Shown here: positions 1-64,000 of the stretch, one piece after another | Position numbering within the stretch: position 1 is the first letter of the stretch | Layout of the letters: every line of letters begins with the position of its first letter | Assembly: GCA_026874595.1 (NCBI GenBank) | Contig: CM049318.1 | Span: 33,627,956-33,691,955 of the forward strand | Source: Sipunculus nudus | Lineage: Eukaryota > Annelida > Sipuncula > Golfingiida > Sipunculidae | Direction: 5' to 3' | DNA: 64,000 bases | Notes under the pieces: model-generated | What the model was told of the DNA's origin: nothing | What the model saw: only the letters and a program-made list of their open reading frames with translations | The model's database searches: none | Program-made: the position numbers and the translations under genes

Positions 1-3000
1 AGCCTTCAGGATGGAACTGGCACAACTGTACATATCGTGCTTTTACTTGCTTTGCAACCTTTTCTATCTCCCACAACGTCAGTGTTGATTATCAGTGGCA
101 CTACTGCAACCTTTGTACAACACAACTGGATTCATTGTCATACGCTGCACTACATCTTGAGCACTGTCACCGTTACCACAGCAACTAAATTTATCCACTA
201 TTATAAAATAAAATCAATCATGTAATTCCTTCAGCTCCCTGATTTTATCTGTACTATTAAGTAAGATGGGTACATTTTCAGGACTTGGCTTAATTTGATG
301 AAGGTGAGGGATCAAAATCTTTTACTGACGTATGAAGCATACGAAGGCTGCCGTGCTTTTGCCATAGTTCAGGCTTTTAATTGGGTTGTCAATCAAGAGA
401 TAGATAGTGTTTTTCATGCCACTGACTATCTCGAAATCAGACCCGTGTAAAAGTTCTAGAAAAAAAGTAATATTGGCACCTGTATCCATTGTAGCTAATA
501 AGAACAGATTCGGTTACTGTTAAATTGATTCCGCTGGTAAAACAGTGACAGGTATGCGTGCCTCGTGTGACTGCTAATTTCTGTTGTCTCCGTTTGTGAC
601 TTGGTTAATCCGATGTAAGCCGTGCTGTCTTGATGAATTATAAAATACGTATGGTATTTGGCGTATTGCCCAGATAAAATATGACAAAAAGTGACAATGA
701 ATTCGGACGCTCACAAAACTTTCAAATACAATTATTTTTTTTTTTTTTGCTTTTCAATGGAGACGACCGTTATTTAGATATTGGTGTATTCCTTAGTTTA
801 CTTATATTCCTGTTTTAATACAATGGCAGTAGTGTGTAGAGCTTGTAATGTTCATTTACCCTTTATTCTTTTGATATGTTATCCATTTTGTATTTCAATG
901 TGTTGTGTATTTACGCCCCATGAATGTCGATTCAGGATTGTAATTAGATAAACTGCCCTGTTTTAAACATCTGCTTCTAGTTAAGCCCTCTCTTCTGTCA
1001 AAAATACTATATATCATGTTTTCATAAGGGAAATAATTAATAGGGAGAATGGTCGAACAACATCATGGTGGTTATGAAATCATCTTCAAATTGTGATGGC
1101 ATTTATGTAATAGTTGTCAAGGGTTGGTAGGGCTGAATATGTCAACTGATCATGACTACTAGTGAAACAAATCAGCAAAGTATGTATAAGCAAGGACTTA
1201 TCAAGAATACATAACAAAGTAACTTTAACATAAAGATTATCAAGTTGTATAAAGACTAATTTTACCTCTATCATATTGGATGAGTCAGCAGAAGCTTCAT
1301 TCCAAGTCTAACACTGACCTACCTACCAATAACGTCCTATCCCTCATAAAATATTTATTGCTTGACTCGAAACACATAATTAGCCTGCATTTTAAAAACT
1401 CCCATTAACAACTCATTATTCATCAAACAGCTTATCCAAATTCAATTTCACATGGTCTTTATACGAATGATCCGTTTGTGTAAAGCGTGTATGTGTCACC
1501 ATGGCAAAGGCGATTCGGGTCAATATGTTCATCTACGTATAAGGCTTTCATTGCAAATTAAACTGTCATATGGTGTCAAACTGACAAAAACCTGTCATTT
1601 CTTCACATGATACATTTTTCACTGCATTTTTGTGCCGAACACATTAAATATAAGCGATTTTGCTCAACCCTATTGTGTTCAAAGAGATGTCTACACAAAA
1701 TAAGCATAAGTGATTTAATGCATGGCTATTCATGCTTGCCAGAGGTACATTAAACAATTTTACTATTCTTTAGGTTTTGCCATTTCAATGGGAAATCATA
1801 TAGCGGGTACTGTAATTTCAAATTTCATACATGTTCCAGAAGACCTGCGATATTTCTAATAATTCATGATAATGAGACGATTGATTAAGATGTCTCGTAT
1901 GTTTGTTGCATGTAAAGTCACGGTAAAAAGAATATTGATGGCATTTTGAAATTTACATAATGGTGAATCCACGCACAGATAATAATAATGATGATGATGA
2001 TGATGAAATGAGTGGCCACGATGCTCTGCCCAACATGGCACATTACATGGTAATCTTGAGCAAATATATACTTGCAGCAGCTACTGTTGAGCGTCATCAA
2101 CATGCAAATATTGTAGTCATTTATATAGAGACAGTTCCTTATATAAATGGGAGTTAAAATTTAAATACAGGTATCGGTGCGTTTTATATAGTGCCATGCA
2201 TATATGAATACACAATGGATAAAAATAATCAAAATCGAAATAATATGCAACTAGCAAATTTCAAGGCAAGCAGGGCATATAACCTTGGGGAAAATTGAAT
2301 CTTTTGTATCTGGAAATTAATTCCATAACCATTCAAGTCATATCTTTGGCCATCTCTTTGACCAGCCCACCTAATCTTGATAAAACTTCTCCGGATTACA
2401 GGAGTGTGTCTGATTAATTATCATAATATATATTTGATGGTTCAACGCAATAAATATAATATATTTGCCAGTCCCACAAGAAGCATACCAAGATGAAGGA
2501 CAATCCATTAATACATTAATCCATTAATTGTAAAATGCTGTAATATGGGATATCGCTAGTACCGATACTCTTTTGTGTGGAGGCAGTAAACGACTGCCTG
2601 CTTGAAAACTGCAAGCAAACAACTTGTGACCCCTAGCGCTAACCTGATCTGCCCTTTCATTAAACACAGCGTGTGTGCACTGGACATAGTGTTTTTGATC
2701 GCCGATTAGCATGATGCTTATTAATTATCATATCTATTATGCTGCGTTAAAACATTACATAAACACGCAAGAACAGGAGAAATTGCTGCATTCGACACAG
2801 ATTGCATTCGTATCTGATCTTGAATCAACTGCCTAGGAGGACGATTTAGGCCTAAGGTCGTTAGGGAAACGCAAGGGGTCTCTCAGTCATTGACAAACGT
2901 CAAGTTTTGCTAACTTGTTTACTTGAATGTGTGGTACATTCTGGTAAAAACTATTGTAATCACGTATTTATTCTATGATCATATGAATTAATTAATGTCC

Positions 3001-4397
3001 CTAGCGTATATATAATCAAAGAGGGGAAAGGCTGTTTGGTCCGTGCTAATGAGTGTCCGGCTAAAAACGCTGCCTGCACAAACGGGCTTCCGGCTGCATG
3101 CGCCAGCCAGTTGTTGATCTCCTCCACTACACGAGAAGCTGCATTAGCGATATGCCTTGTTTTTCAACGATTGCTCTCAGACCAAACAAGTCGTTATTAA
3201 AAAAAAAAATTTTTCAAGGACAATGAAACAAGATATGGAGCGAAAGGGTGATTTTCAAATACAACTATTTAGACAAAATATGTAAATTTTGCCAAATTAT
3301 TGGAATGGTCAGAATCGGGCGACAATTCTGAACAGAAGTTGTCTATATCTGGAATCGTGTATATTAACAACATGAAGTAATTTTGATTTTTTTCACTGAT
3401 AGCTTTAAGTATCGTATTTGCTCGTCCTGAGCGGCATGGCCCAACGTCTAATAATTCAGGAGCCTATCTAGACCAAAATAATGTTTAAGCATAAATCTAA
3501 AATTCAGAAACAAATAAATGGTCGAGCAAAACACATTTACTATTATTATAAATATTCAGGTCAAATTTTAAAGGTAGGCCTACATAGGCGAAAAAGTAAC
3601 CAATTTTCATCGGGCGCTGTTGCCACACTTGAAACTAGTTGAAACATAGCTGTGAATGGCAAATGTAACATCTTCATGAATTCAGGGCGTCAAGTCGGAG
3701 ATGATAGTCAAAATATAGGAAAATAGGATTGATTTTCAATTACGAAAAAATAGGAATTTGTTTTTTAAAATAGGAAATTATGAATATTTTTTTATACAAG
3801 AAGGCCTTAACCCCCACCAAGCCGTTCTACTTCACCAAAGAAAATTTTATTGTTAAACAACACTCTCAGGGGCCAACCAAGGGATTTTTCTTCTCAGCAC
3901 AGATTTGTTATCTTGAATGTGACAAAATATCAGAATTTTTTCTTCCTTGTTGAAAAGGTTCCGACATTACATATTTATATGAACAGCTGAAAGTCTTCCC
4001 ACACGTATGCAACGCTAATGTGAACCAACAGTGAACATTAATATGCTACAGGACTTTCTTTTGCTACCAGCAATGTGTCAAAATGGAGCTAAGGAGGCCT
4101 AGGGAGGAGGTGTACCAAAATGTAGGGGGAGGGGGAGAGAATTAAAATATGCAATAAAACTGAGTATTTTTGGGTAATGTTCCTTGGAATGTCCACTCCA
4201 AAAATCACAATATTTTCAGGGTCCTAAAAAGACCGAACAAGCTTAACTGCCTCTAAGAGGAGTACCTGCATCCTTATAGGATCTGTTTTAGAATTACCTG
4301 ATCAACTGTGAAAATCAAAGATTCCAAACTGTCACTAGACTTTTTATATTTCTTCCCCATTCCTAATGGCACATGTTCAATAGCCACAGAAAACCAG
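1..4397. other. AT-rich region, no gene recognised
   Basis: I find no exon chain, RNA gene or conserved domain here. Open frames are short and lack coding character. There is a short GAT microsatellite near 1989-2008 and several short A or T runs. It may be intergenic or a large intron of a gene outside the window. Confidence 0.5.
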
Positions 4398-4862
4398 TCC
4401 CGGTGGTCAAGTGGTTAGCGTGTCTGACTACTAAGCCGGTGTACGGGGAGGCGTGGGTTAGAGCCTGACTGCGGCAGGTGTCGTCCCATGTCGGACGTTC
4501 ATCCAGTCTTAAAATAATTGGGAAGATATCGGGGAGCTCGCTTCCTGATATCGGGCTGGCCCCAGCCTTAATGGGGTCGTAGGTGGTAAGTCATTCAGGG
4601 ACCGAAGAGGACTGTGCGGTACGGACAGTCTCTTCGGGAAGATCTGATGGCTATCCTGTGCGTTTAAACCAGCTGCTGGCTGTCTCGGGTTCACACCTGA
4701 GATAGCGCGGGGCTCCTTGTATGAATGAAGTTCCCGCGCAGCTGACAGGAAGGCGCCAGACTGGCACACCCTGAAAGGGAGCCCGCAAAAACGAACCATT
4801 TATAGTGTAAGGTAGTGAAAGAAGCATTAACAAGGGACCCATGGGTCACGGCGCTCAGCTGA
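4398..4862 (+). repeat. tRNA-derived SINE-like element
   Basis: The segment starts with a tRNA-like head. An A-box-like stretch TGGTCAAGTGGTTAG lies at 4404-4418 and a degenerate B box GGGTTAGAGCC at 4455-4465. A GC-richer body follows to about 4800, in contrast to the AT-rich surroundings. At 4828-4862 it is followed by a motif centred on ACCCATGGGT that recurs elsewhere in the window. A 96-codon open frame on the minus strand inside it is judged a by-product of the GC-rich body. Family assignment is inferred from the tRNA-like head only. Confidence 0.6.
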
Positions 4863-6223
4863 TCATGATATGACTATAAATGTATCACCATTGTTATACT
4901 ATATTGAGTAGAAAAAGCTTATGAATATCATGGTCATGTTGGGCTTTTATAAAGGAATATAATGTAATATGTGAGTAAATGATATATGAAATAATCTGAC
5001 TTATGGATTAATATGGAGTAAAATATAGTGGTCTATTTTTTATTTATTTGGGAGGGGTCGAAAAAAAAAACAATTTATTTGAGCAAATATGAATGCAATG
5101 ACAGTATACTAAGCAGTGGTATAATGATGATAAGGCTTTTTGTTGAAGGATCTATAGTGTATGGAAAACTGCAAGCTTTCAATTTGACAGAAACAAGGTT
5201 ATGATTAACTATGCTGATGAGGGGATTTATGAATTTGTGACTGTATGACATGATATCTTGACAAGATTGGTCTTGACAAGGTACATTATTTTGATGACCC
5301 TCACGTCTACATATTACACAATATTGACATAATTTCTGGCGTGTACATAGGTACCTATGGACAAATGGTCAACAGTACTGAACCACCTACAAGGTTAAAA
5401 TATTAAAATATGATGAAATGTAGATAAAGTTTGAGAGGAAGAGGTAATTTGGGCCATGGTTGGTTTATATGATTGAAGAAAATGTTGCAAATAATATTTG
5501 AGATCTGACCGTGCCTTTCCATTGGTTACATTTTTGATAAGCTGTTGACAGTTCAACAGTTTACACATTTGTCTGATGAGATCCAATTTATTTGGTAAAC
5601 CTTTTTTATCAATTTTATGATATGTATACAGTTGCCATAACGTCCCCACTCCACAGGTGCAATGACTTGATGGGGGGGGGGGGGGGTGTGGTGTTATGAT
5701 CAGAGTTACAACGCCTCTGTCTCTCTGTAGATATTTTCTTTAATTATTAAATTTTATGCTATAGCCATAGAACTATTGTTCACAGTGCCAAGAAGCAAAG
5801 CCTCAGTGGGATGAAGAAGGGGATGGTGAGAGTTACAACACCCTTGCATATACATACAGGATATGAAATTTAATTCAACAGTGCTTATAAAAAAAGTTTA
5901 TTCATGAACATTAAATATTTAAAACAGGCAGAAAGATGAAGAAACAAAGCAAATCATTTTTTCCACATTCTACTGAGCCAATAAAAAATTAACAATTGCA
6001 TTTATTCCTTTTTTTCATTACATAATTTTTATCCAGGTAGAGATGTGCACTGAATGGCCTACAGTCATCAAAGTGGACTGCTTGACAATGTAAGGGAATA
6101 CAACAAGAGCGTGAATATTTCAGTTGATTCACATTTCTAAATTGCATCAACATTTATACCTAAAGTATCTAGTTTATAGTACCTGTCAACAGAATGGGAT
6201 CAAGGGAGAAAGGGAGGCAATAA

Positions 6224-6224
<1 letters not shown>
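4863..6224. other. non-coding region with poly-G run
   Basis: No gene was recognised. A 15-nt G run lies at 5672-5686. An 84-codon open frame on the minus strand (5395-5649) has no recognisable domain or splice context. Confidence 0.4.
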
Positions 6225-6267
<43 letters not shown>

Positions 6268-6269
6268 TG

Positions 6270-6300
<31 letters not shown>

Positions 6301-6314
6301 AGAAAGAGAAAAGG

Positions 6315-6363
<49 letters not shown>

Positions 6364-6422
6364 GAGAGAGAGGAGGAGAGAGCTGGACTGCCAGAGAGAG
6401 AGAGAGAGAAAGAGAAAGAGAG
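6225..6422. repeat. (GA)n microsatellite
   Basis: About 200 bp of almost pure AG dinucleotide repeat, interrupted by short variants such as GGAGG, AAAG and a CTGGACTGCC break near 6380. The long arginine/glutamate-rich and leucine/serine-rich open frames here are artefacts of the repeat. Confidence 0.95.
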
Positions 6423-6549
6423 GCTCTCTGGTAATTACTGCCTGACCCAGCCTGACCCAGACACTCACAGTGGCAGTAGGTCAGACCTGAAGGTGTTATG
6501 TAACTGCCCAGTACACTGCATTTATACTGACCTAATGTAAACAATGAAG

Positions 6550-6690
6550 ACTTGGTACCTGGAAACTTGAATAAAATCTACAGTTTTTGATCAATTAGTT
6601 TCAAATTTCAGATTTTAACAGATGAAATGCAAATGTGTACATGCTGTGAAAATTAAATCCACAGCACTAACAGGAAAAAATTTTATTTTT
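6550..6690 (+). repeat. partial copy of the 7.3-kb dispersed repeat
   Basis: This resembles 7250-7370, the 5' part of the next dispersed repeat. Shared blocks include CTTGAATAAAA, AAATTTCAGATTTTAA and GCTGTGAAAATTAAATC, in the same order and orientation. It looks like a truncated tandem copy. Confidence 0.6.
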
Positions 6691-6924
6691 TTTAATCGTA
6701 TCAGGAAAAAAGAAAAGTATTCTCAACTATGAAACTAATACATGTGTTAAAATAAATCCAAGGATTAAACACCCAATATATTACACCAGGAGCAAACTGG
6801 AGTTGGGAATGTTTAATTTTATGAAGTGAAATAAAGGATCAGCAATATAAATTTTGATTATTTAGCCAGTATCATGTAACAACTGATACAACCATGAGTT
6901 ATAAGTCAAACGAATTAAAATCTT

Positions 6925-7970
6925 TAATGAGCACTCTGATGAACATCCACACTTTCATAGCAATACATCACTTTGTGGACACAATTAAATGTGCACTTTA
7001 ATCATTGTAACCCTGGTGGTACAATACAAAATCTAAAATGTAGCACAAAATAAAATAAAATACAGAAAATTATAACATTCATCTAGTTAATGCACCAGCT
7101 GGGGGCTGGGAGTGCAGGGCAGAGGGGAAGCCTGCTAGTAGTGGCCAAGCTGGGTCAAGGCAAGCTGCCTGGGGTGGGTTACATAATGCAAGTGAAGGCT
7201 GTACTACTAGGTGGGCCAGATGTAAACAACACTTGACATGGTGTATGAAAACTTGAATAAAAGCTACTCTTTTCAAACAATTCCTTTGAAATTTCAGATT
7301 TTAAAAGATTAAATCCTTATGTATATATGCTGTGAAAATTAAATCAACAGTGCTTACAGGGAAAAAATGTGCCATTGCCAAAGTTGGACAAAATTTAAGG
7401 TACTGATTTTTTATTTATGCTAATAACTTGAAAAATTTGCAAAATTCAGATCTAATTTTGGGTAAATAATTGAATCTTGATTAAATAAAGTTATATTCCT
7501 GAAAAAAAGTCTCCAACTTCAGCAATTCTCATGTTAAGTGAGCAAATATATTTCCTGATTTTTAAGAAACTGCATTATATTTGGGCCCATAACTTCATAA
7601 ATAATACCCAATACTACCCTAATTTTTGGTATGTGCACAGAAAATGTATGGAAAAATATGAATACTAAATATGATCAAAAACAGGTCAGGCAGCTTAGAA
7701 GTGTAACAATGGCTTTTTTATGGAAAACGGGAGGTTTTTCCTTAATATCTCGGAGGAACGAAGTCCTAATGACCCAATTTTTGGTATGGTAGGAGATTTT
7801 GGGGACATCTATTGGTATGCAAAATTTTGGATTCGTAGGTCCAACAGTTTTAAAACGTGCCCTGTTAACGGCCGGCCGGCCGGACAGCCGGACGGACGAC
7901 AGACAAAGGACCACGACTATAGCTCAGATGACTTATAGTCAGCTGAGGTAAAAATGGAGGTCGGTACCTC
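6925..7970 (+). repeat. dispersed repeat, copy 1, with hairpin tail
   Basis: This ~1 kb AT-rich repeat recurs in inverted orientation at 40433-41270, with a partial third copy at 41535-41800. Its 3' part carries a GGCC/GGAC-rich stretch (7869-7900). It ends in a hairpin: AGCTCAGATGACT (7921-7933), a 3-nt loop, and AGTCAGCTGAGGT (7937-7949). A 72-codon open frame at 7720-7938 lies in it and is probably not a gene. The same tail terminates the unrelated repeat body at 9.5-9.8 kb. I infer a non-autonomous element; the class is undetermined. Confidence 0.7.
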
Positions 7971-8149
7971 TGCAAAAATAATAATAATAATAAAAAAATA
8001 GCCACAGAAAGCATCAGTGCTGCTTCTAGAGTCAAGGATGAAATATCATACGATAATTGCTCGTGTATGAAAGGCTCTGATTTAAAATATATATCCATGT
8101 ACAATTAGCTAGTCATTATAAAACACACAAATACACACTGTTAAAGATG

Positions 8150-8155
8150 TTTATT
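8150..8155 (-). terminator. HPRT polyadenylation signal candidate
   Basis: AATAAA on the minus strand (TTTATT on the plus strand), about 550 nt downstream of the HPRT stop codon. This would give a 3' UTR of roughly 570 nt. Other TTTATT-like hexamers exist in this AT-rich DNA, so the choice is tentative. Confidence 0.4.
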
Positions 8156-8704
8156 GATATATTAACAAACTATATATCACATACCCTTAAATACAGCATA
8201 AGAGTGTTAGTCTTTGAGGAGAATCTTAATAATACAAAACAAAACTCTGATGCGAGATACATCAAAACAGAGATCGGAGAAAATTAAGCTTGGTCCTTAA
8301 ACCACCTCTATACTCAAGAGTATTAATTAAAATACTGAGAAATTTATATGAGTATAATACCCTTAGCTAAGTTCTATTATAAATTAGAATCCAACATGAT
8401 TTAAAGTAATTATATTAAATAAATGCATGTGGCTTACACTAAGTCCTACTAAAAATTTTAATACAAATTAAATCAACCTGAATTAAGAGCAGTTATTCTT
8501 AACAAATGCATATGGCTTATTAGGTTCTATGAGTAAAACACACTATGGCTATAGTGGGCACTTCACATCCACAATATATTCTGGCCAAAAATGTGCTCAG
8601 TGCAGCATATATCACATCAGGGCGGACAAGATGTTTGTGCACATCAAATCCTGAGAGATGGGGTGTCCTCTGTCTTCCTGCTGCCGAAGCTTTTAGTCTC
8701 ACCA

Positions 8705-11700
8705 TCATCCCTCTTTACTCTGCGTGGCGCTGTATTTCTTTATGCCGTTCTCATTGATTATACACACATGCTGAAACAAAATAAAACGATGACTGGCTGA
8801 CTGCACACGGCTAGTATAATCTTACACATGACTAACTGCATACTTCTACAGTGTAATGTATTGACTTGCTGCATACCTCTCTGACAGGTATGCAATAAAA
8901 TGATTTGATGCCTACCTCCACATTATAATACAATGACTTACTGCATATCTCTATACTAGAATCCTATGATGAATTACTCCATACTTCCATTGTGTAATCC
9001 CATGATGACTTATTGCACACCTCTGTAGTTTAGTCCTATGACTTACCAAATATTCTAAAGTGTAATCCTGTGAGTATAATGACTTACTGCAAACCTCTGC
9101 AATCCTGTAATGACTTACATTGTACTTCCATGTGTCATCCTATGACGACTTACTGTACACCTATGTAGTGTAATCATTGACCATCAGTGATGTAGTTAAT
9201 GAGATATTGAAGTTTTTGTATGAAACTTTTTTACTATTCTGGGGGGTACTTTGGGGCTCTATATGTCAAAGGATATGGGTAACAGAGACCTAATTTCTGG
9301 TTTCCACGGAGACTTTTCATAGGTCTCTCAGTGTGTAAAGAATGAAGATTCTAGGTCCAGTCTTTACCATTTGTGCCTTGTTAACAGATGTTCACATTTT
9401 GTAAGGTCTCAAAATATAAAAAAAAAAATTCTTAAAAAGTCGAAAAATACAGGTGGCTTCACCAGTCTGCAGGAACTGATGGAACATCACATGATTAATA
9501 TGTATGCCAAAAATCATGACCATCAGTGATGTAGTTAATGAGGTATTGAAGTTTTTGTATGAAATTTTTTACTATTCTGGGGGGTACTTTGGGGCCCCAT
9601 AGCTTGAAGGATATAACAAGGGGTAACAGAGACCTCATTTCTGGTTTCCAAGGAGATTTTTCATGGACCTCTCAGAATGTCAAGTTCCAAGTTTCTAGGT
9701 CCAGCGGTTACAATTTGTGCCAGGTTAACAGATGGACGGACAGACGGACGGACAGATGGACAGACGGAAGACAGACAAAGGGTGATCGCTTTAGCTCAGA
9801 TGACTTACAGTCAGCTGAGCTAAAAAGAAATCAGTCCTCCAAAAATATCATATGTTCCACTGTATCCTAAACTGCAACCTTACCATGGTGGCAACCACAA
9901 CCACGTAAAAGGAACCGTAGCTTAATTGTTTTGGTTACTGAATACCTCCATGGTGTTACTTGTGTTAATTTACTACATACCTTACAATGTGATTTTTTAC
10001 AGAAAACATACCTCTAGAGTAAATCATTACTTACTGTATTCAGTTTGGTTTATTAATGACTTATTAGTCTGTTATGTATGACACAGCTCTAAATCCTTGC
10101 TACTTAAATATATAATCTTCGGTAGGTCAGAATGGCTTTTTCATTCAAACTTGGCACGACTTTCATGCAGGCCCCTTATATTATCATATAAATTCAAATA
10201 GCTATGGTGCTGTACTTGATCAGGACTGGCTGATATTATGTTTTCAACTATGATTAATATTCCTGTTAAACTTAATTAATATGGATTATAGGACTTATAA
10301 CTACAGTACTTACATTGAGGTCTCTGAAATACTCATTGAAGTCGAGTGCATAACCAACAACAAAATGGTCTGAAACTTCAAAGCCTATATCTGAAAATAT
10401 GACAAATATTAAAGAGAATTTAAATACAGATAAACAAACATGATTACGATGACAATTATAATTGATCTCATAATCTGTAAAACAAGAATTTTGTCTGTTT
10501 GAGGAACCTGTGAAAACAAGTGTAATAGACATAACTTATCAGTTTGTTCCAAACCAAAGATTTTTGTGAATGCATTTGAAATTTCTCTGAGGGTCACAGG
10601 GTAGGTTTCAGTTACATCTAAATATTTAAGAGCGAGAATATGAAAATTAAATATACTTCTCAATTCAAGACTTTTTTTTACTGAAGACAATCTGATTATT
10701 TCTTCTCCAACATTTCTGGTGACAGGAACAATTGACCTATCCATGAACTCTATGTGACCTTAATCGCATATTCATTTAATGAATAAACATAAGCATCGGA
10801 CTAAGGAGCAGCAAATCAGGTGACCTTAATCATTGTATAGCGTCAATCATCTGACAAAAACAAAATTTTGCATAATTTGACAGAGCTCTGTCAAACAGAA
10901 CATGTGTAGTCTGTAAATACTAATAGTAACAATGTCGTCATGTTTTCCGGGATATTTTATAATACGAAGGAGACAGTATAAAAAGTTTCTAGGCTAAAGG
11001 TTGCGGGAGCCATTCCTCCGACTACCGAGTGAATAAAAATGTCTTACCTGGCACATAATTCATATGGGACAAATAATCCAAGATATATTGCAACACAGTT
11101 CATATATGACTGTGATAAAGTAAACAATGGTCAGGTGATACCAGTTGATGATGTCAGTCAATACGACGTCATGATTATGTTATAATCGGCTCTCGCTACC
11201 ACGAGCATGGAAATCTATATGTGTAGGAGTGTTTTGGGAGCTCATTAAAATAATAAGTTAAAAGGGCGGAGCATTTCGGCTGTGGTGGATAGGTCAATTA
11301 TAAACTGTCTTGTACTTTTTAGATCATGCCTGAGATCATGAAATTGAAACCATGCAATATGGTCACAAATCATGAATATTCAACCTCATGAATATTAATA
11401 TGAGCACAGTATGTTTCTGAATATGATAATACTGTAATACTGTGGGAATAATACTGTATCCATATTCCATATACATTGAGGATAAGTGTGCACACATTAA
11501 ATATCTGCAAACATGAAAATATGTTAAACTTACAGTTTGGTCTGTATCCTATACTCTTTGGGGTTCTCTTCACCAACAAACTGAAAAGACATACACTTAC
11601 AGTCAGTTTATTCATACAAACCATCGGTTTTAAATGTGTACGGTAATCCAAGGGCCTGAACTGCACGATGAAACATGACCTAAACCAGTAAACTATCACT

Positions 11701-14700
11701 TAATAATGACTGGTATATGTTTGGTCTTAATAACTCTTAAGAAGAATATATATAAAATACTTATCATAATAATAAATAAAATGTAAGATAATAATATAAT
11801 GATATGCTGTAATAAAATATATTTTTATATCAAGAGAGACAAGTATGGCCTGGTCACATCCAGAATAAATGAAAGCAAAAAAATGATGTAAATATTATGT
11901 CCTTAGTGATCATTCTAGAATTTACAGGTTTTACATGCAATGAACTATGAATATTCAAAAAGTAACATCCAGCAGTTCCGATATTAAGGCCATTCTCTGG
12001 GGTTTGCCCATACAAGCTCCTAATTTTAACCCACAAAAAGTCGGAGTTTAGTGGTGTTTTAATGCAGTGTTTATGTGCACATGTATGATAGTGGTACAAT
12101 GAATCTAAATCCTCAAAAAGATGCTTATGGACCTAATGCATAAAAAGCACTCTTAAGGCAATTTTCACGCATATATGCACATATGCATATAGGCTGACAG
12201 ACACAGGCGAACCCTATAGTTACTATTCATATGAGCAATTTTTTTATATACACACCGGCGAGTGACTGGTACTCTAGTCATGATGATGTTATTTTGACAT
12301 GTACTACTACATACCTGGCTACCTTGACACTTTTAGGGTTGAAGCCCTGTAGAAGATTTAGAAGTTTTTCCATTGTGCGTCCTGTGTCTATGATGTCTTC
12401 CACAACCAGGACATTCTGATAAAAAGAAACTCATTTTAATGACCAAACCAGCATCTAAGGCAAAAAATATGGAAAAACAGAAAAACCATTCAAAATATAT
12501 TATCTTCATCAATAATGGATAACAAATTTATATTTATGTTGATTCAGTTTGAAAAATTTACAAATATCTTAAATCACAATTTTTTTCTTTTACTTTTTTA
12601 CTACCTCCTCTGCAAACTGAAGTCACCCTCAATTAGACCTCAATTCTACTGTAGATTGCTGCATATTTGCTGGGTTAAATTTTTACAATTTTTAATTTTA
12701 CAATGTTTTTCAATTGTTACATTTTGGTGATCTAACAAACAAGTTACCAGAGTATAAGCATTATTACACTAATTAAGTAATATGCACATGAAGATTAACA
12801 ATCTGATGGAGAAAACCCAAGCGAGCAAGGAATAAGTGGAAAAATCTTATTCGTTTAAAGATGAATAGATCTCATATTTTCAATTTCAATCTCTGATTTA
12901 CAGCTTACCTAAATGGTCTGTTATAATTTAGGCAAATGACTTTTTTTTTGCGTTTGCTGACCACTTTGTGTGATGACAATCTGGCACCTGCCTAAACTTT
13001 GGCATTTGGGTTTAGTTTTATAACTTGCAATTCATGAAAATTCTCACCTTTCCATTCAAATTATTCAAATTGTCTCCTCCAATCACTTTTATTTTTCCTG
13101 ATGATTTGTCATCCTAAATTAAATGAAATTCAACTAAATAAAACCGGCAATAATATCACATGTTTAGGTTATCAGTTTGTATCACTGCATATCATGCTAG
13201 TGTGTATAAAATGGGTTCTTTAATGAGAATACATTTTGTGTCATTATATAGTTATTTGTATAAATATGAAATAGCATGTAATATATAACACTATGTAATA
13301 TATAATGTAAGTGGATTCTTGGATGACAGGTTGTATAGCCCAACAGTGTAATCATATAAAATTTTATATAAATATCATATAAATGCAAAAATCAATTACA
13401 AAGTTCTGCTTAAAACTTTGTTTTTGTGAAATGTATGCTTTCATTTAATTCATGCAAGAAAAGTATTTGTTTATTAATTACTTTAATACTGCTTATAAGA
13501 CGCATGGAAAGGTTACAGAATTATTACATATATTAACAAACATGTGGGCCCATATCAGCTTAGGCAATGTACAAGAATGTATACAGTCAGAAATTACATT
13601 TTCATAAACAACTAATTCATTCCAAACTATCAGTCAGTAAAGGTCGACCAAATTTAACTGATGATCGATGATGAAATTTATAGCTGATATTGAACACCAC
13701 TAACCACACATTCAGGGTTGACTTACCACATAACTCTTAAGTCTTATAAAGTCCACGGCCACAGGTACAGACTGTTTTGCATGTCGGTTCAGGGCATTAA
13801 TTTTATCCATAAGATCCCCAAAGAACTTGTAACCACCCTTAAGAACACACAAAGCTACGATGGGTTCGCTGCCGAGATCTTGTTTGATATCTCTGGCAAG
13901 TCGCTCTATTCTAAAATTAAAAATTAAATTTTTCTTATTAAATTTTTAAGACATTTCTCTTATTTGTAAAGTAAATATGATATGTTCTCCTAGAACTTTC
14001 CTGGACAAAAAAAAATATTTTCTAGGAAAACAAATTGGCAAACTGTTTATTCTACAGGCAATGGAATATATATTTACATTCACTATAAATTTAAAAATTA
14101 TTTCTGGTACCACTTTCTTTGAGATGGTAAGCAAAGTTCAACAAATGTTTGTTTAGTGAAAAAGACTGCTGCCAGTAATTAGCTCTTAATGAGTTTGCCA
14201 GGCACTTGAAGACTTTCCAGTGACACTCTGCATATTCCACAATATTTGAAAATATTCTCAAATGAGTCAAAACTCTCCACTTAGATATCAATTCATATTT
14301 TTATCATATTATATGATGTCAATGTAGCATTATGTGTAACTCATTGTCCTAACATAAAGTATATTACTATTATTAGCATAAGCCTGTGTGTTAGTGTGAG
14401 TACAGGATCATATTACTCTTTTATCAAGGCTTAACAAGTTGGCTCATCATTATCAGCATCTGTTATTTATACAAGATTTGATAAGCACTTTGACCTGAGT
14501 GCTTACTAATTTGTACATCTGACCCTCATAAACCAAAACTGTTAGAGTGACCACAGAATGACCTTACCCTTTATATAAATGTCTTATCATTATCAAATGG
14601 ACTGTGACCAATTTTAATCTAAAGCCCTGTCTTCACCCATCTGATAATATCAGATATATGCTTAAGTTCAATGGATGGCCACTGATGGCTCATTAACCTG

Positions 14701-17395
14701 TGCATCCAACAGACTACAAGAAATGTTTGCTAAATAAAGTTTATTTTTAAACATATCACATAAATAAAACTGGCACTAATCCAGAGTTATGGATATATTT
14801 ATTATTTGGATATACTGGACCAGTGATTTAATACTTATTAGGGATGCTGTCTATCATATATTTCTCAATATCCATCCATGTTAAACATTCAAACTTTTAT
14901 TGAATTCAATCACCAATAAAACATCCTGTGTGTAACAAAATCAGTATACAATCTTAATGTATATATATATATCACCATACACAGGCCAAACAGTGGATGC
15001 ATAAATTTTGGTCAAATGCTAAATGTGGTGACCAATGTACACAATATGTCATTTATTATGATATAACATTTTTTAGGGGGGGGGGGGGAGGGGACTGACA
15101 GGCACCTCTCTCACAGAGAGGAATACTTATGAGGGTTGATGAGTTAATTGCTATATTAACAATTTGGTCTATTTTTTTCAGGGGGGAGGGGGGCACTGGT
15201 GTTTATTTTCTTGGGTAAATATTAAAACTTTTAATTTCATCTTAATTTTTATCAGTGCTGCTGAAAGTTTTAGAGTGACAATACTAATATCTAGTATTGC
15301 CTGCATGTTCTTTATAACTTAAATTTACACAAAAGAGTTCCAAATTGACAAAATCAGGTTACAGTGTTAGGTTTTTATGATATTTAAATTTAAGCTTTAA
15401 ATTTATTCCTAACAAGTTTCTGTACATATTGAAAGATTCAACTGTATATATATATTAATTCCTCAGGCTGTTAGAATAACTAGTTGAAGATAAGTACATA
15501 ATGTCTTACCGATCTTGAATGAATCCATATGGGATCAGAACACTTTCCAGATCATTTTCATAATGCTTTGGTATACAAAACTGGTCCAGTGAGTAGCCCT
15601 GGAAGTCATCTTCTATCTGTGGAGAAGGAAAAAATTATCTTAACTGGAAATCTTCATCCTAAGGAATGCAAGCCTCTGCCATGTGGGTGGTCCCTATTTT
15701 GGGATGTTCCCAAAAGTGTGTTTGTATTCACTTATTCAGCCCATTTTCAAAGGTTCATAATTGCAGAAGTGCCTGTGCATTTGTGAATATTCCTTGATGA
15801 CATTACTGAATCCAGATCATGAGCTGGATCTACACCAAAATCTATTTTGATTCTCCATTGAGTCATTGACCCATTCCCAAGGGAAAATGCCCCAACAATC
15901 TCATGACATCACGAGATTCTGTTCATGACTGTGTGATATTGTGATTCAAACACATACAGGGTCACAGGCATGAACTGGGATGAACACATGTGGGGGGCTA
16001 GCCCATAGCTTTTGTGCTCTCTCCTTACGCTTCAGTTCCCTCCGCTGAGACAGCCATAGTACGAGGTGTTTGAAAACTGGAGACATGCCACTGGACAATA
16101 AAACAATCTCCCAGCTAAAAATGTGTCATATATAAGGGTACAAACATATTTGTATCATATGGTAACATAACATACCTTTTTTAAAATCGTCATGTCCATT
16201 AAACAGTTGAATCAGGTAGGTCTTTTTCTCAAGCAGTAAAAACAAGCATGTCTGGACTCTGGAGGGGATTTCCCTGGGGTTCCCCAACATAAAAATTCAT
16301 ACCCATTGTCAACCTCCAGCGCAGAGTCAAGATATGTTGTTTTTTCCTTAACATTCATGATAAGTTTCTTTATGAATGATGCATCTATTTTGCACCAAGG
16401 AAGTTAAAATATTAACATAATAGTACACAGGCCTAAAGCCTTATACAGGACTGCCACCAAATGCAAGATGTCTACCGGGGCTATAAATGCTTCAATTCTC
16501 TCTGGACAAATACTATCAGTTGTTGATGTTACAGGTGCTTCATGTTTTCCAGAATTGTTATTTTTTATTACAGGCCTTACAACATTATGTGAACATTGGT
16601 TTGCTAAAACCATAAGAAATATTTTTATTTAATTTTCTTTCTAAGAGTAACAGATCGTATCGTGCTATAACCCCAGTTAGCCCTTTGGTGGGCCGGCGAC
16701 GCAACAGAAACCTGTTGCGTCGACGTCAGCGGCTAGGCTGAGAAGAGAACAGTAATGTTTTCTAGTGGTCAAATATACAGTACACATAGATGTACTGAAC
16801 ATTAATCAATGGATATATGTTAAATCTCACAGTTGTGTATGGAATGTTATAATCACAGTTAACTGCAGGTGCAATCTATGGACTCCACAATGCGTCAGTC
16901 ACTGAAAAAAAAGCAATTGAGGAGTTCATTCTTATGGGCTACATATGGGGCAGGTATCCATGGAATGGATACATATGCTGCATTATTACATGCAGTTAGT
17001 ATAGGGGGCCTACTGGGACCTTCTCAGGCTGACTAATGCAATAATCAATATAATATCTGACTTATTTGTATAATGAACATCACCACTGAACAAATCTGAG
17101 ACACATTTTGGTTGTCAGCATTCATGAAGAGTTTAGAAGGCCCATCATGGTATTAGAGGTAAAAGTATGGCACTGATGCCATGGTTAGTAATATATCATG
17201 TATATTGGTATAGCCCCATCACTCATTGAAGCATGACAGGCCTATCAATTCTATGAAAATATTTGACCGCTTTCTATAATCAGACAGTGTCGCCCAGCCC
17301 TCTTGTTCCTCCGTGAAAACCATGTAAATACCCAAGCAATAAAGTTACATAACTGACTCTTCAGTACTTACGGTTATAAATGAACTGGAGCTCAT
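8705..17395 (-). CDS. HPRT1: Hypoxanthine-guanine phosphoribosyltransferase (HPRT), 8 coding exons
   Basis: Cytosolic purine-salvage enzyme that joins hypoxanthine or guanine to PRPP, making IMP or GMP. Coding exons in transcript order: 17395-17372, 15616-15510, 13910-13727, 13113-13048, 12415-12315, 11580-11534, 10390-10314, 8770-8705. All have GT-AG boundaries and total 672 nt, or 223 residues. Visible family signatures are [12 protein letters not shown] (exon 2), [11 protein letters not shown] (exon 3), the PRPP-binding [12 protein letters not shown] (residues 131-142), [12 protein letters not shown] and [17 protein letters not shown]. Exon lengths 107, 184, 66, 47 and 77 match those I recall for human exons 2, 3, 4, 7 and 8. 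The 101-nt exon equals human exons 5+6 (18+83) fused. An in-frame ATG at 17407-17405 would add four residues (MSGK). The C-terminus extends slightly beyond the vertebrate end. NOM1 lies divergently upstream. Confidence 0.97.
8785..9178. repeat. degenerate minisatellite in last HPRT intron
   Basis: A diverged repeat of about 40 nt recurs roughly nine times. Its core reads GACTTACTGCATACCTCT followed by a variant of GTAGTGTAATCCTATGA. Related units reappear at about 9940-10050 beyond the 9.18-9.83 kb element, which suggests that element inserted into an older array. On the HPRT-sense (minus) strand the core contains GTATGC and GTAAGTC, which resemble 5' splice sites. Confidence 0.6.
9179..9830 (+). 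repeat. two-unit repeat with (GGAC)n and hairpin tail
   Basis: Two diverged units begin with GACCATCAGTGATGTAG at about 9180 and 9519. Both contain TACTATTCTGGGGGGTACTT. The second unit ends in a GGAC/AGACGG-rich stretch (9731-9775). Its terminal hairpin is AGCTCAGATGACT (9793-9805), TAC, then AGTCAGCTGAGCT (9809-9821), with one mismatch in the stem. The 103-codon open frame at 9559-9870 is repeat sequence, not a gene. It sits in the last HPRT intron, antisense to the gene. Confidence 0.7.
10731..11298. mobile_element. 568-bp MITE, copy 1, in HPRT intron
   Basis: The element begins ATTGACCTATCC (10731-10742) and ends GGATAGGTCAAT (11287-11298), perfect 12-nt terminal inverted repeats. It contains a 20-nt perfect palindrome TTTGACAGAGCTCTGTCAAA at 10876-10895. 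A second full copy lies in opposite orientation at about 21485-22073. It has no coding capacity. It sits between HPRT coding exons 7 and 8 of this gene. No target-site duplication is convincing, so the superfamily is left open. Confidence 0.8.
15655..15800 (+). repeat. short dispersed repeat, copy 1
   Basis: This resembles 32090-32240 in NOM1. Shared blocks in order include AAGGAATGCAAGCCTCTG, GTGGGT, a run ending TGGGATG, ACTTATT, and CAGGTTCAT/AAGGTTCAT followed by TGTGAATATT or GGTGAATATT. It lies in HPRT intron 1 just upstream of exon 2 in transcript orientation, antisense to the gene. Confidence 0.6.
16698..16721. other. GC-rich hairpin in HPRT intron 1
   Basis: GACGCAACAG (16698-16707), loop AAAC, then CTGTTGCGTC (16712-16721): a perfect 10-bp inverted repeat in a CpG-rich island (about 16680-16740) within AT-rich intron DNA. 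It could be the end of a mobile element or a structural element. Confidence 0.5.
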
Positions 17396-17407
17396 TTTTC
17401 CCGACAT

Positions 17408-17560
17408 CACAGACAGCCAGCTACTGTCACATGTGCTCCTCTCGAAGAGTCGATTGTCACTCAGCTGAACGGACGAGTTGTGGTTACTAATGCTAATCAA
17501 CTCGTCCCGCGGCCAACTCGCGTGGCATCACATCGTTAGTGTCTCCAACAGACACCAGAT
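17408..17560 (-). promoter_or_regulatory. HPRT promoter / 5' UTR region
   Basis: This is CpG-enriched relative to the flanks and has no TATA box at a plausible distance from the HPRT start. It contains an inverted repeat: GGACGAGTTG (17471-17480) and CAACTCGTCC (17498-17507), with a 17-nt spacer, plus a third partial CCAACTCG at 17513-17520. Promoter function is inferred from its position upstream of the first HPRT exon. Confidence 0.4.
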
Positions 17561-17835
17561 GCCGCCACCGCCAGCTAACGGTACCAGTGAGCTTAGATGA
17601 CTCTATAAGCTCTCTGACGGTACCCACAGAACATTCGAGTCCATCTGCTTTTCAGGATATCTCGCCCACTTCAAAATGGACTACAGAACAATATCGTCCG
17701 CTTAATACATATTTAGAGGCATTAATACCAACTCGACTGTACTGATTGGTCCTCCACACACGCAATGAGGACAAAAACTGGTGGCGGACATTAATGAATG
17801 AAGAAATTATAATTTATAAAAAAAAAAAAACTACT

Positions 17836-18045
17836 GTTTTCTCAAGAAACCATCAATGCCAACCCCCCCCCCCCGCCAGCCTACGGGCCTGTTATTTTAA
17901 TTTCCAGAAAGAAACTTTGAAGCGGCTTGAGTCCAAAATCAGTAATTTGTACTGAAAATCAAAATAAAAGATGTGGATCTTCAAATTCGCGCCTGAAAAA
18001 AATTATTATTATTATTAATATTTTTAATGTAATTATAATTATAAA

Positions 18046-18093
<48 letters not shown>

Positions 18094-18210
18094 CATTATT
18101 ATTATTTTTATTATAATTATTCGGGTTCGACGGTTTCTTGAGAATTATAATTATAATAATAATAATAATAATAATGATAATTCGGGTTCGACGGTTTCTT
18201 GAGAATTATT
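17836..18210. repeat. (ATT)n microsatellite with flanking repeated motif
   Basis: Long ATT/TTA trinucleotide tracts run from about 17998 to 18180. Two direct copies of TTCGGGTTCGACGGTTTCTT followed by GAGAATTA occur at about 18119 and 18181. An inverted partial match, TTCTCAAGAAACCATC, lies at 17839-17854. The arrangement may be the remains of a small element that captured or seeded the microsatellite. A 12-nt C run lies at 17863-17874. Confidence 0.7.
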
Positions 18211-18529
18211 ATTTGCATTTTTATTTGCATTATTATATGCATTTGCATTATTTGCATTAAATGCCTACACGTCTTCAATTCGAAGGGCTAATTCATTATA
18301 TCCCACATGCAGCAGCCACTATTCACTCCCTTCGTTCGCTCTGGCGGGAGCATATGCAACCAAATAAGACCTATTACTTAACTAGATAACATGCACGCTC
18401 AGTAATAATAAAAATTATAATAATAATAATTTTTTACATGTGTCACCCAAGTTCTCTCCCTCTCACCCACACTAAGAATTTTCATGACTAAATTTACTCC
18501 TATTAAATTACAGGTCATATTACGCGTTC

Positions 18530-18567
18530 ACTTTGTTCCCGCTTCATTAATGAAACGGGAACAAAGT
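18530..18567. other. 38-bp near-perfect palindrome
   Basis: ACTTTGTTCCCG, C, TTCATTAATGAA, A, CGGGAACAAAGT. Both arms pair over their whole length except one C/A position on each side of the centre. It lies in the HPRT-NOM1 intergenic region with no associated open frame. Confidence 0.75.
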
Positions 18568-18599
18568 AATAGGGTGATAGGACATATTATTTAATAAGA

Positions 18600-19935
18600 A
18601 TATGTTAAATTCACAATATCTTACATCAAACAAATTGAATTCAAAATTTTATATCGCTCTGTATAGTTTATGCCTAATTATTTCAAATAAGTGTTATTAT
18701 TTTAATAATTATCATGACTATTTTGTGATCATGTAACCACAGTGTTTTCTACATTCATATCGCGGGTCATTTTTGTGAATTTAGGACTGAGTATGACTTT
18801 GTGAAAGTATGACTTCACCATGGGATCATTGAGGAAGCAATCATGCAGTTGTTTAAGTATGATATGACTAACTTTTGTCTCTCTGGTGGAGTCAGTACTG
18901 AATAACGATTAATGACCAAAAGCGTAGGTACAGCGCCTCAATTTTTTGCATTTAATAAGGTTAATTAAAGCTGATAGGAAGCTTAATTGCTATCATAAAA
19001 TTTGGAGTGCAAACATATGATACAGCTTAAGTTCACGGATTACGTTTATCATTGCGCTGTATAGGTTGGCCTTAACGTTACCAAGGAAGTAATATATCTA
19101 GAATGGATCCGAATTCTGACTCCTGACAGTCAAATCCTGTAATAAAGACGCACTGAATAATCATGTTGACCTCAATATTGTGCGCTACTGTCTATTTGGA
19201 GGTGTCATGCGCAGCACTGGCGCCGCCACTGGTCCAGCCATATAATCCCCATATTTCCCCTTACGACCAACAAACTGAAGAGCCTCTTAATCATATTTAT
19301 TTACAATGAATATCATAGCGATTCAACCAAAAATGTTCTGAGTATTTATATTCCATATATAATTTGAGAAAAGTTTTTCTAACAAATGCGGAATCGAATT
19401 AGCAGTGATGATCGCTTAGATTAAAAATTTATATCATGTCTTAATTGGTTTGCCCTGAAATGCATCAGTTCCGTTTTTTGTTTAGACGACAGGGCAAGAG
19501 ATTATACCCGTGCTATGAGATCCGACAAAGTAGGAATTTTCATTTGTTCCTAGCACTGGGGTTTAAAAAGCGACAAAGCTTGCTGTAATTAATAAGATTC
19601 CAATATCATTTATATGCAGCTTTATTTATTTATTTTTTAAGTGGCAGGTATTAGTAAGCTGAAAAAGTAATCAAGGATTTCGTATAATATATGAAATTGT
19701 CAATTATAGAACAAACAGAGAGACTAAAATTAAATGCATTTTAACATGCCAGTCTAGATCAGTGACCTAATCTTATATATACACCGATTGTGTTCTTTGT
19801 CATAGAAAACGGAGATTAAAATTGATAAATTTCTCAAAGTTCATCCACACAAATCATATTCACGTTTTTTCTTGTCTTCTTCAATTTATCGCTTTTCCTT
19901 ATGGGGAAACAAATGATTAATTGATTAATAAATAA

Positions 19936-19978
<43 letters not shown>

Positions 19979-20973
19979 CATTGATTCATTCATTCATTCA
20001 TTCATATATTCATCCATTAACGTTTCAATCATGATGTAATAAAACTTATTATATTATTCTCATGAATTTACTACTTTCACATTTGGAATAATCTTTTAAA
20101 AAGGGTGTGATATTTTTGAGTAGGGGTTGGTGGGTGTGAAGAGTTGGACGTTATTTGACAGGGGCATGCATTCGAAGTCGATGGGATTTCCAAGGGGCGG
20201 ACAGCACAAGATTGTATCCAGTGCAATCTATCGGATGTAAAAGTGGCCTCACACATCGGTAGATGGCGCCACAAACCATGTGGGTTCAATTGGGCGATAA
20301 TAGGAAACTTTGGTCACGCCTTGGCTAGTGGCAGATGAGAGTTTGATGTCAACACTTATCTTCGCATTTACTAGTAGGTTTGTGTGAATAAGTTATATTC
20401 AGTAATTACCAGCAAAAACAACAAGTTAATCCTCAATCTCCAGTAACTTCCATAAACTTGGTCAATCAACCAATAATAGTCTGATACTGTGATAGTGAAA
20501 ATCAACTTGAATGTGACTAAGTCTAAGAGTAAGACTAAGGGTTAGTAAGGCTAAGCTACCAAGTAAACAGGTAAAATATAAGAACTGAGAATAGATTTAA
20601 TCATAAAATGTATGAGCATCAGCTGAAGGACCCTTGCACTATGAAATAACATTATTTGACCGAGTCCTATTTAAACATAAGCCTTCTTTTGAATTAAGGA
20701 ATATTTAAAAAAAAAAAGATCTTTCCTGTTACCTAATATTGGGAAATGTATTGCTTCTTGTAACACATATGTATATTATATTATTCAATGATTTACTGTA
20801 AATAGTATTATTAGGCTGTCAATCTGCACACTCTTGTATCCTGGCAAATATAATATTAATATTGGCATAAATAGTTTTCAGCCTGAGTAGACTAAGAGTA
20901 AGAATAATACACATTCCCTTACACTAGCATTACTCCAAGCTCAACTGATAAATATTGCTTGTTGGTAACTTTT
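18600..20973. other. intergenic region, tetranucleotide repeat
   Basis: No gene was recognised. A (TTGA)n tract changing to (TTCA)n runs from about 19936 to 20005. The rest is unremarkable AT-rich DNA between the divergent HPRT and NOM1 genes. Confidence 0.5.
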
Positions 20974-21435
20974 AGGGCTGTAACAATGCATCGAATAATT
21001 GATGCATTGAACTGAAGCCAGTCATTAATCGATAATCGAATCAGGCATGAAAAAATTAATTAATTTCAATTATTGAATTTTATTCATTTTCTTACCTCTT
21101 TACTCTCTAGATCTTACCTAGGAACTGTTAAACAAGCGTACATGATGAAGTAGCACTGTTAATAGTGTTATGTAACAAAGAAAGTCACCTTATATCCTTC
21201 ATTATATGTTAGCACAATAATGCATGAGAAGATTTTAATATTACTTGGTCTGCAATTCTCAAGTCTATAATAATCTTAATCTTATAGCATCATATGGGAT
21301 GAAAACTTTTAGTAGATATACGTCTCTGACAGAATATTTTGAAGGTATACAATGATTGAATCGAGAATTGAATCAAAAGGTAATAATCGATAATCAAATT
21401 GAATCAAAGACCCCTTAGCAATTCAAAGGCCTAGT
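20974..21435 (+). mobile_element. hAT-like MITE remnant
   Basis: It starts AGGGCTGTAACAATGCATCG and contains repeated ATCGATAATCGAATC-type strings near 21031 and 21381. That style is common in non-autonomous hAT elements of aquatic animals. A clear matching right terminus is not visible, so it is probably truncated or diverged. The family call is inference from these strings. Confidence 0.4.
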
Positions 21436-21484
21436 ACCTTTGGTAAATAAGATGCCACCTATCACACCTATCACATAGTGACCA

Positions 21485-22073
21485 ATTTACTTATCCACCA
21501 CAGCTCAAATGCTCTGCCCTTTTAACCTTATTATTATAATGAGCCCCCAAAATGCTCTTACACAGAAGGTCTTCTTTGCCCATGGTAGGGACAGCTGCTC
21601 ATAACATAATAATGACTTCACAAAGGTCGATGACGTATGACGTTTTATTGACTGATGTCATCAACTGGTAACGCTGTCCTGCATTGTTAAATATATATCG
21701 CAGTCATTGTGAACTGTGTTGCAATATCTTGGATTATTTGTCTCATACAAATTATGCGTCAGATGAGACACTATTATTTACTCTGTTGTCGTAAGATTTG
21801 GCTCCTGCAACCTATACCCTCGTACTTTTATTCTGTCTCCTTTGTATAAAAAAAAAAATTCCTGGTAAACATGCTGACATGGGTACAGGTACAGACTACA
21901 CGTGTTCTGTTTGACAGAGCTCTGTCAAATTATGTAAATTTTGTTTTTGTTGGATGATTGACTCTTTACAATGTTTACATTCACCTGATTGGTTGCTTGT
22001 TAGTCTGATGCTTATGATTATTCATTGAATGAATACGTGATTAATGTTACATAGAATTCATGGATAGGTCAAT
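21485..22073. mobile_element. ~590-bp MITE, copy 2, upstream of NOM1
   Basis: Reverse-complement copy of the 10731-11298 element. Its right end is GGATAGGTCAAT (22062-22073). The left end is diverged (ATTTACTTATCCACC near 21486). The internal 20-nt palindrome TTTGACAGAGCTCTGTCAAA is conserved at 21910-21929. The element ends about 45 bp before the NOM1 TATA-like box and 115 bp before its ATG, so it could contribute promoter sequence. Confidence 0.8.
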
Positions 22074-22117
22074 CCTGGCCACTTATACTAGGCACTGGGG
22101 TCTGAATACTTGCGCTG

Positions 22118-22124
22118 TATAAAA
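22118..22124 (+). promoter_or_regulatory. TATA-like box of NOM1
   Basis: TATAAAA lies 64-70 nt upstream of the NOM1 ATG, at a distance that would give a short 5' UTR. A TTTCAG at 22166-22171 could instead be a 3' splice site of an upstream non-coding exon. In AT-rich DNA the motif alone is weak evidence. Confidence 0.3.
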
Positions 22125-22187
22125 GACAATAGTTCCTCTTATTGTGAACTCGATGTATATAATATATTTCAGCTCAGTGTGGCGACC

Positions 22188-25100
22188 ATGAAGAGAAAGA
22201 GAAACATCAAGGGACTTCAGGACAGTTCCAGTCTCAGGCTCCCGAGAGCTCTCTCAAATGTGGTAAATACTGATGATGATGTCAGCACGCATCCCAAGAA
22301 AAGAAAGACAGACAAAAAGGGGACAAGTTTGTCCAGAAAACAGCGCAGGAAAGAAGATAGAAAACTGAAAAAGATGAGGAAATGTGCATTTAATCTACAC
22401 CAGAAGGTGAGAACAGATAATTCCTACCAACTCCTTATTAAGTGTCCCCTGGGAAAGATCCTTTTTCTTACCGGTACAAATTTTAATTTTTATCTAAATT
22501 CAGTAGAATGAAATAAGGGAGGGAAGGGGAAATATGTTACTTCACAACATGTATAAAAAATTTTTTTTTTATAAAAAATGGAGTTCAAACTGGGAGTCTG
22601 GCCCAATCGAATGTTGCTGAGAGGGGTCATAAAACTTGCTGCTCAAAAGGCACAAAGCGATGCCACTGATAAGCTAATTGATACAGCATGAGAATCCCCC
22701 CTTCAGCGTGACTTTGGAACAGCTTGTTAGTTTCTAGAGACCCCAAGCGTGAACTAACGCTGTCTTGTCAGTTAATTTCTCCGCAATTTTATCTCTGCGA
22801 GTATATAATGTAAATATTGGAACAATTGTTAGTTTACCCTTTAAATTTTCCTAAAAACATTGTGTGTCAAGAGAACGTGAGCAGCCGTCATTGCTAATGA
22901 TGCCTGAGCTATCGCTGGGCAGCAATAAACATGGGAAATAATATGAGAATAAAGCCATCAGCGACACAGCTGGTGATGGCTCACAGTTATCAATGAAAAT
23001 GAAAGTCATCTGGACATTGGCATCATAACATTTTGTTTTCCATGGAATAATATAAAACGAGGCTAACTATTAATACCTGTCAGGAGTGTGTAGACTGATA
23101 GGAAATTATTCAAGGAAAATAAGGTTTACACTTACCAGTTTTCCTTCATGTATCACAGCAGATATGATGCAGAGTGACAGCATCTATCCCAAAATAGCTC
23201 TAGTGATTTCTCAACATGAGACCTCTCTAGATATACCTGTTGCGCATAAATCATAACAAAACAAATGATCTGCATATTCATATTTCTGGTCAATGTTATT
23301 CCAGTGATTTACTGCTCAGTTACTAGGTTTATTGCTCTGGACCTGACAAGCTTCAGCGGACTGTGTAAGTAACATCCAACAGCCTCGCTATATCAAAGGC
23401 CATGCTGCGGGTGCGTCTGACACCGCAGTACAATAAGGTTAATGGGATTATCATGTCTTAATTGCATTTAGCACATGCCTGACACACAAGACCTGGGAGA
23501 TCTCCTCAGAGTTGGAAGTCCATTTCTTATAAACTCCTTGAAAACAGGTACACAGATCTATACAGAAAAATGTTCCTCAGACTGCATTTATGTCTTGAGC
23601 TACAGTAAATTAAATCCAAAAGTAAAATTTTAATTATTCCTTGCACCAATATAATACATGATAATTATAATAATAATAATAATAATAATGTTAGATTTAA
23701 GGTAGATAAAGACCAAGCACCTTTTCCAACAGTGTGTGAACTGCTTTTGACAGTGCACTGTGTTTAGGTCATGTGAGTCAGCTTCTTAGGTTTTGTCAGT
23801 AATAACAGAGTAATACAAATAACATAATAATACAGAACACAGAAATACAGAGGTCAGATTTACTTTTATAATTGGTGATATAACTAAATTGTATCATTCT
23901 TGTGGATGTCCAGTTGTGGTCAATAGGGGTCATTGGTCAATTGGGAAAGGTTAAAAAACTGGACTTGAGTCATACATTGTTGGCTCTATAACTGGCAGAG
24001 TAAGTTACAAAACTATTTATGTATAATGTACAGGTATACACATTAAGATTTAACTAGGAAGTGTTTTTTTGTTTTAATGATTTGAAATATATATTTTTTC
24101 AGGTTCCAACAAAAGAGTCACTCATGCAGGAAAAAGAGGAAAAAAAGAGAGAAGAGAGAAAGTTAAAACAGGCAGAAACCAAGATGAAAGCAAAAGAAAA
24201 GAGGAAACGGAAGAGGAGAGAAAAAAGACAGGTAAATTGCAAATAATTGTTGAAGTATTAGCAGCAGCCTCTCCAACTTCCTCCTCAGTTGCTCACTAAG
24301 AGAACTTTCTCAGATAATAAAGGACCAGTGATGGAAAGGTTAAAGACATTCTTTAATATTTGAATTAAAAAATTTATTTTTAAGCCTAGGAAATTTTTGA
24401 TGTAACTATCTTATTTGCAAGCTTTATATAATATAGCACATAAAGCTACAAGTGTTTTAATGAATGAAATAATGGTTTAATACAAAATTCCTTACATCTT
24501 GCAGATAACATGTTTTTCCAAATTTCAAAATTTCTCGAAATTTACATCGGAGGGCAAAATATTGCACCTAGGTTAAAATCCCTTTAGAAAAATTTATTAT
24601 AAGGTGAACTTGCCCCCCCTTGTATTTAATTCTTAGATTCAATAATTTAATACATTTTGACTTCTGACATGGGTTTTAGAAAGCATCAGTAATGCTATTC
24701 AATATGGCTGCATCCATGAAAAATAAACAGATTTCAGTTAAAATACAAGTTTTTTTGAAGACTGAAACTGTATAGTCAGTGCTTTAATAAGATTCAAAGG
24801 ATTTGCATCCCACATATTAAAATATACTCCGGGGGGGGGGGGGGGAAACAGCTATGAGAGAATTATGCTTTGTGTAGGAGGGACATTATATCTTAGGGTT
24901 TCATTGTCAGGAATTCAAGCAGGTTTTCTTACAGAGTACCCAAATTCCTCAGGAATCTTACATTTCAACCCCTGTTTATGTTCCAGAAATCAGAGAGCCT
25001 GAGAGTCCAGGGATTAAAAGAGGCCAATAAACTAGAAGACAAGCTGATCAACCAGCTTGAGAAACAGATGGGCATGAAACGAAGGAAGAATCTACCAAAA

Positions 25101-28100
25101 GGTTTTGCAGATGATGGACTGGACTGTATCCTTAAATAGAGAAGGAGATTTTATGTGCATTATTTACCACACACATATAAGTATTTTAATTAGTGTAACA
25201 TTTCAGATTTTACTCGCCTTCATATTGATTTAGTCATTATCTACTGAATAAACAAATCTACAGACTCTTTCCAGTTGTAATCTCTTGATCTTTTGTTTAT
25301 AATTTGTTTCTGATTTTGCCAGCAAAAGTCTACTGTTTGTGTGGTATCAAATCACAATTTTTTATGAGTGTTAGTCATAATTTTGATTTTTTATCAGTGT
25401 AAGAGTCTGTTTAATATATTTATACAATTCTGTTCTTGGTTTATTTATCAAACGGTTTCTGAAAATTTCATCCTGTTTTGTAAAAGATTTAGAGTTAGAT
25501 GTGAATGTAGGATAATTTTGTTCTTCTTGTACATCTGTCTGTCAATCTAAAACTACAAGTGCTGACATCTGTTGGAGAAATATGGTACTATAAAACCAAA
25601 GTGGATCCTGAATCTAGGAACGGTCAATAAAATTATGTGAATTCAATTTGTATTCCTGTGTTCTTCGAGGTGCATGCTGTCAAAGAATTATAGATTTAAT
25701 ATATGTAGGTGTATGCTCGTTCCTTAACTTCTTTGGTTCTGCTGGATGTGGTGAACCCTGAGTACATGGAGGGCCTGCAGGACAAGGAGGATGAGGAAGG
25801 TGACCTTGACATGCTGCTGAGAAAAGGTCACAGTTCAGGTAATGGAGCAAGTTCCGTATTGTCATTTGTGTGTAGTTTGCTGTGTATTCACTGTATTGGT
25901 TTTATACCATCAAATGACACAATATGCACAATATATAGGTTATTAGTGAAAAAAATTAATGACTTTTTTTAATTAACCATCTATTGGCTAACTTTGGCAT
26001 GTTTGTATGTCATTTACTCAGATTTCCATCTCTTTAAATGTTACACAAATATTAGGAACAGAAGAAATATTGTTTAATTGCAGAGTTGATCTTAGTACTT
26101 TGAGAGTCATTCAAACATTAAGTTTTAATGTTAACAAATGCATTGAGTGTCCTGAAAAGAGTGTCATTTGTTGAAGATGCATGCAAGGTCTTTGTCCTGG
26201 TGTATTATATTGAAGGCTCCATCCTGATTTTTATATATATCTGTCATTTACCAATCTGGGAATGAGTTATGAGAATACAGAAAAATGGGTAAATACTTGT
26301 TCCCTTCAAATGTGAGAAGTCATATCTACTAAAATTGTGTTTTAATGCATAATGCGTTTTATTTATGTAAACCTGTGTCAGAGAATGCAGACCTGTCACA
26401 GTATAGGCTGAAATGTTCAAGAAAAAAATGCGATAAACATGTTCATTTTAAGATGAGGAAGATGATGACCTTGAAGATGACCTTGAGGATGGCATGGATG
26501 AAGATGAGGAGGACATGGAGGAACAGGAAGATGAAGGGGATGCAGAAGCTGAGGAAGGTGTTGTTGATGATGATGATGACAGTAATGATGGTGAAGACAA
26601 TGATAACATGACATCTGATGAAGAACAGAGTGACAGTGATGACGGTATGGATGACTCTAGTCAAGGAGAGGAAAGTATAGATAGTGACTCACAAAATGAT
26701 GTAAATTTAAAACCCAGCACTCATAAACACTCCAAGATAAAACCACAAGTGGCCAGTGAGGCAAACAAATTAAAACATAATAGAAATCCTAATAGTGAGG
26801 TAAATGTGGAAAAGAATAAAAAAGACAAGAAAAATAATATTGAAAAAAGAAAAAAAGTCAGGTTCTCTGAAGAAATGGACAGTGAGGATTCCATAGATGA
26901 TGATGATGTTGAAGATGATATTGATGATAACAGTGATGATGATGGTGATGATAACGATAGTGATGATGCTGGTGATTCTGCAGAAGAAACAACCAGGTAT
27001 AAAGAAGATATTTATGGTAGACTGATAGACACTGAGGGCAACCAAGTGAAAACAGCTACAAAAGGTGCCTATGTTCCACCAGCTAAACGATTAGCTATAG
27101 CCGGTAAAGATGAAAAACAGAAGATAAACCAGGAAAGACTGCAGAAGCAGTTAAAGGGTCTCATTAACAGGTATATTCTTTTCTTTTTATTTGGATTAAG
27201 ACTTTGGCCTACAGTGAATAAAGTTCATTGAATAATGATTAGATATAACATTTTAATTAAACCCATTACTTTATGTTTGTTGAATATCAAAATGGCCAAT
27301 ATACAATATATTAACACACTTAAAGTATCATTTTATTAGAGATTTATTTTGGTGGAGGTAACTTCTTCTATTTTTGTCCCCCACTTCTGAATTCAAAGGA
27401 ACAGGTTACATTTATTTGGGTTTGTCTGTCATTCTCTCTGTCTCTCCATCAGGTTTTCATTTCCATGCAATTACTTTCCTAAATTTATCTGATTACATTC
27501 AAACTCGGGTCAGTGATTGCTCTCATGCTTAATTTGGTTAGGATTGGTTTTGGAGTGTCTGTCTCACAAGATAATAATACAATATGACATTTCATTTTAT
27601 ATATGACGAATCAGCACATTTAGTTTCACTAATCACCAACAGGTGTCACTACCGGTGGACACAAACCACTTGAAATTTTTGCAGTAACTGCAAGGTGCTG
27701 CCATCTTTTGAGTGTGGTTAAAATTATTTGTACTTGCTCACCACAGACTTTAAAATCATCCCAGACTTGAAGGCGGAAGCAGGGGACATAAATTACTTGA
27801 ATTTGCTTGTTTAATGCTGACTTTTTCTAATTCTTACACCAAGCATGTACATCTGCAGAATTTAATTTTGTTTTGAGACTACGTGACATGGCAATTATTA
27901 TATTTTACATAATACGGTCACCTAGGTCCTAGCTGTGTTTGCTGCATCTGCATGTCATGGCTATGTAATCATCCCCATTACTGGGTCATAACAATCCCTC
28001 AAAGATGCACTTGTGTGTGTGATACACAGCTGTTGGGCATGTTCTTCCCAATTAACTTGCAGAGGGCTCACTGTAGGTGGGGCAAAAAAATGACTCTGAA

Positions 28101-31100
28101 AAATTGCACCTCCCCTTGGCTGAGATTTGAACTCTGGACCTTCTGGCTTTGAGTCCCGTGCTGTAGACCTTGACCATAGATGCTTTTACATACAGTAACA
28201 TATCAACAATGACAATTGAATCTTTGTATATTTCAGATTGAGTGAGTCCAATATGCAGTCCATTTGTAGTCAGGTAGAAGGCTTGTATCAGCAGCACAGC
28301 CGGGCAGACATGAATGATGCTCTAGTGACAGTGCTGTTTGCAGCATCGTTATCAAATGTCAGCATTCCAGAGCGACTGTTGCAGGAACATGCCATGCTGG
28401 TGGCAATACTGCACAGAAATATTGGAATGGAAGTGGGTGAGTGAAATAAGAAGAAATATATCCACACCTTTTTCACACTGTCTTTCCTAGATAATTCTTC
28501 ATTTTAAATGTGTTCTTTTCGCAGAACCATTGAGGATTACTGATATAGTTATTTACTTAAAGCTCTCACTACTAGTACTTTTTAAGTAAAGTGGAACCCT
28601 GCTTTGTTGACACTCCACAAATGCAACCACCTCACAATAACAACTACATTTCCTATTCATAAATTTTCTAGTGCAATTTCAGTTATAATTAACTGCTCCA
28701 TGTCACTGCTTAGTGCTGCCTAAAAAATATTCTTAGTATTCTCCAGTATGTGTTAGTGGTAAGAATTAGTAGTAAAATTATTTTTGGTAATTGAAAGAAA
28801 AAAAAAACTGATGATTGATTATCAATTGATTGTTTTATGTACATCCTGTATTCCAATGAAATCTGTTGTAAAGAATTACATGTATACCTATAATACTGAC
28901 ACGTTGATAGTCTGAGGTGACATCTGTGTTGTTGACACTTATTCCCTGCGCAAGTTTCAGTTTTAATGCTATTTGTTACTTTGTGTTCAGTCTTTGACAA
29001 GATTGGATTTTTTTTCGGGATATCATAACTTCTTTCTCTTTCCAAACATAATCATTTGTGTTCAGTTATGCAAAATTGCAACCAGTCTAGTCAGTATTGA
29101 AAGAAAAGGACCTGTCATCAATATATTCCATTAATGGCACATTTTTATAATAATAAAATATACTTTTTAATACTGGTAGTTTTGGTGTTCCCTTATATGC
29201 CAAAACTTAATTGGTGATGTTGGTTACACTTCTGTACACAAGGCTTGTAATAAATAAAACATCAGCGCAGCCATGAACAATAATGGGGCTCTGTGCTGTA
29301 GTTTATTTGTTTTCATATGTGATAAGCTGTAAATAATCATTTACATCCAGTACTATGACTTAAAAAGATATCTCTTCTTGTAATTAGTATAACATTTGCA
29401 GTATCAGAACTTTCAGGAAGGTAAGGGGTAAGTTCTTGTGAAATTCAAAATCTCGTTCAGACACTTGGTTCTTTCAGTCCAAGTGTCTGATTGGATGTGT
29501 GAATCTCTTACTTTAGGACCGAGAAGATCAAAGTTTGCCATTGTAGCAGTCAATGACTATTGCTGACTGCCTCAAACAAATCAGTCAGTTATATAAACAC
29601 TATACTGACAACATACCCTTACGTTTGACATTAATCAAATAATTATATGACACATTATCTAATCATAAAGTGATACCATGATGACATAAAATTTAAAAAA
29701 AAAATCAGTTTTAAATATTCAATCAAATTTTGACACAAATCATCCCCCCTGGAACACTCAAAACTCAGGACTTTCCAATATTTTGGGGTGAGCATCTTCA
29801 AATTTTCTTCCTTTTTTAAGCTTTTGCAGAGTGTAACTTGTTTGATGATATGAGTCTGACTACCCCTGCTGTTTTATTTTAGGTGCTGCCATTCTACAGA
29901 AGCTCGCCTGCAGATTTGATCAGCTCTACCAAAATCTCCATGTTGATGATGAGAGCAAGGAAATCCACAACCTTCTGACTCTCCTAGCAAACGTCTACAA
30001 TTTTAGAGTAAGCTAGAGCATTTATTTCTTTTAACTTGAATGTAGGAAACCAGCAGAATTTTTATATTTTGAATAAAAAGTGACTTGGGAGTTAATGATA
30101 TAAGACTATTTGGAGAGCCATGACTATGTGGCTAATGTTATGATATTAATAACTGGACAGCTAATTTTTTGTCAATGGAAACTGTACAACAAATTGCTTT
30201 ACATTGATAAATGAAGAGTTAAAATTATGTGATTTATGACATAAATGGTGGGAGAGTTACTATTTTGACAAGGGTTACAGGAGAGCTGATATTAAGACAG
30301 TGATAACTGGAGAATATATGTTTTGACATATTATGACGTAGATTAAAGACCTAATATTATGAAATATTTTGCAGGAGAATTGATATGATAATTATTTGTA
30401 AATTTTAATGTAGAATGTATTAATTAACTAATAATATATGTTGTCATCAACAAGAAAACTCAGCAAAATTTTTAGAGTAGATTTTTATAATGTAAAAAAT
30501 ACTTTCCTATCAAATACCAAAATTTTTGAGCAGATTTTTATAAGTATAATTTTTCTCATGCATAATTTACTTTTTCATTTCAGGTAATTCATAGTCCTTT
30601 TGTATTTGATGTGTTCAAGAAACTGACTGACAGATTTGATGAGAGAGACATAGAACTCATCTTAGTTCTGCTCAGAAGTAAGTACTTGTCTTATCCATTC
30701 AGTCTTTTATAGGGGTAATTGTAGTCAGGCGTTAAAATAATGAAGGGACCTACATGCCTAATGTTCAAATGTTCACATTTCAGATGTAGATTACAAACAT
30801 CATATAAATGAAATGAAAATGTCTTCTGTTTTGTTGCCAAAGCTACCTGTCTAAATAATGGGAACATTTTTCATGTTGTGAGAAGCGTACCAGAAGCAGA
30901 ACATTCCAATATTTGAGGATACCATAATGTTGTCCTGACACTGGCCTTGTCCGTATGCAGGGTTGTTTTAACTTTTGGGCAAAACAAGAAATTCTGTTGT
31001 CCTAAATAGCTTGATTTCTGCTTCAGAGGGGTTCTTTATGTATTGGTCATTCCCGAGACTGTCTGTTACAGGGGGTGTCCTTCCAAGAATGGTGTCTGCA

Positions 31101-34100
31101 CCCAAGGTTTTCACTTTACAAAGTGCTATAGAAAACAGCATCATATTTTGTAGATAGGATTTTGTGGTGGAAATAGTTTGGTTTTACCTATTTGTAATGT
31201 ATGTTATTCATGGATTTGACTTTATGTTTTTGATATGACATGCATTATTGTGATATTTAGAACATTAGTTAACTATGATATCTTTATGCATTTAACTTTT
31301 AATCTGAGAAACCATATAGATACAAATCTTTTAAACAGGTATAACCTCTTTGAGAGTCCATTGAGATTCAGTAAGTCAGTCCTAGTCAGAATTAATTTAA
31401 TTTTATTGCATATTGTAGGTGTAGGCTTCACTCTGCGAAAGGCAGACCCGTCAGGACTTAAGGCTTTCATATTGGAAGTACAAGCCAAGGCCAACGCTGT
31501 GGACACAAAACAGTTCAAAGATGCGTAAGTCACTTTGATCATCTTACTCATCATCTGTATCTTATTATTGAACGATGATCAGTCTGAACAAACATAGCAA
31601 CATATTAATCACATCTATCCAGTGTATGTGTTAAGATGGATGTACTGCAGTGTTATATATTTTATACAAGTAAGATACACAGACATTTTTAATCATTAAA
31701 ACCTTTCCTGCTCAGAGGGCCTTTTGCTTACTAGAGATTGACCCCCAGATATTTCTAAATTTATCCAGATTTTTAGAGGTATAACATTTTGCATTTTGTT
31801 TTCAGGTTTAAAGATTTCAATGAACCTGGAGCAAACCAGTTTGGTTGTACCAGTATCTTATGAAACTTTGGGTTTATAAATATAAATTTAATATAAAGTG
31901 TCAGATTTTGGCAGTTCAGATAAGTACAGTGTAAAAGGAAAGAAAAATTAAAATTATAATTAATTATTATTAAAAATATAGTTGCCTCAAAGAATGCTTT
32001 CTTTTCAGAACACAGGAGTTTTCTGCTATCTTCTTGTGCAGTTGAAAGTAAAGTGACTTTGAAAAAAAAATATTTAATAACTAGAAATATGCATTTTAAG
32101 GAATGCAAGCCTCTGTCTTGTGGGTTCCTTATTATGGGATGCTCCCTAAACCACATTTTCATTGACTTATTAGGCCCATATTTTCAGGTTCATTCATGCA
32201 CAAGTCACTGTACGTTGGTGAATATTTCTCTATTTAAACCAGGCTTAATAGCATATTCTAAATGCTCTGTTACCTTCATCTTCATTCATTAGACAGTGCC
32301 ATGGACCTATCTATAAAAATCTATTAACATTGTATAACATTGTAGATCCCGGGTGAAGTTCATGCTGGAGATTCTGACAGCCATAAAAAATAACAACATC
32401 AGGAAGATTCCCAGCTACGACCACGATCACATCGAGCACCTCAGGAAGCTCATACACAACTTTGTTTCCAGTGAGGTTAATTTATTTATCAAAATCTATC
32501 TGTAACCCCTGTAAAATTCTTTCTTTCACATAATGTATAGCTTATCATAAAGGAGTAGTGGTGTTTTTTAAGGATGTTCAAAACCATGACAAGAAGTCAG
32601 CATTCATGGAGTGGGCAAACAGATGCTAAATATGTAAAACAAATACGTTCAATTTTATGTGCAAAACAAATAACTTCAGGGACTAGTTCTTGCCCTGTAC
32701 AGATTGTTTGTTCAATATGCATGTGGAATGTGTTCACATTTATTTTTGGGTGGTTATTCATATGTTTATTTGCACAGTGTTATTTTTCTTAACTGTGACT
32801 CATTTTAAGCTTTTTGACTCCCAAACTCATCATTGCCAGTAAAAGACATCCTATCTTATTACACCCAATTTGTCACATGTATAGTTATATGCAAGGCATT
32901 CCTACAATTTAGTAAATGGACCATAAATTAAAGTTTCTGTTACAGGATTAATATATGACCTCATTAATTAGTATTTATACATATTTCTGATATAATATAT
33001 ATTTATGCCTCAAACTTCTTATTTAAGATATTTTCTTATCTCTACAAATTCAATATATCTGTCTTGAATTTATGTCAGTACTAATTACAGTACAGTATTA
33101 AAGTCATTATTATTATATCGCATTTACAGGTATCTCATCAGGTGACACACAGCTTCAGATTTCTCTCCAGGACCTCCTGAACGCTGACGAACACGGGAAG
33201 TGGTGGCTGGTTGGGTCAGCATGGACCAATCAGGATAAAGCACCTTTAACCAAGGGTATGTCAACAGTATCTTAACCGGCTGTTTTTTCTTCTGTCAAAA
33301 GAGGGTTAATGTTTGGTCAGTCTGGTGTGTTTGTTTGTCCTCAAGATATTTTTGAAGAACAGTTTACTGAATTGTAATGAAATATCACCCGCTTTTCAGA
33401 AATGTGAACACCTCCCAGTGTAGTTAAAATAATTGTTAAAATGCCCACATAAATAATCCCTGAATGGTCATTTTATGACAGCCATATTTAATGTTTATTA
33501 TATAAGGATTATAATATGTCCGCATACAGCAATTTATTATTTATATATCAATATTTTTCTATGTTTTGTCGAACATGACTTTAGACATCTTAATGGGTAG
33601 GGGTAAGTGAAAGTCTGTAAATGAAAGCCGTTGTGTGTCGGAAATGTTCAGGAAGGTTTGATAGACCATATGATTAAAGGTCTGTCTGAAGTAATTTGTT
33701 TGTTTGCATGATGATTTATAGATACCAAAAATACTTTATTACAGAAAAAGAAGGAAGTGTTGAAAAATGGTCGAGATAATTTTCAATTATTTATAAATAT
33801 TCTAGCCTTACATCTTATGATTACTACAGGGATATCAAGTGTCATGTGTACAGCAATGTGGTACATGGCTGTTACTCTGCACACCATCTATCCCTCTCTG
33901 TATGAAACCAAAGTCCAGAATTTTTATATTGCCAAGTAAATTGCACATTTGACCCTAAAGAAAACTTTGATTTTAAGTGTTTCTCTTGGAGTACTGTTAT
34001 CAATAAGTACTTAAAAGAAAAAAAAATACTAAGAATGTTATTAAGAAGTTTTGCCATATTTCCTGTGTGAAATAAAATTACCAGCATACACTCTTTAATA

Positions 34101-37100
34101 TGGTTTCATTGTTCTCAACATGATAACCAATTAAATCATATCATATAATAGTCATATAATGATATATACAAAAGAAAACAATTAATTCCTGTAAATTGAT
34201 AAAATACTAATATTGCAACACATATCACAATATATTGCAAAACAAATATTGTAGGCAAGACACGGCCCTAATGGTTAGGGGTAATGTGTATATGTGAACC
34301 ATAATGAGCACCTTACATTTGATTCATGATGTGGTTCACTTCAGCTGTCTCTGCATCTATTGAGGGAGGGGCCAGTCAACAGCTGCTGGAGCTGGCCAGG
34401 AAGCAGAGGATGAATACAGATGTCCGCAAAAACATCTTCTGTATTATCATGTCCAGTGAGGTAAGGATAACTGTAATATCAAATTATTAAGCACAGGAGC
34501 TGTCCAGGGGTCAGTTTAACTATCCTTTGCTCTGTACACAGCACTTTATCTACACACTTTATTTCTAAAGCAATGTGTTTTTAAGCTAAGGTCACTGAGT
34601 TGGGCGAAAAGAGGAAAAAACAAACACTTTAATCATTATTGATACAAAGTTAGCCTTGTATATTGACCAAGAGTGGCTTGCTAGTTTGTGTGCCTAAATA
34701 AATACGCTCCGGGAGCATTGGTAATGCGACCGTAGCTTGTGATTTCAGCACAATGTTGCATTTTGTTGATAACACAGTGTGAAAAGCATATTTCACTGGC
34801 TGCCAGATGCATCATGCACATGAAAATTTGAGTGCATTGCCCCTGGCACCTTGTGAAAAAACCTAACATCTCCTTTGATGTTATAAAATATTCTTGGTCA
34901 GAATTGGGTGTAACATCTTCTTTGATGTTATAAAACATTCTTGGTCAGAATTTGGTGTAACATCTTCGATGTTATAAAATATTCTTGGTTAGAATTTGGT
35001 GTAACATCTTCTTCGATGTTATAAAACATTCTTGGTCAGAATTTGGTGTAACATCTTCTTCGATGTAATAAAATATTCTTGGTCAGAATTTGGTGTAACA
35101 TCTTCTTTGATGATTAAAAAAAAAAAAATAGACGACTCATGATTGATTATTAGTGGATCATTTGATGTGCCTTTTTTTAGCCCTCAGCCCTTAGGCTGAT
35201 GGGCTATTGTCGTCACCCAAGCTGTCCGTCCGTCCGTCCAGCGTCCGTTAACTTTTACCTTGTGGGCGGGATATCTTGAAAAGGATTCAACGTCAGAATT
35301 TTATTTCCTCTGTAAAGATGTATATCGACAAAATCTCGGTCAAGTTCGAAGATGGGTGACCTTGACCTATTTTTCTACATTTTAGAGCTGAATATAGAAA
35401 AACACTTAGATGCTTATTACTGAGGAACCATTTGGTGGATTTTCACAAAATTTACTATGATTATTAGGACTGATAATCTGTACCTGCTACACAAGTTTGG
35501 TGGCGACACATACAATATCTGATTTTTAATGAATTTTTATCGGATTTTTCAACTTTGGGCTTGTGAGCGGGATATCTCTAAAAGGATTCACCGTAGGAAT
35601 TTTCTTTTTTTGGTGAAGATGTATATTGACAAAATCTCGGTCAAGTTGACCTATTTTTCTACGTTTTAGAGCTGATTATAGAAAAAACATTTAGAAGCTT
35701 ATTTCTCAGGAACCATTGGCTGGATTTTCACAATACTTACTATGATCATAGGGAGTGATGGTCTGTAACTGCTGCACAAGTTTGGGGGTGCCACCTGCAA
35801 TTTCTGATTTTTAATGAATTTTTCTTGGATTTTTCAACTTTGGCCTTGTGAGCGGGATATCTCTTAAAGGATTCACAATAGGAATTTGATTTCTTTGGTG
35901 AAGAGGTATATTGACAAAATCTCGTCCAAGTTCGAAGATGGGTGACCTTGACCTACTTTTCAAGGTCACAGAGCTGATAATAGAATAAAACTTAGAAGTT
36001 TATTTTTCAGGAAGCATTTGGTGGATTGTTTTGAATCATGGTACATACCTCTCCATTTTAAATTTGTAACTGAGACATGTACAGATATACATCCATGTGA
36101 GAACAGATATTTAGTACTTGTTACTGTTACCACCTCTAAACACTGTTCTTTTGGCTGAGGGCTTTTGTCAGCTTCTGCTGATATTCTAGTATTACTAGTA
36201 AATCTGCTTTTGAGAATTATATCTAAAATATTAACCAAGTAGATTCAGTCCCACTTCCGCACATTTAGCTGGAAGGTCAGTATTATGGCCACGTTGTTGA
36301 CACTTGTTTGTTGCACAGGATACAAATTTAATGCTGTTCACCACATTTTATCCTATCATTCTTATTTTCCTGACAGGATTTAAATATTTTCTTCTGGTTA
36401 ATATCATCTCTTTGCATGTTCATACATAATGGTTTGTTATCAATTATGCAAAAAAATGTATCCAATATAATTAATTAAGAAAGAATATGACTTATCACCA
36501 ATATAATCAATTAATTAGCACACCACTATAAAATATACATAATTCATCATGAATATATTTGGCCTTACAGTGCCCAGATGAAATACTGTATTGTACACCC
36601 AAGTTTGATAATCTTTCTTGTTCCTGTTGAATAGCTTTAAGATTTTGCCTACTGTCAGTGCTGCTCTTTCAGGACCTGATAAAACAGCTTAATGTATGTA
36701 CTCTATGATTTTTTTAAGATGGTTTTCTAAATATACATCACTTAACTTTGTTAGAAAGAGTTATTTCCATTATAAGTTCATAATTACACCAAGTACCGGT
36801 ACTTTAATATTTCTAGAAATATTGTGATGGCACCTCCCCAGAGTGCTCACCCTATTAACCACTCTTCAGCTAAAAATTATTTTTCAATTTTGCAGGATTT
36901 TGTGGATGCATTTGAGAAGTTACTTCACCTTGGCTTGAAGCACCAACAAGAGCGGTCAATAATTCAAGTGATTGTTGATGTGTGTTTACAAGAAAAACAC
37001 TTCAACCCATACTATGCTTACCTGACACAAAAGTTCTGTGAATACAGTAGGCAGTTTCAGGTGAGATATACATTTTAAAGGTTTGTAAAGTTGTTATTCA

Positions 37101-40100
37101 GGCCACTCAATAGTATGGGCAAAAACCTGTGTCCCATCTGTGTCTGTAGCTTGAAGGTTAAAATGAGTTCTGTATTATGACATGTGTGTATGCCATGTAC
37201 ATATTTTGTATACAGGATAGAAGATTATTTTAAAGTACACAAACATTTGCAATAATATGTTTATTATCTCATGCTATTAGTACAATTTGTCAGAACACCA
37301 AATTCCCCCCAGTAAAACCATCCAAGCACTATCCTGTTATCCCACTACTGTTACCCTGTTTTGTAAGTTGTACCATGATAAAATGTGTGACCAGAGGTCC
37401 AATCTTGCGCAAGATTGACAAGATATGACAATGCCCATAGGGGCAGAAAGAACTAGAAAGAAGATACGAAGAAGAAACAGTGGTTGAAAGCTTGTAAAAA
37501 TATTGATTTATAAAGTTGAGTAAAACACCTACCAGGTTGCTTGTCCTAAGTTTATATTATGGACGCTGATTGTGCCCTGTACCAGTTTTTTTCCACTTGT
37601 GTACAGTAGTAAGCAAACAGTTTTAGAAAATATTCTCACATGCCTTAATCTTTTATGGAGAAAACACCATTCTTAATGTGAATAGGTCCCTTAACAATAG
37701 TTCTACCAGTTAATTATGGAGACTTGTTTTGATTGCTCTTATGGTGAACTACTGTTAGGAATTCTTCTCAGTGTATCTCACTGATGTCCCCTTGTGTCCA
37801 AAACATTATTTTATCTAAAGCAGACTTAATTCTTTGAAACCTTGAATGAAAAGATGAAGGAGTGTTTGTTAAGGAAGGATTTTTATTTAAATGATTTTTT
37901 ATTAATTCTTAGATTTGCTCATTTTTGCTGAACTCCATATTATAGAGAACCCTGCAGTTTGTGGCGTGGGATTATTTGAAAAGGTTCAGCGAACTGGGGG
38001 AACGACAAAGGTCAAACTTGGCAGATTTGCTGACTCATCTAATTATCACCAAGGCAGCTTCACTACTAGTCTTCAAGGTAACTTTTTGTGTATACATACA
38101 TTGTGAATATAAGTCAGAAAGAGTATCCACACTAATGACCTCACAAGATGATGCATGTTTGTAATGACATCACAAGTTGCAATTAAAAAAATTTAAAAGG
38201 GCAAAAAAAATTACTTACTTTTGATTAAATAAATGCATTTTCAAGTTTTGTTCTGTCTATAGGTTTCACCTTGTAACATTTGTTTTGACTTGTGTTGTGA
38301 AATAGTTTCTATCAGATGTTTAAGCAGGATACTTGCAAATATAAGTATATTGGAAATGGATAATGTTCAAGCTAAATTGTAAATTATCTGTAGGATGGTC
38401 CCTCAGCAGGGGTATTCAGTAAAATAATAGATGACTGCCATAATCTGTTAACACTGGCATTTTTTTACATCAAGAAAACACTTTAAAACACCACTTTAAA
38501 AACTTCAGAGTTTTCGATAATGAAATAAATAATGTCCTAACATATTGTAATGATTAGCTGACTGAAAGACCATCCCTTCCATACACCATTAGACTTTCTA
38601 TGTAGTCTTTGGGTCCTTGTAATACCTATTAAAATGTAATAAATTTATTGCAAGATTTACAGGGAATATACAATGGCATTTTGACAAAAAAAAGTAAAAG
38701 TTTCTCTTACCATTGGTGATTAAAGGTGCCCAATCACCTAACTTTTGAAAAAGAATTTATGTGATTTCTGGCTTCCTCTCTGAATATTTTAATGATCTAA
38801 TGGTAATTTTGATTGTGAAAAGTTATTATAAGGCCTTCATGAAGGATGTATGAACTTGTTTATCAACAACATGTTTGTAAACACAGCAATGTTGACAAAC
38901 GGGAAAAACATGTAAACTAAGGTCGTAGGTTGCATATATGCGGAGGTAGAAATGTCGTTTTTTTGCAAAACGCCATTTGCAAAGCTCTGACTTATCTGAC
39001 TTGCTGCTAGATGCACTTGTTGAATTTGTTTGATTACTTTGGCGGGCCCCCACATATTATAAACACTTCGACATAAACAAAACAAACAGCCTGTATGCGA
39101 TGATATCAGTGTTTCCTGGCCTATTTTTATAAAAGCCTCAATAGAATACCTTTAGTTTATAAAGGTCTGATAGGTGATTGGGCCCCTTTAAGTTGATGTC
39201 TAGATGCAAAAAGGGAACTGCAGAACTTGATTTGGTGGACTTTGAATATCATGTTACATTAAACAAAGTCAAATTATTAGAACCCATTTAACCATATGTA
39301 TGATATTGCCAGCTACTCATTAGGTTTTAATGATGATAAAATCAGTATTGATTGACAGAGAATCAAGTTTCTTTATAAACGGTCCTGACTGTAACCCTCA
39401 TGATATGTGGATATGTAAAAAATTTATAACATAATATTGTTGGCTATGCCAAAGAAAAACACGAAGAGTATGTACAGTCTTCATGTACTGTACATCAAAG
39501 CAAGCAGGCTTGTATTTTATATGCACAGAAAACATAGTTACATAGCAGCAGCGAATGTTAGTTTACAATATTTACTTTTGTGTAGATAAAATGTAGCTGC
39601 AAAAGTTTAGCTTTTCTTATTTCCATCTACACTGTGTAGTACTTCTGTTACCTGGGATATGCAGTTGAAAGGCATATTTAAAAATATATTTTACAGACTC
39701 TCATGTTATATAATAAAAATATAAAAAATTCATAAAAACAATGTTTTAAAATTTCTTCAAAAAGTAATTAATATTATCAGTAGTCAGTCATCAAACTCTG
39801 GCCAATGATTGCTATAATATATATCATAATAGCCATAACATGTATTCAGATGTGTTTTATTTTATACTCCAGGACCTGGAATTCTGTGAGCTGGACAGGC
39901 TCAAGGTGCAGTTCCTGAAGCGAGTGTTGTCAAAGATCCTACTGGAGCAGTCAGACTCTCTGATACAGGAGACCTTCAAGAGGATCACAAAAAATCCCAA
40001 GCTACAGATGTTGCGGGAGGGACTGAGATTGTTCATGCAGCACTTCATGCTGAGGACTAAGAATAAAGATCCTGTGACAGCTAACAAACTGACTGCACAA

Positions 40101-40154
40101 ATAGAACTGGCAGAAAAGGCTCTGAGTTCAGGAGATAGTGTAATGGGTCTTTAG
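22188..40154 (+). CDS. NOM1: Nucleolar MIF4G domain-containing protein 1 (NOM1/Sgd1 family), 15 coding exons
   Basis: Nucleolar protein of the NOM1/Sgd1 family, which acts in small-subunit ribosome biogenesis. Exons: 22188-22406, 24103-24231, 24987-25125, 25737-25838, 26453-27170, 28237-28436, 29883-30007, 30584-30677, 31419-31524, 32346-32470, 33130-33255, 34345-34460, 36896-37060, 37946-38077, 39873-40154. They total 2778 nt (925 residues) in one frame. The protein has a Lys/Arg-rich N-terminus (1-160), an Asp/Glu-rich region encoded by exon 5, a MIF4G domain (about 425-640) and an MA3 domain (about 715-835, including DFVDAFEKLLHLGLK and NPYYAYLTQKFCEY). KVRF at 331-334 fits the RVxF PP1-docking motif; NOM1 is known to bind PP1. 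All introns are GT-AG except intron 3. The Kozak context is GACCATGA. It is somewhat longer than human NOM1, mainly because of the acidic region. Confidence 0.95.
25126..25736 (+). other. putative U12-type intron 3 of NOM1
   Basis: The 5' end GTATCCTTA matches the minor-spliceosome donor consensus, and TTCCTTAAC at 25720-25728 matches the U12 branch site. The reading frame demands that the next exon begin at 25737, joining GLD to FLLDVVNPEYMEGL. The intron then ends in TTTGG, about 9 nt after the branch A, instead of AG. No AG downstream of the branch site restores the frame. It is a phase 1 intron, as many U12 introns are. A one-base sequencing error (AG read as GG) is an alternative. Confidence 0.6.
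28021..28190 (-). repeat. tRNA-derived SINE fragment in NOM1 intron 5
   Basis: On the minus strand it reads ACTCAAAGCC, then GTCCAGAGTTCAAATCTCAG (28121-28140), a T-arm/B-box. It resembles the element at 49051, which has GCTCAAAGCC and GGTTCGAATCTCAGCC. The two are probably one family. Confidence 0.5.
32090..32240 (+). repeat. short dispersed repeat, copy 2
   Basis: Homologous to 15655-15800, sharing AAGGAATGCAAGCCTCTG and several later blocks in order. It lies in NOM1 intron 9 in the sense direction. An antisense open frame of 129 codons crosses it but shows no coding features. Confidence 0.6.
34865..35112 (+). repeat. 47-bp minisatellite in NOM1 intron 12
   Basis: Five units of 47, 47, 44, 47 and 47 bp plus a 16-nt partial unit. 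Each begins AACATCT and contains GATGTTATAAAA (GATGTAATAAAA in the last full unit) and TTCTTGGT. The units are close in sequence, and the array ends at a poly-A run. Confidence 0.9.
35178..36165 (+). repeat. ~1 kb dispersed repeat with (CCGT)n and three internal units
   Basis: The ends are inverted: TTAGCCCTCAGCC at 35178-35190 and GGCTGAGGGC at 36153-36162. A CCGTCCGTCCGTCC stretch lies at 35225-35238. Three internal units of about 300 bp share GCGGGATATCT, AAAGGATTCA and TTGACAAAATCTCG-like blocks, near 35265, 35567 and 35852. It lies in NOM1 intron 12 in sense orientation. The class is unknown; it is probably non-autonomous. Confidence 0.7.
37401..37416. other. 16-bp perfect palindrome
   Basis: AATCTTGCGCAAGATT, inside NOM1 intron 13, followed by a purine-rich stretch. 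A short isolated palindrome with no assigned function. Confidence 0.4.
38720..39191. mobile_element. piggyBac-like MITE with TTAA target site, in NOM1 intron 14
   Basis: TTAA (38720-38723) and TTAA (39188-39191) flank a 464-bp element. The terminal inverted repeats are AGGTGCCCAATCACCTA at the left and TAGGTGATTGGGCCCCT at the right, pairing at 16 of 17 positions. TTAA target-site duplication is the hallmark of piggyBac elements. No transposase frame is present, so it is non-autonomous. It belongs to a different family from the 568-bp MITE. Confidence 0.8.
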
Positions 40155-40168
40155 ATCATGATGATATT

Positions 40169-40174
40169 AATAAA
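40169..40174 (+). terminator. NOM1 polyadenylation signal candidate
   Basis: AATAAA 15 nt after the NOM1 stop codon, the first such hexamer downstream. It would give a very short 3' UTR. Later alternatives cannot be excluded. Confidence 0.4.
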
Positions 40175-40432
40175 TATGTTTAAATTGTGTATCTGTGATC
40201 TTTTAAGGAATGAAGGGTTAAACTGTGTTTCAATGTGCGTGAAGAATCACACATATGATTTTGTTTCTGTGATGTTTCCATGTGTACAGTGTATATGTGT
40301 ATATGCTTTAAATTAACACAGGATCCAGGAGTGATATTGATGTAGTGACCAGAAGTGGGCAGCCTGGAGCTTGACAATGCTAATGAATACAACAGAGCCT
40401 CTTACAGAAACTACAATAACTAGCCTAATTTT

Positions 40433-41270
40433 TAGCTCAGCTGACTATAAGGAAAAACCTCCATTTTCATAAAAAAAAGCCATTGTTACTCTTCAAGGCT
40501 ATCTAATATCAAACCACTGGTCTGTTTTTTTTAGTATTCATATTCTTCCATACATTTTCTGTTAACATACCAAAAATTAGGTCAGTATTGAATACTGTTT
40601 GAAGTTATAGGTCAAAATACAATGCAATATTTTAAAAAATCAGGAAATATATTTACTCATTTAACATGAAAATTACTGAAGCTGGAGACTTTTTTTCAGG
40701 GATATAACTTTATTAAATCAAGATTCAATTGTTAACCCTAAATAAGATCTTAATTTTGCAAATTTTTTTTTAAGTTATTAGCATAAATGAAAAATCAATA
40801 CCTTAAATTTTCACCAACTTTGGCTATGACACGTTTTTCCCCTGTAAACACTGTTGATTTAATTTTCTCAGCATATATACATAAGGATTAAATCTTTTAA
40901 AATCTGAAATTTCAAAGGAATTGATTGAAAAGAGAAGCTTTTATTCAAGTTTCCATACACCATGTCAAGTGTTGTTTACATCAGGCCCACCTAGTAGTAC
41001 AGCCTTCACTTATATAACCCTCTCCATGCAGCTTGCCATGCCTCAGCTTGGCCACTACTTGCAGGCTTTCCCTCTGCCCTCAACTCCTCCCCCCCCCCCC
41101 CCATCCCCGAGCTGGTGCATAAACAAGATGAATGTTTTAATTTTGTATTTGATTCCTTATTCTAGGCTGTGCTACATTTAAGATTTTGTATTGTACCACC
41201 AGGGTTACAATGATTAAAGTGCACATTTAATTGGTCTATTGCTACATGAAAGTGTGGATGTTCATCAGAT
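40433..41270 (-). repeat. dispersed repeat, copy 2 (inverted relative to 6.9-7.97 kb)
   Basis: It begins TTTAGCTCAGCTGACTATAA, half of the tail hairpin, then jumps directly to the AT-rich body. The (GGAC)-rich stretch present in copy 1 has been deleted. Homology with 6925-7740 continues through the segment containing GTTTACATC..GGCCCACCTAGTAGTACAGC and the CACCAGGGTTACAATGATTA block. A C run lies at 41089-41102. Confidence 0.7.
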
Positions 41271-41494
41271 AAGTAATTCTTTATTTCAGAAGAGAAAAAC
41301 TTCACCAGGTGTGAAATTAACTATTTATTCCAGTAAAAAAATTATAGGTGAGATAGTAATTAGCACAATGATGATGTTTGTCCCTCATTCAACTAACAGG
41401 GCCCCTTTCCTCTTAGCTTCTCATATGTTTGTATAAATGAAAAACATTACAATAGAATATTTTGCATATTTGGCATTTGCAAAAATTTCAAACT

Positions 41495-41805
41495 TCAGCT
41501 GAGCGCCGTGACCTATCGGTCCCTTGTTTAGCTTTTATTTTCAAATTTAAGAATTTAACTGTTTAAATCCTTATTTGCCCCTCCTGTGAAAATTAAAGCA
41601 AATGTATTTACAGGGAAAGAAAGTGTTATGGTCACAGTAGGGCAAAATTTAAGGTACAGATTTAATATTTATGCTAATAACTTAAACAATTTTTAAAAAT
41701 AAAAATCTAATTTTGGGTATAGAATTAAATCTTGATTAAATTAAGTTATATCTAAGAGAAAAAAAACTCTCTAGCTTCAACAATTATCATGTTAAGTGAT
41801 ATGTA
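41495..41805 (+). repeat. dispersed repeat, copy 3, preceded by ACCYATSGGT motif
   Basis: 41535-41800 matches the body of copy 1 (7270-7530), sharing CTGTGAAAATTAAA, AATTTAAGGTAC, TTTATGCTAATAACTT and TCTAATTTTGGGTA. It lies opposite to copy 2, so copies 2 and 3 form a close inverted pair. The motif TGAGCGCCGTGACC at 41499-41512 precedes it, matching the reverse complement of 4842-4856. Confidence 0.6.
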
Positions 41806-42818
41806 TTAATCAACATAATATCTGGCCTAAGTTCGAATTCCAGCAAAATCCAAGCATATTTAATCAGGTCAGAGAGATCACCAAACTTTGGTGGCACCAT
41901 GATGACCAACAAAAACCATATGGATTTTCATAAACTCATTTTACATATTTGCCAATAGAGTTTCTCACCTGAATAACATTCTCATCGAAATTCATATTTA
42001 ATGAGGTCAGAGGTCACCAGATACACGACAGGTGTATTATGCACCAATTGCAGTGCTCTTGTTATCAATCATATACAGATGCCTCATTTTATGCTGTTAG
42101 TTTCTTTGACAGCTGACCACTCCTGATGTTTTGATTAAACTGTATAGAAAAATACCATTTATAGACACAATGTATGTGTGTGTGTGTGTGGAGAGAGGGG
42201 TGGCCCTGGACATGCCGGGGTCTGCTGAATGCTTTCTTCGGGACTCAAACGGTACATGTAAGAGTAACTATAGTGCAACAATATAAATGAGTTGAACTCT
42301 GGTACCATAAAGGCAAAGTTCAATGAAACAAGGCTATAAACAAGAGTACCAGCATATGATACGTTATCACATGAGCATTTCCCCGACAATCCACAAGAAT
42401 TTAAATTCTTAGCAGGTCAAATGGTAGATAACAAAACCCTTTATTGCACTACGTTAAATACAGAATATATGATACACCAGGCAAAATTCAAATATTAGGC
42501 AAAACCCTGTATAACCCCCTTGTTGATTGTAAAATATTATACATAATATGCCAATTAAAAAATTACACAATGCCTAATGATGAAATACACTTCAAATTAC
42601 TGTATATGTTTTTGCTATTATGAGGTAGGTACTGTATTACAAACGTGAAGGCGGCCAACTTATGGTGAAACTAAAGAGTTCAATTAAATTGTTGCCACTG
42701 CAGACACATAGTTTGATTGAGAAACTGCTTGTCGCACAGAATTTATATCATGATTAAATCTTGTTCATTGTATTGTGTTCTAGCTGGTCATCAGTATTTA
42801 GACCTACCCTCGAAATCA

Positions 42819-42825
<7 letters not shown>

Positions 42826-42868
<43 letters not shown>
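42826..42868. repeat. (TA)n microsatellite
   Basis: Uninterrupted AT dinucleotides. Its counterpart in duplication unit C has expanded or split into several arrays (54223-54260, 54378-54430, 55047-55098). A further array is at 53588-53632. Confidence 0.95.
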
Positions 42869-42869
<1 letters not shown>

Positions 42870-43867
42870 GAAGCTATATTAGTGAGATACGTCACATTTT
42901 CAACTTCATTATGATTCCATATCTGTGAGATCATATTGCAAATAGTCCGCTTCTTTGCACATTCAACACATTTAAAAATACTAAATATGATTACTTTCTG
43001 AAACAATATCTCTTAATGTATGATTACATGGAATTATTCTTAAAAACAACTTCATCTGAGCGTCATGACGCATGGATTCCCAGTTTATATATTTTAATTG
43101 TAGTTGTGAGCTTCAAAAAAATAACTTGTCTCTTAAAGTGTATGATCTTTTCAAGATACTGGCAATAAGCATCATGTCAGTAGTGCATTGGTATTTTCTA
43201 TTCATTTAGTGCCAATATCAGGTTATTGGTATCTTAGTAACTGATATTTATAATAAAAACCTTGTGTTAGCTCTAGGGTTATAGCCTGATCTTAATATTA
43301 ATAGCTATGAAGGGTGATTTAGTTGTATACAAATTCGGGCTGACTCAGTGACTGTTGTAACTACTCGGAGACTAACTATGATCTATATTGCATTTATAAT
43401 ACACATTAAACACGTGTGTGCTCAAACTGTCGATAGAAAAACAAATCATGTTAGAACCACAAGCATATACTTACGTTAACCTAGGAAAAGTAAACCTTGA
43501 TCTGAGATATATTATATACCGGTCTACCTCAGCATAAATCAAACGAAGTATTTAGTTAACAACATCAAAGGTCCGAAGTCCTGGTTTCTTATCGGTGCTA
43601 TACTTTGAGCAACACAACACGAAACTTTAATTGGAGATCATTTGTCTGGGCAATAGTATCGCAAGATGATATATTTACAATATTAATATCTTATTACCTG
43701 CCAACTACTACCAAACTGTCAGCTTGGACAAACCTGCAGCGTTGGCCACTGTCGACAGATATGTAGTATATGTAGTGTGTCTCGGCAAACTGGAAGACAT
43801 ATAAAACAGGTGAGAAACAGTGTAGTATATGTAGGGCCTTTACAAAGTGTGTGTGAATTATAACAAA

Positions 43868-45679
43868 ATGGCTTCCAAACAGGCGTCTCTGACCACAGAT
43901 TTGATTGAGTGTCCAGTGTGTCTGGACGACATGATGAACAAGTCGCCGAAATTACTGGAATGTAAGCACTCCTTTTGCATGTCATGTCTTTCTGGACTAG
44001 CAGTGAAACATGGAACATCAGACTTAAAAGTCCCGTGCCCTAAGTGCAACCATGAGACAGTGGTAAATTCGGGACAGTTGTCTGACCTTACGGATAATTT
44101 TCTGCTGCAGCAGGTCAAGTCCGTTCTGGGAGCCCACTCCCGACACTATTACTGCTTTTATTGCAGCAAGTTGGACAAAACGGAAAGAGCAATCAGTCAG
44201 TGCATTACCTGCTACAGGTTTATGTGCAATGACTGCTCAGAGAAGCACAAAGAGACTCCAAGGTTTATGAAACATGAAATTATAGTTGTGAACAGGGAGA
44301 AAAAACAAGAACATTGCCAGACACACAACGAACCTGTTGTGTATGTTTGTTTGGCTTGCTCACCAAACAGGTTAATATGTGATGTATGTATAATGTTGGA
44401 CGCTTCTTGCCACTCTGACAAAGACTTGGTAGATTACAACACACTTTTGTCCAAGGAAGAGTCAAAACTGAAGTCGAAGATAGACCAGCAACCCAATGTG
44501 GATAAGGTGTTGTCAGAAATGGAAGAAAAAAGACTGCAGCAGATAATAAAAGCAAGGGATAATGTTGCATTCATTAAAAAAGGCATAGAAAGTGCACTCG
44601 AAGATGTGAGCCGTGAAATTGAGGAATCAATGAGCTTCACGTCTCTAAAGCTGGCGTCAGATTGGGTTGAAAATTCAAAGGCAATAGCTCTAGAACGACT
44701 AAAGGATGATACCAAACGGTTAGAAGGTATACGCAAAGCCGATAGAGAGCTCTCTAAGGCATTCGACAAATTTACTGAGGAAGAGAAGAAAGCAAAGGAG
44801 AAATCTTTTCATCTGGATGATGATTCACAAATCTGGCGGGAACTTATGAACATCAAACAAAATATTGATCGCATGTGTAAAGAAGGCAGACCAAATCTGC
44901 TGTCATGTTGGTCCATTCATGGCGTTGTAATTAATCTAAAGGCAACTCGGGATGGCCGGGTACTGTATGTCTGCCAGAGGAGTCCCGTTATAACGGAGAT
45001 TTGTAAAGAGGGAGAGACCCGTCAGGTGATGACAAAGCACTTGGGATATGACAGGGAAGTGACCAGTGCTGACATCTGTGATGACCAAATGTACATTGTA
45101 TGCTGCCACACCCCATTCTCTGCCTTATACAAGTGTGAGCTGTCATCCCATAAGGAAACATTGTGTACCTTGTCTGATCAAAATCGAATGATAACATATC
45201 ATGGCGACGTGACGGAGTTATGTGCATGCGATGCAAACAGTATCATTTTTGCTTGGTCTGATGGATCATTGTGTAAAACTGACGAGACAGATAAACTTGA
45301 TACTCCTTATAAAGATGATCAAGTTCAGTTGACCAGATTTAACACTAATGACCAGCTTAGATTCATTGCTACATATGTAACCCATCAGACTGTACTTCTG
45401 CATGACACAGAGGGTAAAACCTTACAAACCATAAATAAGGACGGGTCACCAGTCAAACAGCCAAGAGCTTCAACGGTCAGTGCTCAAAATAATATTCTGA
45501 TTGCAGACTCTGGAACGTGTAAAATCGTTGAACTGACGGTGGAGGGAACATTTGTACGTAATGTTTTAACCGAAGAAGATGGTTTACAGAACCCCATAAA
45601 TGTTGAGTATAGTCCCCCGTACCGGTGGGTTGCTGACCAGACAAAGGACAAGGAAACTGTCCTTAAATGTTTCATGTGA
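43868..45679 (+). CDS. TRIM-like RING/B-box/coiled-coil protein (probable E3 ubiquitin ligase), intact
   Basis: Single-exon gene of 603 residues. The C3HC4 RING uses C15, C18, C32, H34, C37, C40, C57 and C60. A first B-box follows (C96, C99, C112, C115, C120, C123, H127, H136), then a second (C150, H153, C161, C164, C171, C174, H182). A coiled coil covers about 195-325. The C-terminal ~240 residues have repeated strand-like blocks such as NNILIADSGTCKIVELT, consistent with a beta-propeller as in TRIM2/56/71-type proteins; that fold is inference. The RING implies ubiquitin transfer and the B-boxes assembly. The ATG is chosen over an upstream in-frame GTG because ACAAAATGG has a good context and the start is shared with the paralogues. 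The reading frame is complete, unlike its neighbours. It cannot be assigned to a named vertebrate TRIM. Confidence 0.9.
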   Translation: MASKQASLTTDLIECPVCLDDMMNKSPKLLECKHSFCMSCLSGLAVKHGTSDLKVPCPKCNHETVVNSGQLSDLTDNFLLQQVKSVLGAHSRHYYCFYCSKLDKTERAISQCITCYRFMCNDCSEKHKETPRFMKHEIIVVNREKKQEHCQTHNEPVVYVCLACSPNRLICDVCIMLDASCHSDKDLVDYNTLLSKEESKLKSKIDQQPNVDKVLSEMEEKRLQQIIKARDNVAFIKKGIESALEDVSREIEESMSFTSLKLASDWVENSKAIALERLKDDTKRLEGIRKADRELSKAFDKFTEEEKKAKEKSFHLDDDSQIWRELMNIKQNIDRMCKEGRPNLLSCWSIHGVVINLKATRDGRVLYVCQRSPVITEICKEGETRQVMTKHLGYDREVTSADICDDQMYIVCCHTPFSALYKCELSSHKETLCTLSDQNRMITYHGDVTELCACDANSIIFAWSDGSLCKTDETDKLDTPYKDDQVQLTRFNTNDQLRFIATYVTHQTVLLHDTEGKTLQTINKDGSPVKQPRASTVSAQNNILIADSGTCKIVELTVEGTFVRNVLTEEDGLQNPINVEYSPPYRWVADQTKDKETVLKCFM

Positions 45680-45722
45680 TGTCAGACTAAATAGTTGTAG
45701 TAATGAATGAACATATTGTATC

Positions 45723-45728
45723 AATAAA
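45723..45728 (+). terminator. polyadenylation signal of intact TRIM gene
   Basis: AATAAA 44 nt downstream of the TGA stop. A plausible first poly(A) signal. Confidence 0.4.
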
Positions 45729-46856
45729 TATGAGTAATTACTATTTTCATCAATGGTCAAGTTATATTATATATATTTACATGTATACACACAGAGACAC
45801 AGATGATATTGTCAGATTTGCACAACAGTATCTTAAGATACAACATCTAGCTGACAATGTTTCCAAAATAAAGTTGAAAGTTATTATTGTATATATGACA
45901 AGGAGGACTTTGTTTTATCAATCCACATGACAGTCAGGTTTTCTGTATATGTGACTATGGATAATTAAGAGATGGTGCTATTTATTAAAGTATCAGAATG
46001 TCTAGTTGTAGGATAATCATCTACCATACTCCAATATGGTGAAGATATTATTACAAATATTTCGATTGTTATTTTGTGGTCTCAAGTTTCTGTACATATG
46101 GCTTGGGTGAGTCTACAGGTGATTGAAATTATTTCACCAGAACTAGATTACTAGTTTTAAAATGCACCGTTATGATAGTTTACGTACTGTACATGATCAC
46201 AGTGAATTATGGTATTTTGATGATTAAATGTAAATACAATTCCTAGACTTAGTTATTTAAACATTTGTATCCATGGAAATTTAAGTGTAAATTAGAAATT
46301 GGTTTTTACTCTGAGGTTTTTGCTAAGAACCCGAAATTGACTACTTAATTTAGGACAGAGACATAGTATAAATGTGCAATCAGCGATGTATTTATATAGG
46401 ATTTCGATAATAAACATATATGTATTAATATAAAGCTATAATTATGTGTAGATGTGATAAGAAAACTAATTTTTCTGCTTGGGTAATTTTTTTATGATTA
46501 AAAGAAAATGTGCATTCAGGCAACGCCTAGAGATAAAGCAAGCCCACTTTGCTAATACAAAGGCCACAGTAATTATTTAAGCATCAAAATAAATATTTTT
46601 CTCTGTCACAACGGATCACTCTGTACCACTGTTATCGGTAATTTTATCCATTATCGTTAGTTAAGTTTTATTATCATGAATACAAAATCTACCAAAAATA
46701 GCAATAACTTCTCTGGTACAAACAGAATACAGATAAGTACGTGATCATGAGTATTAATCCTTTGTGAAAATTTATAGGACCCTGTGACCTTCAAAGGAAT
46801 AAAGCTTCGTTCGGGTTAATGGTTTAAATTATTTGCTGACCCTGACCCAAGACATT

Positions 46857-47117
46857 ATGTCGCGAAGAGATCGAGATGTAACGAAAAAAATTAATTTTTT
46901 TAGATTAACTTTTGACCTGGATCCTTACATATTTCAATTTTATCACTACTTAAATAAAATTAACGTTGACGCAAAGGCAGAGTTCATCAGCACACACTAC
47001 CTCCATGATGACATACTTCATTTCTCAGATCATGTACTAAGAATTACCACCAACTTTGGAGTTCCTGTTGAAGTGGTGCAGATTATAAATCACGTCTATT
47101 TTTGCAACAATCCGTAA
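46857..47117 (+). CDS. unrecognised 86-codon open frame
   Basis: The frame starts ATGTCGCGAAGAG and encodes a peptide containing FDLDPYIFQFYHYLNK and HYLHDDILHFSDHVLRI. Base composition and codon use are less AT-biased than the surroundings, which could suggest a remnant exon or transposon fragment. No motif is recognisable, no splice partners are evident, and it lies just beyond the right edge of duplication unit A. It could equally be a chance frame. Confidence 0.2.
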   Translation: MSRRDRDVTKKINFFRLTFDLDPYIFQFYHYLNKINVDAKAEFISTHYLHDDILHFSDHVLRITTNFGVPVEVVQIINHVYFCNNP

Positions 47118-48299
47118 CGTTCACTTGTACACGTCTCGGATTATTCTTAAAATATTTGAATACATCCTTTCGTTTAAGCGCTATATTTATCTCCAAACAA
47201 TCGGAAGATAATAAATTATAAATACACAAGATTGATAAATAAGTTTCATAAAAAACAACCATTAGAGATATTATAATATTTAAAATAACACCATGAAATA
47301 ATTACAATCTAAGTACAATAAATTACAGTAGCAATAATTAAATTTTCATTTTTTTTACCACCTGCCTTGTTTTTGTATGGATGGATAAATATTTCCTGGC
47401 TTACTGTAAGGTTAAAATTTGTGGAGAACACATGGCTACAATGATATTTTAAAACTGGCATATTCATAAGATACTTTTTTTTATAAATATGTATAGAATA
47501 ATAAAAGATGCTATTGAAGCAAAATCAGAATACGGATATGATTTATTCTTTGGTTTATCTTACACACATAGTGGAAATGGACACCAATTACTTAGTTGCT
47601 GGTGCAGCTCTGCTTTTATACCCATAGAGCTCAGTCTACTAATACAATAAATCTTCTAGTTTTGCTTACCGAAGTATCGCACAGTCCTCATATTTTAAAG
47701 TTCCATTAATTCTGCCAAAACAAATCACTTAAGTAAACTTGAAAAAAAAGCAATTTATGAATACTTTTTGTGCAATTATACAGAATTTGAAACATCAGCT
47801 TGGCAGAAGAAGACACTTATGGCCCCTAGTTTGAAGCAGGGTTACTTGGCCCGTAAAAAGAACTTCAGCTTTCCATGATTCAACAAAAAATCAATGAAAC
47901 AGTCTTTTCTTACACAATTGAGAATACCCTACCCTAGGAAAATTCATGTGAAAAATCTATTTGCCTTGACAATTTCAATAAAAACATTTTAATGTAAAAG
48001 CTGAAAGAGGCTTGAATAACGAATTTTTGGCCCGTTATAAACAGATCGATGCAGATCGTGCCACAAAGACCTCAGTTTCAAATATGATTCATCTGACCAA
48101 AATTTGCATAATGCCTTGTGATGCTTTCTCTTGCTGTTCCTTAAACCGTTATAGTGTGCTAATCTGGTCAAATGACTTAGTTCAAATTCTTGTAACTCGG
48201 TACCGCTATAGCGTCATGACCCATGGGTCACTTGTTTAACTCTTTCAATAAATTATCATCTGATATAATTCATTTTGATTTATGGATAGATGCATCTAT

Positions 48300-48950
48300 C
48301 CTCTCGAGAAACAATATTTTTGTTTGTTTGTTTTGAACAAATTTGAAATATTCAAGGTCAATGGCACTCTAATAGTAAAGGTCATGACCTCAATTTATAT
48401 ACCTCATCCCATAACTTATATCTATGTATATGCATATTAAAAAGGAATGTATCTATTGATTTTTGACTTATAATGCCCACTGTCAATTGGTAGTGATGGG
48501 GGTATTAAAAGGCACGTTAACAAGAAAAGAAAAAAGGTGGCACCACCTGTCTCCCGCAAAAGAAAAAGCTACCCAAGATCATTGGTCAACTTGGATTTTT
48601 TGGATCAATCCATGGAAACTTTCTTGAGAGATTTAAGAATATGTGTAATTTTCACCAGAAATCAAAATATTCAAGGTCACGGTTATTCTCATGGTAAAGG
48701 GCATATACCTATTTGAAATATACCTCGTCCAATAACTCATATCTATGCATATGCATAATATGAAAGAAATCTGGCTATTATTTTTTTACCTAATATACTA
48801 ACAGTCCTGCCAGGTGCAATAAAGAGGATATAAAAGGCGCGAAATAGGAAAAGGATACAAGGTGGCGCCACCTGTCTCCCATAGAAGACAAGGCTATCTA
48901 AAATCTTCGGTCAACTGGATTTTTGGATCAATCAATGCAAGATTTCTTGA
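48300..48950 (+). repeat. two-unit tandem repeat (~330 bp each) with palindromic core
   Basis: Both units contain ATTCAAGGTCA, TATATCTATG/CATATCTATG and AGGTGGCRCCACCTGTCTCC. The core is GGTGGCACCACC (48536-48547) in unit 1 and the perfect palindrome GGTGGCGCCACC (48861-48872) in unit 2. Both also share CTTGAGA and GTAATTTT..ACCA blocks. The left side at 48199-48240 carries the ACCCATGGGT motif. No open frame is conserved. Confidence 0.65.
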
Positions 48951-49050
48951 GATATTTCAGTATTTCTGTAATTTTTACCAACAAATTTATCTATTCAAGG
49001 TCAAATAATATTGTTATTCCCTACAATAAATAAGTGAAGGGAAAATAATG

Positions 49051-49350
49051 AGTAGGGTAGCCTCTGCGGTCTAGGAATAAAGCACAGAGCTCAAAGCCGG
49101 GAAATCGTGGGTTCGAATCTCAGCCGAGGTAGTGAGATTATCACGGTCGGTCCCCACCCCGGGCGATCACTCTGAAGGCTTAATGGGAAGGCTATGCCCC
49201 ACAGCTGTATATCACTGACATACGAGTGGAACATGGGGAGTTCCTTGGTGTTATGATTCATGAATGGGGATGATAATACACCCAGGACCCGTAGGTGCGG
49301 TTAACTCTGGGCCTGGGTGACACCAGGATACAACACATAATATTAGGAAG
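49051..49350 (+). repeat. tRNA-derived SINE
   Basis: It has a tRNA-like head with GGTAGCCTCTGCGGTCTAGG, GCTCAAAGCC in the anticodon-arm position and a B box GGTTCGAATC at 49110-49119. It is followed by a moderately GC-rich body with GGACCCGTAGGTGCGGTTAA. It is related to the fragment at 28021-28190. It lies between TRIM units A and B. Confidence 0.65.
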
Positions 49351-49359
49351 CTAGTCCCA

Positions 49360-50550
49360 AGTAGTGCCATACCGAAATGGAAATCCTGCAGATGCACATA
49401 CTTAGTTAAAGAATTAGATAGGTCAGCATTAAAAAATGGAGGCGGTTACCTCCACCAAACATGGATTATTAGTAAGGTAGCAGATGTAAAGTCTTTCTAT
49501 CATTGCTTCGATGCAATACATATCAAACCAAAACCATATCCCACATTACTGCATTACAAATCTCATCCATGTAATTTAAGACCAAATTAAACAAAATTAA
49601 TATATGTGTAACATATATGCTTTTAAGAATATGCAGGATATGGCTATCTTGTGTGTAGAATAGAATTTCAAGTAGGTTAACTGGTATTGAAAGGGAGATG
49701 ACCAAGAGCTTGATACAGGAGTGGACAGGCGGAACTTTATACTTGAGTAGTTAGGGATCCACAGGGACCATATGGCGAGTCGGGACAGCCAGAGGCAGTT
49801 ATAGCGGGTGTAGCAGGGCTTGCAGGTCGAGCTTTCCCCATATTTGCTTGATGAACACAGACTTGTGCTTTAAATGCATCTTACATCGTCCGCTACTTCA
49901 AGAAAATGCTGACGTAAATGACGAAAATGTAACTTAATTTTCTCATGTAGGATAAATTAATTTAGCCTAAGGAAGCTTTGACTGACTGCTACCCATGTGA
50001 AAGGGAGCTGTAGATGTCAAAAGCCCATGTGATAACTGCATGTATAACATTACGCAAACGATATCGCTATCATATTTACAACCTCTATATTTAATTCTTT
50101 TTAGCTCTCTTATCTTCATGCAAGAAGTGCACATTGTATTGCGATCGGGTTACCATTTGTAGTTTAGCTATGCAAAGTCCATATAGAACCTGAACGCCCG
50201 AAGTCAAAGTGGCTCGTAGTTTATAATTAACTTACATTTATTATCGTCTTGTGCGTTTTTCATTTTGACATATTTGATTAAATGTTCAAAGGCCGGGTAT
50301 TATCGTGAGCAACTCACATGAGTGAACTCTGATACATTTTTGTATTAGACTTTGATCATTCAGACGAGGACACGCCCCGGACGTCTCTTTAGATTCTATT
50401 CTTATCCAAGTTGTTTTGTCCGGGATTAACGTGCACATTTACTGGTATTTACAAATAAGCAAGCTATATTCTAAGGAACAGTGTGCTGGAGTATCTGCAT
50501 ATTCTGTAACATATACAGAAGTGCACAATATCTTGGAATATTTATATAAA
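49360..50550. other. non-coding spacer between TRIM copies
   Basis: No gene was recognised. GGTTACCTCCACCAAA at 49444-49459 is the reverse complement of a block at about 27348 (TTTTGGTGGAGGTAAC), suggesting ends of one more dispersed repeat family. Confidence 0.4.
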
Positions 50551-52205
50551 ATGGCAACCAAACAGGCGTCTCCAATCCAGGATCTGCGAAGGTGTCCAGT
50601 CTATTTAAACGACATGATGCACAAATCACCAAAACTACTGGAATGTAACCATTCTTACTGCATGTCATGCATTTATGGAGTAGCAGTGAAGCATGAAAAA
50701 TCAGGCCTTAAAGTCCCGTGTCCAAAGTGCAAGCATAACACAGTGGTAAACTCTGGGAACCTCTCTGCCCTCCCGGATAATTTCCTTCTGCAGGAGGACA
50801 AGGCTGTTCTTGATTACTGTTTTTATTGTAACATGTTGGAAGAACAGGTGGTCAAAGCTATCACTTACTGCATTAACTGTAGCAGGTTTATGTGTAGAAA
50901 CTGCTCAGAAAAGCATAAGAAGACGTCAAAATTTGTGAAACATGAAACATAACAATAGTTATGGCAGAAGAGAAAAAATATGAATACTGCCACAAACACA
51001 AAGAATCCGTTTTGTACGTTTGTTTGGCGTGTTCGCCCAATCGCTTACTGTGTGATGTATGTATGATGCAAGACGGACCTTGTCACCTTGATAAAGACTT
51101 CTAGACTTACATCTAGAAGATGTAAACCGAGAAATGGAGAAATTCATGTGCATCACGTCACTAAAAGAAGCATCCGACAAAGTTACAATTGTAAAGAAAA
51201 ATGCCCTCATGCTGCTTAAGGATGATAAAAAGCAGTTGAAAAGTTTACGTGAAGCCCATGGAAGACTCACCAAGGCATTAGACAACTGCACTGAAGAAGA
51301 GAAAAGAGCAAAGGCCAGAAAATTTCACCTGGACAAAGATTCAGAAGCCTGGCTGAAACTGTTGAATATCAAGCGATGTGTCATTGACATGTTAAAGGAG
51401 AGAGCGAAACTGATCTACACTTTGCCAGTTGATGGCATTGTAAGTAAATTCAGAGCAAGCAGGGATCGCCGGGTCCTATACGTCTGTAGAGAAAGCTCCG
51501 TGATAAGAGAGATTTGTACGGAGGGGAAGTTGCGTCTGTTGGAGACAAAGGACTTGAAACAAGTAAATGAAGTTACTAGTTTTGACACCTATGATGACTT
51601 TATGTCGGCACTCTTCATCCTCTGCTTTATACAAATGTGAGCTCCCGTCAAATTTTACAAAGCCTTTGTCTTCCTTGTCTAGTCAGAGCCGACTGAAAGC
51701 ATATTGTGATAACGTGACAGAGTTATGTGTAAACGATACCAACAGTACTATTTTTGCTTGGTCACGTGGAGAGTTGACAAAGTTCAGCATTTAATCTGAC
51801 AGGGCATATAAACTTGGTACACCCTTTGATAAAAACCATAATGTTCAATTGACCAGAATTAGGACTGTTGACCTGCTGGGATTCATTGCTACAAATGTGG
51901 AACACCAGACCGTCCTCCTCTTTGACACAACAGGGAAGCTTTGACAGACTTTCACCAAGGATGGAGCACCAATCAAACGACCAAGGGCTACAGCTGTCGA
52001 TGTTCAAGGTAACATTCTGATTGCAGATTCTGAAACATGTAAAATCTCTGAACTGACGTTGAGGGGAAAAATTGTTCGTGACGTGTTAACCAAAGGGGAT
52101 GGTTTGTGTAACCCTATCAATGTCGTGTACAGCCCCCCGTACCTGTGGGTTGCTGACCAGACAGAGGATGAGAACACTATTCTTAAATGTTTCAACATGT
52201 GTTAA
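50551..52205 (+). pseudogene. decayed TRIM-like paralogue (copy B)
   Basis: Starts ATGGCAACCAAACAGGCG and ends at the TAA matching the family end (about 52203-52205). The RING is damaged: the second cysteine is tyrosine (CPVYLND instead of CPVCLDD). The frame breaks after KHET at 50950 where the intact copy reads KHEIIVV. A deletion removes part of the coiled coil: DKDF at about 51100 joins to a stretch matching EDVNREME. Further breaks occur near 51640 and a stop lies near 51943. The C-terminal half is still recognisable (LNADSE-type blocks, YLWVADQTEDENTILKCF). Its divergence and damage exceed those of copy C, suggesting an older duplicate. Confidence 0.9.
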
Positions 52206-53324
52206 TAAACTTGTATGCTAAACATGTTGAATTTCCCAATGTGTTATTAGTGATATAAAGTTATAAATAAACTGCACATAACAAAGACGTTTATCAGTGC
52301 TCATGCTGTATGTACAAATTGCACACGGTTTCATGTGTTCCTAAATGGTAGACCACATGATTTAAAGTATGAATATTGACTGGAAAAAAACCCACATCCC
52401 AGCTATTATATATAAAGATGGTATACATGAATATATGCCACCATATTATATGTTCACTATAAACCTCTATACTGGAAACTGGGACACAACTTTAGGGACA
52501 GGAGTTGACATGATCTTGTTTCCAGGCCTCCGTTTTTTAACTTAAAGCATCAAGAGACACTTGTACGGTCCTTTGTCTTGCTTTCATTGTCACGTATCCA
52601 CGTATCACAATTATGTAATTTGTAAGGAAATGTCAGTAAAGTTTGAATGCTTTTAAAAAAATAATTTATATTTCTTGGAATTAACGAAGGAATAAATGTT
52701 ATAAAATTTAAATGTTACACCTCTGTGTACTTTGCTTGATGTATCTGCCTTGTGGTGATATGTATGTTAACCAAGAGCCTGCCATAATGTCTTTTGAAGA
52801 ATATTGTAAATATATTCTGAAACGGAAACATTTTCGAATGTGACTTATTTACATATTCGGAAAGGAAGTGTATTTATACATTTGATATACTATGGCCAGG
52901 GTATAAATGTAGGTCCACCTGAGTCTCTGTGAATCTTAAATACAATAAAAATCATTATTGATGACAATGATATAAAATCATGAACTCTTCTATTTTATAC
53001 GGGTGAGCACTTCAAATTTTAATAATTAATTTTAGCTACAGGGAACTCTTATTAGATAGAGGCACGCTATCTATAGGCATAAAGTTCCTAAAAATATTGA
53101 ACAATTTGAACATTTGACATGCATGCTTTCAGGTAAAAATCTCCTGTAATTTTGAAGGGCCATCCAGTTTAGGTTACTTTCAGTTAGGGATATCAACAGC
53201 AAAAGAAAATGCTGCATATATCTTACATACAGGTATAGACATGCCACTGGGGGTATTGACCCGTCAACTGTAGGAATCTGGTAACATTACTGCAGCAAAA
53301 GCAGTGACATACCTGATAAACAGA

Positions 53325-53440
53325 CAAAACAAAAGTCCTAGAAATGCTCAAGGATGACAACAAAGGATTAGAAAGTATCCGCAATATTGCCGAAAAATCA
53401 TCAAAGAATTAGACATATAAACTGAAAAACAGAACAAGGG
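53325..53440 (+). pseudogene. short TRIM coiled-coil relic (fourth copy)
   Basis: Translates as VLEMLKDDNKGLESIRNIAE followed by KSSKELDI and a stop, matching ALERLKDDTKRLEGIRKADR of the intact gene. Only about 35 codons remain and no RING or B-box is nearby. It lies between copies B and C, evidence for an additional duplicated unit that has largely been lost. Confidence 0.7.
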
Positions 53441-53584
53441 TTGCATTGATCCGAGGCACATTCAAAACTAGGAACAATAACAGTCATCATAGTTATCATA
53501 GTTAAACTTTTTTGCTGTTGGCTTTTCTGATCACCGGCCGCTCCCTATATATTGACTAAGCCATACAGAAAAATACAATTTATA

Positions 53585-53634
<50 letters not shown>

Positions 53635-54214
53635 GAGAGGGGTGTCACTTGCGTGTGATGGTCTGCTAAATGCTTTCTTTGCCCGTGTGACAGCTCTGAT
53701 TCAGTGCCTGCTGTAAGAGTAACGATTGAGCAACAGTATAAAATGCATACCCTCTGGCAACAACACTGCAAAATTCCAGCGTTATCGCCTGAGGAGATAC
53801 GCAGGAGGTCAAATGGTAAACAACAAAACTCTTCTTAAGTAAAAAATATTTGAATACAACATATGAAATTCAGAAAGAAGGCAACAGAACCCTTTATTTC
53901 CCTCTATTAGATGCAGCAATATTTAAATACACAATTATCAGTACAATGCCATAAAATTCACAATGCCTGTTAAAGATACCCTTCATATTTTTTCCATAAT
54001 TAGGTAGGTCTGAAGTTAGGTACAGATAACACAGGAGGTCTTTATAAGAAACGTTAAGCGGCCAACTTACAGTGAAACTAATGGGTTAAGTGGTTCCCAC
54101 TGCTGAACACACAGTTTGGTCGAGACACTGCTTGCCGCACAGAACTAGTATTCACATCATCATTACATCTTGTTCATTGCTATATGTTCTGGTTAGTGGT
54201 CAGTATATAGACCC

Positions 54215-54261
<47 letters not shown>

Positions 54262-54265
<4 letters not shown>

Positions 54266-54372
54266 CGGTTCTCTTTCACACGGCAAATCTGACTGGCCGA
54301 ACCATAACACAAAAACCTCAGACACATATTCTCAATAAACGCCACAAGGGTTTCAGTGCAAAATCGTGCTCT

Positions 54373-54423
<51 letters not shown>

Positions 54424-55045
54424 TATATACATACAATTATTACAAAAACAAATAATGAATACTAAACAAACTCTCTTGAAATGGCTGCGACTAAATAAAA
54501 ACTTAACTCGAGTCCAAATGTTCAACTGAAGATTTTCTGCTTGTCCATAGTAACACTAGGAGGTATGCGAATAAGTAAAAGTCCTTCCCCTTCACAAATA
54601 AAAGTCCTTGGTTTCTTGTGGGGGAGGACGACCAACAACTACTGAATCTCGGTATCCCCGGGGTAAACGAGTTAACGTGAAAAGTTCATAATCGAGCCCT
54701 CGCTGAAGAGCGGTGACGAGTCCTCTTATAGGACTTGTGAAAAAGCAGTCAAATGCGTCAAAGTGGTTTTATTTCAATGAGTTAGCGAGTCAGCGACTTT
54801 CCTCAATAGTTATAATTGTTCTGAAGTGTGCTTCCACATTAGAGGAAGTCCCGTGCCAAGGACAAAAATAAGTTGAGTGTCATAGGGCGGTCCCGTGCCA
54901 GTGACAAAAAAAACAGTTGATTATCCAGCATAAGACGTTCTAAAAAGTAGGGGGTGAACCAGAAGAATCCTACGGGTGCGGCTGCAGAGGTTCACAACAC
55001 CAAGCAGAAGAGGAAAATCCGTGCAATACCGAGGGGTCCACAACA
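54262..55045. mobile_element. ~0.8 kb insertion between (TA)n arrays, unclassified
   Basis: Absent from duplication unit A and bounded by (TA)n arrays at 54223-54260 and 55047-55098, with another array at 54378-54430. It is more GC-rich than its surroundings. It contains a direct repeat GTCCCGTGCCA..GACAAAAA at about 54848 and 54892. No transposase or reverse transcriptase frame is visible. An LTR or non-autonomous element is possible, but no terminus was defined. Confidence 0.4.
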
Positions 55046-55054
55046 ATATATATA

Positions 55055-55101
<47 letters not shown>

Positions 55102-56051
55102 GGCATCATTGCACATTCCGCATGGTTTCAAATACGTTATTTAATTGTACAAAGAAACTATATATCTTATATTTTATGATTACATGAAATTATTTCTGTA
55201 AACAACTTCAACTGAGCGTCAAGACCCTTAATTAGGTCACCAGTTTTCATATTCTATTTATAAATGTGACCTTCTGCTGTGGATTGATAACTATCTTTAA
55301 ACGTGTATAAGCATTCCAAATTGAGATACCAGACAAGCATCATGGCAGCAATTCATAGGTATTTTCTATTAATTTTTGCCAACATAAGGTTACGGTATAC
55401 AAATATCTTTAAACAGGAACTTCGATAGTTATCGTGTTCCCGTGATAGATCAGACATGGTTGAGTAATAATTAAAATAGCCTGGTGTTAATGCTACCAGC
55501 TATGTGGAGCGATATAGTCGTGACTGTAGGCAACTTCGGGCCGACTGATGGAAAGAATCAAAGACCATGCAGCTGTGACCTATACTACATTCTTAATGCA
55601 CATTAAACACACGTTTGCTCAAACTGTTGGACTGACAGTAGAAAATAAAACAAAACATATTTGAACTAAAAGCATATATCACCGGTATCCGGGGAAAACT
55701 AGATCAGCGGTGTTTAATAATTTACCTGTCTACCTCTGCACTAACAGCCAAAATGTTAACGTCGTTAAAGGTCCAAAGTCCTGGTTTCATATCGGGACTA
55801 CACAGCAGGAAATTTTACTACGTTCACTTAGTAAATATTTTGCCTAAGCAGAATAATCACAAGATGTTATATTCAAAATATTAGTATCTTATTACCTGCC
55901 GACTCACTACCAAACATTCAGCCTGTACAACCCCGAAGGGTGTTCCATTATCAACATGTATAAAGAGTATATCAAAGAAGATCGATTTAACAGGTGAGAC
56001 ACAGGAAGTGAAGAGTAGGGCCTACACAAAAGGTTGGTCGATTATAACAAA

Positions 56052-57293
56052 ATGGCGACCCAACAGGCGTCTCCAGCCAAAGATTTACGGGAGTGTCCAG
56101 TCTGTCTGGACGATACGATGAACAAGTCGCCCAAATTACTGGAATGTAAGCACTCCTACTGCATGTCATGTATTTCAGGATTAGCAGTGAAACATGGACA
56201 ATCAGGCTTTCAAGTCCCATGCCCAAAGTGTAAACATAACACTGTTGTAGACTCCGGGAAGTTGTCTGATCTTCCGGAAAATTTTCTGCTGCAGGAGTTC
56301 AAGGCCGTTCTAGATAATCACCACAGGTACTCTTATTGCTTTTATTGCAGCAGGATGGACAGAGAGGCAAGAGCGGTCAGCCAGTGCATTACCTGCCACA
56401 GGTACATGTGCGGAAAGTGCTCAGAGAAGCACAAAAAGACTCAAAGATTTATGAAACATGAAATAATAGTTTTGACAGAGGAGAAACACCAAGAATACTG
56501 CCAGAAACACAACAAACCCGTTGCGTATGCCTGCATGGCTTGTTCACCTAACCGGTTATTATGTGATGTATGTTTGATGCTAGACCCTACTTGTCACCAT
56601 GATAAAGATTTGGTCGATTATACCATACACTTATCCAAGGAAGAGTCAAAACTAAGATCAATGCTTGAACAGCAAAACAATGTGGACAATGTTTTGACAG
56701 AAATGGAAGACAGAAAGTTGAAGGAGATAACAAAAGCAATTGATGATGCTATGTTCATTATAGATGGCATTAAACGGGCATTAGTAGATTTGAAACGGAA
56801 AATTGGGGAATCTATGAGCATGGCTTCACTAAAACTGGCTGCAGATGAAGTTAAAAAGTCAAAGGCAAAAGCCCTACAGCTGCTCAAGGATGATACCAAA
56901 TGGTTAGAATGTATACATGTAGCTGAAGGGGAAGTCTCCAGGGCATTAGACAAATATACTGAAGAAGAGAAGAAAGCAAAGGAGAAAATCTTTCATCTGG
57001 ATGACGATTCACAGATCTGGAGGGAATTTTTGAATATGAAACAAATTTTAAATCGTATGTTTACAATAAGGCCAAACCTGGTGTCATGCTTGCCCATTCA
57101 TGAAAATGTAATTAAGCTCAAGGCAACCAGGAATGGCAGAGCACTGTATATCTGTGAAGAGGGAAAGTCCCTTCAGTTGGAGGTGGAGAACATGGGATAT
57201 GTTACAGTTAACATCCGTGATGACCATATGTACGTAATACGCTACCACACCACTTACTCTGCCCTATACAAATGTAAGCTCTCATCACAGTAA
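56052..57293 (+). CDS. TRIM-like RING/B-box/coiled-coil protein (copy C), truncated
   Basis: Intact frame of 413 residues starting ATGGCGACCCAACAG, aligned with the intact paralogue start. The RING keeps all eight zinc ligands (CPVCLDD, CKHSYCMSC, CPKC), and both B-boxes and the coiled coil are present. Relative to the 603-residue paralogue it lacks the C-terminal region: a stop lies right after LYKCKLSSQ where the intact gene continues, and a short in-frame deletion precedes it (near GRALYICEEG). A product would be a RING/B-box/coiled-coil protein without the C-terminal domain; whether it is translated is unknown. It could be a recent pseudogene. Confidence 0.6.
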   Translation: MATQQASPAKDLRECPVCLDDTMNKSPKLLECKHSYCMSCISGLAVKHGQSGFQVPCPKCKHNTVVDSGKLSDLPENFLLQEFKAVLDNHHRYSYCFYCSRMDREARAVSQCITCHRYMCGKCSEKHKKTQRFMKHEIIVLTEEKHQEYCQKHNKPVAYACMACSPNRLLCDVCLMLDPTCHHDKDLVDYTIHLSKEESKLRSMLEQQNNVDNVLTEMEDRKLKEITKAIDDAMFIIDGIKRALVDLKRKIGESMSMASLKLAADEVKKSKAKALQLLKDDTKWLECIHVAEGEVSRALDKYTEEEKKAKEKIFHLDDDSQIWREFLNMKQILNRMFTIRPNLVSCLPIHENVIKLKATRNGRALYICEEGKSLQLEVENMGYVTVNIRDDHMYVIRYHTTYSALYKCKLSSQ

Positions 57294-57815
57294 ACTTTGT
57301 CTACCTAATCTTACCAGAGTTCATTGGAATTATATTTTGCCAACGTGACAGAGATATGTGTATGCGATGCAAACGTTAATATCTGTGCTTTGTCAGATGG
57401 ATCATTATTTAATACTGAGGGGTCATTTGTTTGATACTCCTTATCAAGATGATCACGTTCAACTGACCAGATATAACACTGATGACCAGCTGGGATTCAT
57501 CGCTATATATGTGACCACCAGACTGTACTTCTACACGACACAAAAGGTAAAACCTTACGAACCATCATAAAGGACGGGTCACAAGTCAAACAACCAAGAG
57601 CTGCAACGGTCAATGCTCAAAATAAAATTCTGATTGCAGACACCGGAACATGTAAAAGCGTTGAACTGACAGTGAAGGGAACATTTGTACGTAATGTTTT
57701 GACCAAAGAAGATGGTTTACAGAACCCTGTAAATGTTTTGTGTAGTTCCCCCTACTTGTGGATAGTTGACCAGATGCAGGACGAGGAAATTGTTCTAAAA
57801 TTTTACAACGTGTGA
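57294..57815 (+). pseudogene. frame-broken C-terminal half of TRIM copy C
   Basis: Continues homology to the intact gene in shifted frames: TPYQDDHVQLTRYNTDDQLG near 57450, then KDGSQVKQPRAATVNAQNK near 57570 and a final VLKFYNV ending at 57815. Several stops and indels interrupt it. Together with 56052-57293 this is a complete duplicated gene length. Confidence 0.8.
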
Positions 57816-58699
57816 TGTTTGACTAAATAGTTCTAGAATAAAAATGAACAGAATGCATCACTAAATATGAGTTGATACCATACTCATGAAAGGCCAAGTT
57901 ATTACACACACACTCATATATATATATATTGTTCCATGACACGTTAAGGATAGAGTATGTGCGTGAACAGAGAGTATAGGTATTGTCTGATATACACCAT
58001 TATCTTACGATACAACCCGTAGCAGGCAATGTTTAATAAATGAAGATTTATTTTTTGACACAGAGGACTTGCAAAGATTCGTTTTTCTGATCAATCTACA
58101 CGACAACTTTTTTAGAAAAAGTGTTGTTATATGGTTTTAAGCTTTCATACATAAGGCTTGGTTAACCTTGAGGTAATACAAATTATTTAACCAAAACTAG
58201 GTTACTATGTTTCCAAACCTGCCGCTATTGTAGTAATAATTACCTTTACATGGTCACAATGAATAAAGGTATTTAACTTTGAAATTTAACATAAGTTCCT
58301 AGGTTTAATCTGATCATAATCTGTGCACATGTATCGACAGAAATATCAGTGTAAATGGGTAATCGGTTGTTTCTCCGAAATTTTTGCTACGACCCTGAAT
58401 ACCCTATTTCATTTAGGACAGAGACAAAGTACTAATATGTAAAGAGTGGGACAAAATAGGCTATTCGATGATGTCGACACATGTATAAATATTAAGTAAT
58501 AATTTTCTGCCAAATAAAGACTAATTTTTCTTCTTGGGTATTATTTATAATTTAAAGTAAATGTGCATACAGATACCACGCTTGGAGATCAAGCAAGCGC
58601 AACTTGCTAACACAAAAGTCACATACAGTTATTATTTAAGCACCTTTTTGTCAGTCATAACGGATAAATCTGCACTACTCTATTCTATTAATTAATATT

Positions 58700-61600
58700 A
58701 TACAGTATCGAGAAATTAAGTGTTTTTTCAGTATATATCTATACAATATAGTCTTATACCCTAGATTTATTTGAAAAGGTAGAGCAAATGTACGCCTATA
58801 TTTTTACCACAACGGCAAAAAATTTCTTACAAGCAAAATCTATCGTTTCGATATGTCTAAATATATTACATAACGATCTACACCACTACATTAATATGAT
58901 GTAATATTAACATGTTTACGTGTAACTACTTGGTGTGTAACACAGGCATGAAGTATTTGTAACGTGTTTAGCAATGATTTTACATAAGAATCTTAGAGAT
59001 ATATCATATACCTACAACGTGTCTATATGAATTTTTTTATATTAAGTGACTTGTTCCGAATCTTAAGATTTCAAACTTAAAGTACATGAGGAATTTGACA
59101 ATTTGACAGCAAATCTTTTCCTTTATAGAGGAAATCTTGTATGAAAAAGGTTATCCATGAATGTAAGCTCCACGCCAAAACTTCACGCACGTGATCAGCG
59201 TGGGAACAAACATTGCCTCCTTTCTTATTTCCCCAAACATCAACTGGGAAAAAAAGGGCCATAATGGCTAATGAAATATTTGGAAACAACAGAATGAATC
59301 TGGGAATAGGAGTCTCAGGAACAAAGGTGGGCACATTTTCTCTGTGTTTTTAAAGTGAGAACATAAGAAAAGTTTTTCAATTCATTACACTTTCCATGAT
59401 AATATTTTTTTTCTTGTCTTTTAAGTTATAGACAATGTAGAAAATATGGATGATGTGAGGTCAACAAGTCACATACTTCCTCTTCACCCTAATGTAGCTT
59501 AATTTTAATAAGATCCACATAATGTGCAAGAATCTGTGTTGTTCAAGTTTATATCACATCTTTCGTATTACTATGCAAGTAATGATAGAATATATGCTAT
59601 AAGAATTAGTTCTCTTGCATGTAACTGAACTTACCTATTGTTAGGCACTATGTGCATGACTTTATATAGTACTTTGTTCCTTTTTGTCGAATATTGCTTA
59701 TTGTGTATTATACGGAATACATTTTTTATTGTGATTTCATTTACTTGCTTGGAAAGGAAATACAGCTCATAATTAATATATTAGATCTTTCACAGCTCGG
59801 GCGGATCTAGGATTTTGGAAAGGTGATATTCCAACTCAAGAAGACTAAACATAAATCCTAAAAAAAGTCCTCAGTCCTGTCAGATAAGAGCGACATATAA
59901 ATTGGTTTAAAAGCCTATAAAAGGCTGCGGCGGCTCAAAGTGGTGGTGGGCGCGGCCCAACCGTATGAAAGCCACTGCACAGTTGGTTTACTATGGACAG
60001 GGTAAATCATTAAGGCACTGCACCATTACCCGCTCTCATTTCACACACCACAAGAAATGGTCACAACATCAACGTCATATGTAGGCTCGTTCCCTTCCCC
60101 CTTACTCGCTCCCTGGGCAAATAAATATATTAATGGTAGGAGTTGGTTGTAAAATCATATTCGATGAATGATAGATATAATTAATGAAGAGCAATTATCA
60201 ATCGACTGTTTTATTTACCTTTTATATTAACGTAAAATCTCCAATTTGGATTTATACTTACCGAATTTTTAAGTTTGGTTTCTACATCATGCTGAAGAGT
60301 CTGGGTATTTACACTTATCGTACACATTCAGTTGTTATGTTGTTAGCAAATTCGGTTAAATAATCTGGCTAATATGACTTCTTTTAATGTAACTGCATAT
60401 CATTCGTGATGTATTATGCAAAACTGCAATCAAATTATTCGATTAAAAACGAAAACTACTTTATATCATCGATATAATTGATTGATTGGCACAGAACTAA
60501 TACATATGCATATGTAATATAAACGGAAACCGGTCTATACTATGTAACGTTGGAGCCACTATTCCGCCAGTGGTCGTTTCTAATCGAAACAAATCTCATA
60601 TCTCTACTACTATGGGCTCTATGGGCCAGCCGGGACTACTTTATCTAAACTCTCAAACTTCAAAATCAAAATTTATACATTTCAGGGAAACAGCTTCTGT
60701 GTACATTCCACATGCGCATGCTTACTAAATGCTATTCTGTAACGTCCTTACCACAAATCTTTATATAATTAGCCTTGAAACAATCCTTACAAACACATTT
60801 TAACGGACTACATTGTCCTCTTCACTACATCTGTACCTATGCCGTTTGAAAATTTGGAAGCCCCGGTGCATTGTGGGGGTGAAAGTGTGACTCCTTTTCT
60901 TGAGTGTCTGAGTCTGCACAGTGAGACGTTGTACCGATTGAACTCTGGTTCTTATGTATGATTCCACGGTTTAAAAGTCGAAAGGCAAAAAAATTGGTTT
61001 TATGTTACCTGTAAATCAAAGATAAGCATTATAGATAGTATAATATCTTTCATATCATCTGCTTATTCGGAACAATATGTCTATATTCGTCGCTAGTACT
61101 CGTCACATTGTTAAGATCGACTTTTGTGATAATGGATATATTATGATAGATTACTGAGTTGTAAGATCGCGAAAATGAGACACACGGAGAAAAAATGACA
61201 TTTGAAAGTCGCGAAATATTCGCCTCGCGAATATAATGGCAACCACAATAATAGGAAACGTTGTCTACGTCCTCCCCTGTATTTAAAGACAAGGGGGCAA
61301 ATATATAACTTCTCTTGTCATGGCACCTGACGTTGAATTACAACATTCACTTCAATCTTGGTCGAAAAGATAACTCGTGCTCTGAAAAACCAGGCAGCCA
61401 ACTGAACGTAATTAAAAAAAGACTCTCCTTAAGCAAAAGTTTACACTTCGATTGATCTAAATATTGTGACAATGAACTGATTGGAGAAGCAAAACTTTAA
61501 TGAATAAATAAATCTGATATTTATGGATAAGATATTAGCTCTTGATCTTGAGAACCATTAATTGAATACCACATCTTGAAATTAGCAGCTCCATACCGTC

Positions 61601-64000
61601 TTTATAAAGGACTCGCCAATAATTTGCGCATATCCCTCAAATACTAGTTGATATTGTGAAGGCATGACAAATAGAAATCAGGGCCACTATCAATATGTTA
61701 ATTTAATTATTTAGAAGCGGTTGTTCGTGGTGAAAACATATGAGAATGTTAAAGATATGAATAAAGGTACAGCTGAGAGTTAATGGTCGATACAACAGGC
61801 CATGTAATAATGGATACAGTTTGGAGAATGGTGGAACAGAAGATCCTGATTGCTGTACTACATTCGCGTTCATTCCCTGTGTAAACACGCCATGGTTATA
61901 GATAGACCATATACAGTAAGGTCTTATATCATTTCTCTACATTGGATTGAGAAAATGGTCGATTTATATCCATGCATATATAGAGCGGGCTATATCATGG
62001 TGCCTTCAATGGTGAAACAGTGACCCTAACAACACCCATGGGCCATGTTTGCTGAGAAAATGTAGGGGTGGGGGCAATCCACAGAAGTAAGGATATAACA
62101 TATACCATGTCCTAACTTTTGATAACATGAGATGTATGTTAATTATTATGGAAAGTTTCGAGTGGAAAATTGAGCAAACTTTACACTTTCTTTCTCGTAA
62201 TCGCTGATTAAAAATACGTTTTAATTCCCTAAAGAGCGAGGGAGACACATCAGTTACATTTTATAACAAAGAGGCAGGTTGTTTTATCTGATCGGTATAG
62301 CCACGATTATATAAACCTAGCCCTAATCGTGAACCATAATCAGGTGCGGATTAAAAGGGGTTGATTAGCCAGCAGGCAGGGGCCTCCCATTTTAGGGGGG
62401 GGGGGGGGGGTCAAGAATTACTTAATTAAAGGTGTGAAACAAATTCATTGCCGAGGACGGCGGATGTTGAATGCGATGTACATAGGATAACTAGACCTTT
62501 TGTGTAAAAATCTCATTTGATGCTTCAGAGTGAAAATACTTCATTCTTAATTTTAATATTTATAGTTATAATCATTCGCGAAAATGGATAGCAATCACTT
62601 CTATTACATTTTCTCTTCATTTACTATGACGCATATATGTCTTTAGGTTTCCTGACAACCCATATGTATAATACCCTTGCTATTTCGCTGTTTTTACCGG
62701 ATACCGCGCAAATCAAAATGTGGTTTTATTTAACACATGCCATGAGTGGTATAATCACGTTCGCTTCATACTGACTATAACTTAAATTCTGAAACAGGGG
62801 GAAAGTGTTCAAAATAACCTTAAGTGTACATCTGGGTAAAAAAAGTGAAAGCCGCTGTAAAATAAATGACAGCGTTGAAGCGTTTGGCGAAAACTGACAT
62901 GTATACAATTCCAACGCACAAAAACAACTAAAGCGTATTTACCCTCTGACATAGACTATCTGGGCGGTGTTATGAACACTCAACAGACATTCTTTTCCAC
63001 ATAGGGCTTCAGCTGGCATGAGATACTAACACGTGCGAACGTGATAATCATGGAATGCGAAAGAGACAGTATCGCATGCGAACGATACAATTAATCGCGT
63101 GCATACGCTATTGTAAAATTATTTTCTTTGTCCAACATACGAGCCTCAATACCTTACTCAAAATGAAATTAGTGCATAAGTAACACAAATATACAATTTC
63201 AAGCGGTCATAAAACTCCCTGTGACATCCAATTGTTTTCATGTAATAAGTGTCACACCAACATCTTATCCCATGATATTCCATTATAAACACCGCGAAAA
63301 CCAAAGTCATATAAAGCATGTTCACACCCTCATATAAAAGTATAAAGATCGAATTCAACAAAATACTCTTCTGTAAAGTTACACAGCTATATCGAGTTTG
63401 CCCATCGAGCTGGCGAAAATGTTTAAAACGGTCAAATTAAGGTAGATCCAGACACCTTACAAACCTGCATTTATTTAGTAATGTTAATGTTGAATATATA
63501 TGACACTGGGTAGACCAGAGAAACTTGTGAATGCATGAAGCCCTGTATGCATTTGGCAATTGCATGTATAAAATCAGCAGCAATGTCACAATTTGTGCGT
63601 CGCATTTGATACATATATCCCTTAGTTATGTGTGCATAAAAGTCAGCAATTTATCATCTGGTGAGTCGTATGAAGCGTGTGCAGCCAAATACGTATATAC
63701 TTGAGGGAAGGGTCCAGAATTCTCGGGAGGGAGGGGTTTGATGTTAATACAAATGAAATAATACATTACAAAAAGACCCAACTCAATGAATCGGATGTAG
63801 CCTTAATGTTCCGAAAAAACACCAAAATAATTTTTTTTAAGTGAGGGGTGGATAGGGGGGGGGGGGGGGAGTTTAACCCTTTACATCCCGAATCCGGTTC
63901 CTCCCCCGCTCACACTGGCAACTTGACAATACAAAGTGCGAAGTGACTCGTAGCACTCACATTGTTTACCAAAGGCCTTATGAACACGATACCATATTCC
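58700..64000. other. AT-rich region, no gene recognised
   Basis: No exon chain, RNA gene or conserved protein was found. Long G runs lie at 62395-62410 and 63855-63869. A repeat-like stretch CTCGGGCGGATCTAGGATTTTGG begins near 59798. All open frames are under 90 codons without recognisable motifs. Confidence 0.5.
60860..60880. promoter_or_regulatory. possible ZNF143/Staf-like site
   Basis: On the minus strand the DNA reads CCCCCACAATGCACCGGGG, resembling the ZNF143/Staf core CCCACAATGCAYYG. No gene start is recognised nearby, so this is a sequence match only. Confidence 0.2.

Follow-up and report, generated by a model that had tools for sequence, protein, structure and literature searches.

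Minor (U12-type) introns are defined by their 5′ splice site and branch site. GT-AG and AT-AC termini are typical of the class and not defining, other termini also work, often less efficiently, and the optimum distance from the branch site to the 3′ splice site is 11-13 nt (PMC3584512). Among orthologous minor introns of animals, about 3.8% depart from the canonical termini, in most cases by one base (PMC10639083), and AT-AA and AT-AT are named as the commonest of these departures in animals (PMC10639083, PMC2831892). A preliminary description of the present locus had called such termini rare, and these sources agree, describing them as rare and also as established (PMC10639083, PMC2831892). 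GT-GG junctions are described as well. One in human BANP is found in almost all vertebrates, with AG in fishes (PMC4176328), and of the 6 annotated GT-GG introns of Drosophila, 5 have RNA-seq junction reads and 5 have a similar alternative splice (PMC4528330). The passages that describe these BANP and Drosophila junctions do not name them U12-type (PMC4176328, PMC4528330), and on a word search the string GT-GG is absent from the main text of PMC10639083 and PMC2831892. Other statements weigh against GG. The penultimate A is described as highly conserved in U12 introns (PMC2831892, from a mutational study cited there), introns with G in the first position are said to splice as GT-AG or GT-AT, with GG not listed (PMC4176328), and in U2-type minigenes splicing was blocked by an AG to GG change (PMC10853781). 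In the literature searched there was no report of a minor intron in NOM1, and the gene is absent from the main text of PMC10639083, PMC2846911 and PMC6717393. Here we describe intron 3 of a NOM1 gene, which carries an exact U12-type 5′ splice site and an exact U12 branch site and which probably ends in GG.

The NOM1 gene and the U12-type signals of intron 3

The window, i.e. the whole 64-kb stretch of DNA that was analysed (C13:33627956-33691955), belongs to a genome of 1.43 Gb in 153 contigs in which the searches were made. On its forward strand a gene of 15 coding exons runs from ATG to stop at 22188-40154 and encodes 921 amino acids in a hand-built model whose frame is open throughout. The product has a MIF4G domain (78.8 bits) followed by an MA3 domain (65.8 bits), together with a basic and acidic N-terminal region, which is the architecture taken here to mark NOM1. 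Although MIF4G and MA3 are common to NOM1 and CWC22, human CWC22 is matched at no more than 53.8 bits and the product therefore belongs to another family; CWC22 was ruled out on this ground. The name NOM1 itself is taken from the N-terminus and from what we presume to be a similarity to human NOM1; neither NOM1 nor SGD1 occurs as a name among the 9 Protein Data Bank sequences matched. The identification, which the preliminary description had also made, is well supported, the name leaning on this presumed human similarity. No relatives of NOM1 were found in the bacterial/archaeal contig set or in the viral contig set. Within the genome the protein of exons 3-4 matches only the NOM1 locus (2 of 2 candidates scored), and no second gene copy, retrocopy or alternative haplotype was seen among the best candidates scored, the locus alone being returned. 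Of the 14 introns 13 are GT-AG, partly by construction because the exon ends were hand-chosen with GT-AG preferred; the exception is intron 3, where no such choice was found for this preference to take.

Two tandem repeats are present in intron 12 of the gene, one at 34864-35121 (47-base unit, 5.5 copies, 90% matches) and the other at 35362-35932 (285-base unit, 2 copies, 87% matches). Also, 3′ of NOM1 on the forward strand (43865-45676) there is a one-piece open frame of 604 amino acids with an N-terminal RING finger, which we take to be TRIM-like.

Exon 3 (24987-25125, forward strand as all features of the gene below) terminates in ...GGACTGGACT and ends in phase 1 (...GLD plus T), after which intron 3 opens GTATCCTTA at 25126. 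A scan for RTATCCTT gives an exact U12-type 5′ splice site, GTATCCTT, at 25126-25133, with T at exon position -1, and the motif scan for the branch site gives an exact U12 branch site, TTCCTTAAC, at 25720-25728, shortly before the 3′ splice site and with A 25727 as the likely branch nucleotide. Both elements, which had been described as near the minor-spliceosome consensus, are thus exact. The branch site is followed by TTCTTTGG, in which GG occupies 25735-25736, 9 nt from A 25727, and exon 4 opens TTCTGCTGGATGTGG. On motifs, frame and scores together the intron would span 25126-25736 (611 nt, phase 1), and its termini at this junction would be GT-GG instead of the usual GT-AG or AT-AC. T at exon -1 is favoured before U12-type GT-AG introns, whose preceding exon does not end in AG (PMC7367187, PMC10853781); exon 3 likewise shows T at -1 and no AG end.

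RTATCCTT alone is not rare, as 6 copies are found on both strands of the window against 6.7 expected. TTCCTTAAC is found 3 times in the 64-kb window against 0.66 expected, and 3 of 100 shuffles also reach 3; the two other exact copies lie at 16344-16352 (+) and 37868-37876 (-), and no exon was seen after either of them on reading by eye. The joint occurrence is a different matter. By a first-order model built on the remaining 13 introns, a donor that matches exactly at the end of an exon and a branch site that matches exactly 8-25 nt ahead of the following exon would coincide with a chance of about 3.6e-8 per intron, or 5e-7 over 14 introns, and a chance origin of the motifs was rejected on this figure. 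None of the other 13 introns comes within one mismatch of the donor or the branch motif at these places, which leaves intron 3 as the only one of the 14 with U12-type motifs. Its U2 donor score is -1.0 and its U2 acceptor score -3.4, where the other 13 introns range from 4.4 to 11.7 and from -0.2 to 10.3 respectively; these scores and the pair totals that follow use textbook splice-site frequencies. When 29 in-frame GT/GC-AG pairs were examined (donors 25000-25239, acceptors 25500-25829) none was plausible as a U2-type intron. The best totals 4.1 bits and uses a GC donor at 25023, deleting most of exon 3, and a U2-type intron with other ends was rejected on the scores of these GT/GC-AG pairs. 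Assignment of intron 3 to the U12-type class is therefore well supported.

Position of the 3′ end of intron 3

With the donor fixed, every end position equal to 2 modulo 3 preserves the frame. From the branch site onwards the in-frame ends are TT 25730, TT 25733, GG 25736, TC 25739, GC 25742, GG 25745, TG 25748, GG 25751, GA 25754, and so on. The only in-frame AG or AC 3′ of the branch site are AG 25799 and AG 25826, and no in-frame AG lies within 70 nt past it. AC 25756, AG 25762, AC 25765 and AG 25771, the nearest past the branch site, fall out of frame and soon run into stops, as does AC 25728, formed by the last bases of the branch site. The junction that fits the frame best carries TTTGG and reads GGA CTG GAC T/TT CTG CTG GAT GTG, i.e. 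GLD F LLDV. Sequence and gene model thus agree with the earlier proposal that a junction GLD/FLLDVVNPEY keeps the NOM1 frame with TTTGG at that point. The claim that it is the only one to do so has to be given up, as GG 25745, GG 25751, AG 25799 and AG 25826 also keep the frame, with a worse fit. On the frame scan the second in-frame GG (25744-25745) lies 18 nt from A 25727 and would give the alternative end GLD/Y VVNPEY, the third GG is at 25750-25751, and the first in-frame AG past the branch site (25798-25799) lies 72 nt from A 25727, its use making the protein 21 residues shorter.

Codon scores were derived from the remaining exons and introns of NOM1 and reflect amino-acid content plus codon choice. 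The cumulative score declines to 25736 and climbs from CTG 25739, the first complete codon past the proposed junction, and this turn at 25739 puts the start of exon 4 no more than a few codons away from 25737. From 25739 on, 32 codons have a log-odds of 31.1 bits in frame and less than -18 in the other two frames, while the intron null, drawn as 33 triplets against the 32 codons of the exon, reaches a maximum of 10.3 in 3000 draws. Taken piecewise, codons 25709-25738 score as non-coding (-7.1 bits) and codons 25739-25798 as coding (22.7 bits), and the three codons that would be lost with an end at GG 25745 also score as coding (4.8 bits), although the scores are compatible with that end too. 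Presumably human NOM1 reads GLDYILGVL where the present gene has GLDFLLDVV, and this would favour the end at 25736. Frame and codon-score placement together make GG 25735-25736 the best inference for the actual intron end. Of the earlier proposal of a U12-type NOM1 intron with a GG end, the gene and the U12 class are therefore well supported, and the GG end stands as the best inference from frame and codon scores.

Exon 4, as delimited by codon log-odds, is 102 nt long (25737-25838) and runs from phase 1 to phase 1, so that its skipping would preserve the NOM1 frame. Such skipping was considered and rejected by reasoning, for although the frame is kept, a U12 donor would have to be spliced to a U2 acceptor, with the exact branch site left unexplained. 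RNA editing was also set aside, since A-to-I editing turns AA into AG and cannot repair GG.

Minor spliceosome and a control intron in the same genome

U12 snRNA has at least two matches in the genome, of 118.6 and 117.2 bits (best 44 of 112270 candidates scored), and U6atac has at least two, of 100.5 and 97.8 bits (best 46 of 64055 candidates scored). The U12 and U6atac matches lie above the Rfam cut-offs, which we take as presence of the minor spliceosome. In the one U12 snRNA match that was read, in L002, there is a stretch GAGTAAGGAA that complements the branch site if one A is bulged, and TTCCTTAAC of intron 3 is complementary in this way to GTAAGGAA of that gene.

A minor intron of syntaxin 6 was sought as the control, one being known from fly and human and listed as U12 in both (PMC2831892). 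The syntaxin-6 exon, found via PF09177 (63.9 bits), ends ...GAG ACC ATA A/GTATCCTT, which is an exact donor. The next exon, located by tblastn with a human sequence, is preceded by TTACCTTAACCCTCTGCCAG, so that the intron is GT-AG with AG 11 nt from the branch A, and its branch site, TACCTTAAC, is one mismatch from the consensus. The gene lies on C5 and extends from L007:9319-9510 (-) to L019:2288 (-), which places the next exon about 77 kb on and gives, from the coordinates, a U12-type intron of roughly that length. The sole TTCCTTAAC-like site of L007 has no exon behind it, and script motif scans for the end of the syntaxin-6 intron were likewise empty. An extension of the first-exon match over the first 140 intron bases contains stops, looked spurious and was rejected. 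This single control intron is fully canonical and says nothing on the frequency of GG in this genome.

Alternative readings and comparison with known introns

The reading towards which we lean, at slightly better than an even chance, is that intron 3 is a non-canonical minor intron, GT-GG, one base from GT-AG. U11/U12 would recognise the 5′ splice site and the branch site, both exact here, on which recognition in the U12 class mainly rests; branch A 25727 would attack G 25126, and the exons would be joined after GG 25735-25736, possibly less efficiently. Of the terminal bases of GT-AG introns the first G and the last G would be retained and the penultimate A alone changed, the ancestral end presumably having been AG. 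Against this reading, the branch distance of 9 nt is below the optimum of 11-13 nt (PMC3584512), and the AG of the control intron lies at 11 nt, which gives no sign of a relaxed machinery here. Loss of nom1 is recessive lethal in zebrafish (PMC4072693), which argues that at least part of the splicing keeps the frame, short of a broken allele gone unnoticed. That the intron is fixed and constitutive in this gene, which is essential for ribosome assembly, its exact donor and branch site letting the penultimate A be dispensed with, is a stronger claim which we regard as tentative and somewhat short of an even chance. It is also possible that the species has an ordinary U12-type GT-AG intron and that the assembled base at 25735 is wrong, through an error of sequencing or assembly, or comes from a rare damaged allele (A to G) carried on one haplotype. 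One substitution separates the site from AG, the assembly holds a single copy among the candidates scored with the other haplotype out of view, and, given the recessive lethality of nom1 loss in zebrafish (PMC4072693), a heterozygote could carry a damaged allele unnoticed. The substitution lies, however, outside any long homopolymer. Long-read errors are usually not substitutions of this sort, which would count against an error if long reads were used, and that any one particular gene should carry a damaged allele is, in our judgement, improbable a priori. We consider this explanation unlikely, though large enough to be kept in view.

We give rather little weight to use of the U12 donor and branch site with another acceptor, whether GG 25745 (GLD-YVVNPEY), GG 25751, AG 25799, AG 25826, or in part the out-of-frame AC 25756 or AG 25762. 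The first four exist in frame, and the choice of U12-type 3′ splice sites is error-prone (PMC3584512). Yet AG 25799 lies 72 nt from the branch A and would drop codons 25739-25798 with their 22.7 bits of coding score, GG 25745 is equally non-canonical and drops three coding-scoring codons (4.8 bits), and AC 25756 and AG 25762 run into early stops. If splicing were U2-type and both donor and acceptor were shifted, the U12 motifs would be a relic or due to chance; in favour of this is the AG at 25708, which opens the exon 4 frame given a phase-0 donor. Such splicing is very improbable, as the codons that it would add (25709-25738) are non-coding at -7.1 bits, the best of the 29 in-frame pairs reaches only 4.1 bits at the cost of most of exon 3, and exact U12 motifs stand at both places.

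If the GT-GG end is real, intron 3 would offer a clean natural test of the weight of the 3′ dinucleotide where the two other minor-intron signals are perfect, and annotation programs demanding AG or AC would break the NOM1 gene. The picture of minor splicing, which already includes a few percent of non-canonical termini, is unchanged by it, and the intron is most likely of a kind already known, a minor intron with non-canonical ends that differ from GT-AG by a single base. With U12-type GT-AG introns it shares the exact 5′ splice site and branch site and T at exon -1, but it ends in GG at 9 nt from A 25727 and not in AG at 11-13 nt (PMC3584512). The syntaxin-6 minor intron of the same genome has the same exact GTATCCTT donor and ends in a canonical AG at 11 nt instead. 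Human BANP has the same GT-GG ends, and differs in that its junction is an alternative splice site among U2/U12-like sites (PMC4176328). In Drosophila 5 of the 6 GT-GG introns have a similar alternative splice (PMC4528330), whereas the AGs near the end of intron 3 are out of frame. Non-canonical minor introns of animals (PMC10639083, PMC2831892) resemble intron 3 in having the minor motifs together with termini one base from canonical.
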